From a bacterium (GTDB lineage: Bacteria; Lernaellota; Lernaellaia; JACKCT01): a stretch of DNA of 41,661 nucleotides. The notes under the pieces were generated by a model. The model did no database searches and had not been told where the DNA came from. It saw only the letters and a list, made by a program, of their open reading frames with translations. Every line of letters begins with the position of its first letter. Position 1 is the stretch's first letter. The position numbers and the translations under genes were made by a program. Below, piece by piece: positions 1-41,661 of this stretch. Location of the stretch: positions 1 to 41,661 of the forward strand of contig JAIOHV010000184.1 in assembly GCA_019912885.1 (NCBI GenBank), read 5' to 3'.

Positions 1-353
1 GTTTCGACGTCTTCGAGCTGTTTTGCGCCTATCACCTCGGCATCACCGCCGAGGGCGGGTATCGCCAGCAGAATATCCATGACCTGGCGCGCCGCTTTCA
101 GTGCTCCCCCGCCGAATTGAAGCAGGCGCTCATGGACAATCACATCGACGCGGACACCCTGCTCAACTCCGATTTCGACCTGGCCATGGCGCAGATCGAC
201 ATTCAGGTGGCGCCGGAGGGCGTCGACAAGCGCGAGCTTGCGCGGCCGTGGTTTGAGGAATTCATGCAGAGCCACCCGAATGCCCGGGACTGGCAAAAGG
301 AACTCGCGGAGGACGCCAAGGAAAACGCGCGCGTCTTCGGTGACGATTCGTAA
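1..353 (+). CDS. C-terminal part of an unknown protein (5' truncated by window edge)
   Basis: The frame is open from base 3 to the TAA at 351-353, so about 116 residues of a longer protein are visible. The first residues read FDVFELFCAYHLGI. A stretch around residues 27-45 (NIHDLARRFQCSPAELKQAL) has the spacing of a helix-turn-helix or a short helical hairpin. The rest is acidic and helical, with DWQKELAEDAKENARVFGDDS at the end. There is no membrane segment and no recognisable catalytic motif. I do not recognise the family, and the DNA-binding idea is only an impression from the helix pattern. An internal TTG at 117 could be mistaken for a start, but coding potential continues upstream to the edge. 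Confidence 0.6.
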   Translation, partial: FDVFELFCAYHLGITAEGGYRQQNIHDLARRFQCSPAELKQALMDNHIDADTLLNSDFDLAMAQIDIQVAPEGVDKRELARPWFEEFMQSHPNARDWQKELAEDAKENARVFGDDS

Positions 354-423
354 GCCGCGGATTTCGCGTCCGGCACCGGCGCGCCCCCATCGATTTTCGC
401 GAGGCGGGCCGGTGTGCGCGCGG

Positions 424-1146
424 CTATTCCTCGGATTCGCTTGACGCGGTTCCGGCGGCTTCGGCGCCCGACGATTCGTTGGCGCCTTCGCCCGCGCTTT
501 CCTCGTCGCCGGCGTCATCCGCGGACGCGCTGACCGCGCGCGGTTCGGGAAGGTCGACCGGATTTTCCTTCAGCGTTGCGTTGAAGATCAGTTCCCAAAG
601 GTTGTTCTCGCCGACGGGCGATTCCGCCAGCGCCACCTTGTGCGCCTGAACGAGAAGGTTTCCGGCGAGCACCGCGCGGTATTCGCGCTTGAAGCCGCGT
701 TTTCTGGCCAGCAAAACCTTGAATCGGCGCGCGACCTCGTCGACGAATTCGTCGGTCAGGAAGTCGGGCAGGATCCCGGTGCGCGTGTCTTTCCAGAAGG
801 GTTCGAAATCCTCGCCGTAAGCGGTGATGTCCTCCCGCGCTTCAAACAGGTCCTTCAGCGCCGCGTTGGCTTCCGGATCCTCCAAGTCGATCTTGTCGTA
901 GATGGCCTTGGCGTCAAACCGCAGCGATTTCAGCGACTCCTCCTCGCCGAACATCTCCGCGAGCACGCGCACGTTCTTGATGAAGTTCTGCACGCTGCCG
1001 AATTCGCCCAGCATCTGGTGCTGAATCGTGTTCTCGGTCATCACACCCGAGGTGTGCGTCTTGTGGCGAACAATATCCTTCGAACGTTTTTTCATGAGGC
1101 GTTTTTGACGCGCCGATTCGGACTTCGCGGTCTTGCCCTTGCCCAT
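424..1146 (-). CDS. Unknown 240-residue protein with basic head and acidic tail
   Basis: The protein begins with a Lys/Arg-rich segment (MGKGKTAKSESARQKRLMKK). The central part, about residues 45-195, looks helical (FGSVQNFIKNVRVLAEMFGEEESL; LARKRGFKREYRAVLAGNLLVQAHKVAL). It ends in a low-complexity Ala/Glu/Ser tail (about residues 203-240). No signal peptide or membrane segment is visible, so it is probably cytoplasmic. The head could bind nucleic acid, which is an inference from charge only. The start is supported by GGAG about 9 bases upstream and by a consensus-like promoter at 1183-1212. It converges with the partial gene upstream. I do not recognise the family. Confidence 0.7.
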   Translation of the reverse strand: MGKGKTAKSESARQKRLMKKRSKDIVRHKTHTSGVMTENTIQHQMLGEFGSVQNFIKNVRVLAEMFGEEESLKSLRFDAKAIYDKIDLEDPEANAALKDLFEAREDITAYGEDFEPFWKDTRTGILPDFLTDEFVDEVARRFKVLLARKRGFKREYRAVLAGNLLVQAHKVALAESPVGENNLWELIFNATLKENPVDLPEPRAVSASADDAGDEESAGEGANESSGAEAAGTASSESEE

Positions 1147-1182
1147 ACAGGTACTCCGGGGTGGCGGGATGAGGGGATTTGG

Positions 1183-1212
1183 TTAATACCAGCAGCCCAT
1201 CCGCGGTGTCAA
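1183..1212 (-). promoter_or_regulatory. Sigma-70-type promoter for the 424-1146 gene
   Basis: On the minus strand a perfect TTGACA (1207-1212) is followed after 18 bases by TATTAA (1183-1188). The start codon lies about 37 bases further on, with GGAG between. Assigned by eye. Confidence 0.5.
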
Positions 1213-1330
1213 AGCCAATATAGCGCGGCCCGGCGGGGCTCGCCATTAAAAAGTTTCCTTGATTTTGCGAAAAAAAAACGTCACGAAGACGGTGATGGCG
1301 CGCAACAGGGGGCCGGCGCGCGGAGGATGC

Positions 1331-2191
1331 ATGACAAAAACGCGAAACGAAATTTCCTTTGTCGTCCTTGTCGCGATCGCGATGTTTGCGGCGGTTTTCG
1401 CGACGGCGACGTGCGGCGACGACGATGACGACGACGCAACGGTCGGCGGCAAACCGCCGGGTTCGGGCAGCGGAAGCGGCGGCGGCGGCGACGACGATAC
1501 GGCCGACGACGACACCGCGGATGACGATGACGACGACGGGATTTTCGTTGCGATCATCCACAATTTCGAGACGTCGACCGCCGAGACCTGGGGTTCGATC
1601 CTCGGCAGCTACGGGTTCAACTGGATCACCGTGAACGAACCGGACGCACCCGCGACCGATTTTGAAGGCGTGGATGTGATCCTCATCGATCCCGATACGG
1701 AGTGGTTCGTCGCCTCGGATTCGCAGGCGGTGGCGGATTCCTTTCTGCCGATCCTCGGCATCGGCCCGGGCGGTTACAAGTTTTTCGAAAACATCGGGCT
1801 GTCGGCGAACTGGTCGAACACGCATACCTTCACCTATTTCGGCCAGGTCGGCTTCGTGACCCAAAATACCGCGCATCAGGTGTTCCGCGATCCGTTTGAA
1901 TTCGGCTATTCGGATGGCGATCACATGGACGTGGCGGTCGACAACGGCCGGACCGACCTTTACGCGATCGACCTTGCGCTGGCGGGCGGGCTTGTCGTTA
2001 TCGGAACGCTCGACGGCGACGCGACCCGCGCCGCGGTGGCGATCGAATCGTCGCGCTACATGGCCTGGGGATTCGATATCAATCCGGACGACGTGTCCGT
2101 GAACGGCGGCCAGTTCCTGGTCAATTGCCTGGACTATCTGTCGGGGTTCGCGAAGGCGGCACGTGGGCCGCGCGAGCCGCGCGAGCCTTGA
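1331..2191 (+). CDS. Secreted Asp-tether lipoprotein, Rossmann-like domain (function unknown)
   Basis: Start chosen at ATG 1331 because GGAGG sits at 1322-1326 and the N-terminus is then a good export signal (MTKTRNEISFVVLVAIAMFAAVFATATC), ending at a cysteine followed by G and six Asp. Residues about 35-75 are Gly/Asp/Thr low complexity (DDDTADDDTADDDDDD). The rest (VAIIHNFETSTAETWGSILGSYGF; VDVILIDPDTEW; ILGIGPGGYKFFENIGL; YMAWGFDINPDDV) alternates strands and helices like a class-I glutamine-amidotransferase/ThuA-type fold, but I see no catalytic Cys-His pair, so that is only a fold guess. Its last 71 bases overlap the 3' end of the convergent gene 2121-3269. Confidence 0.75.
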   Translation: MTKTRNEISFVVLVAIAMFAAVFATATCGDDDDDDATVGGKPPGSGSGSGGGGDDDTADDDTADDDDDDGIFVAIIHNFETSTAETWGSILGSYGFNWITVNEPDAPATDFEGVDVILIDPDTEWFVASDSQAVADSFLPILGIGPGGYKFFENIGLSANWSNTHTFTYFGQVGFVTQNTAHQVFRDPFEFGYSDGDHMDVAVDNGRTDLYAIDLALAGGLVVIGTLDGDATRAAVAIESSRYMAWGFDINPDDVSVNGGQFLVNCLDYLSGFAKAARGPREPREP

Positions 2192-3269
2192 TGAGCGCCT
2201 CCACGCGCGCTCGCTCCTCGGCCGGCGGGTCGCCCGACAGGTAGGTCTCCCCGTAAACGCGCATGAGATTCGCGTCGCCGCTCGCAAACGCCGCATCGAC
2301 AAGCGGGTGCGTCATCTCGAGCCAGTCCGCGCCGGAGCGGCGGCGAAACGCAAGGAACGCTTCGCGCGACTGCGTGTCGCGGCCAAGACCGCGCAGCGCG
2401 AGCGCGTGCGAAAGCGAAAACAACGAAAAACCGAGAGCCTTGTCGGCCGCGTCCGCCGCCGCGAGCGCCTCGTCGTAGCGCCCGAGGGCGATCAGCAGGT
2501 TCACGCGGGCGATCTCGACGTGCGGCCTGGGGCCGTCCTTCGCGTAGGCGTCGAATGCGCGGATCGCTTCGCCGTCCTTGCCTTCAAGATACGCCGTGAC
2601 CGCACGCGCGAAATTCACCGCGCGCCTTGTGCTCGTCTTTTCCGCTTCGTCGATGACGCGGCGCGCGGCGTCGATCTGCGCAGGGTCGTAAACGCCGCGC
2701 GGGCGAAGGAATTGAGCGGGAGCGGAAGGCTGCGCCAGCATCTGCGCGGCTTGCGCGCCGAAAACGTCCGCGGCGGCGACGAGCGTTCCCGCGATGTCGC
2801 GCGCGGCCAATTCGTCGAGCGCGAACGCGGCGGAGGCTTTTGCCCACGCCCCGGTCGCGTTTTTGATCTTGCCGGGCGAATCGAACGTGCGCCCGCCGGT
2901 CACCGTGGCGCCGATCCCGCCGTCGTGCAGATAGACGCTGTGCGTCACAAGGCCGTCCGCCTCGGAGTGGACGCTGTACACGATGCGGCCGGCCTCGTGG
3001 ACCTCGAGCGCCTTGGCGATCGTCGCGGGATTGCCGCTGGCCAGCGAAAAGAGAACGACCTGCGCGAGCTCCTTCTGGCGCTCGCCGGCAAGGCGCGTCG
3101 CTTGCGCGCCCTCGCAAAGACCGGTCTCGATTTCGACGGCGCGATTTTCGGCGAGCACCGCGGGTTCGCCATCCACGACGACGCACAGGGTCGTCGCGGT
3201 GGCCGGCGCCGCGAAGGCGAAAGCCGCTGTGAGTGAGACGGCGAAAAATCCTGAAACGGCCGGACGCAT
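2121..3269 (-). CDS. Exported protein with TPR-like helical repeats
   Basis: Start chosen at ATG 3269. The longer open frame to 3401 lacks an export signal and overlaps the promoter, whereas MRPAVSGFFAVSLTAAFAFAAPATA is a clean Sec signal with an AxA-like cleavage site. The mature protein is about 360 residues. The C-terminal half (from about residue 195) has paired helices with TPR character: ARAVTAYLEGKDGEAIRAFDAY, VNLLIALGRYDEALAAADAADK, SHALALRGLGRDTQSREAFLAF. It is probably periplasmic and the substrate is unknown. A promoter (TTGCGC, 17 bases, GATAAA) lies so close that the transcript may start at the ATG. It overlaps the opposite gene 1331-2191 by 71 bases at the 3' end. Confidence 0.75.
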   Translation of the reverse strand: MRPAVSGFFAVSLTAAFAFAAPATATTLCVVVDGEPAVLAENRAVEIETGLCEGAQATRLAGERQKELAQVVLFSLASGNPATIAKALEVHEAGRIVYSVHSEADGLVTHSVYLHDGGIGATVTGGRTFDSPGKIKNATGAWAKASAAFALDELAARDIAGTLVAAADVFGAQAAQMLAQPSAPAQFLRPRGVYDPAQIDAARRVIDEAEKTSTRRAVNFARAVTAYLEGKDGEAIRAFDAYAKDGPRPHVEIARVNLLIALGRYDEALAAADAADKALGFSLFSLSHALALRGLGRDTQSREAFLAFRRRSGADWLEMTHPLVDAAFASGDANLMRVYGETYLSGDPPAEERARVEALIKARAARAAHVPPSRTPTDSPGN

Positions 3270-3275
3270 CGCGCG

Positions 3276-3304
3276 TTTATCCGGCCAAATTGTCGATTGC
3301 GCAA
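3276..3304 (-). promoter_or_regulatory. Promoter giving a probable leaderless transcript of the 2121-3269 gene
   Basis: On the minus strand TTGCGC (3299-3304), a 17-base spacer, then GATAAA (3276-3281). Only six bases separate the -10 box from ATG 3269, so the expected transcription start falls on or next to the start codon. No Shine-Dalgarno is possible in that space. Confidence 0.45.
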
Positions 3305-3380
3305 GCCGCCGGGCGCGGCGCTTGAAACGTCGCGCCGATTCGCGCAAATTGCGTCGCGATTCGTTTCGAAAAGGATTCGT

Positions 3381-3698
3381 ATGCGCCGGGTTTCGCTCCA
3401 CGTTCTCGTCCTTGCCGCGGCGGCCATGCTCTTTTCGTTCGCGCTTTCGTGCGAGTCCGGTTCAAGCGGCGGCGGCTCGTCGGTCGCCGAAGACGATGAC
3501 GACGACGACCCGTCCGACGAGGATCGCGCCGCGGTGTTTTGCGACATGATCGAGGCGTGCGGATTCGCCGACGACCTCGCGATCGACGAGTGCGTTTCGT
3601 ATGCGGACGAGATGTCGGAGTGGCTATTGAACTGCGCCGTGCGTTCGAAGGGCTGCCGCGATCTGGCGGAGTGCTTCAACCTGCCGGAAGGCGTCTGA
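3381..3698 (+). CDS. Small Cys-rich Asp-tether lipoprotein
   Basis: A 105-residue protein. Start at ATG 3381 with AAGGA at 3371-3375. The export signal is MRRVSLHVLVLAAAAMLFSF, with a lipobox-like ALSC about residue 24. A Ser/Gly stretch and an Asp run (EDDDDDDPSDED) follow. The mature domain of about 60 residues has five cysteines (CDMIEACGF, DECVSYAD, NCAVRSKGCRDLAECF), which suggests a disulfide-stabilised helical module exported to the outer membrane or periplasm. I do not recognise the family. The gene is divergent from the TPR-like gene, and the intergenic gap is about 110 bases. Confidence 0.7.
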   Translation: MRRVSLHVLVLAAAAMLFSFALSCESGSSGGGSSVAEDDDDDDPSDEDRAAVFCDMIEACGFADDLAIDECVSYADEMSEWLLNCAVRSKGCRDLAECFNLPEGV

Positions 3699-3730
3699 AT
3701 TCGCGGCGGCGCGCCACATTCATATTTTTG

Positions 3731-3759
3731 TTGTAATCCTTACGAAGTTCGCGTAAAAT
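3731..3759 (+). promoter_or_regulatory. Promoter for the 3788 lipoprotein gene
   Basis: TTGTAA (3731-3736), a 17-base spacer, and TAAAAT (3754-3759), inside an AT-rich island between GC-rich genes. The predicted start is near 3766, leaving a leader of about 22 bases that contains GGGGTGG before ATG 3788. Confidence 0.5.
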
Positions 3760-3787
3760 TTGATAATTGAAATTCGGGGTGGCGGTC

Positions 3788-6169
3788 ATGAGGGGATCGC
3801 TCACATCGTGGCGGATGTATCGCGCGCAAATATCCGCGGTACTTGGCCTTCTTCTCCTTTCCTTCCTTTTCGCCTTGCCCGGCTGCACGTGCGGCGGCGG
3901 CGATTCCGACTCCGGAAACACAACAATTGACGACGACGACACGGGTCCGCCCGACGACGACGCGGACGATGACGACTCGGCAATAGACGACGACGCGGGG
4001 GATGATGATTCGTCGGTTGACGATGATTCGGATGACGATCTCGACGACGATTCGGACGATGACGCGGACGACGACACGGAACCTCCATTTTGCGCCAAGG
4101 GCTTTCTGACACCGGAAGGCGCGTGCATCACGCAGATCGCAGGCGGCGCGCCGGGGCACAACGGCACGTCCATCGGCATCGCGCCGGACGGCACGACGTA
4201 CGTCGCCGCCGCGAAGGGCCGCGAGATCATGGTGTACGCGAAGGCCCAGGGCGCGAACACCTGGGCGAGCCAGTTCGTGGACCACATGGGCGCCGCCCCG
4301 GAAATGGCGATCGATGAGGACGGGTACCTTCACCTCGTTTATACGGACCTCTGGAACTGGGCCGTCAAATACGCGACGAACGCATTCGGGAAATGGGAGA
4401 TCGAGACGATCGGCGACGCGGGAATGCGTTGGCCGTTCGAGCTCCCCAATCCCGGCTCCGCCCAGGCGTTTATCGCGCTCGACGCCGACGGCGCCGTCCA
4501 CGTCACGTATACGCGCCTGGGATATGGTTTCACGGGGTTTGATCTCTGGGTCGGCCGGGTCCGGTATGTCACGAACGCGAGCGGGCATTGGACGGATGAG
4601 CTTGCCTGGGGCCCGCCCACGGGCGACTTTTGCGGGACGAGCCTCGCGGTCGACGGCTCGGGCAACGTCTTTATCGGAATCGCCTACATCGCCGCCGGCG
4701 CCTCGTCCGGGTATTCCGCCATCATCGGCAATCGAACGGGAGCGTGGGTCCTCGAGAAATACATTCCGAGGGGTTTCCAGGTATTGCTGGCGACGGATCC
4801 GGGAGGGTTCGTTCACGCCGCCTGGTACGTTTCCTCTAGCTTCGTCGATGTGGACACGCGATACGCAACAAATCAGTCGGGTCTATGGGTCATCGATTCG
4901 AGCTTCAATTTACCGGGTTCGTACAGCTACGTCATGGACCTCGTCGTGGACGATCAAGGCGGCGTGCATATCGTAACGCTACGGTCGAGCGGGAAAGATA
5001 TATATTATCACGACAATCTCGAAGGCTCGTGGCAGACAGGTATAATTCCTGCCGGTGTTAACGGCATCGATTACTTATCGTTAGCGGTGAGCGGAACGGA
5101 TTTTCGCATCGCATACTTCGACGGCGATTATCCGATCTTAAAAATCTTAATCTCTGATGACGGCCAAAATATTATGGAACATGCCGACAGCGAAAGCCCC
5201 GCTGAATGGCCGCGGATCGCAATCGGCGCCGACGGTTCGGTGCATATTTTTTACGAACAGGATTCGGTCGTAAAGCATCTCGATGTGAACGCCGGCAGGT
5301 CGCCAATTTCGATGGGCAATATTCTGCTATCGCAAAGGCCAGCCGCGGTTCTATCTTCCGGAACATTGGTCCTGGTTGGCGAGGACCTCGACGACGGGGT
5401 AACGAAGCTTTACGAGTACCAAGCCGCCCAATGGACGGCGGGAGAACCGCTCATCGTCGAAGGCGAAACCATGACAGGCGACCCGATGCTGGATGTCGAT
5501 GCGAACGATGCAATTCATCTGGCGTTTGCTGACGACGAGCAAGGGCTCGTTTACGTAACGAATAAAGGCGATCAATGGACAAAGGCCGTCCCGGGCCGTT
5601 TTGGTTTATTTTACCAATTGAAAATCGATGTTTTCGACAATATTCATTTCGCGTATGGTGGATCCGATTATGTGTTAAAATACACTCGTTACACGGGAAG
5701 CAAATGGGAAAACGAACAAATTATCGATACAGAAGTGAATATTGGCGGGACGGCTGGCGCCAAATATGAAATTGATCAGAGTGGTTTCGCACATGTAGTT
5801 TACAGTCGTATATGGGATTGGTATCCAATTTACGCGACGAATCAATCCGGTCAATGGGAGTTACAAGTAATAGATGCTCGTCTCGATAGCGGCACTAGGC
5901 CGTGTATCGCCCTTGATAGCGAATCGTCAAACAATAATTTGAACGCGTCGGTATATTATGTGCCGCACTGGGATCAGGATCTGATACTCGGCTTACAAAA
6001 GGCTGTGCCAATGGACGGCACATGGCAGATAGCCGATTTCGATTGGTCTATTTTAAGCCCCTATGGTTCGCGACTCGATTGCCGGCGGTCCACACTCGGC
6101 AATGACGTTCTGGCATATAATGCTTTCGCAACGATTTACCTGTCGCAAACTAGAAGGGAGGATATGTGA
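3788..6169 (+). CDS. Large lipoprotein with YATN-x-x-G-x-W repeats
   Basis: Start taken at ATG 3788 (GGGGTGG upstream) rather than the in-frame TTG at 3767. About 793 residues. A signal with LLLLSFLFALPGC gives a clear lipobox near residue 31, followed by a tract of about 65 residues dominated by Asp. The body is a chain of beta-rich modules marked by a motif Y-[AV]-T-N-x-x-[GD]-x-W at about residues 193, 260, 358, 588 and 681, with intervening 'D.DG.VH..Y' strands (LDADGAVHVTYTR, IGADGSVHIFYEQ). This is propeller-like. The protein is probably a surface or outer-membrane lipoprotein; function is unknown. The gene at 38614-40905 is a paralogue. The second half of the gene is markedly AT-rich. 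It is followed after 64 bases by the hydrolase gene at 6234. Confidence 0.8.
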   Translation: MRGSLTSWRMYRAQISAVLGLLLLSFLFALPGCTCGGGDSDSGNTTIDDDDTGPPDDDADDDDSAIDDDAGDDDSSVDDDSDDDLDDDSDDDADDDTEPPFCAKGFLTPEGACITQIAGGAPGHNGTSIGIAPDGTTYVAAAKGREIMVYAKAQGANTWASQFVDHMGAAPEMAIDEDGYLHLVYTDLWNWAVKYATNAFGKWEIETIGDAGMRWPFELPNPGSAQAFIALDADGAVHVTYTRLGYGFTGFDLWVGRVRYVTNASGHWTDELAWGPPTGDFCGTSLAVDGSGNVFIGIAYIAAGASSGYSAIIGNRTGAWVLEKYIPRGFQVLLATDPGGFVHAAWYVSSSFVDVDTRYATNQSGLWVIDSSFNLPGSYSYVMDLVVDDQGGVHIVTLRSSGKDIYYHDNLEGSWQTGIIPAGVNGIDYLSLAVSGTDFRIAYFDGDYPILKILISDDGQNIMEHADSESPAEWPRIAIGADGSVHIFYEQDSVVKHLDVNAGRSPISMGNILLSQRPAAVLSSGTLVLVGEDLDDGVTKLYEYQAAQWTAGEPLIVEGETMTGDPMLDVDANDAIHLAFADDEQGLVYVTNKGDQWTKAVPGRFGLFYQLKIDVFDNIHFAYGGSDYVLKYTRYTGSKWENEQIIDTEVNIGGTAGAKYEIDQSGFAHVVYSRIWDWYPIYATNQSGQWELQVIDARLDSGTRPCIALDSESSNNNLNASVYYVPHWDQDLILGLQKAVPMDGTWQIADFDWSILSPYGSRLDCRRSTLGNDVLAYNAFATIYLSQTRREDM

Positions 6170-6233
6170 CAGACGCATGTGTGAATCGATAGAGAATGAA
6201 TCTTTTGGCGACATAAAAACAGGGGAGGAAATC

Positions 6234-6626
6234 ATGAATTCTCTTGTAAAGTCCATTGCGCTTGCGGTAGTTATCATGATAGCATTTCCGGCGATATCTA
6301 CAGCGACCGTTCCGCCGGCGAATTGGGATAACGCCGACGCGTTCGGCAATCTGACTGGGGGCGACTGGAGCATTAATTGGCAAGGCGGAGACACTTTTTA
6401 TCCGGCTCTCGGACAACAAATCGATCTTTGCCTTGCGATCGTCCAGTTTACTGCTACCGTCGAAGAAAATGGGAGCCTCAACGACAGTGCGCTCATTTAT
6501 GGCTACCTTGCGACGAAGAGGGAAGACAACGTGACGTGTTATAATCCATCCACAGAAAAAGGTTGGATTGATCACTATGCCGTGCAGACCGATCCAGATG
6601 ATTACCTTAAACTCCCGGCCTCCTGA
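6234..6626 (+). CDS. N-terminal fragment of a secreted alpha/beta-hydrolase-like protein (frameshifted)
   Basis: Start at ATG 6234 with GGGGAGG at 6222-6228. The export signal is MNSLVKSIALAVVIMIAFPA followed by ISTAT. The mature part (130 residues in all) reads through DLCLAIVQFTATVEENG and YLATKREDNVTCYNPS to DPDDYLKLPAS, then stops. The natural continuation (PGLLILHGN) is found in the -1 frame from 6611, so this is the 5' piece of the gene completed at 6611-9883. With one extra base near 6613-6616 the joined gene would encode about 1216 residues. As it stands this piece has no catalytic residues. It follows the YATN lipoprotein gene after 64 bases, probably co-transcribed. Confidence 0.65.
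   Translation: MNSLVKSIALAVVIMIAFPAISTATVPPANWDNADAFGNLTGGDWSINWQGGDTFYPALGQQIDLCLAIVQFTATVEENGSLNDSALIYGYLATKREDNVTCYNPSTEKGWIDHYAVQTDPDDYLKLPAS
6606..6626 (+). other. Single-base frameshift site splitting the hydrolase gene
   Basis: Frame 6234 runs to TGA 6624-6626. The downstream frame opens after TAA at 6608-6610, so the switch must lie in 6611-6626. Adding one C to the run at 6614-6616 gives a seamless LKLPGLLILHGN. The bases do not form a correctly phased X-XXY-YYZ slippery heptamer, so an indel or assembly error is likelier than programmed slippage. Confidence 0.7.
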
Positions 6627-6640
6627 TCCTCCACGGCAAC

Positions 6641-9600
6641 ATGACGAATCCATACGGTGCGTCTTTGGCTTCTTCCGCGCTGCACGCGTGGTCGATCGCG
6701 GAATCCGGTGGCGAGGACATCGTGGCGTTCGGCATTTCCGCGCCCGGGCAGGGGGTCGATTGTTACGACGCATCCGACAGTTTGAAGCGAGGGGCGGATG
6801 CGAAATGCCGTTGGGATCAAGACGAGGGTCACTGGATCGCGCCGAAACCGGAATGTTCAATGCTGGTCGGTGTCGGACCAATTCTCCCGGTGGACTGCGG
6901 TGACGCGCAAGGAAATCCCGCGAATCCGTCTCCGGATGACTATTCGTGCGAGGACCAGGAGCAAAATCCGATCTGCTTTGACCAGATCAGCGCCGGCGAC
7001 AGCATGTGGGAATCGCCGACCGAATATACAGAGGGATTTCCGGACGACTTTGACGATTGCGTCGGCGGTACGGTCAATTACGAGCACAGCATGCTCTGGA
7101 ACTTCACGAGCGTCGCCGCCCGCGCGGTCAACCTCTTCGACAAGGTCTTCGACGCGGGCTCGGATGCCGACCTGCACCTGACGAACGGGCAGCTTCAGAC
7201 GATCGGCTACAGCGCGGGCGCGGTGACGGGATTGTTGCTCAACACCTTCGACAACCGTCCCTTGGCGACGATCGCCGTATCGGGCGGCGGCGCGTTGTGG
7301 GACGTGATCAACCAGGGCGGCGCGTGGTGGGGGCACGTTTTGCGCAGCGCAAGTTACGGCGCGACCTACACGCCGGACGACAGCCTGGATTGCGAAGACC
7401 TCGCGAGCAATCCGCAGTCTTTTTCGGCCGCCGACAATCGTGCGTGTTGTACCGGACTCTATCTCGATCCCACGCGGATTGCACAGAGTCCGGATCCGGG
7501 ATTCACGCACCAGAACCCCGTGCTGCTCGTTTCAGGCGCTCTCGACGAGGCCTATCCGGTCGCCGGATATCGCAAAACCATCGAGACGATCGGCACGCAG
7601 GTCGATATCGAAAGGTTCCTGATTGGGGATCTGGATCACGGTTATTTTATAAAAGTTCCGCCGTGGCGCCTCCAAATACCTCCGGGCGGAATTCCCCAAT
7701 GGAACATTGATCCGAACACCTTTGAGGTTTTCGGAAATTTCGATCCATTGAGTCTTCCGTTGTTTCAACTTCAATTCGCGGCGAATCGTTCGAGGAAAAC
7801 GATCGCGGCGTTCTACCAAAGGAAGATCGCGAGCCAGGCGTATTTACCGTCGCCCGACCCCGCTTACAGCGACGTTGACGTGGAAACGACGCAAGCCGGC
7901 GAAACGCTGTACCACCTCCGATCCTGCTATCCGTCAAACCAGTCGCCGGCGCCCATCTCCGTCCGGTGGAACGTTTCCGTCGACGAATTCTGGCATGTCT
8001 TGCCGGCCTGCGGCGGAATTCACGACAATGGCCGGTACATCGTAACAGAGGACGGTACTTCGTCCGCGGGGGAATACGCCTACAACGAAGGATGCTACGA
8101 AAGTGACGCGTATATCGACAAGTGCGTCGATCCGTTGTGGCTGGATACTCGTGACGTTTTTCAGGGAGTGAACCAGGCAATCTCCGGGCAGCCGGCACCG
8201 CCGACGGGCTACACGTGCCGCGATTACACGATCGAATTCGATAACGGGACGACGGCGCCGACGCGCTTTTGGGCCTGGCCGGAATTCCGGTATTTCTTAC
8301 CGCAATCGGGCGGTAAGTTTCAATATTTGGTCACGACTGGTGAATTGATCGAGGCGATGTCCGGCGAAGATCCGCCGCTGGATTCGTGCATCCGGCCCAA
8401 ACCGCAAGACGAGAGCATGGACGAGCAAATCAACAACTTCTTCCTGGCCGGAAACTATTACGACGATCCGCCGGAAGAACCGGACGACTGGATTTCCGGG
8501 TACGTCGTGGAATTCATAACGGACGAGGCGATCGAAGGCGCCGTCGTGGAGGCGGTCAATAACGAAACCGGAGAGTCGTTTGCGACGCCCGTCACCGCGG
8601 AAACCGATGCGCAAGGCGATTTCTACCTGTCCGGAATCCCGGATGGTGTGGGAGTCGTCGGAATCAAAGTATCCTATTCCGGACATTTGGATACGTATAT
8701 ATTCCATCGGGAAACGGGAATGAGCGACTTCGCCTATATCTCCGCACCAGTGGATGTCATCGAGGGATTTGCGGATCAGGTCTCGGTCGATCCGGACCTC
8801 GTCTACAAGGGCGTCATTTTCGGATACACGATCGCCGTCGACGACACGAGCGACGAACCGATCGGATGCGCCGAGATACGCTTCGAAACGAGCCATCCGG
8901 ACGTGTACTACGCGGGACTGGACGGTGAAACGCCGGCCCTGACGACGCTACGCGATCCCGGCGACGACGGGCCGCAGACCGGCGAAGGCACGCACCCGGA
9001 TGTGTCGGGATTTTTCGTGTTCGACGTCGATCCGGGAATGTACCTGGCGTCCGCGTCGATTCCCGGGCACACGATTGACGTGCTCGTCCCCGCCGTTCCC
9101 GCCGGATCGTTGGTGGAGGTCGGGATCGAATATCGCGTCGATTCCGTCTCGACGTCCAACCACACGCCGGGCTGGTGCCCCCTCGACACGGACTTGTCGG
9201 GAACGATCGTCGATCTCTTCCCGAAAGGACTGCTGGAAGGCGTGACCGTGGAGGCGGTAAGCAACGTCGATGGAAGTTCCTTCGATCCGCAGGTTACCGC
9301 CGAGACAGACGCGAACGGGTATTTCGAACTCGAAAATATCCCTGAATCGGCGCGCGAGCGTGTCGCAATCCTGACATCGCTGACCGACTACCTCGACACC
9401 TACACGTACCACGTCTCGACGCGGGACGACGGTGGAGAGTTCTACCTCGTGGGCGAAGACGATATGAGCTTGCTGGCGGGCATCCGCGGCGTAACTCCGG
9501 ACTACGAGAACAAAGGGTTCATGGTCGGTGCCGCGTACTATTTCGACGGGCTGGATTACGAACCCGTTGGATGTGCCGAAGCGATCTTTGACCCGTCGGT

Positions 9601-9883
9601 CTCGTCGATCCTCTATCTGTACGATGACGGGTACGGCCTCAGTACCGCTCGCGACATCACGTCGGGAGGTCCGTACAATGGCGAAGGCACATGGATCGAG
9701 ACGCCGGTCTTTGTCGCCTTCAACATGACGCCGGGCGAGTATGACGTCGACGTCGCGGCTGACGGAGGGACGCTCGAGGCAAACTTCCCCGATATTCCTG
9801 CCGGCGCCGTCGCGTTGACGATCAAGTATTTCGAAGCCCCCGAATTCGAAGCGAATCCAACCGGGACGTGGTGTACGGAATAG
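6641..9883 (+). CDS. Catalytic and repeat portion of a secreted alpha/beta-hydrolase-like esterase
   Basis: This frame has no signal peptide of its own and opens at 6611 with PGLLILHGNMTNPYG, the usual oxyanion-hole strand of an alpha/beta hydrolase. The rest of the triad is visible: nucleophile in GYSAG (Ser codon 7211-7213), acid in SGALDEAY (Asp near 7544), His in DLDHGYF (7637-7639). Several Cys pairs suit an exported enzyme. From about 8480 two related modules follow, each starting [IL]SG-x-[IV]V and containing TAETDA-x-G-[DY]-F and HLDTY / YLDTYTYH. These resemble carboxypeptidase-regulatory-like beta sandwiches, usually binding or adhesion modules. ATG 6641 is a nominal start; the gene is really the continuation of 6234-6626. 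Substrate is unknown. Confidence 0.7.
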   Translation: MTNPYGASLASSALHAWSIAESGGEDIVAFGISAPGQGVDCYDASDSLKRGADAKCRWDQDEGHWIAPKPECSMLVGVGPILPVDCGDAQGNPANPSPDDYSCEDQEQNPICFDQISAGDSMWESPTEYTEGFPDDFDDCVGGTVNYEHSMLWNFTSVAARAVNLFDKVFDAGSDADLHLTNGQLQTIGYSAGAVTGLLLNTFDNRPLATIAVSGGGALWDVINQGGAWWGHVLRSASYGATYTPDDSLDCEDLASNPQSFSAADNRACCTGLYLDPTRIAQSPDPGFTHQNPVLLVSGALDEAYPVAGYRKTIETIGTQVDIERFLIGDLDHGYFIKVPPWRLQIPPGGIPQWNIDPNTFEVFGNFDPLSLPLFQLQFAANRSRKTIAAFYQRKIASQAYLPSPDPAYSDVDVETTQAGETLYHLRSCYPSNQSPAPISVRWNVSVDEFWHVLPACGGIHDNGRYIVTEDGTSSAGEYAYNEGCYESDAYIDKCVDPLWLDTRDVFQGVNQAISGQPAPPTGYTCRDYTIEFDNGTTAPTRFWAWPEFRYFLPQSGGKFQYLVTTGELIEAMSGEDPPLDSCIRPKPQDESMDEQINNFFLAGNYYDDPPEEPDDWISGYVVEFITDEAIEGAVVEAVNNETGESFATPVTAETDAQGDFYLSGIPDGVGVVGIKVSYSGHLDTYIFHRETGMSDFAYISAPVDVIEGFADQVSVDPDLVYKGVIFGYTIAVDDTSDEPIGCAEIRFETSHPDVYYAGLDGETPALTTLRDPGDDGPQTGEGTHPDVSGFFVFDVDPGMYLASASIPGHTIDVLVPAVPAGSLVEVGIEYRVDSVSTSNHTPGWCPLDTDLSGTIVDLFPKGLLEGVTVEAVSNVDGSSFDPQVTAETDANGYFELENIPESARERVAILTSLTDYLDTYTYHVSTRDDGGEFYLVGEDDMSLLAGIRGVTPDYENKGFMVGAAYYFDGLDYEPVGCAEAIFDPSVSSILYLYDDGYGLSTARDITSGGPYNGEGTWIETPVFVAFNMTPGEYDVDVAADGGTLEANFPDIPAGAVALTIKYFEAPEFEANPTGTWCTE

Positions 9884-9900
9884 CCGTCGGCCAATTTTCG

Positions 9901-9939
9901 CGCCCATCGCCGCTTCGGCGGCGATGGGCGTGAGTTTTT
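9901..9939 (+). terminator. Rho-independent terminator of the hydrolase gene
   Basis: A perfect 13-bp stem (9901-9913 with 9918-9930) closed by a TTCG tetraloop, followed by TGAGTTTTT. It is placed 17 bases after the stop codon and before the purine genes. Confidence 0.85.
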
Positions 9940-9979
9940 CGGTTCCCGGTTTTTAAGTCCGCTCGGGGCCTCGCGCGGC

Positions 9980-10008
9980 TTTACGGGGGCGGGGTCGCGT
10001 GCTAAGTT
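9980..10008 (+). promoter_or_regulatory. Possible promoter of the purN-purH cluster
   Basis: TTTACG (9980-9985), 17 bases, TAAGTT (10003-10008). It lies between the terminator and ATG 10028. The predicted leader is only about 12 bases and contains no Shine-Dalgarno. The match to consensus is moderate. Confidence 0.3.
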
Positions 10009-10027
10009 CCGCCCGCCTTTGACCCCC

Positions 10028-10882
10028 ATGGAAAACGACTCCGCGCCCACCGGCATCACCCCGATTTACGCGCCGCAATCCGGTCGTCCGATGCGCGTCG
10101 CGGCGTTCATGTCCGGCACGGGCACGAACCTCATCAAGATCCTCGAATACCAGCAGCTTCTCGCGGCGCGCGAGGGCGAGGCGCCGTATGCGGTGACGCT
10201 CATCGTGACGGATCGCCGCGCCAGTCGCGCCGACGAAATCGGCAAGCGCTACGGCATCCCGGCCGTCATCAACGACATCGCCGAGTTCTATGCCGCGCGC
10301 GGCAAGACGGACCGCAAGGACCTGTCGCTGCGCCCGGATTTCGACCGCGCGACGCTCGCGGCGATATCGGATTTTCCGATCGACGTCGTCGCGCTGGCCG
10401 GCTACATGAGCATCGTGACCGCGCCGCTTTTGACGGACTTTCCCGGCCGCATGCTGAACGTGCATCCGGGGGACTTGCGCGTCCGCGACGCGGGACACCG
10501 GCGCTACACCGGCGCCAACGCCGTCGCCCGCGCCATCCGCGCGGGCGAGCGTTTTTTGCGGTCGTCGGTGCACCTGGTGCGCGAGCGCGTGGACTACGGC
10601 GAGCTGCTCATGCTCTCGCGGCCGATGCGCGTGGATCTGCCCGAGGGCGTGACGCCCCTGATACTCGCCCAGCCGGAAAAAAAGGAACTGCTGCGCGAGA
10701 TCGCCGACGAGAATCAGGACATGTTGAAACGTGTGGGCGACTGGGTGATCTATCCGAAAACGCTCGAGCTCGTCGCCCGCGGGCGATTCGCGTTCGACCG
10801 AAACGGACAGCTTCTTTTCGACGGGCGGCCGATCCCCGAGGGCGTGGCCCTCGAGCAGGACGCCGACGCCGATCGCCTCTGA
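10028..10882 (+). CDS. purN: PurN-like formyltransferase (phosphoribosylglycinamide formyltransferase family)
   Basis: A 284-residue protein. The core matches formyltransferases that use 10-formyltetrahydrofolate: MRVAAFMSGTGTNLIKIL near residue 21 (phosphate-binding loop), VVALAGYMSIVTAPLL about residues 121-136, the catalytic Asn/His pair in MLNVHPG (N144, H146), and the catalytic Asp in RVDYGE (about D189). It is longer than typical PurN (about 210 residues), with a C-terminal extension of roughly 80 residues, and the usual 'HPSLLP' is HPGDL. It may therefore be a specialised relative. The two genes directly downstream encode both steps of PurH, also folate-dependent, which supports a purine role. 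No clear Shine-Dalgarno precedes the ATG. Confidence 0.75.
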   Translation: MENDSAPTGITPIYAPQSGRPMRVAAFMSGTGTNLIKILEYQQLLAAREGEAPYAVTLIVTDRRASRADEIGKRYGIPAVINDIAEFYAARGKTDRKDLSLRPDFDRATLAAISDFPIDVVALAGYMSIVTAPLLTDFPGRMLNVHPGDLRVRDAGHRRYTGANAVARAIRAGERFLRSSVHLVRERVDYGELLMLSRPMRVDLPEGVTPLILAQPEKKELLREIADENQDMLKRVGDWVIYPKTLELVARGRFAFDRNGQLLFDGRPIPEGVALEQDADADRL

Positions 10883-10896
10883 TCCGGAGAATCGAC

Positions 10897-11580
10897 ATGC
10901 CCGGCAATATCGTTGACCGCATCGATGATCGTGTTCCGGTACGCACCGCGTTGATTTCCGTGTTTGACAAGACCGGCCTTGACGATCTGATCGCCGGGCT
11001 TGTCGCCGCGTGTCCGGACGTGCGCATTCTCTCGACCGGCGGCACGCATGCTTTCATCGCGAGGGCGCTTGGCGACGGCGCGGCGGCGCGGCTTTCGCAG
11101 GTCAGCGATTACACCGGCCAGCCCGAGACACAGGGGGGCCTCGTCAAGACGCTCGATTTCAGGATCTACCTCGGCTTGTTGACGGAGACCTACAACGATG
11201 CGCACCAGGCCGACATCGCGCGCACGGGCGCGTCGCCGATCGATCTCGCGGTGGTGAACCTCTATCCGTTCGGGGACGTGATCGCGCGCGACGGAACGAC
11301 GGTGGAGGAGGCGCGCGCGAACATCGACATCGGCGGGCCGTGCATGATCCGCGCGTCGGCCAAGAATTACCTGCGCGTCGCGAGCGTCACCAGCGCGGCG
11401 GACTACGGCGGGCTGCTTTCGCACCTTGCCGAAAACGGCGGCGCGACGCGCGCGGCGTATCGATTCGAACTGGCGAAAAAGGCTTTTGCCTACACCGCCG
11501 CTTACGACACGCGCATCGCCTCGTATTTGTTCAAGCACGAGGGACCCGACGTCGCCGGCATCTACACGTTCGAGGATTAG
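10897..11580 (+). CDS. purH: IMP cyclohydrolase (stand-alone PurH N-terminal domain)
   Basis: A 227-residue protein, equal to the MGS-like IMP cyclohydrolase half of bifunctional PurH, which closes FAICAR to IMP. Family motifs include ALISVFDKTGLDDL (about residues 18-31), ILSTGGTHAFI, SDYTGQPETQGGLVKTLDFRIYLG (standing for the usual V-T-x-F-P-E ... G-R-V-K-T-L-H), VVNLYPF and NIDIGGPCMIRASAKN. The start ATG follows CGGAGA by 6 bases, 14 bases after the purN stop. The transformylase half begins just one base after this TAG stop, so PurH is split into two coupled genes. Confidence 0.88.
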   Translation: MPGNIVDRIDDRVPVRTALISVFDKTGLDDLIAGLVAACPDVRILSTGGTHAFIARALGDGAAARLSQVSDYTGQPETQGGLVKTLDFRIYLGLLTETYNDAHQADIARTGASPIDLAVVNLYPFGDVIARDGTTVEEARANIDIGGPCMIRASAKNYLRVASVTSAADYGGLLSHLAENGGATRAAYRFELAKKAFAYTAAYDTRIASYLFKHEGPDVAGIYTFED

Positions 11581-11581
11581 C

Positions 11582-12835
11582 ATGACCGATCTGAAAAAGG
11601 CGTACCGCGAGATCCTGGGCGATCACTTTCCCGACAAGCTGCGCGTCGTGTATGGCGAGGGCGCCGGCGAGCAAACGCTTTTTTACGAAAAGGCGGGCTG
11701 GGAGATCGACGGAGAAATGCGCGGGCTGCGCTATGGGGAAAACCCCGGGCAGGAAGCGGCGATGTATCGCCTCGTCAACGGGCAGCTCGCGCTTGGCGAG
11801 GTGACCTCCATCGCGCCCGGCCGGCACCTGGCCTCGGACGTCGAACTTCTGCAATCCGGAAAGCACCCCGGAAAGATCAATCTGACCGACGCGGACAACG
11901 CGCTCGCGATATTGCGCTGGTTCGCCGACAGGCCGGCGTGCGTGATTTTGAAACACAACAACCCGTGCGGCGCGGCGATCGGCACGTCGCTCGCCGACGC
12001 GTACGTGAAGGCCGACATGGCCGACCGCGTCGCGGCGTTCGGCGGATGCATCGGCCTGACGCGCCCGGTTGACAAGGAGACCGCGCAGGAGATCGCCAGG
12101 CGTTACGCGGAGGTGGTCGTCGCGCCGGAATACGAGGACGGCGCGTTCGAGATCCTCGCGGCGCGCAAGAATTTGCGCATCATGCGCATCGGGCGCATGG
12201 ACCGGCTCGCGGAATTCGCGACGCAGCGGTTTGTCGATTTCAAGAGCCTCATCGACGGCGGGCTGATTTTGCAGTGGTCGCACGCGCCGGCGATCCGCAC
12301 GACGGAACAGCTTCAGCCCGCGGCGACCGAGCACAAGGGCACGAAACACGCGATCAAGCGCGAGCCGACCACGAAGGAAAAGGACGACATGCTCTTCGGC
12401 TGGCTGCTCGAAACCGGCATCACGTCAAACTCGGTCGTGTACGTGAAGGATCTCGTGACCGTCGGAATCGGAACGGGCGAGCAGGACCGCGTGGGCGTCG
12501 CCGAGATCGCGCGCGACAAGGCGTATCGCAAACTCGCCGATCGCATCTGCTTTCAGCGCCTCGGTATGTCGTTTTACGAATTGCAGGCCAGGGATCCGGA
12601 GCGTGCGCGGCAGATTCAGTCCGACGCGGCGGAATTGCGCGGCGGGATCGACGGCGCGGCGATGATCTCCGACGGGTTTTTCCCGTTCCGCGACGGCGTC
12701 GACGTGGGCCTTTCCGAGGGCGTTCGCGCCGTGATCCAGCCCGGCGGATCGGTGAACGATTATCAGGTCATCGAGGCGTGCAACGAGGTCGGCGCGACGA
12801 TGGTTTTCACCGGCGAGCGCCTGTTCAAGCACTAG
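11582..12835 (+). CDS. purH: AICAR transformylase (stand-alone PurH C-terminal domain)
   Basis: 417 residues from ATG 11582; the longer open frame to 11426 lies inside the upstream gene and is not used. It transfers the formyl group of 10-formyl-THF to AICAR. Family signatures are RYGENPGQEAAMYR, KINLTDADNALAILRWF, ILKHNNPCGAAIG (catalytic Lys-His region), AFGGCIGLTRPVD, a C-terminal SDGFFPFRDGVD, and VIQPGGSVNDYQVIEACNEVGATMVFTGERLFKH at the end, spanning the usual length of this domain. Gene order purN-like, cyclohydrolase, transformylase with 1-14 base gaps implies one transcript. No strong terminator follows; a weak 5-bp hairpin with T-run lies at 12995-13015. Confidence 0.9.
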   Translation: MTDLKKAYREILGDHFPDKLRVVYGEGAGEQTLFYEKAGWEIDGEMRGLRYGENPGQEAAMYRLVNGQLALGEVTSIAPGRHLASDVELLQSGKHPGKINLTDADNALAILRWFADRPACVILKHNNPCGAAIGTSLADAYVKADMADRVAAFGGCIGLTRPVDKETAQEIARRYAEVVVAPEYEDGAFEILAARKNLRIMRIGRMDRLAEFATQRFVDFKSLIDGGLILQWSHAPAIRTTEQLQPAATEHKGTKHAIKREPTTKEKDDMLFGWLLETGITSNSVVYVKDLVTVGIGTGEQDRVGVAEIARDKAYRKLADRICFQRLGMSFYELQARDPERARQIQSDAAELRGGIDGAAMISDGFFPFRDGVDVGLSEGVRAVIQPGGSVNDYQVIEACNEVGATMVFTGERLFKH

Positions 12836-12937
12836 GCGAAACGCGCCGCGGCCGCCCGGGAACCACGGCTCAGAGGTCAGGCCCAGCCCCAAAAGGCGGT
12901 CCTTGTCGGAAAAATCGGCGAAATGTGGCCGATTCGA

Positions 12938-12967
12938 TTGAAAAATCATGTATTAACGTGTTATAAA
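12938..12967 (+). promoter_or_regulatory. Promoter for the pcnB-like gene
   Basis: TTGAAA (12938-12943), 18 bases, TATAAA (12962-12967) in an AT-rich island. A transcription start near 12974 would exclude the in-frame TTG at 12969 as the start codon and favours TTG 13014 or GTG 13062. Confidence 0.5.
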
Positions 12968-13013
12968 CTTGCGCGTTCGGCGGTTGGGATTTGACCGCCG
13001 GAAAGGCGGATTT

Positions 13014-14411
13014 TTGGAACTTGAACGCGCTTTAGAAAGTCAGGGCGAGGAGCCGCGGCCGGTGATCGTTCCGCGTGGCCGTCATTCGATTTCCCGGCGG
13101 GACATCGATGAGGACGCGCTGAAGGTCATGTACCGCCTTCGCAAGCACGGCTACCTCGCTTATCTCGTCGGCGGCGGCGTGCGCGACATCCTGCTTGAAC
13201 GCCGGCCCAAGGACTTCGATATCGCCACGGACGCGCGGCCCGAGGAGGTGCGCGCGATCTTTCGCAACTCGCGGCTGATCGGCCGGCGTTTTCAGCTTGT
13301 CCACGTCTTTTTTTTCGGCGGCAAGATCATCGAGGTTTCGACGTTTCGCAGGTCCGTTCCCTTCGCGGACGACGAGGATCCGTGCCCCGAGAGCGAGCAG
13401 AAAAAACGCCAACTGCCCTCGACGGAAAATACATTCGGATCGGCGTATGAAGACGCGATGCGCCGCGACATCACGATCAACGCGCTTTTTTATAATATCG
13501 AAGATTTTTCCATTATCGATTACGTGGGCGGCATGGACGATCTGCGCGCGGGCGTCATCCGCGCGGTCGGCTGCCCGCACCGCAGCTTCGGCGAGGACCC
13601 CGTCCGGATGTTGCGCGTCATCCGCCATGCCGCGCGCACGGGTTTTGAGATCGACGCCAACACGCGCGACGCCATCGCGATGCATCGCGAAAAGATCTGC
13701 CGTTGCGCCGCCGCGCGCGTGCGCGAGGAATTTCTGCGTGAGTTGCGCGGGGGCGTGTCGCGCCGCAGCTTCGAACTGATGATGGAAACGGGCTTTCTCG
13801 CGCACCTGTTCCCGGCGTACGCGCCGATCCTCTCCGGACCCGACGGCGCCGAGACCACCGATTACCTGCTTTCCAATCTCCAGGGGATCGACCGGCTTGT
13901 AGCCGCGGGCGAAAACCTGCCCGACCCGATGCTCGTGTCCGCTTTGGTCGCGCCCTTTGTGGTGCACCATCACGTGATGGAACGCGCCGAGGGCGTCAAG
14001 CGCCTCGCGTCGTTCGTGCACGACGATGTGCGCGAGACGATCCGCCCGATCATCCGCGATTTCGGACTTTCCCGCGGCCATGCCGAGGCGATCTGCCAGA
14101 ACATCACCGGCAAGATGCTGCTGACGCACTACGCCGACCTGGACAGGGAAATCCCGCGTTCGCTTTGGGCCAAGAGCTACTTTCTCGACGGTTTCACGCT
14201 TTATCGCATCGAAGCCGAAGGGCGTGACCAGCCGATCGGGCCGCGCGTCGCCCAGGCGGCGGCAAAGGCGGAAGAGCGCCTGCGTCAATCGCGTCTTGCC
14301 AACGGGCACGCAGACGACGATCCCGGCGAGCGGCCAAAACGATCCCGCTCGCGCGGCGGGCGCGGACGGCGCCGCCGCCGGCCGCCGGCCTCGACGGACG
14401 CGGCGTCCTGA
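13014..14411 (+). CDS. pcnB: Poly(A) polymerase / CCA-adding-type nucleotidyltransferase (PcnB-like)
   Basis: About 465 residues. The class II nucleotidyltransferase head is clear: HGYLAYLVGGGVRDILL, KDFDIATDA (metal-binding Asp pair), a RRFQLVHVFF strand, and RRDITINALFYNI, then an RNA-binding helical body (EDPVRMLRVIRHAARTGFEI). The segment RPVIVPRGRHSISRRDIDEDALKVMYRL matches the N-terminal lead of E. coli PcnB rather than CCA enzymes. The C-terminus is a basic Arg/Ser/Gly tail like that of PcnB, suited to RNA binding. The start is uncertain: TTG 13014 keeps the PcnB-like lead and follows AAAGGCGG; GTG 13062 is the alternative. Poly(A) polymerase is favoured over CCA transferase, from these features only. 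Confidence 0.82.
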   Translation: MELERALESQGEEPRPVIVPRGRHSISRRDIDEDALKVMYRLRKHGYLAYLVGGGVRDILLERRPKDFDIATDARPEEVRAIFRNSRLIGRRFQLVHVFFFGGKIIEVSTFRRSVPFADDEDPCPESEQKKRQLPSTENTFGSAYEDAMRRDITINALFYNIEDFSIIDYVGGMDDLRAGVIRAVGCPHRSFGEDPVRMLRVIRHAARTGFEIDANTRDAIAMHREKICRCAAARVREEFLRELRGGVSRRSFELMMETGFLAHLFPAYAPILSGPDGAETTDYLLSNLQGIDRLVAAGENLPDPMLVSALVAPFVVHHHVMERAEGVKRLASFVHDDVRETIRPIIRDFGLSRGHAEAICQNITGKMLLTHYADLDREIPRSLWAKSYFLDGFTLYRIEAEGRDQPIGPRVAQAAAKAEERLRQSRLANGHADDDPGERPKRSRSRGGRGRRRRRPPASTDAAS

Positions 14412-14485
14412 TTTTGCAGTCGGCAGGGTATCCGCGGGTGACGCCGATGACGCGGATTTTCTGAAGGTTTTTTCGATTGGGCGCG

Positions 14486-14541
14486 CGATCTTGTCCATTT
14501 GGCCGATCGTGCCCATATTGTCCATCGGGTTCCATTCACGC
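14486..14541 (+). repeat. Degenerate 9-bp tandem array (GTCCATC family)
   Basis: The gap before the M23 peptidase gene reads as successive 9-mers with core GTCCAT (TTGTCCATT, TGGCCGATC, GTGCCCATA, TTGTCCATC, GGGTTCCAT). The same unit recurs at 18398-18452 and, inverted, at 31757-31796. It ends a few bases before the start codon. Confidence 0.6.
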
Positions 14542-15513
14542 ATGAGCAAAAAGCCCAACGATCGCCTGACCATCCTGATCCTCCCGCAGGGCGAGGGTGC
14601 GCCCCGGCGTCTTGAGATCCGGCGTTCGACGATCACGCGCGTGGCGATGGCCGCGGGTCTTGCGGCGCTCGGTTTCGGCGTCGGCGTGCTGGATTACGTC
14701 AGTGCGCGCATGGAGCTGGCTGTCGCCGAGCGCCAGACGGGCGATCTGAAAAAGCAGGTGCGCCGCGAGCGCCAGGGCGTGGAAGAGCGCCAGCGCCAAC
14801 TCGCCGTACTGCGTGACGAGGTCATGAAACTGCGCCGCGCCGTCACCGCGACGGCCGGCCTCGAGCGAGACATCCGCCGCGAGCAGGGCATCGCCGCTTA
14901 CGGCGAGCCGCTGATCGCCACCGGCGGCGTGGACGCGAAACTCCCGCTTGACGACAGCTTCGAGACGCACGACATCGTGCGGATGCGACAGGCGATGGCG
15001 GCGATCGCCCGGGACAGCGAGGAAAATTTCGCGGGCCTGACGAAGCTTCGCCGCTATTTCCGGAGCCGGCGCGGTGAGATTGCTGATCGCCCGTCGATGT
15101 GGCCGGTGCGCGGATGGGTGACCAGCGAGTTCGGCGTGCGCTCCAGCCCGTTCACGGGCGAGATCGGAATGCACGAAGGGCTCGATATCGCCGCGCCGAT
15201 CGGCACCGTCATCAATGCACCGGCCGCCGGACGCGCGATTTTCGTCGGCCATCATCCGGGATTCGGCAACTACATCGTCGTCGATCACGGCGGCGGCGTC
15301 ACGACGCATTACGGGCATCTGGCGCAGACGCTGGCGACCGAAGGCGCGCCCGTCGAGCGCGGCACGCCGCTTGGCCTTGTCGGAAGCACGGGCCGGTCCA
15401 CGGGCCCGCACCTGCACTACGAGGTGCGCGTCATGGATATCCCCGTCAACCCGCACGGATACCTGCCGGCGTACCTCGCCGAAATCGCGCCCGCGAGTCC
15501 GCAAGGCCCGTAG
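14542..15513 (+). CDS. Membrane-anchored M23 (LytM-type) peptidase with coiled coil
   Basis: 323 residues from ATG 14542; the upstream open frame overlaps pcnB and is rejected. A cytoplasmic lead of about 30 residues is followed by one membrane segment (VAMAAGLAALGFGVGVLDYV, about residues 34-53). A heptad-rich coiled coil follows (ERQTGDLKKQVRRERQGVEE ... LRDEVMKLRRAV, about residues 62-105). The C-terminal LytM domain begins with RGWVTSEFGVRSSPF and has metal ligands in GMHEGLDIAA (His, Asp) and GPHLHYEV (HxH), with all zinc ligands present. It probably acts on periplasmic peptidoglycan cross-links. secA follows after 78 bases. Confidence 0.88.
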   Translation: MSKKPNDRLTILILPQGEGAPRRLEIRRSTITRVAMAAGLAALGFGVGVLDYVSARMELAVAERQTGDLKKQVRRERQGVEERQRQLAVLRDEVMKLRRAVTATAGLERDIRREQGIAAYGEPLIATGGVDAKLPLDDSFETHDIVRMRQAMAAIARDSEENFAGLTKLRRYFRSRRGEIADRPSMWPVRGWVTSEFGVRSSPFTGEIGMHEGLDIAAPIGTVINAPAAGRAIFVGHHPGFGNYIVVDHGGGVTTHYGHLAQTLATEGAPVERGTPLGLVGSTGRSTGPHLHYEVRVMDIPVNPHGYLPAYLAEIAPASPQGP

Positions 15514-15591
15514 CCGTCCGTCGCGGATCGCGGCGCGCACTCCGTTCGACAACCCAAAACCCGACGCGACCTCAACGAGGCGGATTCGACC

Positions 15592-18309
15592 ATGGCTTCC
15601 ATCATTTCCTCGATCTTCGGCACGAAAAACGATCGCGAGATCAAGCGGCTCCGCAAGATCGCCGAGCAGATCGGCACGCTCGAGCCGGATATCCAGTCCC
15701 TTTCCGACGAGCGGCTTCAAAAAAAGACGGACGAGTTTCGCGAGCGCCTGACCCGGGGCGAAACCGTCGAGGACATCCTGCCCGAGGCGTTCGCCGTCGT
15801 GCGCGAGGCGGCCAAACGCGCGCTCGGCATGCGGCCGTTCGACGTGCAGCTCATCGGCGGCCTCGTCCTGCACGAGGGCCGGATCGCCGAGATGAAAACC
15901 GGCGAGGGCAAGACGCTTGTCGCCACGCTGCCCGTCTATCTCAACGCGCTGACCGGCGAGGGCGTGCACGTCGTGACGGTCAACGACTACCTCGCCCGCC
16001 GCGACGCGGAGTGGATGGGGCGCGTTTACCGCTTTCTCGGGCTCACCGTCGGCACGATCTATCACGGTCTTTCCGACGTGGAGCGGCGCGAGGCGTACGC
16101 GTGCGACGTCACTTACGCCACCAACAACGAGCTGGGATTCGACTATCTGCGCGACAACATGAAGCTGAATCCCACGTCGTTCGTGCAGCGCGGATTCCAT
16201 TTCGCCGTGGTGGACGAGGTCGATTCGATTCTGGTGGACGAAGCGCGCACGCCGCTCATCATCTCCGGCGCGACGGAGGATTCGACCGACAAATATTACG
16301 TCATCGACCGCGTCATCCCGCGCCTTGGCAAGGACGAGGATTACACCGTCGACGAGAAGCACCGCTCCTCGATTCTCACCGAGTCCGGAGTCGAGCGCGT
16401 GCAAAGCGCGCTCGGCGTCGAGAACATCTACGACCCGGACCAGATCGAGACGCTTCACCACGTGCAGCAGGCGCTGAAGGCGCACACGCTTTTCGCGCGC
16501 GACAAGGATTACGTGGTCAAGGACGGCGAGGTCATCATCGTCGACGAGTTCACCGGCCGTCTCATGCCCGGTCGGCGCTACTCCGACGGCCTGCACCAGG
16601 CGCTGGAGGCGAAGGAGGGCGTCACGATCGAGAACGAAACGCAGACCCTCGCCTCGATCACGTTCCAGAATTTCTTCCGCATGTACGACAAGCTCTCGGG
16701 CATGACCGGCACGGCGGACACGGAGGCGGTGGAGTTCAAGAAAATCTACGACCTGGATGTCGTTGTCGTTCCGACGCACATGCCGATGATCCGCGAGGAC
16801 GAGGCGGACACGATCTACCGCAGCGCCAAGGAGAAATTCAACGCGGTGGTGCGTCACATCAAGGAGACGAACGAAAAGGGTCAGCCGATGCTCGTCGGCA
16901 CCATCAGCATCGAGAAAAACGAGATGCTCTCCCTGATGCTCAAACGCGCGGGGGTGCCCCACGAAATTCTGAACGCCAAGAACCACGGGCGCGAGGCGGA
17001 GATCGTCGCGCAGGCGGGGCGCAAGGGCGCGGTGACGCTGGCGACGAACATGGCCGGCCGCGGCACGGACATCGTGCTTGGCGGCAACGCGAAGTTCATG
17101 GCGATCAGCCAGTGGCGCAAGGATCACGACGACGGCGCGGTCCTCGACGAGGATTCCGGCGAGTACAAGGCGATCCTGGCGGAGAAGAAAAAGCTCTGCG
17201 ACGCCGAACGCGAAGAGGTGCTGAAACTCGGCGGGCTTTACGTGATCGGCACGGAGCGCCATGAGTCGCGCCGAATCGACAACCAGCTTCGCGGCCGTTC
17301 CGGGCGCCAGGGGGATCCGGGCGCGTCGGTGTTTTATCTGGCGCTCGACGACGACCTGATGCGCATCTTCGGCTCCGAGCGCATGGACAGCATGCTCGCG
17401 CGCCTCGGCGTGAAGGAAGACGAGCCGATCTTCCACCCGTGGATCAGCAAGGCGATCGAAAACGCGCAAAAGAAGGTCGAGGGCCACAATTTCGACATCC
17501 GCAAGCGCCTTCTCGAATACGACGACGTCATGAACAAACAGCGCGAGGTCGTATATGAGCAGCGCCGGCGCGTATTGACCGGCGAGGATCTCGCCGAGGA
17601 GTATCTCGGCGCGATCGAGGACATCGCGTCAGGCCAGGTGGCGGAGTTCATCGACGAGAAGACATATCCCGAGGAATGGCCGTGGGAGGAATTGCGCGAG
17701 GTGTTCCGCTCGCGCTTTGGCGCGGAGCTTCCGGCCTACGACGAGGAGGCGCGCCTTGGCATGACGCCCGAGGCCGTGCGCGAGGATGCCATCGCCGCGG
17801 TAAAGGCGGCCTACCAGGCCAAGGAAAGGGAAGTCGGCGAGACGATCATGCGCGACGCGGAGCGCTTCTTCCTGTTGACGACGATCGACGTCAACTGGAA
17901 GGACCATCTGCTCAATATGGACCATCTGCGCGACGGCATCGGGCTGCGCGGTTATGGCCAGATCAATCCGCTGCTCGCGTACAAGAAGGAAGGTTTCGAC
18001 ATGTTCGAGGATATGGGCAACCGCATCCGCGAACAGGCGCTCGAAAAGATTTTGCGCTTCGAGGTGAAAGAGCCGGACGAACAAATGTTTCAGCGGCGGC
18101 GGCGCGCGCCGGCCCGGCCTCTCAGTTACGGGCGCGAGGCGCTGGTACGGCAGCAAGCGCGCGAAGCGACGCCGGAAAAATCCAAGGGCGTCACCGTGCG
18201 GCGCGCGGCGGCGAAGGTTGGCCCGAACGATCCGTGCCCGTGCGGCTCCGGGAAAAAGTACAAGAAATGCTGCCGCGACAAGGACAAGGCCGCGGGCCTC
18301 GCGGTGTGA
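15592..18309 (+). CDS. secA: Protein translocase ATPase SecA
   Basis: 905 residues, close to E. coli SecA (901). The motor that pushes preproteins through SecYEG; it fits a genome so rich in exported lipoproteins. Walker A is MKTGEGKT (GEGKT about residues 104-108). The Walker B region is [21 protein letters not shown] near residue 208. The second helicase domain has [14 protein letters not shown] and [15 protein letters not shown]-terminal zinc-binding tail ([18 protein letters not shown]) is intact, so it can bind SecB or ribosomes in the usual way. Start ATG 15592 is preceded by GAGGCGG. No frameshift or missing motif was seen. Confidence 0.97.
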
Positions 18310-18314
18310 CGGAG

Positions 18315-18375
18315 AAGGCTGGGACGCTGGAAGGCTGGAAGGCTGAAAGGCTGAAACGCTCGAAGGCCATCGCAA
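18315..18375 (+). repeat. 8-bp tandem array with GGCCATCGCAA end tag
   Basis: Directly after the secA stop come octamers GGCTGGGA, CGCTGGAA, GGCTGGAA, GGCTGAAA, GGCTGAAA, CGCTCGAA, ending in GGCCATCGCAA (18365-18375). One of six copies of this family in the window. It runs in the sense direction of secA and faces an inverted copy at 18503-18570. Confidence 0.75.
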
Positions 18376-18397
18376 TGGGCGCGCGGATCTGCGTTCG

Positions 18398-18452
18398 CGC
18401 AGTCCATTTTGTCCATCCTGTCCATCAAGTCCATCGTGTCCATCGGGCACGC
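18398..18452 (+). repeat. 9-bp tandem array (NNGTCCATC)
   Basis: Five or six consecutive 9-mers, CAGTCCATT, TTGTCCATC, CTGTCCATC, AAGTCCATC, GTGTCCATC: the first two bases vary while GTCCATC is kept. It lies between two inverted 8-bp arrays in the 326-base gap between secA and the VOC gene. Confidence 0.75.
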
Positions 18453-18502
18453 GCGGGGTCACGGCGTTCGCTTTTTTCGTGCGAGGACGCGCCGCCGTGA
18501 TC

Positions 18503-18570
18503 TTGCGATGACCTTTCAGCCGTTCGGACTTCCAGACTTCCAGACTGTGCGACTTCCAGCTTTCCAATCC
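18503..18570 (-). repeat. 8-bp tandem array with GGTCATCGCAA end tag (inverted copy)
   Basis: Read on the minus strand this has units such as GTCTGGAA, GTCTGGAA, GTCCGAAC, GGCTGAAA, ending in GGTCATCGCAA (18503-18513). With the copy at 18315-18375 it makes a fold-back structure around the 9-bp array. It is the one copy not located 3' of a gene in sense. Confidence 0.7.
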
Positions 18571-18582
18571 ATCCGCCGCCGG

Positions 18583-18611
18583 GTGACGCGCGCGCGCGCC
18601 CTTCCTATAAT
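18583..18611 (+). promoter_or_regulatory. Promoter of the VOC gene
   Basis: Perfect TATAAT at 18606-18611. A weaker GTGACG lies 17 bases upstream (18583-18588). The expected start near 18618 gives a short leader containing AAGGAGG (18619-18625). Confidence 0.45.
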
Positions 18612-18635
18612 GCGCCGCAAGGAGGCTTCCCCCCT

Positions 18636-19178
18636 ATGGCGGTGACCGGTGTCGACCACGCGGCGCTGACGGTGTCGGATCTCGCGCGCAGCGTCGAGTT
18701 CTATCGCGGCGCGTTCGGGCTTCGCCTTCTGCGTTCCGAGACGCTCGATCCGCGCATCGTGCATCGGGTTTTCGGCCTCGCGGGCGTGGAGGTCGTGCGC
18801 GCGGACCTGCGCGCGGGGCGCACCGGGCGGTTGACGCTCTATTGGTTCGCCTCCGGCGGCAAGGACCCGATCCGCGACGATTTCGACCGCCTCGGGATTC
18901 AGTTCGTCGCGCTTAGCGTGGACGATCTGGACGACGCGCTCGGCCGCGTGGCGCATCTTGGCGGCGAGGTTCTCACGGAGCCGGCGAGCGATCGGCCCGG
19001 CCACCGCGCTGCGTTCGTTCGCGATCCCGACGGCGCGATCTTGCAACTTCTGGAAACGCCATTTTCGCTTTCGCCCGTGGGACGCATCTATGCGCGCGGA
19101 CGCCGGCTCGTGGAGCGCCTCAGCCAGCCGGCGATGGCGGGCACGGCGGTGTCGCGAAAGGCGCACCCACGTCAGTGA
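18636..19178 (+). CDS. VOC (glyoxalase/bleomycin-resistance) family protein
   Basis: 180 residues, ATG with AAGGAGG 10 bases upstream. Two beta-alpha-beta-beta-beta modules are visible. The first opens VTGVDHAALTVSDLARSVEFYRGAFGLRLL (typical His in the first strand). The second includes GIQFVALSVDDLDDALGRV and closes with AFVRDPDGAILQLLETP, the usual metal-ligand Glu region. The general role is metal-dependent isomerase, dioxygenase or resistance chemistry; the substrate cannot be told. The last 40 residues are an Arg-rich tail beyond the domain. An inverted-repeat-bounded unit begins two bases after its stop. Confidence 0.85.
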   Translation: MAVTGVDHAALTVSDLARSVEFYRGAFGLRLLRSETLDPRIVHRVFGLAGVEVVRADLRAGRTGRLTLYWFASGGKDPIRDDFDRLGIQFVALSVDDLDDALGRVAHLGGEVLTEPASDRPGHRAAFVRDPDGAILQLLETPFSLSPVGRIYARGRRLVERLSQPAMAGTAVSRKAHPRQ

Positions 19179-19179
19179 C

Positions 19180-19212
19180 GAATTACGAGTGTCGAGTGTC
19201 GAGTGTCGAACG
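19180..19212 (+). repeat. Left 7-bp array of the four-helix-bundle unit
   Basis: Heptamers GAATTAC, GAGTGTC, GAGTGTC, GAGTGTC, GAACGGG. The first 19 bases (19180-19198) match the reverse complement of 19620-19638 at 18 of 19 positions. Confidence 0.75.
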
Positions 19213-19245
19213 GGCGAGCGACTAGAAATTTCAAGGACGTGGTCC

Positions 19246-19596
19246 ATGAAACACGACAATCTCCGCGAGCGAACATCGGCGATGGCGTTGCGCATCGTTC
19301 GCCTTGCCGAATCACTCCCGAAGTCCCGCTCGGCGGATGTCATGGCCCGGCAACTATTGCGTTCGGGTACGTCGGTGGCGGCGAACTATCGCGCGGCATG
19401 CCGCGCGAAATCGAAGAACGATTTCATTTTCAAGTTGGGCATCGTCGAGGAAGAGTGTGACGAATCGCTGTTCTGGATGGAACTCTTGATAAAAAGTGGT
19501 TTCGTTAAAGACGAACGAATTGCGGACCTGGTGAACGAGACATCGGAGATACTAAAGATTGTCGTCACTTCCCGAAAAACAGCGAAGTCACGCTGA
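19246..19596 (+). CDS. Four-helix-bundle protein (S23 / 23S-intervening-sequence family)
   Basis: 116 residues from ATG 19246; the longer open frame runs back into the VOC gene and is not used. The sequence fits the small four-helix-bundle family related to proteins encoded in 23S rRNA intervening sequences and to Avd of diversity-generating retroelements: MALRIVRLAESLPKSRSADV, ARQLLRSGTSVAANYRAACRAKS (the conserved R-S-x-x-S-V-x-A-N-Y core) and KLGIVEEECDESLFWMELLIKSG. Members form rings and may bind nucleic acid, but their role is unsettled. No reverse transcriptase or variable repeat lies nearby. The gene is framed by inverted 7-bp arrays, which suggests a mobile or inserted unit. Confidence 0.85.
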   Translation: MKHDNLRERTSAMALRIVRLAESLPKSRSADVMARQLLRSGTSVAANYRAACRAKSKNDFIFKLGIVEEECDESLFWMELLIKSGFVKDERIADLVNETSEILKIVVTSRKTAKSR

Positions 19597-19605
19597 GGCT
19601 TGTTG

Positions 19606-19647
19606 CGACGACCACTCGTCACTCGACACTCGGAATTCGACACTAGG
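19606..19647 (-). repeat. Right 7-bp array of the four-helix-bundle unit
   Basis: On the minus strand the units are TAGTGTC, GAATTCC, GAGTGTC, GAGTGAC, GAGTGGT. It begins 9 bases after the four-helix-bundle stop and overlaps the stop codon of the convergent gene at 19643. It is inverted relative to the left array. Confidence 0.7.
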
Positions 19648-21025
19648 GCAGCGTCTGATCCAGCGCCAATAGAACGTCGAGCAGAAGCTGCTTGATTCCG
19701 TCGTAGCCGGGGTCGGCGTAGAAGTCGCCGATGTCGATGCGCGTGATGGCCCAGTCGGGAATGACTGGCGGCAGGCCGAAGTAGCGCAGAATCGGGTTGA
19801 GGTCCGCGAGCGGGAACGGATTGTCGTTCGCCGGATCGACGTCCTTGGCGGTGTCGTCCCAGAAGGCGTCGCGCAGGTCGCGCGACATCTCGACCAGTCC
19901 CTCGAACAGAAGCATCTCGTCGTCGGACAACGCGCCGTATGACGGCAACACGAACGGTTCGCCGTCGTCCCATGTGAACGATCCGTTGGCGTCGAAATAC
20001 GACAACACGTCGTCCTCGGGGTTGTCGGTCTCCACGCGGATCGCGTCGGCCATCGCCGCAAACGCGCCGAAGCCGTCGCCGAGCGTCAGGCCGGCGAGCT
20101 GAAAGTCCGGAACATTCGCCGGCGGCAGCGTCAGGAAATCCGGAAAGGCGTCGTTGGTCAGCATATCGATCAGAAGGTCGACGATGGCGCCGAGTTTCTC
20201 GTCGTCGGGCAGGCCGCTGTCGAGAATGTCCATGATGACAAAGACTGCGGACACGTCGGTGTCGAGCGATATCGCGGTCAGGTGGCGGAACACGCCGGAG
20301 AACAGCGCCGCGAACGCATGCGCCGCGTGCAGCTCGCCGGAGTCGAACTGCGTCGAAAGCGTGGCGACATGCTCGAAGTGCAGGAAGATCGGGATGCCGT
20401 CGTGCGTGAATTGCGGATCGCCAAGCGCGAGCGCGATGCCGGCATAATCGGCAAGCTCCGCCGCGCGATCGACGACCAGGCCGTCGGCGACGATCTGCAG
20501 CACGGTGTCGAGCAGATTGTCTTCCTCGGCCGCGACCGGGCCGCCGTAATCGAGCACGGACAGCACGTAGTCGTAGATGATGCCGAACACGTCGAATTCG
20601 TGAACGGCGTTCGACATCACCACGCCGAAGCTCGTCTCGGGGTGCGCCGGGTCAAGGGCGTACGCGGCGAGAAAGTCGAGACGCGCCTTGTCGCCCTCGC
20701 CGATGGAAAGCCAGTCCTTGCCGGAGGCGATCAGGCTCTCGACGGTGGGATCGCTCGTGTCGTCGTCGGCGTCGTCGTCGTCATCGTCGTCCGCGTCGTC
20801 GTCGAACTCAAAATCGTCGTCGTCGTCGTCGTCATCGTTATCGTCGTCGTCGCTATCGTCGTCGGATGGGCCCGTGCCGTCCGTGTCGTCATCCGTCCCG
20901 GTGTCGTCGTCGATGGGCGCGCCGCCGCCGTCGTCATCGTCGTCGCCGCAGCCGCATCCCGCGGCAAGAAGCGACAGGGCGGCGAGAAGCGCGAGAAGCG
21001 GCACGGATCGAAAGGATTTGGGCAT
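19643..21025 (-). CDS. Asp-tether lipoprotein of unknown function (460 residues)
   Basis: Start placed at ATG 21025, where the export signal begins (MPKSFRSVPLLALLAALSLL, lipobox AAGC). The longer frame to 21103 lacks a signal. After GCGCG comes an extreme low-complexity tract (about residues 25-100) of Asp with Thr, Gly, Ala and Glu. The mature domain is acidic and largely helical (FLAAYALDPAHPETSFGVVM; AELADYAGIALALGDP; LGAIVDLLIDMLTND; GLVEMSRDLRDAFWDD). It has no Cys clusters and no motif I recognise. A TAGAAT box lies eight bases before the ATG, back-to-back with the promoter of the divergent gene at 21167. Its 3' end touches the right repeat of the four-helix-bundle unit. Confidence 0.75.
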   Translation of the reverse strand: MPKSFRSVPLLALLAALSLLAAGCGCGDDDDDGGGAPIDDDTGTDDDTDGTGPSDDDSDDDDNDDDDDDDDFEFDDDADDDDDDDADDDTSDPTVESLIASGKDWLSIGEGDKARLDFLAAYALDPAHPETSFGVVMSNAVHEFDVFGIIYDYVLSVLDYGGPVAAEEDNLLDTVLQIVADGLVVDRAAELADYAGIALALGDPQFTHDGIPIFLHFEHVATLSTQFDSGELHAAHAFAALFSGVFRHLTAISLDTDVSAVFVIMDILDSGLPDDEKLGAIVDLLIDMLTNDAFPDFLTLPPANVPDFQLAGLTLGDGFGAFAAMADAIRVETDNPEDDVLSYFDANGSFTWDDGEPFVLPSYGALSDDEMLLFEGLVEMSRDLRDAFWDDTAKDVDPANDNPFPLADLNPILRYFGLPPVIPDWAITRIDIGDFYADPGYDGIKQLLLDVLLALDQTLP

Positions 21026-21033
21026 CAAGGCGC

Positions 21034-21039
21034 ATTCTA
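21034..21039 (-). promoter_or_regulatory. -10 box (TAGAAT) eight bases before ATG 21025
   Basis: TAGAAT on the minus strand, with a gap of exactly eight bases to the start codon and no Shine-Dalgarno between. The -35 is weak (TTTCGC-like, 16 bases upstream). The same TAGAAT-8-ATG layout occurs on the opposite strand at 21153-21167. Confidence 0.4.
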
Positions 21040-21129
21040 CTGGTTTGAGCGCGCCGCGAAAGGGGTTTCGCGTCGATTTCCGTCCGCGGGCGGGACCGGG
21101 CAAATTATCGAAAAGTCCGCGAAGACCGG

Positions 21130-21158
21130 TTGTCGCCGTACCGGCGCTTACCTAGAAT
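21130..21158 (+). promoter_or_regulatory. Promoter giving a probable leaderless transcript of the 21167 gene
   Basis: TTGTCG (21130-21135), 17 bases, TAGAAT (21153-21158), eight bases, ATG 21167. The expected transcription start is within a base or two of the start codon. The intervening bases (ATCCCCCG) carry no Shine-Dalgarno. Confidence 0.5.
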
Positions 21159-21166
21159 ATCCCCCG

Positions 21167-21694
21167 ATGCTTCCATCCATTCGACATTTCACGGCCAGGT
21201 TTGTGCGCCTTGTTCTCGTGCTTGCGCTTGCCGCTGCCGTATTTGCGATTGCGTCGTGCGAGGAGGAAGGCGAGGGCGAACCGGAGGACGAGAGCCTTGC
21301 CGTCTGCCGCGGCAACGAGCGACCGCAAATCGTGAAACTCTGGATCATCAAGAAGATCGGCGACGAGATTCACGCCTTTCCGCCGGGCTCGGTGTTTGAG
21401 GTCAACGAGACGATCGGCATCGGCATGGACTATCGCGACGACGACTGCAACCTCGCCGGCGGCAAGATTTTCGCCGCGGTCGATCCGCAGGCCATCGACG
21501 ATTACAAGCCCGCCGCGTACATCCCCAGCATCGTCGCCTGCCAAGGCGCGGTGTCGGAGGATCCCGACCAGTTCATTCTGGGGTTCAACATCCGCCTGAC
21601 CGAAGGCGAGCACCGCGTGTTCGTCGGTCTCGAGGATGTGTGCGGCGCGCGCACGGAAGGCGCCGATTCCGTGCTGTTGACGATTGTGCCCTGA
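21167..21694 (+). CDS. Lipoprotein of unknown function (175 residues)
   Basis: Start at ATG 21167 because the signal peptide begins there (MLPSIRHFTARFVRLVLVLALAAAVF ending AIASC, residue about 31); the longer frame to 20282 is antisense to the neighbouring gene. An acidic EEEGEGEPEDE linker replaces the usual poly-Asp tether. The mature domain has four Cys (AVCRGNER, DDDCNLAGG, IVACQGAV, EDVCGART) and a beta-rich pattern (PQIVKLWIIKKIGDE; FILGFNIRLTEGEHRVFVGLED) like an Ig-type or transthyretin-like sandwich. The function is not recognised. Divergent from 19643-21025 and possibly leaderless. Confidence 0.75.
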   Translation: MLPSIRHFTARFVRLVLVLALAAAVFAIASCEEEGEGEPEDESLAVCRGNERPQIVKLWIIKKIGDEIHAFPPGSVFEVNETIGIGMDYRDDDCNLAGGKIFAAVDPQAIDDYKPAAYIPSIVACQGAVSEDPDQFILGFNIRLTEGEHRVFVGLEDVCGARTEGADSVLLTIVP

Positions 21695-21696
21695 AG

Positions 21697-21796
21697 CCGT
21701 TGGCTTTCAGCGATCAGCAATCAGCTTTCAGCTGTTCACGGTTGGCGGCTGACAACTGACGGCTGACGGCCGACGGCTGACCGCTGACCGCTCCCC
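21697..21796 (-). repeat. 7-bp tandem array filling the gap between two convergent genes
   Basis: Read from the 21797 stop codon on the minus strand: GCGGTCA, GCGGTCA, GCCGTCG, GCCGTCA, GCCGTCA, GTTGTCA, GCCGCCA, ACCGTGA, then GCTGA-type units (AAGCTGA, TTGCTGA, TCGCTGA). About a dozen degenerate heptamers occupy nearly all of the 102 bases between the stops of the two genes. Confidence 0.7.
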
Positions 21797-24265
21797 TCAG
21801 CACCCGCAGCCGCACGCGGCCTCGTCGCCGGGCGCGGCGATACCGCTGCCATCCGCGCTTGTCGCCGCGTCGGTCACGTCGTCGTCCGCGTCCGTGTCGT
21901 CATCGGCTGCGTCGTCATCGGTCGCATCGTCGTCGGATGCGTCATCATCCGTCGCGTCGTCATCCGACGTGTCGTCGTCCGCCGCGTCGTCGTCCGATCC
22001 ATCGTCATCCGCGACATCGTCGTCCGCCGCGTCGTCGTCGCCCGTGTCATCGTCGTCGTCATCGCCCGACGGGCAACCCTCGTCGATCTGGCCGTCGCCG
22101 TCGTTGTCGACCGAGTCGCAAAGCTCCGGCGCGCCGTCGTAAATATCCGAACGAAGGTCGTTGGGATCGTCGCCGCCCGCGCAGGAATCGTGCAGGTGCC
22201 CGTCGCCGTCGAAATCGCGGCACGGGTCCGGCGACGCCGAGACGATGTCCTTGTCCCACAGATCGTAGAACGCGATCACGGGAAAGCCGTCCGCGTCCAC
22301 GGCAAGCGCGACGCGGTCCACCGAGCGCGCGTCAACCTCCACGTTGGTCGTGCGCCATCCGGCCACGTCGCGAAACGCGAAACGCACGCTTTGCCCCACG
22401 GTGCGGAAGGCGACAACCGGGTGGCCGTTGCGGCCCGGGACCATCGTGACCGGCCCCGCGAACGCGCCGGCGACGACCGGTTGCGCGGACACGTCGGCGT
22501 CGTCGAGCGCGTAACCGCGTATACCGAAACCCGTCTCGTTCGCCGCGACGTGAAAGCGCCCGGCGGCGTCAAAAGCCGCGCCCGGCGCGTCAAACCACCC
22601 GGCCGCAAGATCGTACACGGTCCAGGACGCGCCCGTGTGCGCGGCGACGCGCAGCGTCGGCGGATTGGTCGCCGGATCGACGTAGGCGACCCAGGGGTAG
22701 CCGTTCGCGTCGATCGCGACGGCGATATCCTTTTTCAGGTTCACACCCGCCTCGGCGATGAGGCCCTTGCCCTCGGAAAATCCGTATTCGATCGCGCCCA
22801 GGTCGGCGAGGCCGCAGGTGTAAGCGTACACGATCCAGTCCGCGTCCGGACCGATGGCCGACTTCACGAACGGCCCGTTGCCGGCGCAGCTCGTCTTGAA
22901 AACCTCCGTCACGTCGAGCGGATCGTCGGGCATGCCCTTCTGGCGCAGCACGCGACGCGAGCCGAGCGCCGGCACGGAGGTATGCGCAATGAGCAGTTCG
23001 CCGTCCGCGCGCGACGCGATATGCACGTCGCCGGAGCCGCCGAGAAAATCGAAGATCTCGCGCTCCGTCACCGCGTCGCCGTCATCGAGCGCGAGCATCA
23101 GGCGCTCGTATCCGTCCGGCGCGGACACGGCGACGTATGCCGCGGCGACGCGCCCATCGGGCAACACGTCGATGGACGGATTGCGCCCCGCCGCGCGGCC
23201 CGTGTCGATGATCGTTTCGTTGCCCTGAAACAGCACCGTCAGGCGATGCGCCTTTTCCGCCTCGACGACGCGCACGATGATGCGCTCGCCGTTTTCGTCG
23301 TACGCCAGCACCCCGGCGGGCGTGCGCCCGGGCGCGGAAAACAGCGCGTCGTACCACTGGTCGGAATAAAGCCGCAGGCGCGTCGTCAGCGCGCTGTGGT
23401 AGAGAACGCGCGGTGCGCCGTCGAGAAGCGCCAGGTCGATCGGCGCTTGCGCGGGCGTGTCGTCAAAGCGCGTTTGCGTGAAGCCGGACGGGCCGGATTG
23501 CGCGTGGACGAGATCGTCGCCGTCGAGATACGCGACGTGATCCGCGACCGCGAATTCGCTGACGGCATCGAGCGCGCCAACGCCGTTTGACGCAATGCCG
23601 ACAAGCTCCGGCGACAGGAAGTTTCCGGCGACCTTGCGTCGAAGCTGCACGCCCGCGGCGTCGCCATACGCGACGGCGAGGTAGCCGCTCTTTTCGATGA
23701 AAAGGCGCGCGAACGGGCCCGCGCCCGCCGCGATCGTCGTCGCCCCGCTAAACGCAAGGCCGCTTGCCGCCGCGTGGTACAAAATCGCGGACGAGCCGCC
23801 GTCGAAATACGCGACGTGCAGCCCCGCCGCGTCGGACGCGATGGAAACGTCGCCCGTGGGATCGACGGCGGAAGCGACGGTCGCCACCGTGATGGCGGAT
23901 TCGTCCACGAGCGCCACGCGAATCTCGTCGCGTACCGCGTATGCGATCGCGAGAGCGCCGTCGCCCGTCGCCGCGATGGCGACCGCGCCGGTCGCGCCGG
24001 AGGTCTCGTCCACGGTGACGATTTCGACATCGGACGCCGATATCGAGGCGAGATAAACCGCGTCGCCGGCGTACGCGACGAAAAGCGTGCCGCCACTGGT
24101 GACCGACGCGCCGCAAGGCCGCCACGACCAGAAATAGGGCTCGTCGGAAATCGCCCGCATCGACCAGACGTTTGGCGCCGCCGCGAGGGCGACCCACGCC
24201 GAAAACACCGCCGCCGCGGCGATGGCAAGCGAAAAGAAAATCCGTTGAATCCGCGCAGAACGCAT
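21797..24265 (-). CDS. Exported repeat protein with C-terminal Asp-rich region and terminal CGCGC
   Basis: 822 residues. Sec signal MRSARIQRIFFSLAIAAAAVFSAWVALA; GGGAG lies 8 bases before the ATG. The body is beta-rich with recurring 'SIDVLPDGRVAAAYV', 'VAIDANGYPWVAYVD' and 'ALAVDADGFPVIAFYD' strands, similar in style to the YATN lipoproteins and probably propeller-like. Near residue 695 there is a MopE-like calcium-type segment (DFDGDGHLHDSC; DSVDNDGDGQIDEGC). An Asp tract of about 70 residues follows, then ADGSGIAAPGDEAACGCGC at the very end. Unlike its neighbours it has no lipobox and carries the Asp tract at the C-terminus. The final CGCGC resembles the Cys-rich start of a C-terminal sorting signal, but no membrane helix follows. 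Confidence 0.78.
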   Translation of the reverse strand: MRSARIQRIFFSLAIAAAAVFSAWVALAAAPNVWSMRAISDEPYFWSWRPCGASVTSGGTLFVAYAGDAVYLASISASDVEIVTVDETSGATGAVAIAATGDGALAIAYAVRDEIRVALVDESAITVATVASAVDPTGDVSIASDAAGLHVAYFDGGSSAILYHAAASGLAFSGATTIAAGAGPFARLFIEKSGYLAVAYGDAAGVQLRRKVAGNFLSPELVGIASNGVGALDAVSEFAVADHVAYLDGDDLVHAQSGPSGFTQTRFDDTPAQAPIDLALLDGAPRVLYHSALTTRLRLYSDQWYDALFSAPGRTPAGVLAYDENGERIIVRVVEAEKAHRLTVLFQGNETIIDTGRAAGRNPSIDVLPDGRVAAAYVAVSAPDGYERLMLALDDGDAVTEREIFDFLGGSGDVHIASRADGELLIAHTSVPALGSRRVLRQKGMPDDPLDVTEVFKTSCAGNGPFVKSAIGPDADWIVYAYTCGLADLGAIEYGFSEGKGLIAEAGVNLKKDIAVAIDANGYPWVAYVDPATNPPTLRVAAHTGASWTVYDLAAGWFDAPGAAFDAAGRFHVAANETGFGIRGYALDDADVSAQPVVAGAFAGPVTMVPGRNGHPVVAFRTVGQSVRFAFRDVAGWRTTNVEVDARSVDRVALAVDADGFPVIAFYDLWDKDIVSASPDPCRDFDGDGHLHDSCAGGDDPNDLRSDIYDGAPELCDSVDNDGDGQIDEGCPSGDDDDDDTGDDDAADDDVADDDGSDDDAADDDTSDDDATDDDASDDDATDDDAADDDTDADDDVTDAATSADGSGIAAPGDEAACGCGC

Positions 24266-24313
24266 ACGTCCGCTCCCAACGATGGTTGTCCGGACGTATT
24301 CCCTTTCAATTTT

Positions 24314-24334
24314 TCGGCCAATTTTCTTGGCCGA
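24314..24334 (-). other. Hairpin in the leader region of the 21797-24265 gene
   Basis: A perfect 8-bp stem (TCGGCCAA / TTGGCCGA) with a five-base loop, about 50 bases upstream of ATG 24265. It has no T-run on the gene's strand, so it is not a terminator. It might be an operator or a leader structure. Confidence 0.35.
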
Positions 24335-24455
24335 GTGGTACTACGATAAAACGAAGCGATATCAATTAGTTGCGCAGTTGACTTCAAATCGGCCAGCGCA
24401 GGGAATGACGGCGTTTTGACGCGTGGGCGGGCGGATTTTGCCGCTCGCGCCGATC

Positions 24456-24523
24456 CTGGGAACGCCGAACACCAGTTCGGCATCGGATGTTTTTTATGCC
24501 GAACTAGTGTTCGGCGTTCCCAG
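24456..24523. repeat. Inverted pair of REP-like palindromes
   Basis: Two 28-base arms (24456-24483 and 24496-24523) are reverse complements at 27 of 28 positions around a 12-base loop. Each arm contains its own small palindrome (GCCGAAC-4-GTTCGGC) followed by GTTCCCAG. The same element occurs twice, in direct orientation, at 34131-34194. It lies between the rodA stop and the start of the convergently placed upstream region. The rest of the 299-base gap 24266-24564 holds only the leader hairpin and no gene. Confidence 0.8.
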
Positions 24524-24564
24524 GGAATCGCAGGCCGAGCTGGCGCCCGGCGGACCCAAGGCAG

Positions 24565-25728
24565 CTACTCAAACACATACCTCCTCCCATTGATATTCAG
24601 CAGCATCGTCACGACGCACAGCATGACGAACACGGACGTTCGGCCGTAGGAGAAGAACGGGAGGATGACGCCGACGACGGGCAGGAGGTTCAGGACCATG
24701 CCGACGTTGATGATGACGTGCCAGAAGAGGATCGAGACGAGGCCGAACGCGGCGATGGAGCCGAAGCGGTCCTTGGAGGACGCGGCGACGTTCACGCCCC
24801 AGATGACGAGCGTGAAAAACAGGGCGAGTACAATGAGGCAGCCGAGGAAACCCCATTCCTCCGCGACAACGGAGAAGATGAAATCGGTGTGCGTTTCGGG
24901 GAGGAATTGCAGCTTGGTTTGCGAGCCATCGAGGAACCCCTTGCCGAACATCTTGCCGCTGCCGACGGCGATGAGCGACTGGCGGATGTGGTAGCCCGTG
25001 CCGAGCGGATCGGCCTCGGGGTTGAACAGCGTCAGGATGCGCGCGCGCTGGTAGTCGTGGAACACGAAAAACCACAGGACGGGCAGGGCGAGCACGCCGG
25101 ACACGAACGCGCCGACGAGCGATTTTTTGCGCACGCCGACAAACAGGCAGATCGCGGCGAAGATCGCCAGATGCAAGACGGCCGTGCCGAGATCGGGCTC
25201 AAGCAGGATGAGGACCGTCGGGACGAGCGTGATGCCAAGCGGCGGAAGCAGATCGACAAGGCGATAGCCCGACACGCGCGGCGTGTTCGCGAAGTAGTGC
25301 GCGAGCGCCAGCACGAGGGTGATCTTCGATAGCTCCGACGGCTGGAACGTGAACGAGCCGATTCCGAGCCAGCGCGACGCGCCTTTCACCTCCTGCCCGA
25401 CAAGGAGCGTCAGGGCCAGAAGAAGCGCATTGACCGCGAAGATCGAATACGCCGCCGCGGAATAGACGTGGTAGTCGATGAGGTACACGAAGAACATCAT
25501 CGCGGCGCAGACGGCGACCCAGCGAAGTTGCGTCGCGAAGAGAGCCTCCTTGCCGGGAAGGCCCATGACCGCGGAGTAGAGCGTCATCAATCCCATGCCG
25601 ACGAGGATGGCGACGACCGCGGCGATGGCGAAATCGAATCGCCCGCGCACGCCCCGTCCGACGCGCGCGCTGTAAGCCTGGCCCGCGAGGCGATACGGCG
25701 AGCGCGGCTTGGCGGCGAGAAGCCCCAT
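24565..25728 (-). CDS. rodA: RodA, SEDS peptidoglycan glycosyltransferase
   Basis: 387 residues from ATG 25728; the longer frame to 26556 is antisense noise in mrdA. About ten membrane segments. It polymerises lipid II during side-wall growth, with PBP2. Signatures are FTFQPSELSKI, LEPDLGTAVLHLAIF, and the loop FLPETHTDFIFSVVAEEWGF carrying the catalytic Asp equivalent to E. coli RodA D262 (about residue 281 here). The end LPVVGVILPFFSYGRTSV is also conserved. The start codon overlaps the mrdA stop (TGATG), so translation is coupled. Last gene of the mre operon. Confidence 0.95.
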   Translation of the reverse strand: MGLLAAKPRSPYRLAGQAYSARVGRGVRGRFDFAIAAVVAILVGMGLMTLYSAVMGLPGKEALFATQLRWVAVCAAMMFFVYLIDYHVYSAAAYSIFAVNALLLALTLLVGQEVKGASRWLGIGSFTFQPSELSKITLVLALAHYFANTPRVSGYRLVDLLPPLGITLVPTVLILLEPDLGTAVLHLAIFAAICLFVGVRKKSLVGAFVSGVLALPVLWFFVFHDYQRARILTLFNPEADPLGTGYHIRQSLIAVGSGKMFGKGFLDGSQTKLQFLPETHTDFIFSVVAEEWGFLGCLIVLALFFTLVIWGVNVAASSKDRFGSIAAFGLVSILFWHVIINVGMVLNLLPVVGVILPFFSYGRTSVFVMLCVVTMLLNINGRRYVFE

Positions 25729-27599
25729 CAATGCGCCGCGGCGACGGTCGTCGCGGGTTCGTCCACGTCGCGCGCGTCGGGCATGTCGCGCGTTTCGAAA
25801 TAGCGCTCGAGCACCGCCTTGACGACAGGCGCCGCGTACACGCCGCCGTGGCCGCTGTGCTCGGCGATGACCGACACCACAAGCTCCGGGTCTTCCGCCG
25901 GCGCGTAACCCACGAACCACGCGTGGTCGCGCGCCTCGTAAGGCAGAAGGCTCCAGTGCGTGCGCGCTTTCATGTTGCGGACCTGCGCGGTGCCGGTCTT
26001 TCCGGCGACGCGCACCTTTTTCATTTTCGCGCGTTTGCCCGTGCCGCCCCAGTCGTTGACGACGCCCGCGAGCGCGTCCTGCACCGCGCGGATATTGCGT
26101 TCCTTGAAGTTGAGCTGGCGCATGACGACGGGATCCTGCATCTGGAGCGGCTCGCCGTAGGGATCCTCGACGTAGTTCACGACGCGCGGAGCAAAGACGG
26201 TGCCGCCGTTGGCGATCGCGGCGTAGGCGACGGCCATTTGCAGCGGCGTCGTGAGCACGGAGCCCTGGCCGATGCCCGCGGACAGCGTGTCGCCGGGATA
26301 CCATTCGACATTGTGCACGCGCTTTTTCCACGCGCGCGTCGGGACGAGGCCGGTCTTTTCGCCGACGATGTCGATGCCCACGGGCACGCCGAGGCCCAGG
26401 CGATTGGCCATCTCCGCGATGGTGTCGATGCCGACCTGATACGCCATGCGATAAAAATACACGTCGCAGGAGTGGACGATGCCGTATTGCAGATTGACGA
26501 AGCCGTGGCCTTTTTCGTTGTGGCACCGGAATCGTCTCCCGCCGAACTTCCACCACCCCTGACAGTAGGCAACGTCCCAGGGCGTCATGACGCCGTTTTC
26601 GAGCGCCGCGAGCGCGGTGACGACCTTGAAGGTCGAGCCGGGCGGGTACATGCCGCGCAGGAACTTGTTGGCGAGCGGTTTTTTCGGATCATTGAGCAAC
26701 CCCTGCCACGTCTCGCGCGAGATGGGGCTCGAGAACAGATCCGGCGCGAATCCCGGTGTGGAGAGCGCGGCGCGCACCGCGCCGTTTCGCGGATCGATCG
26801 CAACGATCGCGCCGGCGCGGCCTTCCATCGCCTCGGCCGCGGCCTTCATGAGGTCGGCGTCGATGTTCAGCACGAGATCGCGCCCGGGCAGGCCCTTTTC
26901 GACCTCCAGTTCGCGGATCGCGGCACCGCGCGCGTTCACCTCCACGCGGTGCCGGCCGTACACGCCGGCCAGGTATTCCTCGTAGCCTTCCTCCACGCCC
27001 GTCTTGCCGACAAGGTCGCCGGGGCGATAGTCGGCGTAGCGCGGCAGGTCCAGGCGGTCCTGATCGATCTCGTCCGTGTAGCCAAGCACGTGGCCGGCGA
27101 CGACATCCGGCGGATAGACGCGCGTCGTCTCGACCTCGATATCGAGAGGATACTTCGGCCCGTAGGCCATCGCCTGCGTCTTGATGCGGGCGACCTCCGC
27201 GCGGTCGATGTCGGCCTTGATCTTGATCGGCTGGCGGTTGTGGCCGGTCTCAAGGCGTCGTCGCGCGACCTCGAAATCGACGCCGAGCTCCTCGCACATC
27301 GCCTGCAAAAACGGCACGCGCTCGTCCGCGGGCAGCATTTCGGGGTGATAGAAAACATTATAGCTCGGCCGGTTTTCGGCGAGGATGCGGTGGCGCCGGT
27401 CGTAGATGATGCCGCGCGCGGCGGGGATGCGGATCTCGCGGATCTGCTGGCGGACGGATTTCGCCTCGAGCGCGTCGCCCTGGATCACCTGCAGGTACCA
27501 TAGGCGCGAAAGCAGCACGACAAACCCGATGATGATCGCGATGAGAAACCCGGTCATCGGCCGGCTTGGGCTGTCCGCGAAATCGGTCGCTTCCCACAT
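25728..27599 (-). CDS. mrdA: Penicillin-binding protein 2 (elongasome transpeptidase)
   Basis: 623 residues from ATG 27599, five bases after the mreD stop. One N-terminal membrane segment (TGFLIAIIIGFVVLLSRLWYL), then the dimerisation domain (AARGIIYDRRHRILAENRPSYN), then the transpeptidase with all three active-site boxes: STFK in PGSTFKVVTALA (about residue 322), SCD in HSCDVYFYRMAY (about residue 375), KTG in VAGKTGTAQVRN (about residue 531). Cross-links peptidoglycan in the Rod complex and is activated by MreC. It shares TGATG with rodA. Confidence 0.96.
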   Translation of the reverse strand: MWEATDFADSPSRPMTGFLIAIIIGFVVLLSRLWYLQVIQGDALEAKSVRQQIREIRIPAARGIIYDRRHRILAENRPSYNVFYHPEMLPADERVPFLQAMCEELGVDFEVARRRLETGHNRQPIKIKADIDRAEVARIKTQAMAYGPKYPLDIEVETTRVYPPDVVAGHVLGYTDEIDQDRLDLPRYADYRPGDLVGKTGVEEGYEEYLAGVYGRHRVEVNARGAAIRELEVEKGLPGRDLVLNIDADLMKAAAEAMEGRAGAIVAIDPRNGAVRAALSTPGFAPDLFSSPISRETWQGLLNDPKKPLANKFLRGMYPPGSTFKVVTALAALENGVMTPWDVAYCQGWWKFGGRRFRCHNEKGHGFVNLQYGIVHSCDVYFYRMAYQVGIDTIAEMANRLGLGVPVGIDIVGEKTGLVPTRAWKKRVHNVEWYPGDTLSAGIGQGSVLTTPLQMAVAYAAIANGGTVFAPRVVNYVEDPYGEPLQMQDPVVMRQLNFKERNIRAVQDALAGVVNDWGGTGKRAKMKKVRVAGKTGTAQVRNMKARTHWSLLPYEARDHAWFVGYAPAEDPELVVSVIAEHSGHGGVYAAPVVKAVLERYFETRDMPDARDVDEPATTVAAAH

Positions 27600-27604
27600 G
27601 CGCG

Positions 27605-28123
27605 TTACCAGGGTTGCAGCGTCAGCGCGGGTTCGTGCCGGTCGCGGCTTGTCCGCTCGTCCAGGCCGGCGAGCAGGTGGAAAAGCGGAAGCCCCGCCGC
27701 GAGATTCAGCGCCGTCATCGTCAGGAACGCGGCGAAAAGACCGCCGGGCGCCTCGCCCCACTCGAAAAGCAGCACGAACGCGCGCCGGCCGAACACGAGC
27801 GCGGCGGACATCAGCACGATGGCGATCGTCTGATAGGGAATGCTGCGCAGGTAGAAATACTTTCCGCCTTCGGAAATCGCATAGGCCATGACGACGAGAA
27901 TCACCGCGTGCATGCCCGGCATGATGCCGCCAAGCGCGTCAAGCGCAAGCCCGAACAAAAACGCGAACACCAGCGCCCGGCCCGCGCGGCCGGAGATGGC
28001 GATAAACGTCACGGCGAGCGCGGCCAGCGCGGGCGCCGTTTCGGCGATCGGCCAGCGCACGCGCCAGAGGTTTTCCAGCACGAGAAGCACGACGCCGGCG
28101 ACGAGGAAGAGAAGCGCCTGCAT
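27605..28123 (-). CDS. mreD: MreD, inner-membrane component of the Rod complex
   Basis: 172 residues from ATG 28123. An in-frame TTG at 28156 would add an Arg-rich lead that looks unlikely. Hydrophobic throughout, with five or six membrane segments (QALLFLVAGVVLLVLENLW; ALVFAFLFGLALDALGG; HAVILVVMAYAISEGGKYFYL; AAFLTMTALNLAAGLPLFHLLAGL), as in MreD. Identification rests on this topology and its place between mreC and mrdA. Confidence 0.88.
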   Translation of the reverse strand: MQALLFLVAGVVLLVLENLWRVRWPIAETAPALAALAVTFIAISGRAGRALVFAFLFGLALDALGGIMPGMHAVILVVMAYAISEGGKYFYLRSIPYQTIAIVLMSAALVFGRRAFVLLFEWGEAPGGLFAAFLTMTALNLAAGLPLFHLLAGLDERTSRDRHEPALTLQPW

Positions 28124-28160
28124 CAGAGGCCGCCTGCGGTTCGCGCGACAGAACAACCGC

Positions 28161-29012
28161 TCATCGCACGGTCTCCGCGAGTTCCGGCGGCGGGGCGGGT
28201 ATGCCGGGCGCGATGAGGATTTCCTCGATGTCCGCGAAATTGACCGCGGGCGTGATCTCGACGTTCTGGAACATGTCGTTGGATTCGTTGTCGATCGACG
28301 TCACGGCGCCGATGACAAAGCCGGACGGGAAAACGCCGCCGACGCCGGAGCTGACGACCGAATCGCCGATTTCGACCGAGTCCGTCCGTTGCACGAATTC
28401 CATGACGCACGTCGCGGCGCCCCGGCCGCGCACGAGGCCCGACGCGCGGGTCGATTGCGCCACCGCGTCCACGACGGACGTTCCGTCAACGATCAGCAGG
28501 ATCTTCGCGGCGCGCGCCGTCGCCTCGGTGACGTGGCCGACAAGGCCGTTCGGCGTGTAGGCGATCATGTTGCGTTCGACGCCGTCGTTGCGGCCCTTGT
28601 TGACGATCGCGGTGCGAAATTCTTGCGAAACGTTGCGGGCGATGACCTTGGCGACGATCGCCTCCTTCGCCCGCTCCTCGCGGAACGCGACGAGGGTGCG
28701 CAGGCGGTCGTTCTCGCGCTCGGCCTCGCGCAGCCGGGCGACCTCGAGCGTCAGCTCCTCGACGCGGTCGCGCAGGAGCTTGTTTTCGCGGCCCGCGCCG
28801 AAGATGAAGACGTATTCCTCGAGATAATCGGCAACGCGCTCGATCGGCCAGGCGATCGCGGCGTGCACGGGGGTGTAGACGTCAAGGATGATGCGGCCAA
28901 TCTGGCCGGTGTCCTCGCCCTTGTCGAGCGAGGACGTGGCCAGGTGCAAGCCAAGCAGCACCAGCAGAACGGCCAGCAGAAAGGCCCGGTGTTGGGAAAG
29001 AAAACCCCGCAT
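28161..29012 (-). CDS. mreC: MreC, periplasmic scaffold of the Rod complex
   Basis: 283 residues, the size of short MreC proteins. One N-terminal membrane segment (FLLAVLLVLLGLHLATS), a coiled coil about residues 75-105 (RENKLLRDRVEELTLEVARL), then the beta-barrel tandem with RTAIVNKGRNDGVERNM, GLVGHVTEATARAAKILLIVD and DSVVSSGVGGVFPSGFVIG, all typical. It couples MreB filaments to PBP2 activation. The start is separated from mreB by 53 bases containing two hairpins. Confidence 0.94.
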   Translation of the reverse strand: MRGFLSQHRAFLLAVLLVLLGLHLATSSLDKGEDTGQIGRIILDVYTPVHAAIAWPIERVADYLEEYVFIFGAGRENKLLRDRVEELTLEVARLREAERENDRLRTLVAFREERAKEAIVAKVIARNVSQEFRTAIVNKGRNDGVERNMIAYTPNGLVGHVTEATARAAKILLIVDGTSVVDAVAQSTRASGLVRGRGAATCVMEFVQRTDSVEIGDSVVSSGVGGVFPSGFVIGAVTSIDNESNDMFQNVEITPAVNFADIEEILIAPGIPAPPPELAETVR

Positions 29013-29023
29013 CGCGTCCGTTT

Positions 29024-29062
29024 CGGGCGAATCGCCCGGGCGCGACGCCCAAGGCGTCGCGC
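29024..29062 (-). other. Two hairpins between mreB and mreC
   Basis: A 10-bp perfect stem (29040-29049 with 29053-29062, three-base loop) and a second GC-rich inverted repeat (29024-29030 with 29032-29038), both inside the 53-base intercistronic gap. No T-run follows, so they are not classical terminators. They may be mRNA-stability or attenuation structures setting the MreB:MreC ratio. Confidence 0.5.
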
Positions 29063-29065
29063 GCC

Positions 29066-30139
<1,074 letters not shown>

Positions 30140-30140
30140 T

Positions 30141-30169
30141 TATATACACGCCGGCCGGTGCGCTCGCAA
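30141..30169 (-). promoter_or_regulatory. Promoter of the mre operon
   Basis: Minus strand: TTGCGA (30164-30169), 17 bases, TATATA (30141-30146), about 31 bases of leader to ATG 30103. It lies downstream of the terminator of the previous gene, so the operon is an independent unit. Confidence 0.55.
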
Positions 30170-30198
30170 GGGGCCGGGGCTTGTCCTGGGGCCGCACG

Positions 30199-30231
30199 AA
30201 AAAAAACGGAGCCCCGTCGCCGGAGCCCCGT
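30199..30231 (-). terminator. Rho-independent terminator of the 30254-31135 lipoprotein gene
   Basis: On the minus strand an 11-bp stem (two G-T wobbles) closed by a GCGA tetraloop is followed by eight T. It sits 22 bases beyond the lipoprotein stop and upstream of the mre promoter. Confidence 0.85.
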
Positions 30232-30253
30232 CTTTTCTTTTCAGGCGTTGCTG

Positions 30254-31135
<882 letters not shown>

Positions 31136-31220
31136 GGAAATCTCCCATTCGGGGGGCGGTCGGCCGGGAAGAGTCTCCGGTCGACCGTCCAGGTTCAAGT
31201 TGAAAGGCGCCAAACCCTAT

Positions 31221-31251
31221 CACTTTTCGCGGCTTTCGTGCGAAAAAAGTG
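31221..31251. other. Inverted repeat between divergent genes
   Basis: CACTTTTCGC (31221-31230) pairs with GCGAAAAAAGTG (31240-31251) with two bulged A. It is placed between the divergent starts at 31135 and 31334, so it is more likely an operator or leader structure than a terminator. Confidence 0.3.
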
Positions 31252-31333
31252 AATCGAAGGTAAGGTACGCCTGCATGCCGATACTGTGGCGTTTTCAAAC
31301 CCGTTTCGATCGGCTAAAGAGAACGTAACCTTG

Positions 31334-31720
31334 ATGACAATCGACACCATCTTCCTGTCGCTCGTCGTGCGCGCCGCCGAGGCGACGGACACGGGCTTTT
31401 TCGCCAGGAACCTCGCGGGGCTCGAGGCGGCGTGGGCGGCGAAAAACGTCCTGGCGATCATGACCAATCCCTTCGTCCTTGCCGCGACGGCGCTGATGGT
31501 CGCGTTCGGGATGTGGGTGCGTTCGTCGAAGGTCATCACGCTGGCCCTGGCTTTTTGGGGATACGCGCTGAGCTACCACTACAGTTGGGGCACGCACACC
31601 GAATCGATCAGCACGCTCGGCGACTTCGAGTTCAACGAACTGGTACCGATCGTCGTTTTTACGTTCGGTTTCCTGGCGTCCTCGATCGCGATCATTTATT
31701 TCGTGTTTTACAAAGATTAG
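31334..31720 (+). CDS. Small membrane protein of unknown function
   Basis: 128 residues from ATG 31334 (MTIDTIFLSLVV). Three hydrophobic stretches: NPFVLAATALMVAFGMWV, ITLALAFWGYALSYHYSW and LVPIVVFTFGFLASSIAIIYF, so probably a three-helix inner-membrane protein ending in FYKD. No family is recognised. A run of 9-bp repeats and about 240 non-coding bases separate it from rimO, so it is probably transcribed alone. Confidence 0.65.
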   Translation: MTIDTIFLSLVVRAAEATDTGFFARNLAGLEAAWAAKNVLAIMTNPFVLAATALMVAFGMWVRSSKVITLALAFWGYALSYHYSWGTHTESISTLGDFEFNELVPIVVFTFGFLASSIAIIYFVFYKD

Positions 31721-31756
31721 CCGCCCGCGGACCTATTCCCGTTCCTGATCCGGTTT

Positions 31757-31796
31757 CAATGGACAAAATGGACAGGATGGGCCGAATGGACGCGTA
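31757..31796 (-). repeat. 9-bp tandem array (GTCCATC family, inverted)
   Basis: Plus-strand 9-mers CAATGGACA, AAATGGACA, GGATGGGCC, GAATGGACG are the reverse complement of the NNGTCCATC unit at 18398-18452. A related CCGTGTT-type degenerate array follows at about 31817-31858. Confidence 0.65.
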
Positions 31797-31880
31797 GGCA
31801 CGGCCGCGAATATTCGGCATCCGCCGTGTCCTCCGTGTTTTCATCGTGTTTTCCGTGTACCGCATAAAACAAACCCGGCC

Positions 31881-31909
31881 TTGCATACGCCGGCGGCATT
31901 TCCGATAAT
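31881..31909 (+). promoter_or_regulatory. Possible promoter of rimO
   Basis: TTGCAT (31881-31886), 17 bases, GATAAT (31904-31909). The leader then contains an 8-bp perfect hairpin (31924-31931 with 31939-31946) ending 11 bases before ATG 31958. Confidence 0.4.
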
Positions 31910-31957
31910 TCACGGCCTTTTTTCGCGGGCGATTTCCACGCCCGCGCGGGAACCATC

Positions 31958-33349
31958 ATGGCTATGGATATCGCCGACAACGGCAACCCGGCCGCGCCGG
32001 GGGCGCGCGGGAGCGTGCGCATCGTGGCGCTCGGGTGCGCGAAAAACCTTGTGGATACGGAACGCGTCGCCGGCAATTTCGCCCGCGAAGGGTGGCGGCT
32101 CGTGTCCGACGGTCCCGCGGACGCGGTCGTGGTGACGACTTGCGGCTTCATCGGCCCGTCGGCGCAGCAGTCCGTCGACACGCTGCTCGAGGAGATCGAA
32201 GCGAAAAAGCGCGGCGAGACGCGCATGGTCGTCGCGGCGGGCTGCCTGCCGGATCGCTACCGCGAGGAGCTCGTCGGCGAGATGGACGAGCTCGACCTGA
32301 TCGTCGGCGTGCGCGAGATGACCGGGCTGCCGCAAATGGTCCGCACGTGGTTCACGGACCGCACGCGGCGCTGGGAGTTCAGTTCGCGCGCGCTCAACGA
32401 GCCGGTCGCCGGAGAGCGCCTCATCGCGGGTCCGCCTTGGCGCTCGTACCTCAAGATTTCCGACGGGTGCGACAATGGCTGTACGTTCTGCGTCATCCCG
32501 CGCATCCGCGGCGCGCACCGTTCCGTGTCGATCGACGACCTGGTCGCCGAGGCGGACTATCTGGCCGAAAACGGTTCCGTGGAGTTGTCGCTCGTCGCGC
32601 AGGATCTGACCTCCTACGGGCTTGATATCTACGGCGAAAAGCGGCTGCCGGAGCTGTTGCGGCGCCTTGCGGCCGTGGACGGCATCCGCTGGATTCGCCT
32701 GCTCTACGCGCATCCCGCGCATCTGGACGACGCGATGATCGAGGCGATGGCGGAGATTCCGGCGGTCGTGCCGTACATCGACATCCCGTTTCAGCACATC
32801 AGCGATCCGATGCTGGCGACGATGAACCGGCACCTCGACCGCGCGGGGCACGAGCGTCTGCTGGCGAAGCTGCGCGTCGCGATGCCGGATATCGCGATCC
32901 GCACGACGTTCATCGTCGGCTCGCCGCGCGAAACCGAAGCGGATTTCGAGGAACTGATGGATTTCGTGCGGGAGCAGCGCTTCGACAACCTGGGCGTGTT
33001 TCCGTACAGCCGCGAGGAGAATACGCCGGCGTATCGCTTCGACGGGCAGGTGGACGAGGAAATCGCGAACGAGCGCATGGACCGGCTGATGACGCTGCAG
33101 CAGGGCATCTCGCGCGAAATCCTCGCGTCGCGGCGCGGCTTAACGCTGCCGGTGATTGTCGAGGAAGAGCTCGCCGCGACGGGCGACGACCGCTACACGC
33201 ACGTCGGGCGCACCATCGCCCAGGCGCCGGAGATCGACGGCGTGACGTATCTCCACGCGCCGGAGGGTACGGACATCCGCCTTGGCGATATTGTCCCGGC
33301 GAAGGTCGAGGACTCGACCGAATATGATCTGTTTGCCGCAATCGTTTGA
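31958..33349 (+). CDS. rimO: Ribosomal protein S12 methylthiotransferase RimO
   Basis: 463 residues. A radical-SAM enzyme that methylthiolates Asp of ribosomal protein S12. The N-terminal MTTase domain has its three cluster cysteines in ALGCAKN, VTTCGF and AAGCLPDRY. The radical-SAM motif is CDNGCTFCVIPRIRG (C171, C175, C178). The C-terminal TRAM domain ends KVEDSTEYDLFAAIV. The SYLKISDGCDN and GVFPYSREENTPAY segments are those of RimO rather than MiaB, so the identification is firm. Start ATG 31958; a second in-frame ATG lies at 31964. Confidence 0.95.
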   Translation: MAMDIADNGNPAAPGARGSVRIVALGCAKNLVDTERVAGNFAREGWRLVSDGPADAVVVTTCGFIGPSAQQSVDTLLEEIEAKKRGETRMVVAAGCLPDRYREELVGEMDELDLIVGVREMTGLPQMVRTWFTDRTRRWEFSSRALNEPVAGERLIAGPPWRSYLKISDGCDNGCTFCVIPRIRGAHRSVSIDDLVAEADYLAENGSVELSLVAQDLTSYGLDIYGEKRLPELLRRLAAVDGIRWIRLLYAHPAHLDDAMIEAMAEIPAVVPYIDIPFQHISDPMLATMNRHLDRAGHERLLAKLRVAMPDIAIRTTFIVGSPRETEADFEELMDFVREQRFDNLGVFPYSREENTPAYRFDGQVDEEIANERMDRLMTLQQGISREILASRRGLTLPVIVEEELAATGDDRYTHVGRTIAQAPEIDGVTYLHAPEGTDIRLGDIVPAKVEDSTEYDLFAAIV

Positions 33350-33377
33350 CCGAATTGCGAACGAAATCGCATACCGC

Positions 33378-33425
33378 CTCTTGCGACGGCATTCCCCATT
33401 CGCAATTCGCAATTCCACATTCCTC
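33378..33425 (+). repeat. 7-bp tandem array before tadA
   Basis: Heptamers CCATTCC, CCATTCG, CAATTCG, CAATTCC, ACATTCC in the gap between rimO and tadA. A similar array with CCATTCC units lies at 35345-35396. Confidence 0.65.
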
Positions 33426-33426
33426 C

Positions 33427-33455
33427 TTGACCCATCGGATGCCCGTTGCTAGAAA
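33427..33455 (+). promoter_or_regulatory. Promoter of tadA with very short leader
   Basis: TTGACC (33427-33432), 17 bases, TAGAAA (33450-33455), ten bases, ATG 33466. The predicted transcript begins only a few bases before the start codon. Confidence 0.45.
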
Positions 33456-33465
33456 TCCCCGCGCG

Positions 33466-33957
33466 ATGATGGCCGACGATACCGCGGCGCGCGATACGCG
33501 CATGATGCGCGCGGCGATCGAGGCCGCGAAGGCGTCGCTTGCGCTTGACGAGGTGCCGATCGGGTGCGTCATCGCGGCCGGCGACGAGGTTATCGCGACG
33601 GCGCATAACCGGCGCGAAACGGATCGCGATCCGCTGGCGCACGCCGAACTTTTGGCTATCCGCGAGGCGGCGAGGGCGACCGGCGCGTGGCGGCTGTCGG
33701 GGCTCACGCTGTATGTCACGCTCGAGCCGTGCGTGATGTGCGCCGGGGCGATCGTGCTCTCACGGATCGACCGCGTGGTGTACGGCGCGACGGACGCGAA
33801 GGCGGGTGCGGTGACGAGCTTGTATGATATTCTGGCCGATCCGCGGCTGAACCATCGCCCGGAGGTAACGGGCGGCGTGCTGGCCGAGGAGTGCGGCGAG
33901 TTGTTGACGGAATTTTTTCGCGCGAAACGCGACAGGACGTCGGAGCCGCGACCGTAA
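33466..33957 (+). CDS. tadA: tRNA adenosine(34) deaminase TadA
   Basis: 163 residues from ATG 33466 (33469 equally possible). The in-frame ATG at 33439 lies inside the promoter and adds only a non-conserved lead. Zinc site: HAE in DPLAHAELLAIREAA (H59, catalytic E61) and PCVMC in LEPCVMCAGAIVLSRI (C89, C92). VPIGCVIAAGDEVIATAHNRRE and GAVTSLYDIL are typical of TadA. It makes inosine at the wobble base of tRNA-Arg(ACG). Two tRNA genes follow immediately. Confidence 0.93.
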   Translation: MMADDTAARDTRMMRAAIEAAKASLALDEVPIGCVIAAGDEVIATAHNRRETDRDPLAHAELLAIREAARATGAWRLSGLTLYVTLEPCVMCAGAIVLSRIDRVVYGATDAKAGAVTSLYDILADPRLNHRPEVTGGVLAEECGELLTEFFRAKRDRTSEPRP

Positions 33958-34032
33958 GGGAGCGGGTGGCAACGCCCTGACTTGAAAATCGAACGGCGCA
34001 CGCGGCGCGCGCGCCCGCGAGCCGAAGACCAC

Positions 34033-34119
34033 GGAGAGATGGCAGAGTGGTCGATTGCGGCGGCCTCGAAAGCCGTTGTACGGTTTACCGTACCGGGGGT
34101 TCGAATCCCTCTCTCTCCG
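34033..34119 (+). tRNA. tRNA-Ser (anticodon CGA)
   Basis: 87 bases. Acceptor GGAGAGA pairs with TCTCTCC and a G discriminator follows. The anticodon loop CTCGAAA is closed by GCGGC/GCCGT. A long variable arm (TACGG...CCGTA) is typical of tRNA-Ser. The T-arm is GGGGGTTCGAATCCCTC. CCA is not encoded. A run of six T follows within two bases of the end. Confidence 0.93.
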
Positions 34120-34130
34120 ATTTTTTATTT

Positions 34131-34194
34131 GCCGAACTGGGGTTCGGCGCTCCCAGGAGAAACGAATGCCGAACTGGGGTTCGGCGTTCCCAGG
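34131..34194 (+). repeat. Two direct REP-like palindromes between the tRNA-Ser genes
   Basis: Copies at 34131-34157 and 34168-34194 differ at one base. Each has stem GCCGAAC-TGGG-GTTCGGC followed by GCKTCCCAGG. The same element forms the inverted pair at 24456-24523. No transposase of the REP-associated type is present in the window. Confidence 0.8.
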
Positions 34195-34207
34195 GATAAA
34201 CGTGTTT

Positions 34208-34297
34208 GGAGAGATGACCGAGCGGCCGAAGGTGCACGACTGGAAATCGTGTGTGCGGTGTTGAGCCGTACCGAGGGTTCGAATCCCTCTCTCTCCG
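34208..34297 (+). tRNA. tRNA-Ser (anticodon GGA)
   Basis: 90 bases. The acceptor is identical to that of the neighbouring tRNA-Ser (GGAGAGA/TCTCTCC, discriminator G). The anticodon loop CTGGAAA is closed by CACGA/TCGTG. The variable arm is long. The T-arm has GGTTCGAATCC. CCA is not encoded. Confidence 0.93.
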
Positions 34298-34320
34298 TTT
34301 CTGAACATCGCAGGAATAGA

Positions 34321-34360
34321 CCGGAAGGCTGAAAGGCTGAAAGTCCGAAAGGTCGTCGCA
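34321..34360 (+). repeat. 8-bp tandem array with GGTCGTCGCA end tag
   Basis: Units GGCTGAAA, GGCTGAAA, GTCCGAAA, then GGTCGTCGCA (34351-34360), starting about 25 bases after tRNA-Ser(GGA) in its sense direction. It faces the inverted copy at 34376-34424. Confidence 0.75.
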
Positions 34361-34375
34361 TAAATCCGCGGCTCC

Positions 34376-34424
34376 TTGCGATGACCTTCCAGCCTTTCAG
34401 ACTCCCCGTCTTTCAGCCTTTTTT
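34376..34424 (-). repeat. 8-bp tandem array with GGTCATCGCAA end tag
   Basis: On the minus strand, directly after the TAA of the 34425 gene: GGCTGAAA, GACGGGGA, GTCTGAAA, GGCTGGAA, GGTCATCGCAA (34376-34386). Sense orientation relative to that gene. Confidence 0.75.
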
Positions 34425-35216
34425 TTACGGCTTCGGCAGCTTCAGGTCGATGCGGCCTTCCTCGACCTTGAGATCCCAGAGGTAGCGGCCCTTGTTCGCC
34501 GTGAAGACGGCCGCCGTCGGGTCCGGGCGCGATATCGGTTGATCGGTCGAAACCGCACCCTTCGTGGTGACGGCGGCCGAAATCGCGATTTTCGTCTTGC
34601 GTTCGAGGGATAGCGAAACGTCGCCCTTGTCGAGCTTGATCAGCCCCATCCCCGCGGTGACGCCCGCAAGCGAAACCGTGACGCGTCCCTCGTCGCCGAC
34701 GATCTTCACCGGCTTTTGTTCGCCGCGATAATCCTCGAGCGCGACGGCGCCCTCATCGAGACGGATGTCCACGCCGCCCTCGTGCTGCGCCAGGGCAAGC
34801 GCGCCGCCGTCGATCTCGCCGCGCACGTCGCCCGTAAGGCCGCGCGCGGACAGGCGGCCGGAGTCGATGCGCAACTCGAGGGTCGCGTCCTTTGGCACGC
34901 GAATCTCCACGCGCACGTCCCACTTCGACGTGGAAAGATCGCGCACGGAAATCTTCGCGCCCTCCGCTGTTGGCGACAAGGATGCGGCCGGCTTGCCGCC
35001 CTTCGTCTCGCCGCGCTTACGCGCCAGCGAACGCACGCGCACCTCGGCCGCGTCGCCCGCGACCACTTCCACGTCGCCCGCGACGTCGATCGTCACCAAG
35101 GGGCGCGGACTGACGGCGATGGTGTCGGACTGGACCCAGGGGGTTTCGCTTGCGGATGCTAGCGAAACAGGAAACAGGAAACAGGAAATAGAAAATAGTG
35201 GAATCGCAAATCGCAA
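34425..35216 (-). CDS. Exported putative adhesin-like beta-repeat protein
   Basis: 263 residues if TTG 35216 is the start, giving a good signal MRFAIPLFSISCFLFPVSLASA. There is no ATG or clear Shine-Dalgarno nearby, so the start is uncertain. The mature protein resembles DUF4097-type putative adhesins: repeated short strands, each changing slightly (LVTIDVAGDVEVVAGDAAEVRV; WDVRVEIRVPKDATLELRID; LTGDVRGEIDGGALAL; GVDIRLDEGAVALEDYRGE; KGDVSLSLERKTKIAISA), i.e. a beta-solenoid. The signal-peptide region is written in a 7-bp tandem array, so the array may have replaced or created the original 5' end. mogA lies upstream on the same strand across another array. Confidence 0.65.
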   Translation of the reverse strand: MRFAIPLFSISCFLFPVSLASASETPWVQSDTIAVSPRPLVTIDVAGDVEVVAGDAAEVRVRSLARKRGETKGGKPAASLSPTAEGAKISVRDLSTSKWDVRVEIRVPKDATLELRIDSGRLSARGLTGDVRGEIDGGALALAQHEGGVDIRLDEGAVALEDYRGEQKPVKIVGDEGRVTVSLAGVTAGMGLIKLDKGDVSLSLERKTKIAISAAVTTKGAVSTDQPISRPDPTAAVFTANKGRYLWDLKVEEGRIDLKLPKP

Positions 35217-35263
35217 AAGAGGATGGAGTATAGAGGATAGAGGATTGAGTCCCAATGCGTTTG
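35161..35263 (+). repeat. 7-bp tandem array overlapping a signal-peptide coding region
   Basis: Strict heptamers in succession: GAAACAG x3, GAAATAG, AAAATAG, then AATCGCA x2, AAAGAGG, ATGGAGT, ATAGAGG x2, ATTGAGT. The left half lies inside the predicted export signal of the 34425 gene. Confidence 0.75.
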
Positions 35264-35344
35264 CGTGGGTTCGCCGTTGCTCATGGCGCGAAATCCGCGG
35301 CCCGTTTCGTCGTCGGCGCATTCGCGTCTCCGCGTGAAGACGCC

Positions 35345-35396
35345 GGTGTGTTCCATTCCCCATTCCAAATTTCCCATTCGACATTGTCATTTGTCC
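35345..35396 (+). repeat. 7-bp tandem array at the mogA 3' end
   Basis: Heptamers CCATTCC, CCATTCC, AAATTTC, CCATTCG, ACATTGT, CATTTGT. It reaches the mogA stop codon at 35387-35389. Related in sequence to the array before tadA. Confidence 0.6.
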
Positions 35397-35893
35397 ACGC
35401 ACGCCGGTGCGTTGTCGTGCCGATCGGTTTCCCCGCGCAGGTGGCGAACGGCGTGCGGGAGCACCGTTTCGATCACCTCCAGGCATTCGGTCGCGCCCTT
35501 TTTGCTGCCCGGCAGGTTGACGATGAGCGTCCGGCCGCGCACGGCGGACACACCACGCGAGAGGATCGCCGCGGGCACCTTCGCGAACGTCGTCATGCGC
35601 ATCGCCTCGGCAAATCCGGGGGCTTCGCGATCGGCCACGGCCATCGTCGCCTCGGGCGTCACGTCGCGCGGGGCCAGGCCTGTACCCCCCGTGGTGAGGA
35701 TGAGTCCGACATCTTCGTTGTCGGCCAGGCGCCGCAATTCGGACTCGATGCGCGAGATGTCGTCCGGGATGATGCCGTGGTACGCGCACGTCCAGCCGGA
35801 GGCGTTCATGATCTCGCGCAGCGCGGGACCGGAAGTGTCCTCCCGCTCGCCGATGGAGCCTTTGTCGCTGATGGTCAAAACGGCGTAACGCAT
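35387..35893 (-). CDS. mog: Molybdopterin adenylyltransferase (MogA/MoaB family)
   Basis: 168 residues, ATG with GGAGG 6 bases upstream. It activates molybdopterin by adenylation for Mo insertion. Family motifs are YAVLTISDKGSIGEREDTSGP (start), IIPDDISRIESELRRL, LILTTGGTGLAPRDVTPEAT (the T-T-G-G-T-G phosphate loop and the D-V-T-P-E-A motif) and LIVNLPGSKKGATECLEVI, all intact. MogA and MoaB are hard to separate from sequence alone. No other molybdenum-cofactor gene is in the window. Confidence 0.9.
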   Translation of the reverse strand: MRYAVLTISDKGSIGEREDTSGPALREIMNASGWTCAYHGIIPDDISRIESELRRLADNEDVGLILTTGGTGLAPRDVTPEATMAVADREAPGFAEAMRMTTFAKVPAAILSRGVSAVRGRTLIVNLPGSKKGATECLEVIETVLPHAVRHLRGETDRHDNAPACVDK

Positions 35894-35947
35894 GGAGCCT
35901 CCGAACGAATCGCGGGTTTCGTCCGCAGATTACGCGGATTTCGCGGA

Positions 35948-35990
35948 TAGAAAAGGAGAGGATCGAGGATCGAGGATTGAGGATTGAGTC
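35948..35990 (+). repeat. 7-bp tandem array (ATYGAGG)
   Basis: AGAGG then ATCGAGG, ATCGAGG, ATTGAGG, ATTGAGT, in the gap between xthA and mogA. The unit is shared with the right half of the array at 35161-35263. Confidence 0.65.
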
Positions 35991-36011
35991 GGGCACGCGC
36001 ACATCCCGGAA

Positions 36012-36054
36012 TTGCGACGACCTTTCAGCCTTCCCGTCTCCCAGCCTTCCAGCC
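36012..36054 (-). repeat. 8-bp tandem array fused to the xthA stop codon
   Basis: On the minus strand the last base of the xthA TAG stop is the first G of GGCTGGAA. Then come GGCTGGGA, GACGGGAA, GGCTGAAA and the tag GGTCGTCGCAA (36012-36022). Confidence 0.8.
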
Positions 36055-36851
36055 TACTTGAAGATTCCCGGTACGACGGCCACGCTGATCGGGCAGTGGT
36101 CCGAACCCTTGTCGTGTGCATGAATTTCGGCGCGTTTTACGAACTCCATCGCGGCGGGCGACGCGAGGATGTAGTCGATGCGCCAGCCGATATTCTTCTC
36201 GCGCACGCCGAATCGTTGGCTCCACCACGTGTAGTGCCCGCCGTTTTTCTCGAACGCGCGGAACGTGTCGATCCAGCCGCCTTCGAGCCAGCGGCCAAAC
36301 TCCGCGCGCTCCTCCGGGCGAAAGCCGCTGTTTTTCACGTTGTCCTTTGGGCGCGCGATGTCGATCTCCTCGTGCGCCGTGTTGAAATCGCCCATGACGA
36401 GGATTCGACCGCCAGCGCGCCGCTCGGGTTCAAGCACATCGAACAGCCTGCGCGAAAAATCGAGCTTGTACGGAATGCGCGAAAGATCGCGGTCCTTGCC
36501 GTTGCCGTTCGGGACGTACACGTTGACGATAAGCAGCTTGCCGAAACGCGCCATCTGCACGCGGCCTTCGGCGTCGAACCGCGTCTCGCCGATCGAGGTG
36601 ACGATCTCGTCCGGCGCGCGGCGCGACATCAGCCCGACGCCGCTATAGCCCGCGCGCTGGGCCGGGTAGAAGTGCGTGCGATAGCCGTCGAAAGAAAGGA
36701 CCGCTTCGGGAATTCTGTCGGCGCCGGCGCGCACCTCTTGCATCGCGACGATGTCGCCTCGGGTGCGTTCCATCCACTCGCAAAAGCCCTTCGAGACGCA
36801 CGCCCGCATGCCGTTCACGTTCCAGGAATAGATGCGGGGATATTTTGCCAT
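36054..36851 (-). CDS. xthA: Exodeoxyribonuclease III / AP endonuclease
   Basis: 265 residues, the usual length. EEP-fold motifs in order: IYSWNVNGMRA (Asn), IVAMQEVRAG (catalytic metal-binding Glu about residue 39), GYSGVGLMSRR, VNVYVPNG (Tyr-Pro-Asn), RILVMGDFNTAHEEIDIARP (Asp/Asn), WWSQRFGVREKNIGWRIDYIL and KGSDHCPI (catalytic Asp-His). It incises DNA at abasic sites. The start overlaps the stop of the 105-residue upstream gene (TGATG), so the two are translated together. Confidence 0.95.
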   Translation of the reverse strand: MAKYPRIYSWNVNGMRACVSKGFCEWMERTRGDIVAMQEVRAGADRIPEAVLSFDGYRTHFYPAQRAGYSGVGLMSRRAPDEIVTSIGETRFDAEGRVQMARFGKLLIVNVYVPNGNGKDRDLSRIPYKLDFSRRLFDVLEPERRAGGRILVMGDFNTAHEEIDIARPKDNVKNSGFRPEERAEFGRWLEGGWIDTFRAFEKNGGHYTWWSQRFGVREKNIGWRIDYILASPAAMEFVKRAEIHAHDKGSDHCPISVAVVPGIFK

Positions 36852-37168
36852 CAGCCGTGCAGGTCCCGCTCGAGGATAACGCGAAGCGTGGTGCCTTCCC
36901 CGGCGTCGTGGTCGACGGATACGGACGCGCCGTCCTTATTCGCGAGGCGTTCGCATTCGGCGGCGGAGACGAAAACGTGCACCTTGCCCGGCACGTAATC
37001 GATCGCCAGCGGCGCGTCGCCGCCGCGGTCCGCGGTGAAGGTCAGGCGATCCGCCTCGCGCGGGCCGAAGCAGACCATGCCGTCCACGCGAATGCCGGCC
37101 GCAAGCACCTCGGCCTCTTTCGGCGACAAACGCAGCCGGATCGAGTTGTATTCGGCGCGCAGTTTCAT
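36851..37168 (-). CDS. Small unknown protein (N-S-x-R-L-R-L type) coupled to xthA
   Basis: 105 residues from ATG 37168 with GGAGGG upstream. It starts MKLRAEYNSIRLRLSPKEAE, resembling short uncharacterised proteins that begin MK[IL]R..GNSIRLRL[ST] (DUF7009-like, from memory). LTFTADRGGDAPLAIDYVPGKVHVFVS and TTLRVILERDLHG make a mostly beta domain. No membrane segment and no catalytic motif. The stop overlaps the xthA start (TGATG), so co-translation is expected. Function unknown; a promoter lies at 37213-37242. Confidence 0.75.
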   Translation of the reverse strand: MKLRAEYNSIRLRLSPKEAEVLAAGIRVDGMVCFGPREADRLTFTADRGGDAPLAIDYVPGKVHVFVSAAECERLANKDGASVSVDHDAGEGTTLRVILERDLHG

Positions 37169-37212
37169 GCGATCCCTCCGTGACGCGCGGCACACCGCCG
37201 CGCCAAGAGTCG

Positions 37213-37242
37213 TTTATACTCGCGGGCCTGTTGCGCCTTCAA
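37213..37242 (-). promoter_or_regulatory. Promoter of the small gene-xthA pair, overlapping a plus-strand -10
   Basis: Minus strand: TTGAAG (37237-37242), 18 bases, TATAAA (37213-37218). On the plus strand the same bases read TATACT (37215-37220), a -10 candidate for the aldo/keto reductase gene, although its -35 is poor. Confidence 0.4.
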
Positions 37243-37266
37243 CCCCGGATTCTTTAAGGAGACGAC

Positions 37267-38223
37267 ATGCGCACGCGCAAGCTTGGCGATTCGGGCATCG
37301 AATTGACGGAAATCGGATTTGGCGCCTGGGCGATCGGCGGCGGTAACTGGGAGTTCACGTGGGGCGAGCAGGACGACGCGGCATCGATCGCGGCGATCCA
37401 CAAGGCGCTGGATTCGGGAATCAACTGGATCGACACGGCCGCGGTGTACGGCCTCGGGCATTCGGAAACGATCGTCGGCCGCGCGGTGCGCGAGCGCGGC
37501 GACAACCCCTTCGTGGCGACCAAATGCGCGCTGCAGTGGGATGAGAATCGCAAGGTTCGTGGCGGCATGAAATACGACTCGGTGAAACGCGAATGCGAGG
37601 CGAGCCTTTCGCGCCTGGGATTCGAGCGCATCGACCTCTACCAGATTCATTGGCCGGACCCGGACGAGGACATCGAGGAGGGATGGCGCGCCGTGTGCGA
37701 CCTGGTGAAGGAGGGAAAGGTGCGTTTCGGGGGTGTGTCGAACTTCAACGTCGCGCAGATGAGCCGCGTCGCGCGGATCGGCAAAATCGCGAGCCTGCAA
37801 CCGCCCTACAGCATGCTCGCCCCCGGCGTGCAGGACGAGATATTGCCGTATTGCGGTGAGAACGGCATGGGCGTCGTGGCGTATTCGCCGCTCGCGTGCG
37901 GCGTACTGACCGAAAGTTTTTCGCGCGAGAAGGTGGAGAGTCTGGACCCGACAGACTGGCGGCGCACGAAAAACGTCAACTACGGTGAAAGGCTCGAACA
38001 GAACCTGACGATGGTGGACGAACTGCGCGCGCTCGCGCGCGAGACCGGCGTGACGGTGCAGGCCATCGCCGTCGCGTGGGTGCTGCGTCGCCCGGAGGTG
38101 ACAAGCGCCATCGTCGGATTCCGTAGTCCGGAGCAGGTCAGCGAGACGCTCGCGCACCTGCCGGAGGATGTCGGCGAGGAGGTGGTACGTCGCGCGGAGG
38201 AGATTCGGAACAACTACAGGTAG
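37267..38223 (+). CDS. Aldo/keto reductase
   Basis: 318 residues; ATG follows TTAAGGAG. (beta/alpha)8 NADPH-dependent reductase. Catalytic tetrad: Asp and Tyr in NWIDTAAVYGLGHSE (about residues 57-63), Lys in FVATKCALQW, and His in LYQIHWPDPDED. C-terminal coenzyme site: IVGFRSPEQVSETLAHL. It resembles general-stress AKRs of the YhdN/IolS kind. Substrate is not predictable. The TAG stop is also the first base of an 8-bp tandem array. Confidence 0.92.
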   Translation: MRTRKLGDSGIELTEIGFGAWAIGGGNWEFTWGEQDDAASIAAIHKALDSGINWIDTAAVYGLGHSETIVGRAVRERGDNPFVATKCALQWDENRKVRGGMKYDSVKRECEASLSRLGFERIDLYQIHWPDPDEDIEEGWRAVCDLVKEGKVRFGGVSNFNVAQMSRVARIGKIASLQPPYSMLAPGVQDEILPYCGENGMGVVAYSPLACGVLTESFSREKVESLDPTDWRRTKNVNYGERLEQNLTMVDELRALARETGVTVQAIAVAWVLRRPEVTSAIVGFRSPEQVSETLAHLPEDVGEEVVRRAEEIRNNYR

Positions 38224-38281
38224 GCTGAAAGACTGAAAGACTGGAAGACTGGAAGACTGGAAGGCTGGAAGGTCATCGCAA
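38223..38281 (+). repeat. 8-bp tandem array fused to the aldo/keto reductase stop codon
   Basis: The cleanest copy: GGCTGAAA, GACTGAAA, GACTGGAA x3, GGCTGGAA, then GGTCATCGCAA (38271-38281). The first G is the last base of the TAG stop codon. Confidence 0.85.
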
Positions 38282-38335
38282 GTAACCCGTCTTGGGATGG
38301 AGCGAATTCGAGCCGGAAGCCGCTCGCCGGTGGCC

Positions 38336-38617
38336 TTACTCCCCCGGCACGTTGAACCTGTAGACCTTCCGCACCGGCTTGATGACGGTCCACACGCAGC
38401 GCAAACCTTTCGTGAACGTGACGATATCGCCCGCGCCGAACGAGACCTCCCCGGCGCCGGTCTTCACGCGGACCTCGCCCTCCAACACGTAGCAGGTTTC
38501 CTTGTCGCGGTATTCCCAATCGAACGTGCTGGGTTTGCAGGTCCAAGTCGCCCAATCGGAAACGCCCAGGCGCTCGAGGTCGTCGTCGGTCGCTTTTCGG
38601 ATCTTGATTTCGCTCAT
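38336..38617 (-). CDS. Small cupin-fold protein
   Basis: 93 residues from ATG 38617. Single-domain cupin of the ureidoglycine-aminohydrolase-like (cupin_3 / DUF861) type: WATWTCKPSTFDWEYRDKET, CYVLEGEVRVKTGAGE, VSFGAGDIVTFTKGLRCVWTV. The first cupin motif lacks the usual His pair, as is common in this subgroup, so metal binding is doubtful. The start overlaps the stop of the long lipoprotein gene (ATGA), indicating translational coupling to a secreted protein of apparently unrelated function. Confidence 0.85.
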   Translation of the reverse strand: MSEIKIRKATDDDLERLGVSDWATWTCKPSTFDWEYRDKETCYVLEGEVRVKTGAGEVSFGAGDIVTFTKGLRCVWTVIKPVRKVYRFNVPGE

Positions 38618-40905
38618 TCCGTGACCATTTCCGGCGGCACGATCCGGTCGGCCGGCCATGCCGTGTGCCATATGCCTCCGTACCCGGCCCACGAGGCGTG
38701 CAGCATCCCGTCCGGCGCGATCGCAAGCGAGATATATCCCGAAAGCCCGTCTCCGCGATCGATGAGGCGCCGCGTCCATGATCCCGAGGCGTTCGTCACG
38801 TAGTTGATCTCCCGCGTCGGCCAGTGAAACGCCGCGATGTGCGCCATGCCTCGATCGTCGAGAACGAAGTCGCCCCATTCGCGTAGATCACTGACCGGCT
38901 CGCTGACCCATGTTCCGCTTGCGTCGTTCGCGTAAACCAGTTTCTGGACGTCGTTCTCGTAGAGCACGTGAACGTGATCGTTCGCGTCGATGCGTAGGGT
39001 GCACCACCAGGAATAGGTGTCCGCCACGGTTTCGGATTGCCAGTGTCCGCGTTGCAACCAGGCGTGTGACAATACGCCATAGGGGTACGATTCATGACAG
39101 ATATGCGGATTTCCGCTTTGATCGACGTCGATGGCGCCGGGACCCAACGGCGCCGCATCCAAAAACACGGGGAACAAATCGAGGCCGCCGCGGGCGCTTC
39201 CGGCGGCGTATCTCAGATCAATACGTTGGTATTCGCGGCCGCGCGCGTAAGCAATATGAGGCGTTCCGCCCGGTCCGACCGCAATGGCGGTTTGATCTCC
39301 ACGTTCCTCGTCCCGGTGTACGACCCAATCGCCGGTGCGGTCGGTGGCGTAAGCCAGCTTGATTTCGCCTGCGGCAACGCATTCTCCGAAACTGATATGT
39401 TCGGCGCCGTCTGGTCCGATGGCCAGATCCGGGTCCACGATTCCGCACGGACTTTCCACGACGACGTCTCGCTCCCAACCGGACAGCTCCTCCGCGTTTT
39501 CCGACGCCGAATATATGCGGATGTATTCGGCCGACCACGCGGGCGTCGCCTGGAGAAATCCCTCGAACGCGACTCGCGGATCGCCCGAAGGAGTGACGGC
39601 GATGCCGCTTTCGAGCGCCGTTGTCGGCGACGGCTGGATGAGTGTGGCTTCACCAAAGCCCCAGTGCGCGACGTCACTTTGCCATAATTGCTCATAGGAC
39701 GAATAAACGACGCGAGCTTGTTTTTCGCTGTCCACGACGACGTTTGGCCAGACTGTGCCGAGAGCCGGATGAATTCTGCTAGCGTCCCACGGACGGAAGA
39801 AGGGGTCGCCCTCGCCGTCATCCGTTTGCCAGATCATTTCAAGATCGCTGTAATAGTTCGAATACACGATGGACGCGCGATCCTCCGACAGAAACGCCAT
39901 CGAAATGAACGGAGCGTGATCGGCGTCCTGGATCGTGTATCGCGCCCAAATGCCGCGACCGTCGCGTCGCGCGAAGTGAACCTGGGAACTCAGAATACTC
40001 TCGCCACCGTTTTCGCCGAGATACGCGACGCCGGGTTGGTCGTGCGAGTTTATGGCGATGGCGACGGCGGAAAGTTTTTCGCGCGTATCGACCGTCTCCA
40101 CGTTCCATTCGCCGAGGAAATTCGTCGCGTAACGCAACGTGTAAAGTTCGTCGGCGCCGTACATATACGCGAGATGGAGGGCGCCGACCGAATCGAAGGT
40201 CAACGCGGGAGCGGGCCACAGATCGCCGGCGTAGGACTCGATGACCTCGTAAGTCCATTCGACGTTTTCGAGCGTATAGACGCGCACCTCATCGCCCGCG
40301 GTGCAGGCGGCGTGCGTTCGGTTGGTCTGAACGATCGCGGAGCAACGATCCGCGCCGGAAATGGTTGAAATCGACCAGACCCCGTCTTTCCGAACCGCAA
40401 ATCCGGCCTGACGGCGGAGCGGATCGTGGTAGACCAGGCGCGGAGCGTCGTCGAGATATCCAATCGCCAGATGGGGATATTCGGCCATGCCCACCACGCG
40501 TTCGTAAGGGCGCTCGTCGTCGGGATAGAACAGATAGAGCGTGCGGCCGTGAATCGCGGCGACGACCAGGCGATCTTCGGAGTCGACAACGGCCGACGTG
40601 CCCCAATAACCGATCGCGCCGCCCGCGACGAGGTCGAAGGTCAACAGATCGGCGCTCAGCGGGGCGTCGTCGAACCAGAGAACCTCCGCGTCCGAGGGTT
40701 CGTCGTCATCGTAGATTTCACCATTATCTTCATCTTCGGACGGTTCCTCGTCGTCATTGAACGTCCGCGGAACCACATCATCGTTGTCGGACACGGAGCG
40801 CATCGGTTCGTTTTCGGCGCATGAACAACCCGTCAACATCGGGAGAAGCGTCAGCGCCGCGATGATCGACAGGATCGGTAGATGCCGCCGTTGTACGATT
40901 CGCAT
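38614..40905 (-). CDS. Large lipoprotein with YATN-x-x-G-x-W repeats (paralogue of 3788-6169)
   Basis: 763 residues. The signal MRIVQRRHLPILSIIAALTLLPMLTGC has a perfect lipobox (LTGC), then SCAENEP and an acidic Asp/Glu linker to about residue 78. The body has the same modules as the 3788 gene: YATNFLGEWNVETVDTRE, YATDRTGDWVVHRDE, YANDASGTWVSEPVSD and YVTNASGSWTRRLIDRGDG, with strands such as 'DDRGMAHIAAFHW' and 'APDGMLHASWAGY'. Probably a propeller-type surface protein. A TACAAT -10 candidate lies about 40 bases upstream. The gene overlaps the cupin gene by ATGA. Confidence 0.82.
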   Translation of the reverse strand: MRIVQRRHLPILSIIAALTLLPMLTGCSCAENEPMRSVSDNDDVVPRTFNDDEEPSEDEDNGEIYDDDEPSDAEVLWFDDAPLSADLLTFDLVAGGAIGYWGTSAVVDSEDRLVVAAIHGRTLYLFYPDDERPYERVVGMAEYPHLAIGYLDDAPRLVYHDPLRRQAGFAVRKDGVWSISTISGADRCSAIVQTNRTHAACTAGDEVRVYTLENVEWTYEVIESYAGDLWPAPALTFDSVGALHLAYMYGADELYTLRYATNFLGEWNVETVDTREKLSAVAIAINSHDQPGVAYLGENGGESILSSQVHFARRDGRGIWARYTIQDADHAPFISMAFLSEDRASIVYSNYYSDLEMIWQTDDGEGDPFFRPWDASRIHPALGTVWPNVVVDSEKQARVVYSSYEQLWQSDVAHWGFGEATLIQPSPTTALESGIAVTPSGDPRVAFEGFLQATPAWSAEYIRIYSASENAEELSGWERDVVVESPCGIVDPDLAIGPDGAEHISFGECVAAGEIKLAYATDRTGDWVVHRDEERGDQTAIAVGPGGTPHIAYARGREYQRIDLRYAAGSARGGLDLFPVFLDAAPLGPGAIDVDQSGNPHICHESYPYGVLSHAWLQRGHWQSETVADTYSWWCTLRIDANDHVHVLYENDVQKLVYANDASGTWVSEPVSDLREWGDFVLDDRGMAHIAAFHWPTREINYVTNASGSWTRRLIDRGDGLSGYISLAIAPDGMLHASWAGYGGIWHTAWPADRIVPPEMVTE

Positions 40906-41148
40906 TCCAGACTCCAGCGCGGGTCACGAATTTGACGATATTGTATGTTTTTCATCGTTCAAATGACCAGAAAAATCGATGAAGCGCGACAGATCCCGCG
41001 CGCCGCCAGTCGGGGCCGGGCCGGAGGACGAGGGGAAAAAAGCGCTCGCACAAGACGGCCGGCGACATTGTGGCCAAATTGCGGCAATGATATGATCCCG
41101 TCGCCCAAAAAATCGGTGCTTTGCATCTTTATGTGAGGGTTGGGGGAA

Positions 41149-41661
41149 ATGTTCCGGAAAAACCGTGCGCTGGCGATTGTCGCTTTGCTCGTGGCGGCGT
41201 TTGTGGCCCTTGGCTCGTCGTGCGGCGGCGGCGGCGAGGAAGGCTCGTCGGACGAACCGGGCCGCAATGACGGCGGCGACGACGACGACGACGCGCCTGA
41301 TCCGGATACGGACGACGACGCGGATTCCGACGACGACGCCGACGACGACACCGAATTCGACGACGACACGGGTGACGACGACACCGGTGACGACGATACG
41401 GACGGCTCGACGACCACCACGACAACGATTCCCGGCACGACCACGACCACGGGTGGCGGCACCACAACCTCAACCTCCGGTACGACGACGACAACCGGCG
41501 GCAGCACGACGACCACGCTTCCGGGCACCACGACAACAACCGGCGGATCAACGACGACGACCACGCTTCCGGGCACCACGACGACAACGGGCGGGAGCAC
41601 GACGACCACGCTTCCGGGCACCACAACGACAACGGGCGGGAGCACGACGACCACGCTTCCC
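41149..41661 (+). CDS. Asp-tether and Thr-rich lipoprotein (3' truncated by window edge)
   Basis: The frame is open from ATG 41149 (preceded by TGGGGGAA) to the window end, 171 codons. The signal MFRKNRALAIVALLVAAFVALGSSC has a lipobox-like GSSC. GGGGEE and an Asp-rich tract (about residues 43-83) follow. The remainder is a Thr-rich stalk with a 15-16-residue repeat GGSTTTTLPGTTTTT. DNA units at 41497-41541, 41542-41589, 41590-41634 and a partial one from 41635 are nearly identical. The stalk is probably an extended surface spacer that carries a domain beyond the window. The 243 bases upstream hold no gene. Confidence 0.8.
   Translation, partial: MFRKNRALAIVALLVAAFVALGSSCGGGGEEGSSDEPGRNDGGDDDDDAPDPDTDDDADSDDDADDDTEFDDDTGDDDTGDDDTDGSTTTTTTIPGTTTTTGGGTTTSTSGTTTTTGGSTTTTLPGTTTTTGGSTTTTTLPGTTTTTGGSTTTTLPGTTTTTGGSTTTTLP

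Follow-up and report, generated by a model that had tools for sequence, protein, structure and literature searches.

Why does a gene of the S23/IVP family, relatives of which are known from intervening sequences (IVS) of 23S rRNA, lie here in a gap between two protein-coding genes and between inverted arrays of heptamers? The locus is part of the window, i.e., the whole stretch of 41,661 nucleotides analyzed here (contig JAIOHV010000184.1 of assembly GCA_019912885.1, from a bacterium of the Lernaellota). A preliminary description had proposed a possible mobile cassette. Here, we conclude that window positions 19174-19644 likely represent a small mobile DNA cassette, in which an S23/IVP gene lies between mirror-image GA.T heptamer arrays. 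The unit is one copy of a widespread and apparently undescribed class of tiny mobile units.

Anatomy of the unit

The unit and its parts are as follows.

19174..19644, no strand: complete unit of 471 bp including both arms (based on its inverted arms, sequence and a chance test)
19174..19205, plus strand: left arm, with the exact array CGAGTGT x3.4 at 19186-19209; G-rich strand inward
19233..19237, plus strand: likely Shine-Dalgarno sequence AAGGA, 8 nt 5' of the start codon (inferred from reading the sequence)
19246..19596, plus strand: gene for the S23/IVP four-helix-bundle protein, 116 aa (open reading frame, profile matches, solved relative 2rld)
19613..19644, minus strand: right arm, minus-strand heptamers, ending within the stop codon of the opposite gene (19643-21103)

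The ends had been described as inverted repeats of GAGTGTC-type heptamers matching at 18 of 19 positions. This match is real, with GAATTACGAGTGTCGAGTG (19180-19198) and the reverse complement of GAATTCCGAGTGTCGAGTG (19620-19638) agreeing at 18/19 positions, and the heptamers are present at both ends, as an exact (CGAGTGT)3.4 array on the left and as minus-strand heptamers on the right. The true arms are longer, however, with 32 nt each (19174-19205 and 19613-19644), 91% complementarity and 407 nt in between. The left flank aligned to the reverse-complemented right flank with a score of 50, while the highest scores obtained by chance were 38 in first-order shuffles (0/2000 as high as 50) and 32 at sliding 350-bp positions elsewhere in the window (0/770 as high as 50).

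The 116-residue protein matches PF05635 (4.4e-17; 62.7 bits versus a curated cut-off of 33.8), which makes it a member of the S23/IVP family as proposed, and it also matches TIGR02436 (1.1e-24; 86.8 bits versus a curated cut-off of 24) and the solved relative PDB 2rld (5.8e-21). A solved relative of the IVP protein is a toroidal homopentamer (PMC4990558). The unit fits exactly between its neighbors: in agreement with the earlier placement, it starts in the stop region of a VOC gene on the left and ends in the stop codon of an opposing lipoprotein-like gene (19643-21103) on the right. The IVP gene is the only open reading frame in the unit and, as had been noted, the unit encodes no transposase, nor does it encode a Y1 (RAYT) gene. 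No rRNA was found in the whole window. At this locus, no reverse transcriptase lies beside the IVP gene, as the Avd/DGR criterion would have it, the neighbors being VOC and a protein without a Pfam match; among the IVPs, the Avd model matched only another protein (L008), and this match was below the cut-off. Elsewhere in the window, a 37-bp direct repeat (34130-34202) lies between two tandem tRNA genes (34033-34297).

Inverted arrays in the same genome and across phyla

A search with PF05635 identified six loci in the 4.8-Mb genome, and inverted short arrays frame 6/6 of them. The repeat unit differs by locus, i.e., GAGTGTC (window), GAGTGCG, GAAGATT, GGAAATA, GAGGATT (with arms of 53 nt and 96%) and the 9-bp ATGGACNNN, while both ends of each unit match. 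The protein surrounded by the ATGGACNNN arrays (L012; C102 in the same genome) is longer and contains TIGR04258, a four-helix "suffix" domain; the same 9-mer is also present without a gene in many gaps. Thus, the expectation that other copies of this protein would have the same flanks was met in the inverted-array architecture, present at every paralogue, and in the GA.T core within the subfamily, but not in the repeat units themselves. The best paralogue of the window copy is 82% identical, and the genome contains no near-identical copy.

Arrays without a gene are also present in this genome. Arrays of 7 bp are frequent in a 317-kb sample while shuffles yield almost none, and arrays of 7-9 bp are common in the gaps between genes, often flush with stop codons. 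They were found in tandem, convergent and divergent gaps, and we therefore rejected the idea that they are 3'-end elements of convergent genes only. Neighboring 7-bp arrays faced inward in 11 cases and outward in 1, and a three-heptamer pattern matched 523 times genome-wide compared to 51 times for its reversal as a control. Thus, gene-less relatives of the unit number in the hundreds in this genome, and inverted pairs with this type of repeat but no gene are dispersed in it. Their frequency and position next to stop codons are what would be expected if they were ordinary intergenic simple repeats, i.e., slippage-prone arrays that serve in termination or regulation, two of which flank an unrelated small gene by chance. 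However, slippage does not yield matched inverted ends, adjacent arrays face inward at 11:1, and gaps of every orientation carry them; moreover, as described below, the heptamer follows a protein subfamily across phyla and units interrupt genes. We, therefore, regard simple repeats as a highly improbable explanation.

The secA-VOC gap upstream of the unit contains further arrays (18314-18367, 18402-18445 and 18527-18559): an 8-bp GGCTGGAA array faces an inverted CTTCCAGA array, and a 9-bp GTCCATNNN array sits between the two. The orthologous gaps in two relatives (L014, L015) contain none of these 8/9-bp arrays. This arrangement looks like nested gene-less units.

The same architecture was observed far beyond this genome. 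In a first survey of 47 IVP loci, obtained from searches of 60 genomes and of the class, the left end compared with the reversed right end gave a median score of 39, versus 19 for ends of different units, and 31/47 loci were above the 99th percentile. Because a mixed alignment contained no conserved stretch, a subfamily alignment was used for the contig scan. Scanning named genomes in this way, we identified 80 relatives of the window protein with 51-62% identity; the 71 relatives with a phylum on the tree represent 18 named phyla. For the 76 relatives with usable flanks, the median end score was 40, while DNA 1.0-1.3 kb further out gave 18, with a maximum of 32. Wherever a period was clear in a high-scoring unit, it was 7 (28/28), and the G-rich strand points inward in 32/35 units. 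We searched for inward-facing pairs of arrays in which GA[AGT]T[GT]NN is present twice in a row. Such a pair is present in 55/76 relatives, as compared to one outward-facing pair and 0/76 in outer DNA 1 kb further out, and in only 7/43 members of other IVP groups; permuted or re-spaced motifs gave 0 to 4. Therefore, the heptamer core is associated with the protein subfamily in different phyla, and the inverted-array architecture is the rule for this protein family in many phyla.

The protein tree requires 39 phylum changes where 17 would do, with the caveat that 71 rows of a 116-aa protein make a weak tree. Relatives were also found in 26 plasmid and 2 phage records. An rRNA host for the loci with conserved flanks was considered and rejected, since Rfam argued against it and the sites are the tldD-tldE, nuo and other gaps.

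Several of these loci have features of their own. Five loci (L142, L145, L147, L155 and L203) have an IVP unit with flanking DNA that is common to different phyla. L142 and L145 have a gamma-glutamylcyclotransferase-like gene with an N-terminus that extends through the array. The sequences of L145 and L147 have 95.7% identity along 927 bp, and BLAST aligned nothing outside of this stretch. In G014 (L093-L097), up to 16 IVP-like matches have a different arrangement, mostly as divergent pairs of short ORFs ~200-400 bp apart with similar flanks.

Genes of the GxxExxY family (TIGR04256/PF13366; predicted PD-(D/E)XK fold) are also framed by matched inverted arrays, mostly of 8-10 bp, with units such as CACAGAGA, CACGGAGGA and GCAGATTTC. 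This applies to 7/7 loci in the class, and 22/25 loci overall scored above every outer control; among L079-L085 and L218-L241, nearly all loci examined have such a frame. Like IVP units, GxxExxY units have a single small gene with matched, inverted arrays of short tandem repeats on either side, and they are found in the same operon gaps; they differ by the unrelated protein and by repeats of 8-10 bp rather than 7. GxxExxY genes are present in 14/25 IVP-bearing genomes versus 3/35 others, and Y1 transposase genes in 24/25 versus 17/35. This co-occurrence may reflect shared machinery or merely genomes rich in mobile elements. In the window's genome, the Y1 genes lie outside the unit, elsewhere in the genome. 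We rejected the idea that the heptamer arrays belong to Y1/RAYT genes because most of 30 such loci have REP-like ends.

Movement at the DNA level and matching of the ends

Evidence for mobility of the class comes from G059, a genome distant from the window's source. G059 contains four IVP units, ~95.8-98.6% identical over ungapped common stretches of 427-624 bp and with unrelated flanks. They have the termini TTAAGCGCAATG (TTAATCGCAATG in one unit) and AATACAAGACG, use GAATGCA heptamers, i.e., the window's motif class, and have an extra structured right tail that is absent from the window unit. First, one unit interrupts a ferritin gene. The joined flanks encode a single ferritin (128.6 bits; profile positions 4-141), while the halves separately score 88.3 bits (4-99) and 30.0 bits (97-141); because ferritin is absent from the one available sister of G059, this empty site rests on the joined flanks and the Pfam profile. 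Second, another unit cuts a sulfate adenylyltransferase gene after codon 2. Third, gene-less units of 201 bp with the same termini as the IVP units occur singly and in exact head-to-tail tandem, and a pair of them cuts a dus-like gene (named from its sequence), the joined flanks of which read through. For the 201-bp unit, Rfam gave only a chance match far below threshold. The insertion sites in G059 have no target duplication beyond a possible 1 bp, meeting a criterion for IS200/IS605-like HUH elements for the G059 units only, and the base before the unit is G at the clean sites read. Criteria for DDE insertion sequences or MITEs are not met, with no duplication >1 bp in G059 and with ends that differ between copies in the window's genome. 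Altogether, the class moves at the DNA level, with or without the gene, into exact and nearly duplication-free sites in G059.

In addition, at one place in G059 (L246, 8248-9439), a gene-less unit is repeated six times head to tail; the junctions are exact, and the spacing is 201 bp for five of the units. This tandem suggests rolling or site-specific tandem insertion.

For the window unit, the preliminary description had proposed looking for the VOC junction without the unit. Two genomes of the same family keep secA-VOC and have neither the IVP gene nor an array beside VOC. The downstream neighbor of VOC differs in both, so that this is an absence rather than a base-exact empty site; base-exact empty sites were found in G059. 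The observations named as refuting a mobile cassette, i.e., the same gene and flanks conserved at this locus across distant relatives or paralogues with unrelated flanks, were not made. The mobile-cassette reading is, thus, supported, and is extended by a cross-phylum class with many gene-less members. That the window unit itself moved as the G059 units did is inferred, and no movement of it was seen.

The content of a single gap was also found to vary between genomes. Three Bacteroidota have a syntenic nuoD-nuoH-nuoI operon, with the genes named from their sequences. Between nuoD and nuoH, L206 and L162 each have an IVP unit, and L205 has a gene-less pair of 85 bp that has the same sequence in its arms. 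Between nuoH and nuoI, L205 has an IVP unit, L206 has arms that have decayed, and L162 has a GxxExxY-like gene with 9-bp ACACAAAGG arrays on both sides. A gene-less pair in an orthologous gap, together with the excess of gene-less pairs over IVP genes in the window's genome, would also fit a scenario of homing into hairpins, in which another process makes the gene-less pairs and the IVP gene later enters the loop, as for the rRNA IVS at helices 25 and 45. We consider this scenario unlikely: the G059 units entered intact coding genes as a whole, as arms plus gene or as arms alone, without a prior hairpin, and a heptamer core that follows the protein subfamily across phyla is unexpected for pre-existing local hairpins.

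If the unit is a mobile DNA cassette, how are its ends kept alike? The variable letters of the heptamer are the same on the left and right in 37/55 units, while 14.9 are expected, and 0/10000 shuffles reached this value. Between the window copy and the paralogue with 82% identity, pS is 0.88, i.e., synonymous sites are saturated, and pN is 0.12; each of the two has matched arms. Thus, both arms of one unit change together. The IVP protein is under purifying selection, with dN/dS of 0.05-0.24 for unsaturated pairs from different genomes. One explanation for the matched arms would be an RNA-level element, in which the transcript folds via the arms, RNase III cuts the unit out, and the arms are kept for RNA pairing. 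In line with this, RNA of the unit folds far better than shuffles (z = -6.1), and the Coxiella IVS combines S23p, heptamers and excision by RNase III (PMC4990558). However, a strong fold is a trivial consequence of inverted arms, and the hosts here are protein-gene gaps with no obvious benefit from excision. Moreover, G-U-compatible changes are not in excess among arm mismatches (71 vs 72). Without such a wobble bias, RNA pairing is rejected as the constraint on the arms; DNA pairing or end-to-end copying is, therefore, the visible constraint. We regard an RNA-level element as improbable.

A proposed mechanism and its relation to known systems

For a mobile DNA cassette of this type, we suggest that the arrays, probably in a cruciform or as folded single strands, would be bound by the four-helix-bundle protein, an inference for which there are no binding data. 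The protein may present the ends to an enzyme provided in trans, which would process the DNA by cutting and joining; this step is likewise inferred, and no enzyme was identified. As the first candidate, we tentatively name a HUH/Y1 transposase acting in trans, while acknowledging that this is more doubtful than probable. The second candidate would be host replication or repair copying the hairpin. Most surviving insertions would follow a stop codon and precede the next gene, or lie at the edge of a gene without disturbing its frame. REPINs depend on RAYTs; by analogy, after loss of the gene, the arms of an IVP unit may persist as a gene-less unit that gene-bearing copies could still move. Several points argue against this model. 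The movement of the window unit itself is only inferred because its own genome contains no near-identical copy and there is no clean empty site. Also, no catalytic protein is encoded in the unit, binding has not been shown, and Y1 ends are mostly REP-like rather than heptamers. Moreover, the mobility data come from a distant genome, G059, and the extra structured right tail of its units has no counterpart in the window unit.

The closest known relatives are the 23S rRNA IVS with an S23p ORF in Coxiella burnetii and Leptospira. The Coxiella IVS is 428 nt long and has inverted ends and an S23p ORF after GACAGAT heptamers; it has been suggested to represent a remnant of transposition or a mobile element (PMC4990558). 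The comparison with IVS made in the preliminary description holds for the anatomy: the window unit has the same protein family, a similar size (428 nt vs 471 bp), an S23p ORF with complementary inverted ends, tandem heptamers before the ORF and a sporadic distribution (PMC4990558). It does not hold for the host site, which is a protein-gene gap (VOC/lipoprotein-like) rather than a 23S rRNA helix, or for an RNA-pairing signature, which is lacking in the arm mismatches of the window class. By contrast to the IVS, this class also has heptamers in both arms, abundant gene-less copies and, in G059, mobility at the DNA level.

Likewise, the REPIN/RAYT system consists of dispersed inverted pairs of short repeats in gaps, with few gene-bearing and many gene-less copies. 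However, the IVP gene encodes a four-helix bundle without a catalytic site and not a Y1 transposase, and the IVP repeat is a tandem heptamer with letters that vary by unit, while RAYTs of the same genomes have other ends. In Xanthomonas campestris, 186 GGGANTN arrays, among them 70 convergent pairs, are mostly intergenic and were read as G-quadruplex formers and not as a mobile element (PMC4692102). These arrays, known from Xanthomonas and Nostoc, have a heptamer of the same GA.T shape, but window heptamers lack G-runs and GGGANTN has not been linked to an S23 gene (PMC4692102). TAACTGA repeats of Beggiatoaceae, Cyanobacteria and Bacteroidetes resemble the window class as intergenic heptamer arrays with a patchy cross-phylum distribution; they differ in being almost all direct and upstream of starts, with only one inverted case and no gene identified (PMC4679880). 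They were read as translational signals, and a mobile repeat-binding protein was suggested in passing (PMC4679880). Among openly licensed PMC papers, we found none that joins rRNA IVS, Xanthomonas heptamer pairs and TAACTGA repeats.

Because IVP genes and the unrelated GxxExxY family have the same architecture, our data suggest a common mobilizing machinery. It is an evenly balanced possibility that S23/IVP units and the parallel GxxExxY units form a separate minimal mobile class, in which the protein recognizes arrays of 7-mers (or 8-10-mers) with variable letters that are free as long as both ends agree, which multiplies as folded DNA via borrowed host enzymes, and which is the source of intergenic heptamer and nonamer arrays in many environmental bacterial genomes. 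A family with no annotation beyond "four helix bundle protein" or "ribosomal S23" becomes the gene of a mobile unit, and the old puzzle of rRNA intervening sequences is linked to a general element. The finding also offers a possible origin for the hundreds of heptamer arrays per genome that have elsewhere been read as G-quadruplex or regulatory repeats. Finally, ends that keep matching while their sequence drifts raise a biochemical question, namely whether they are matched by pairing or by copying from end to end.
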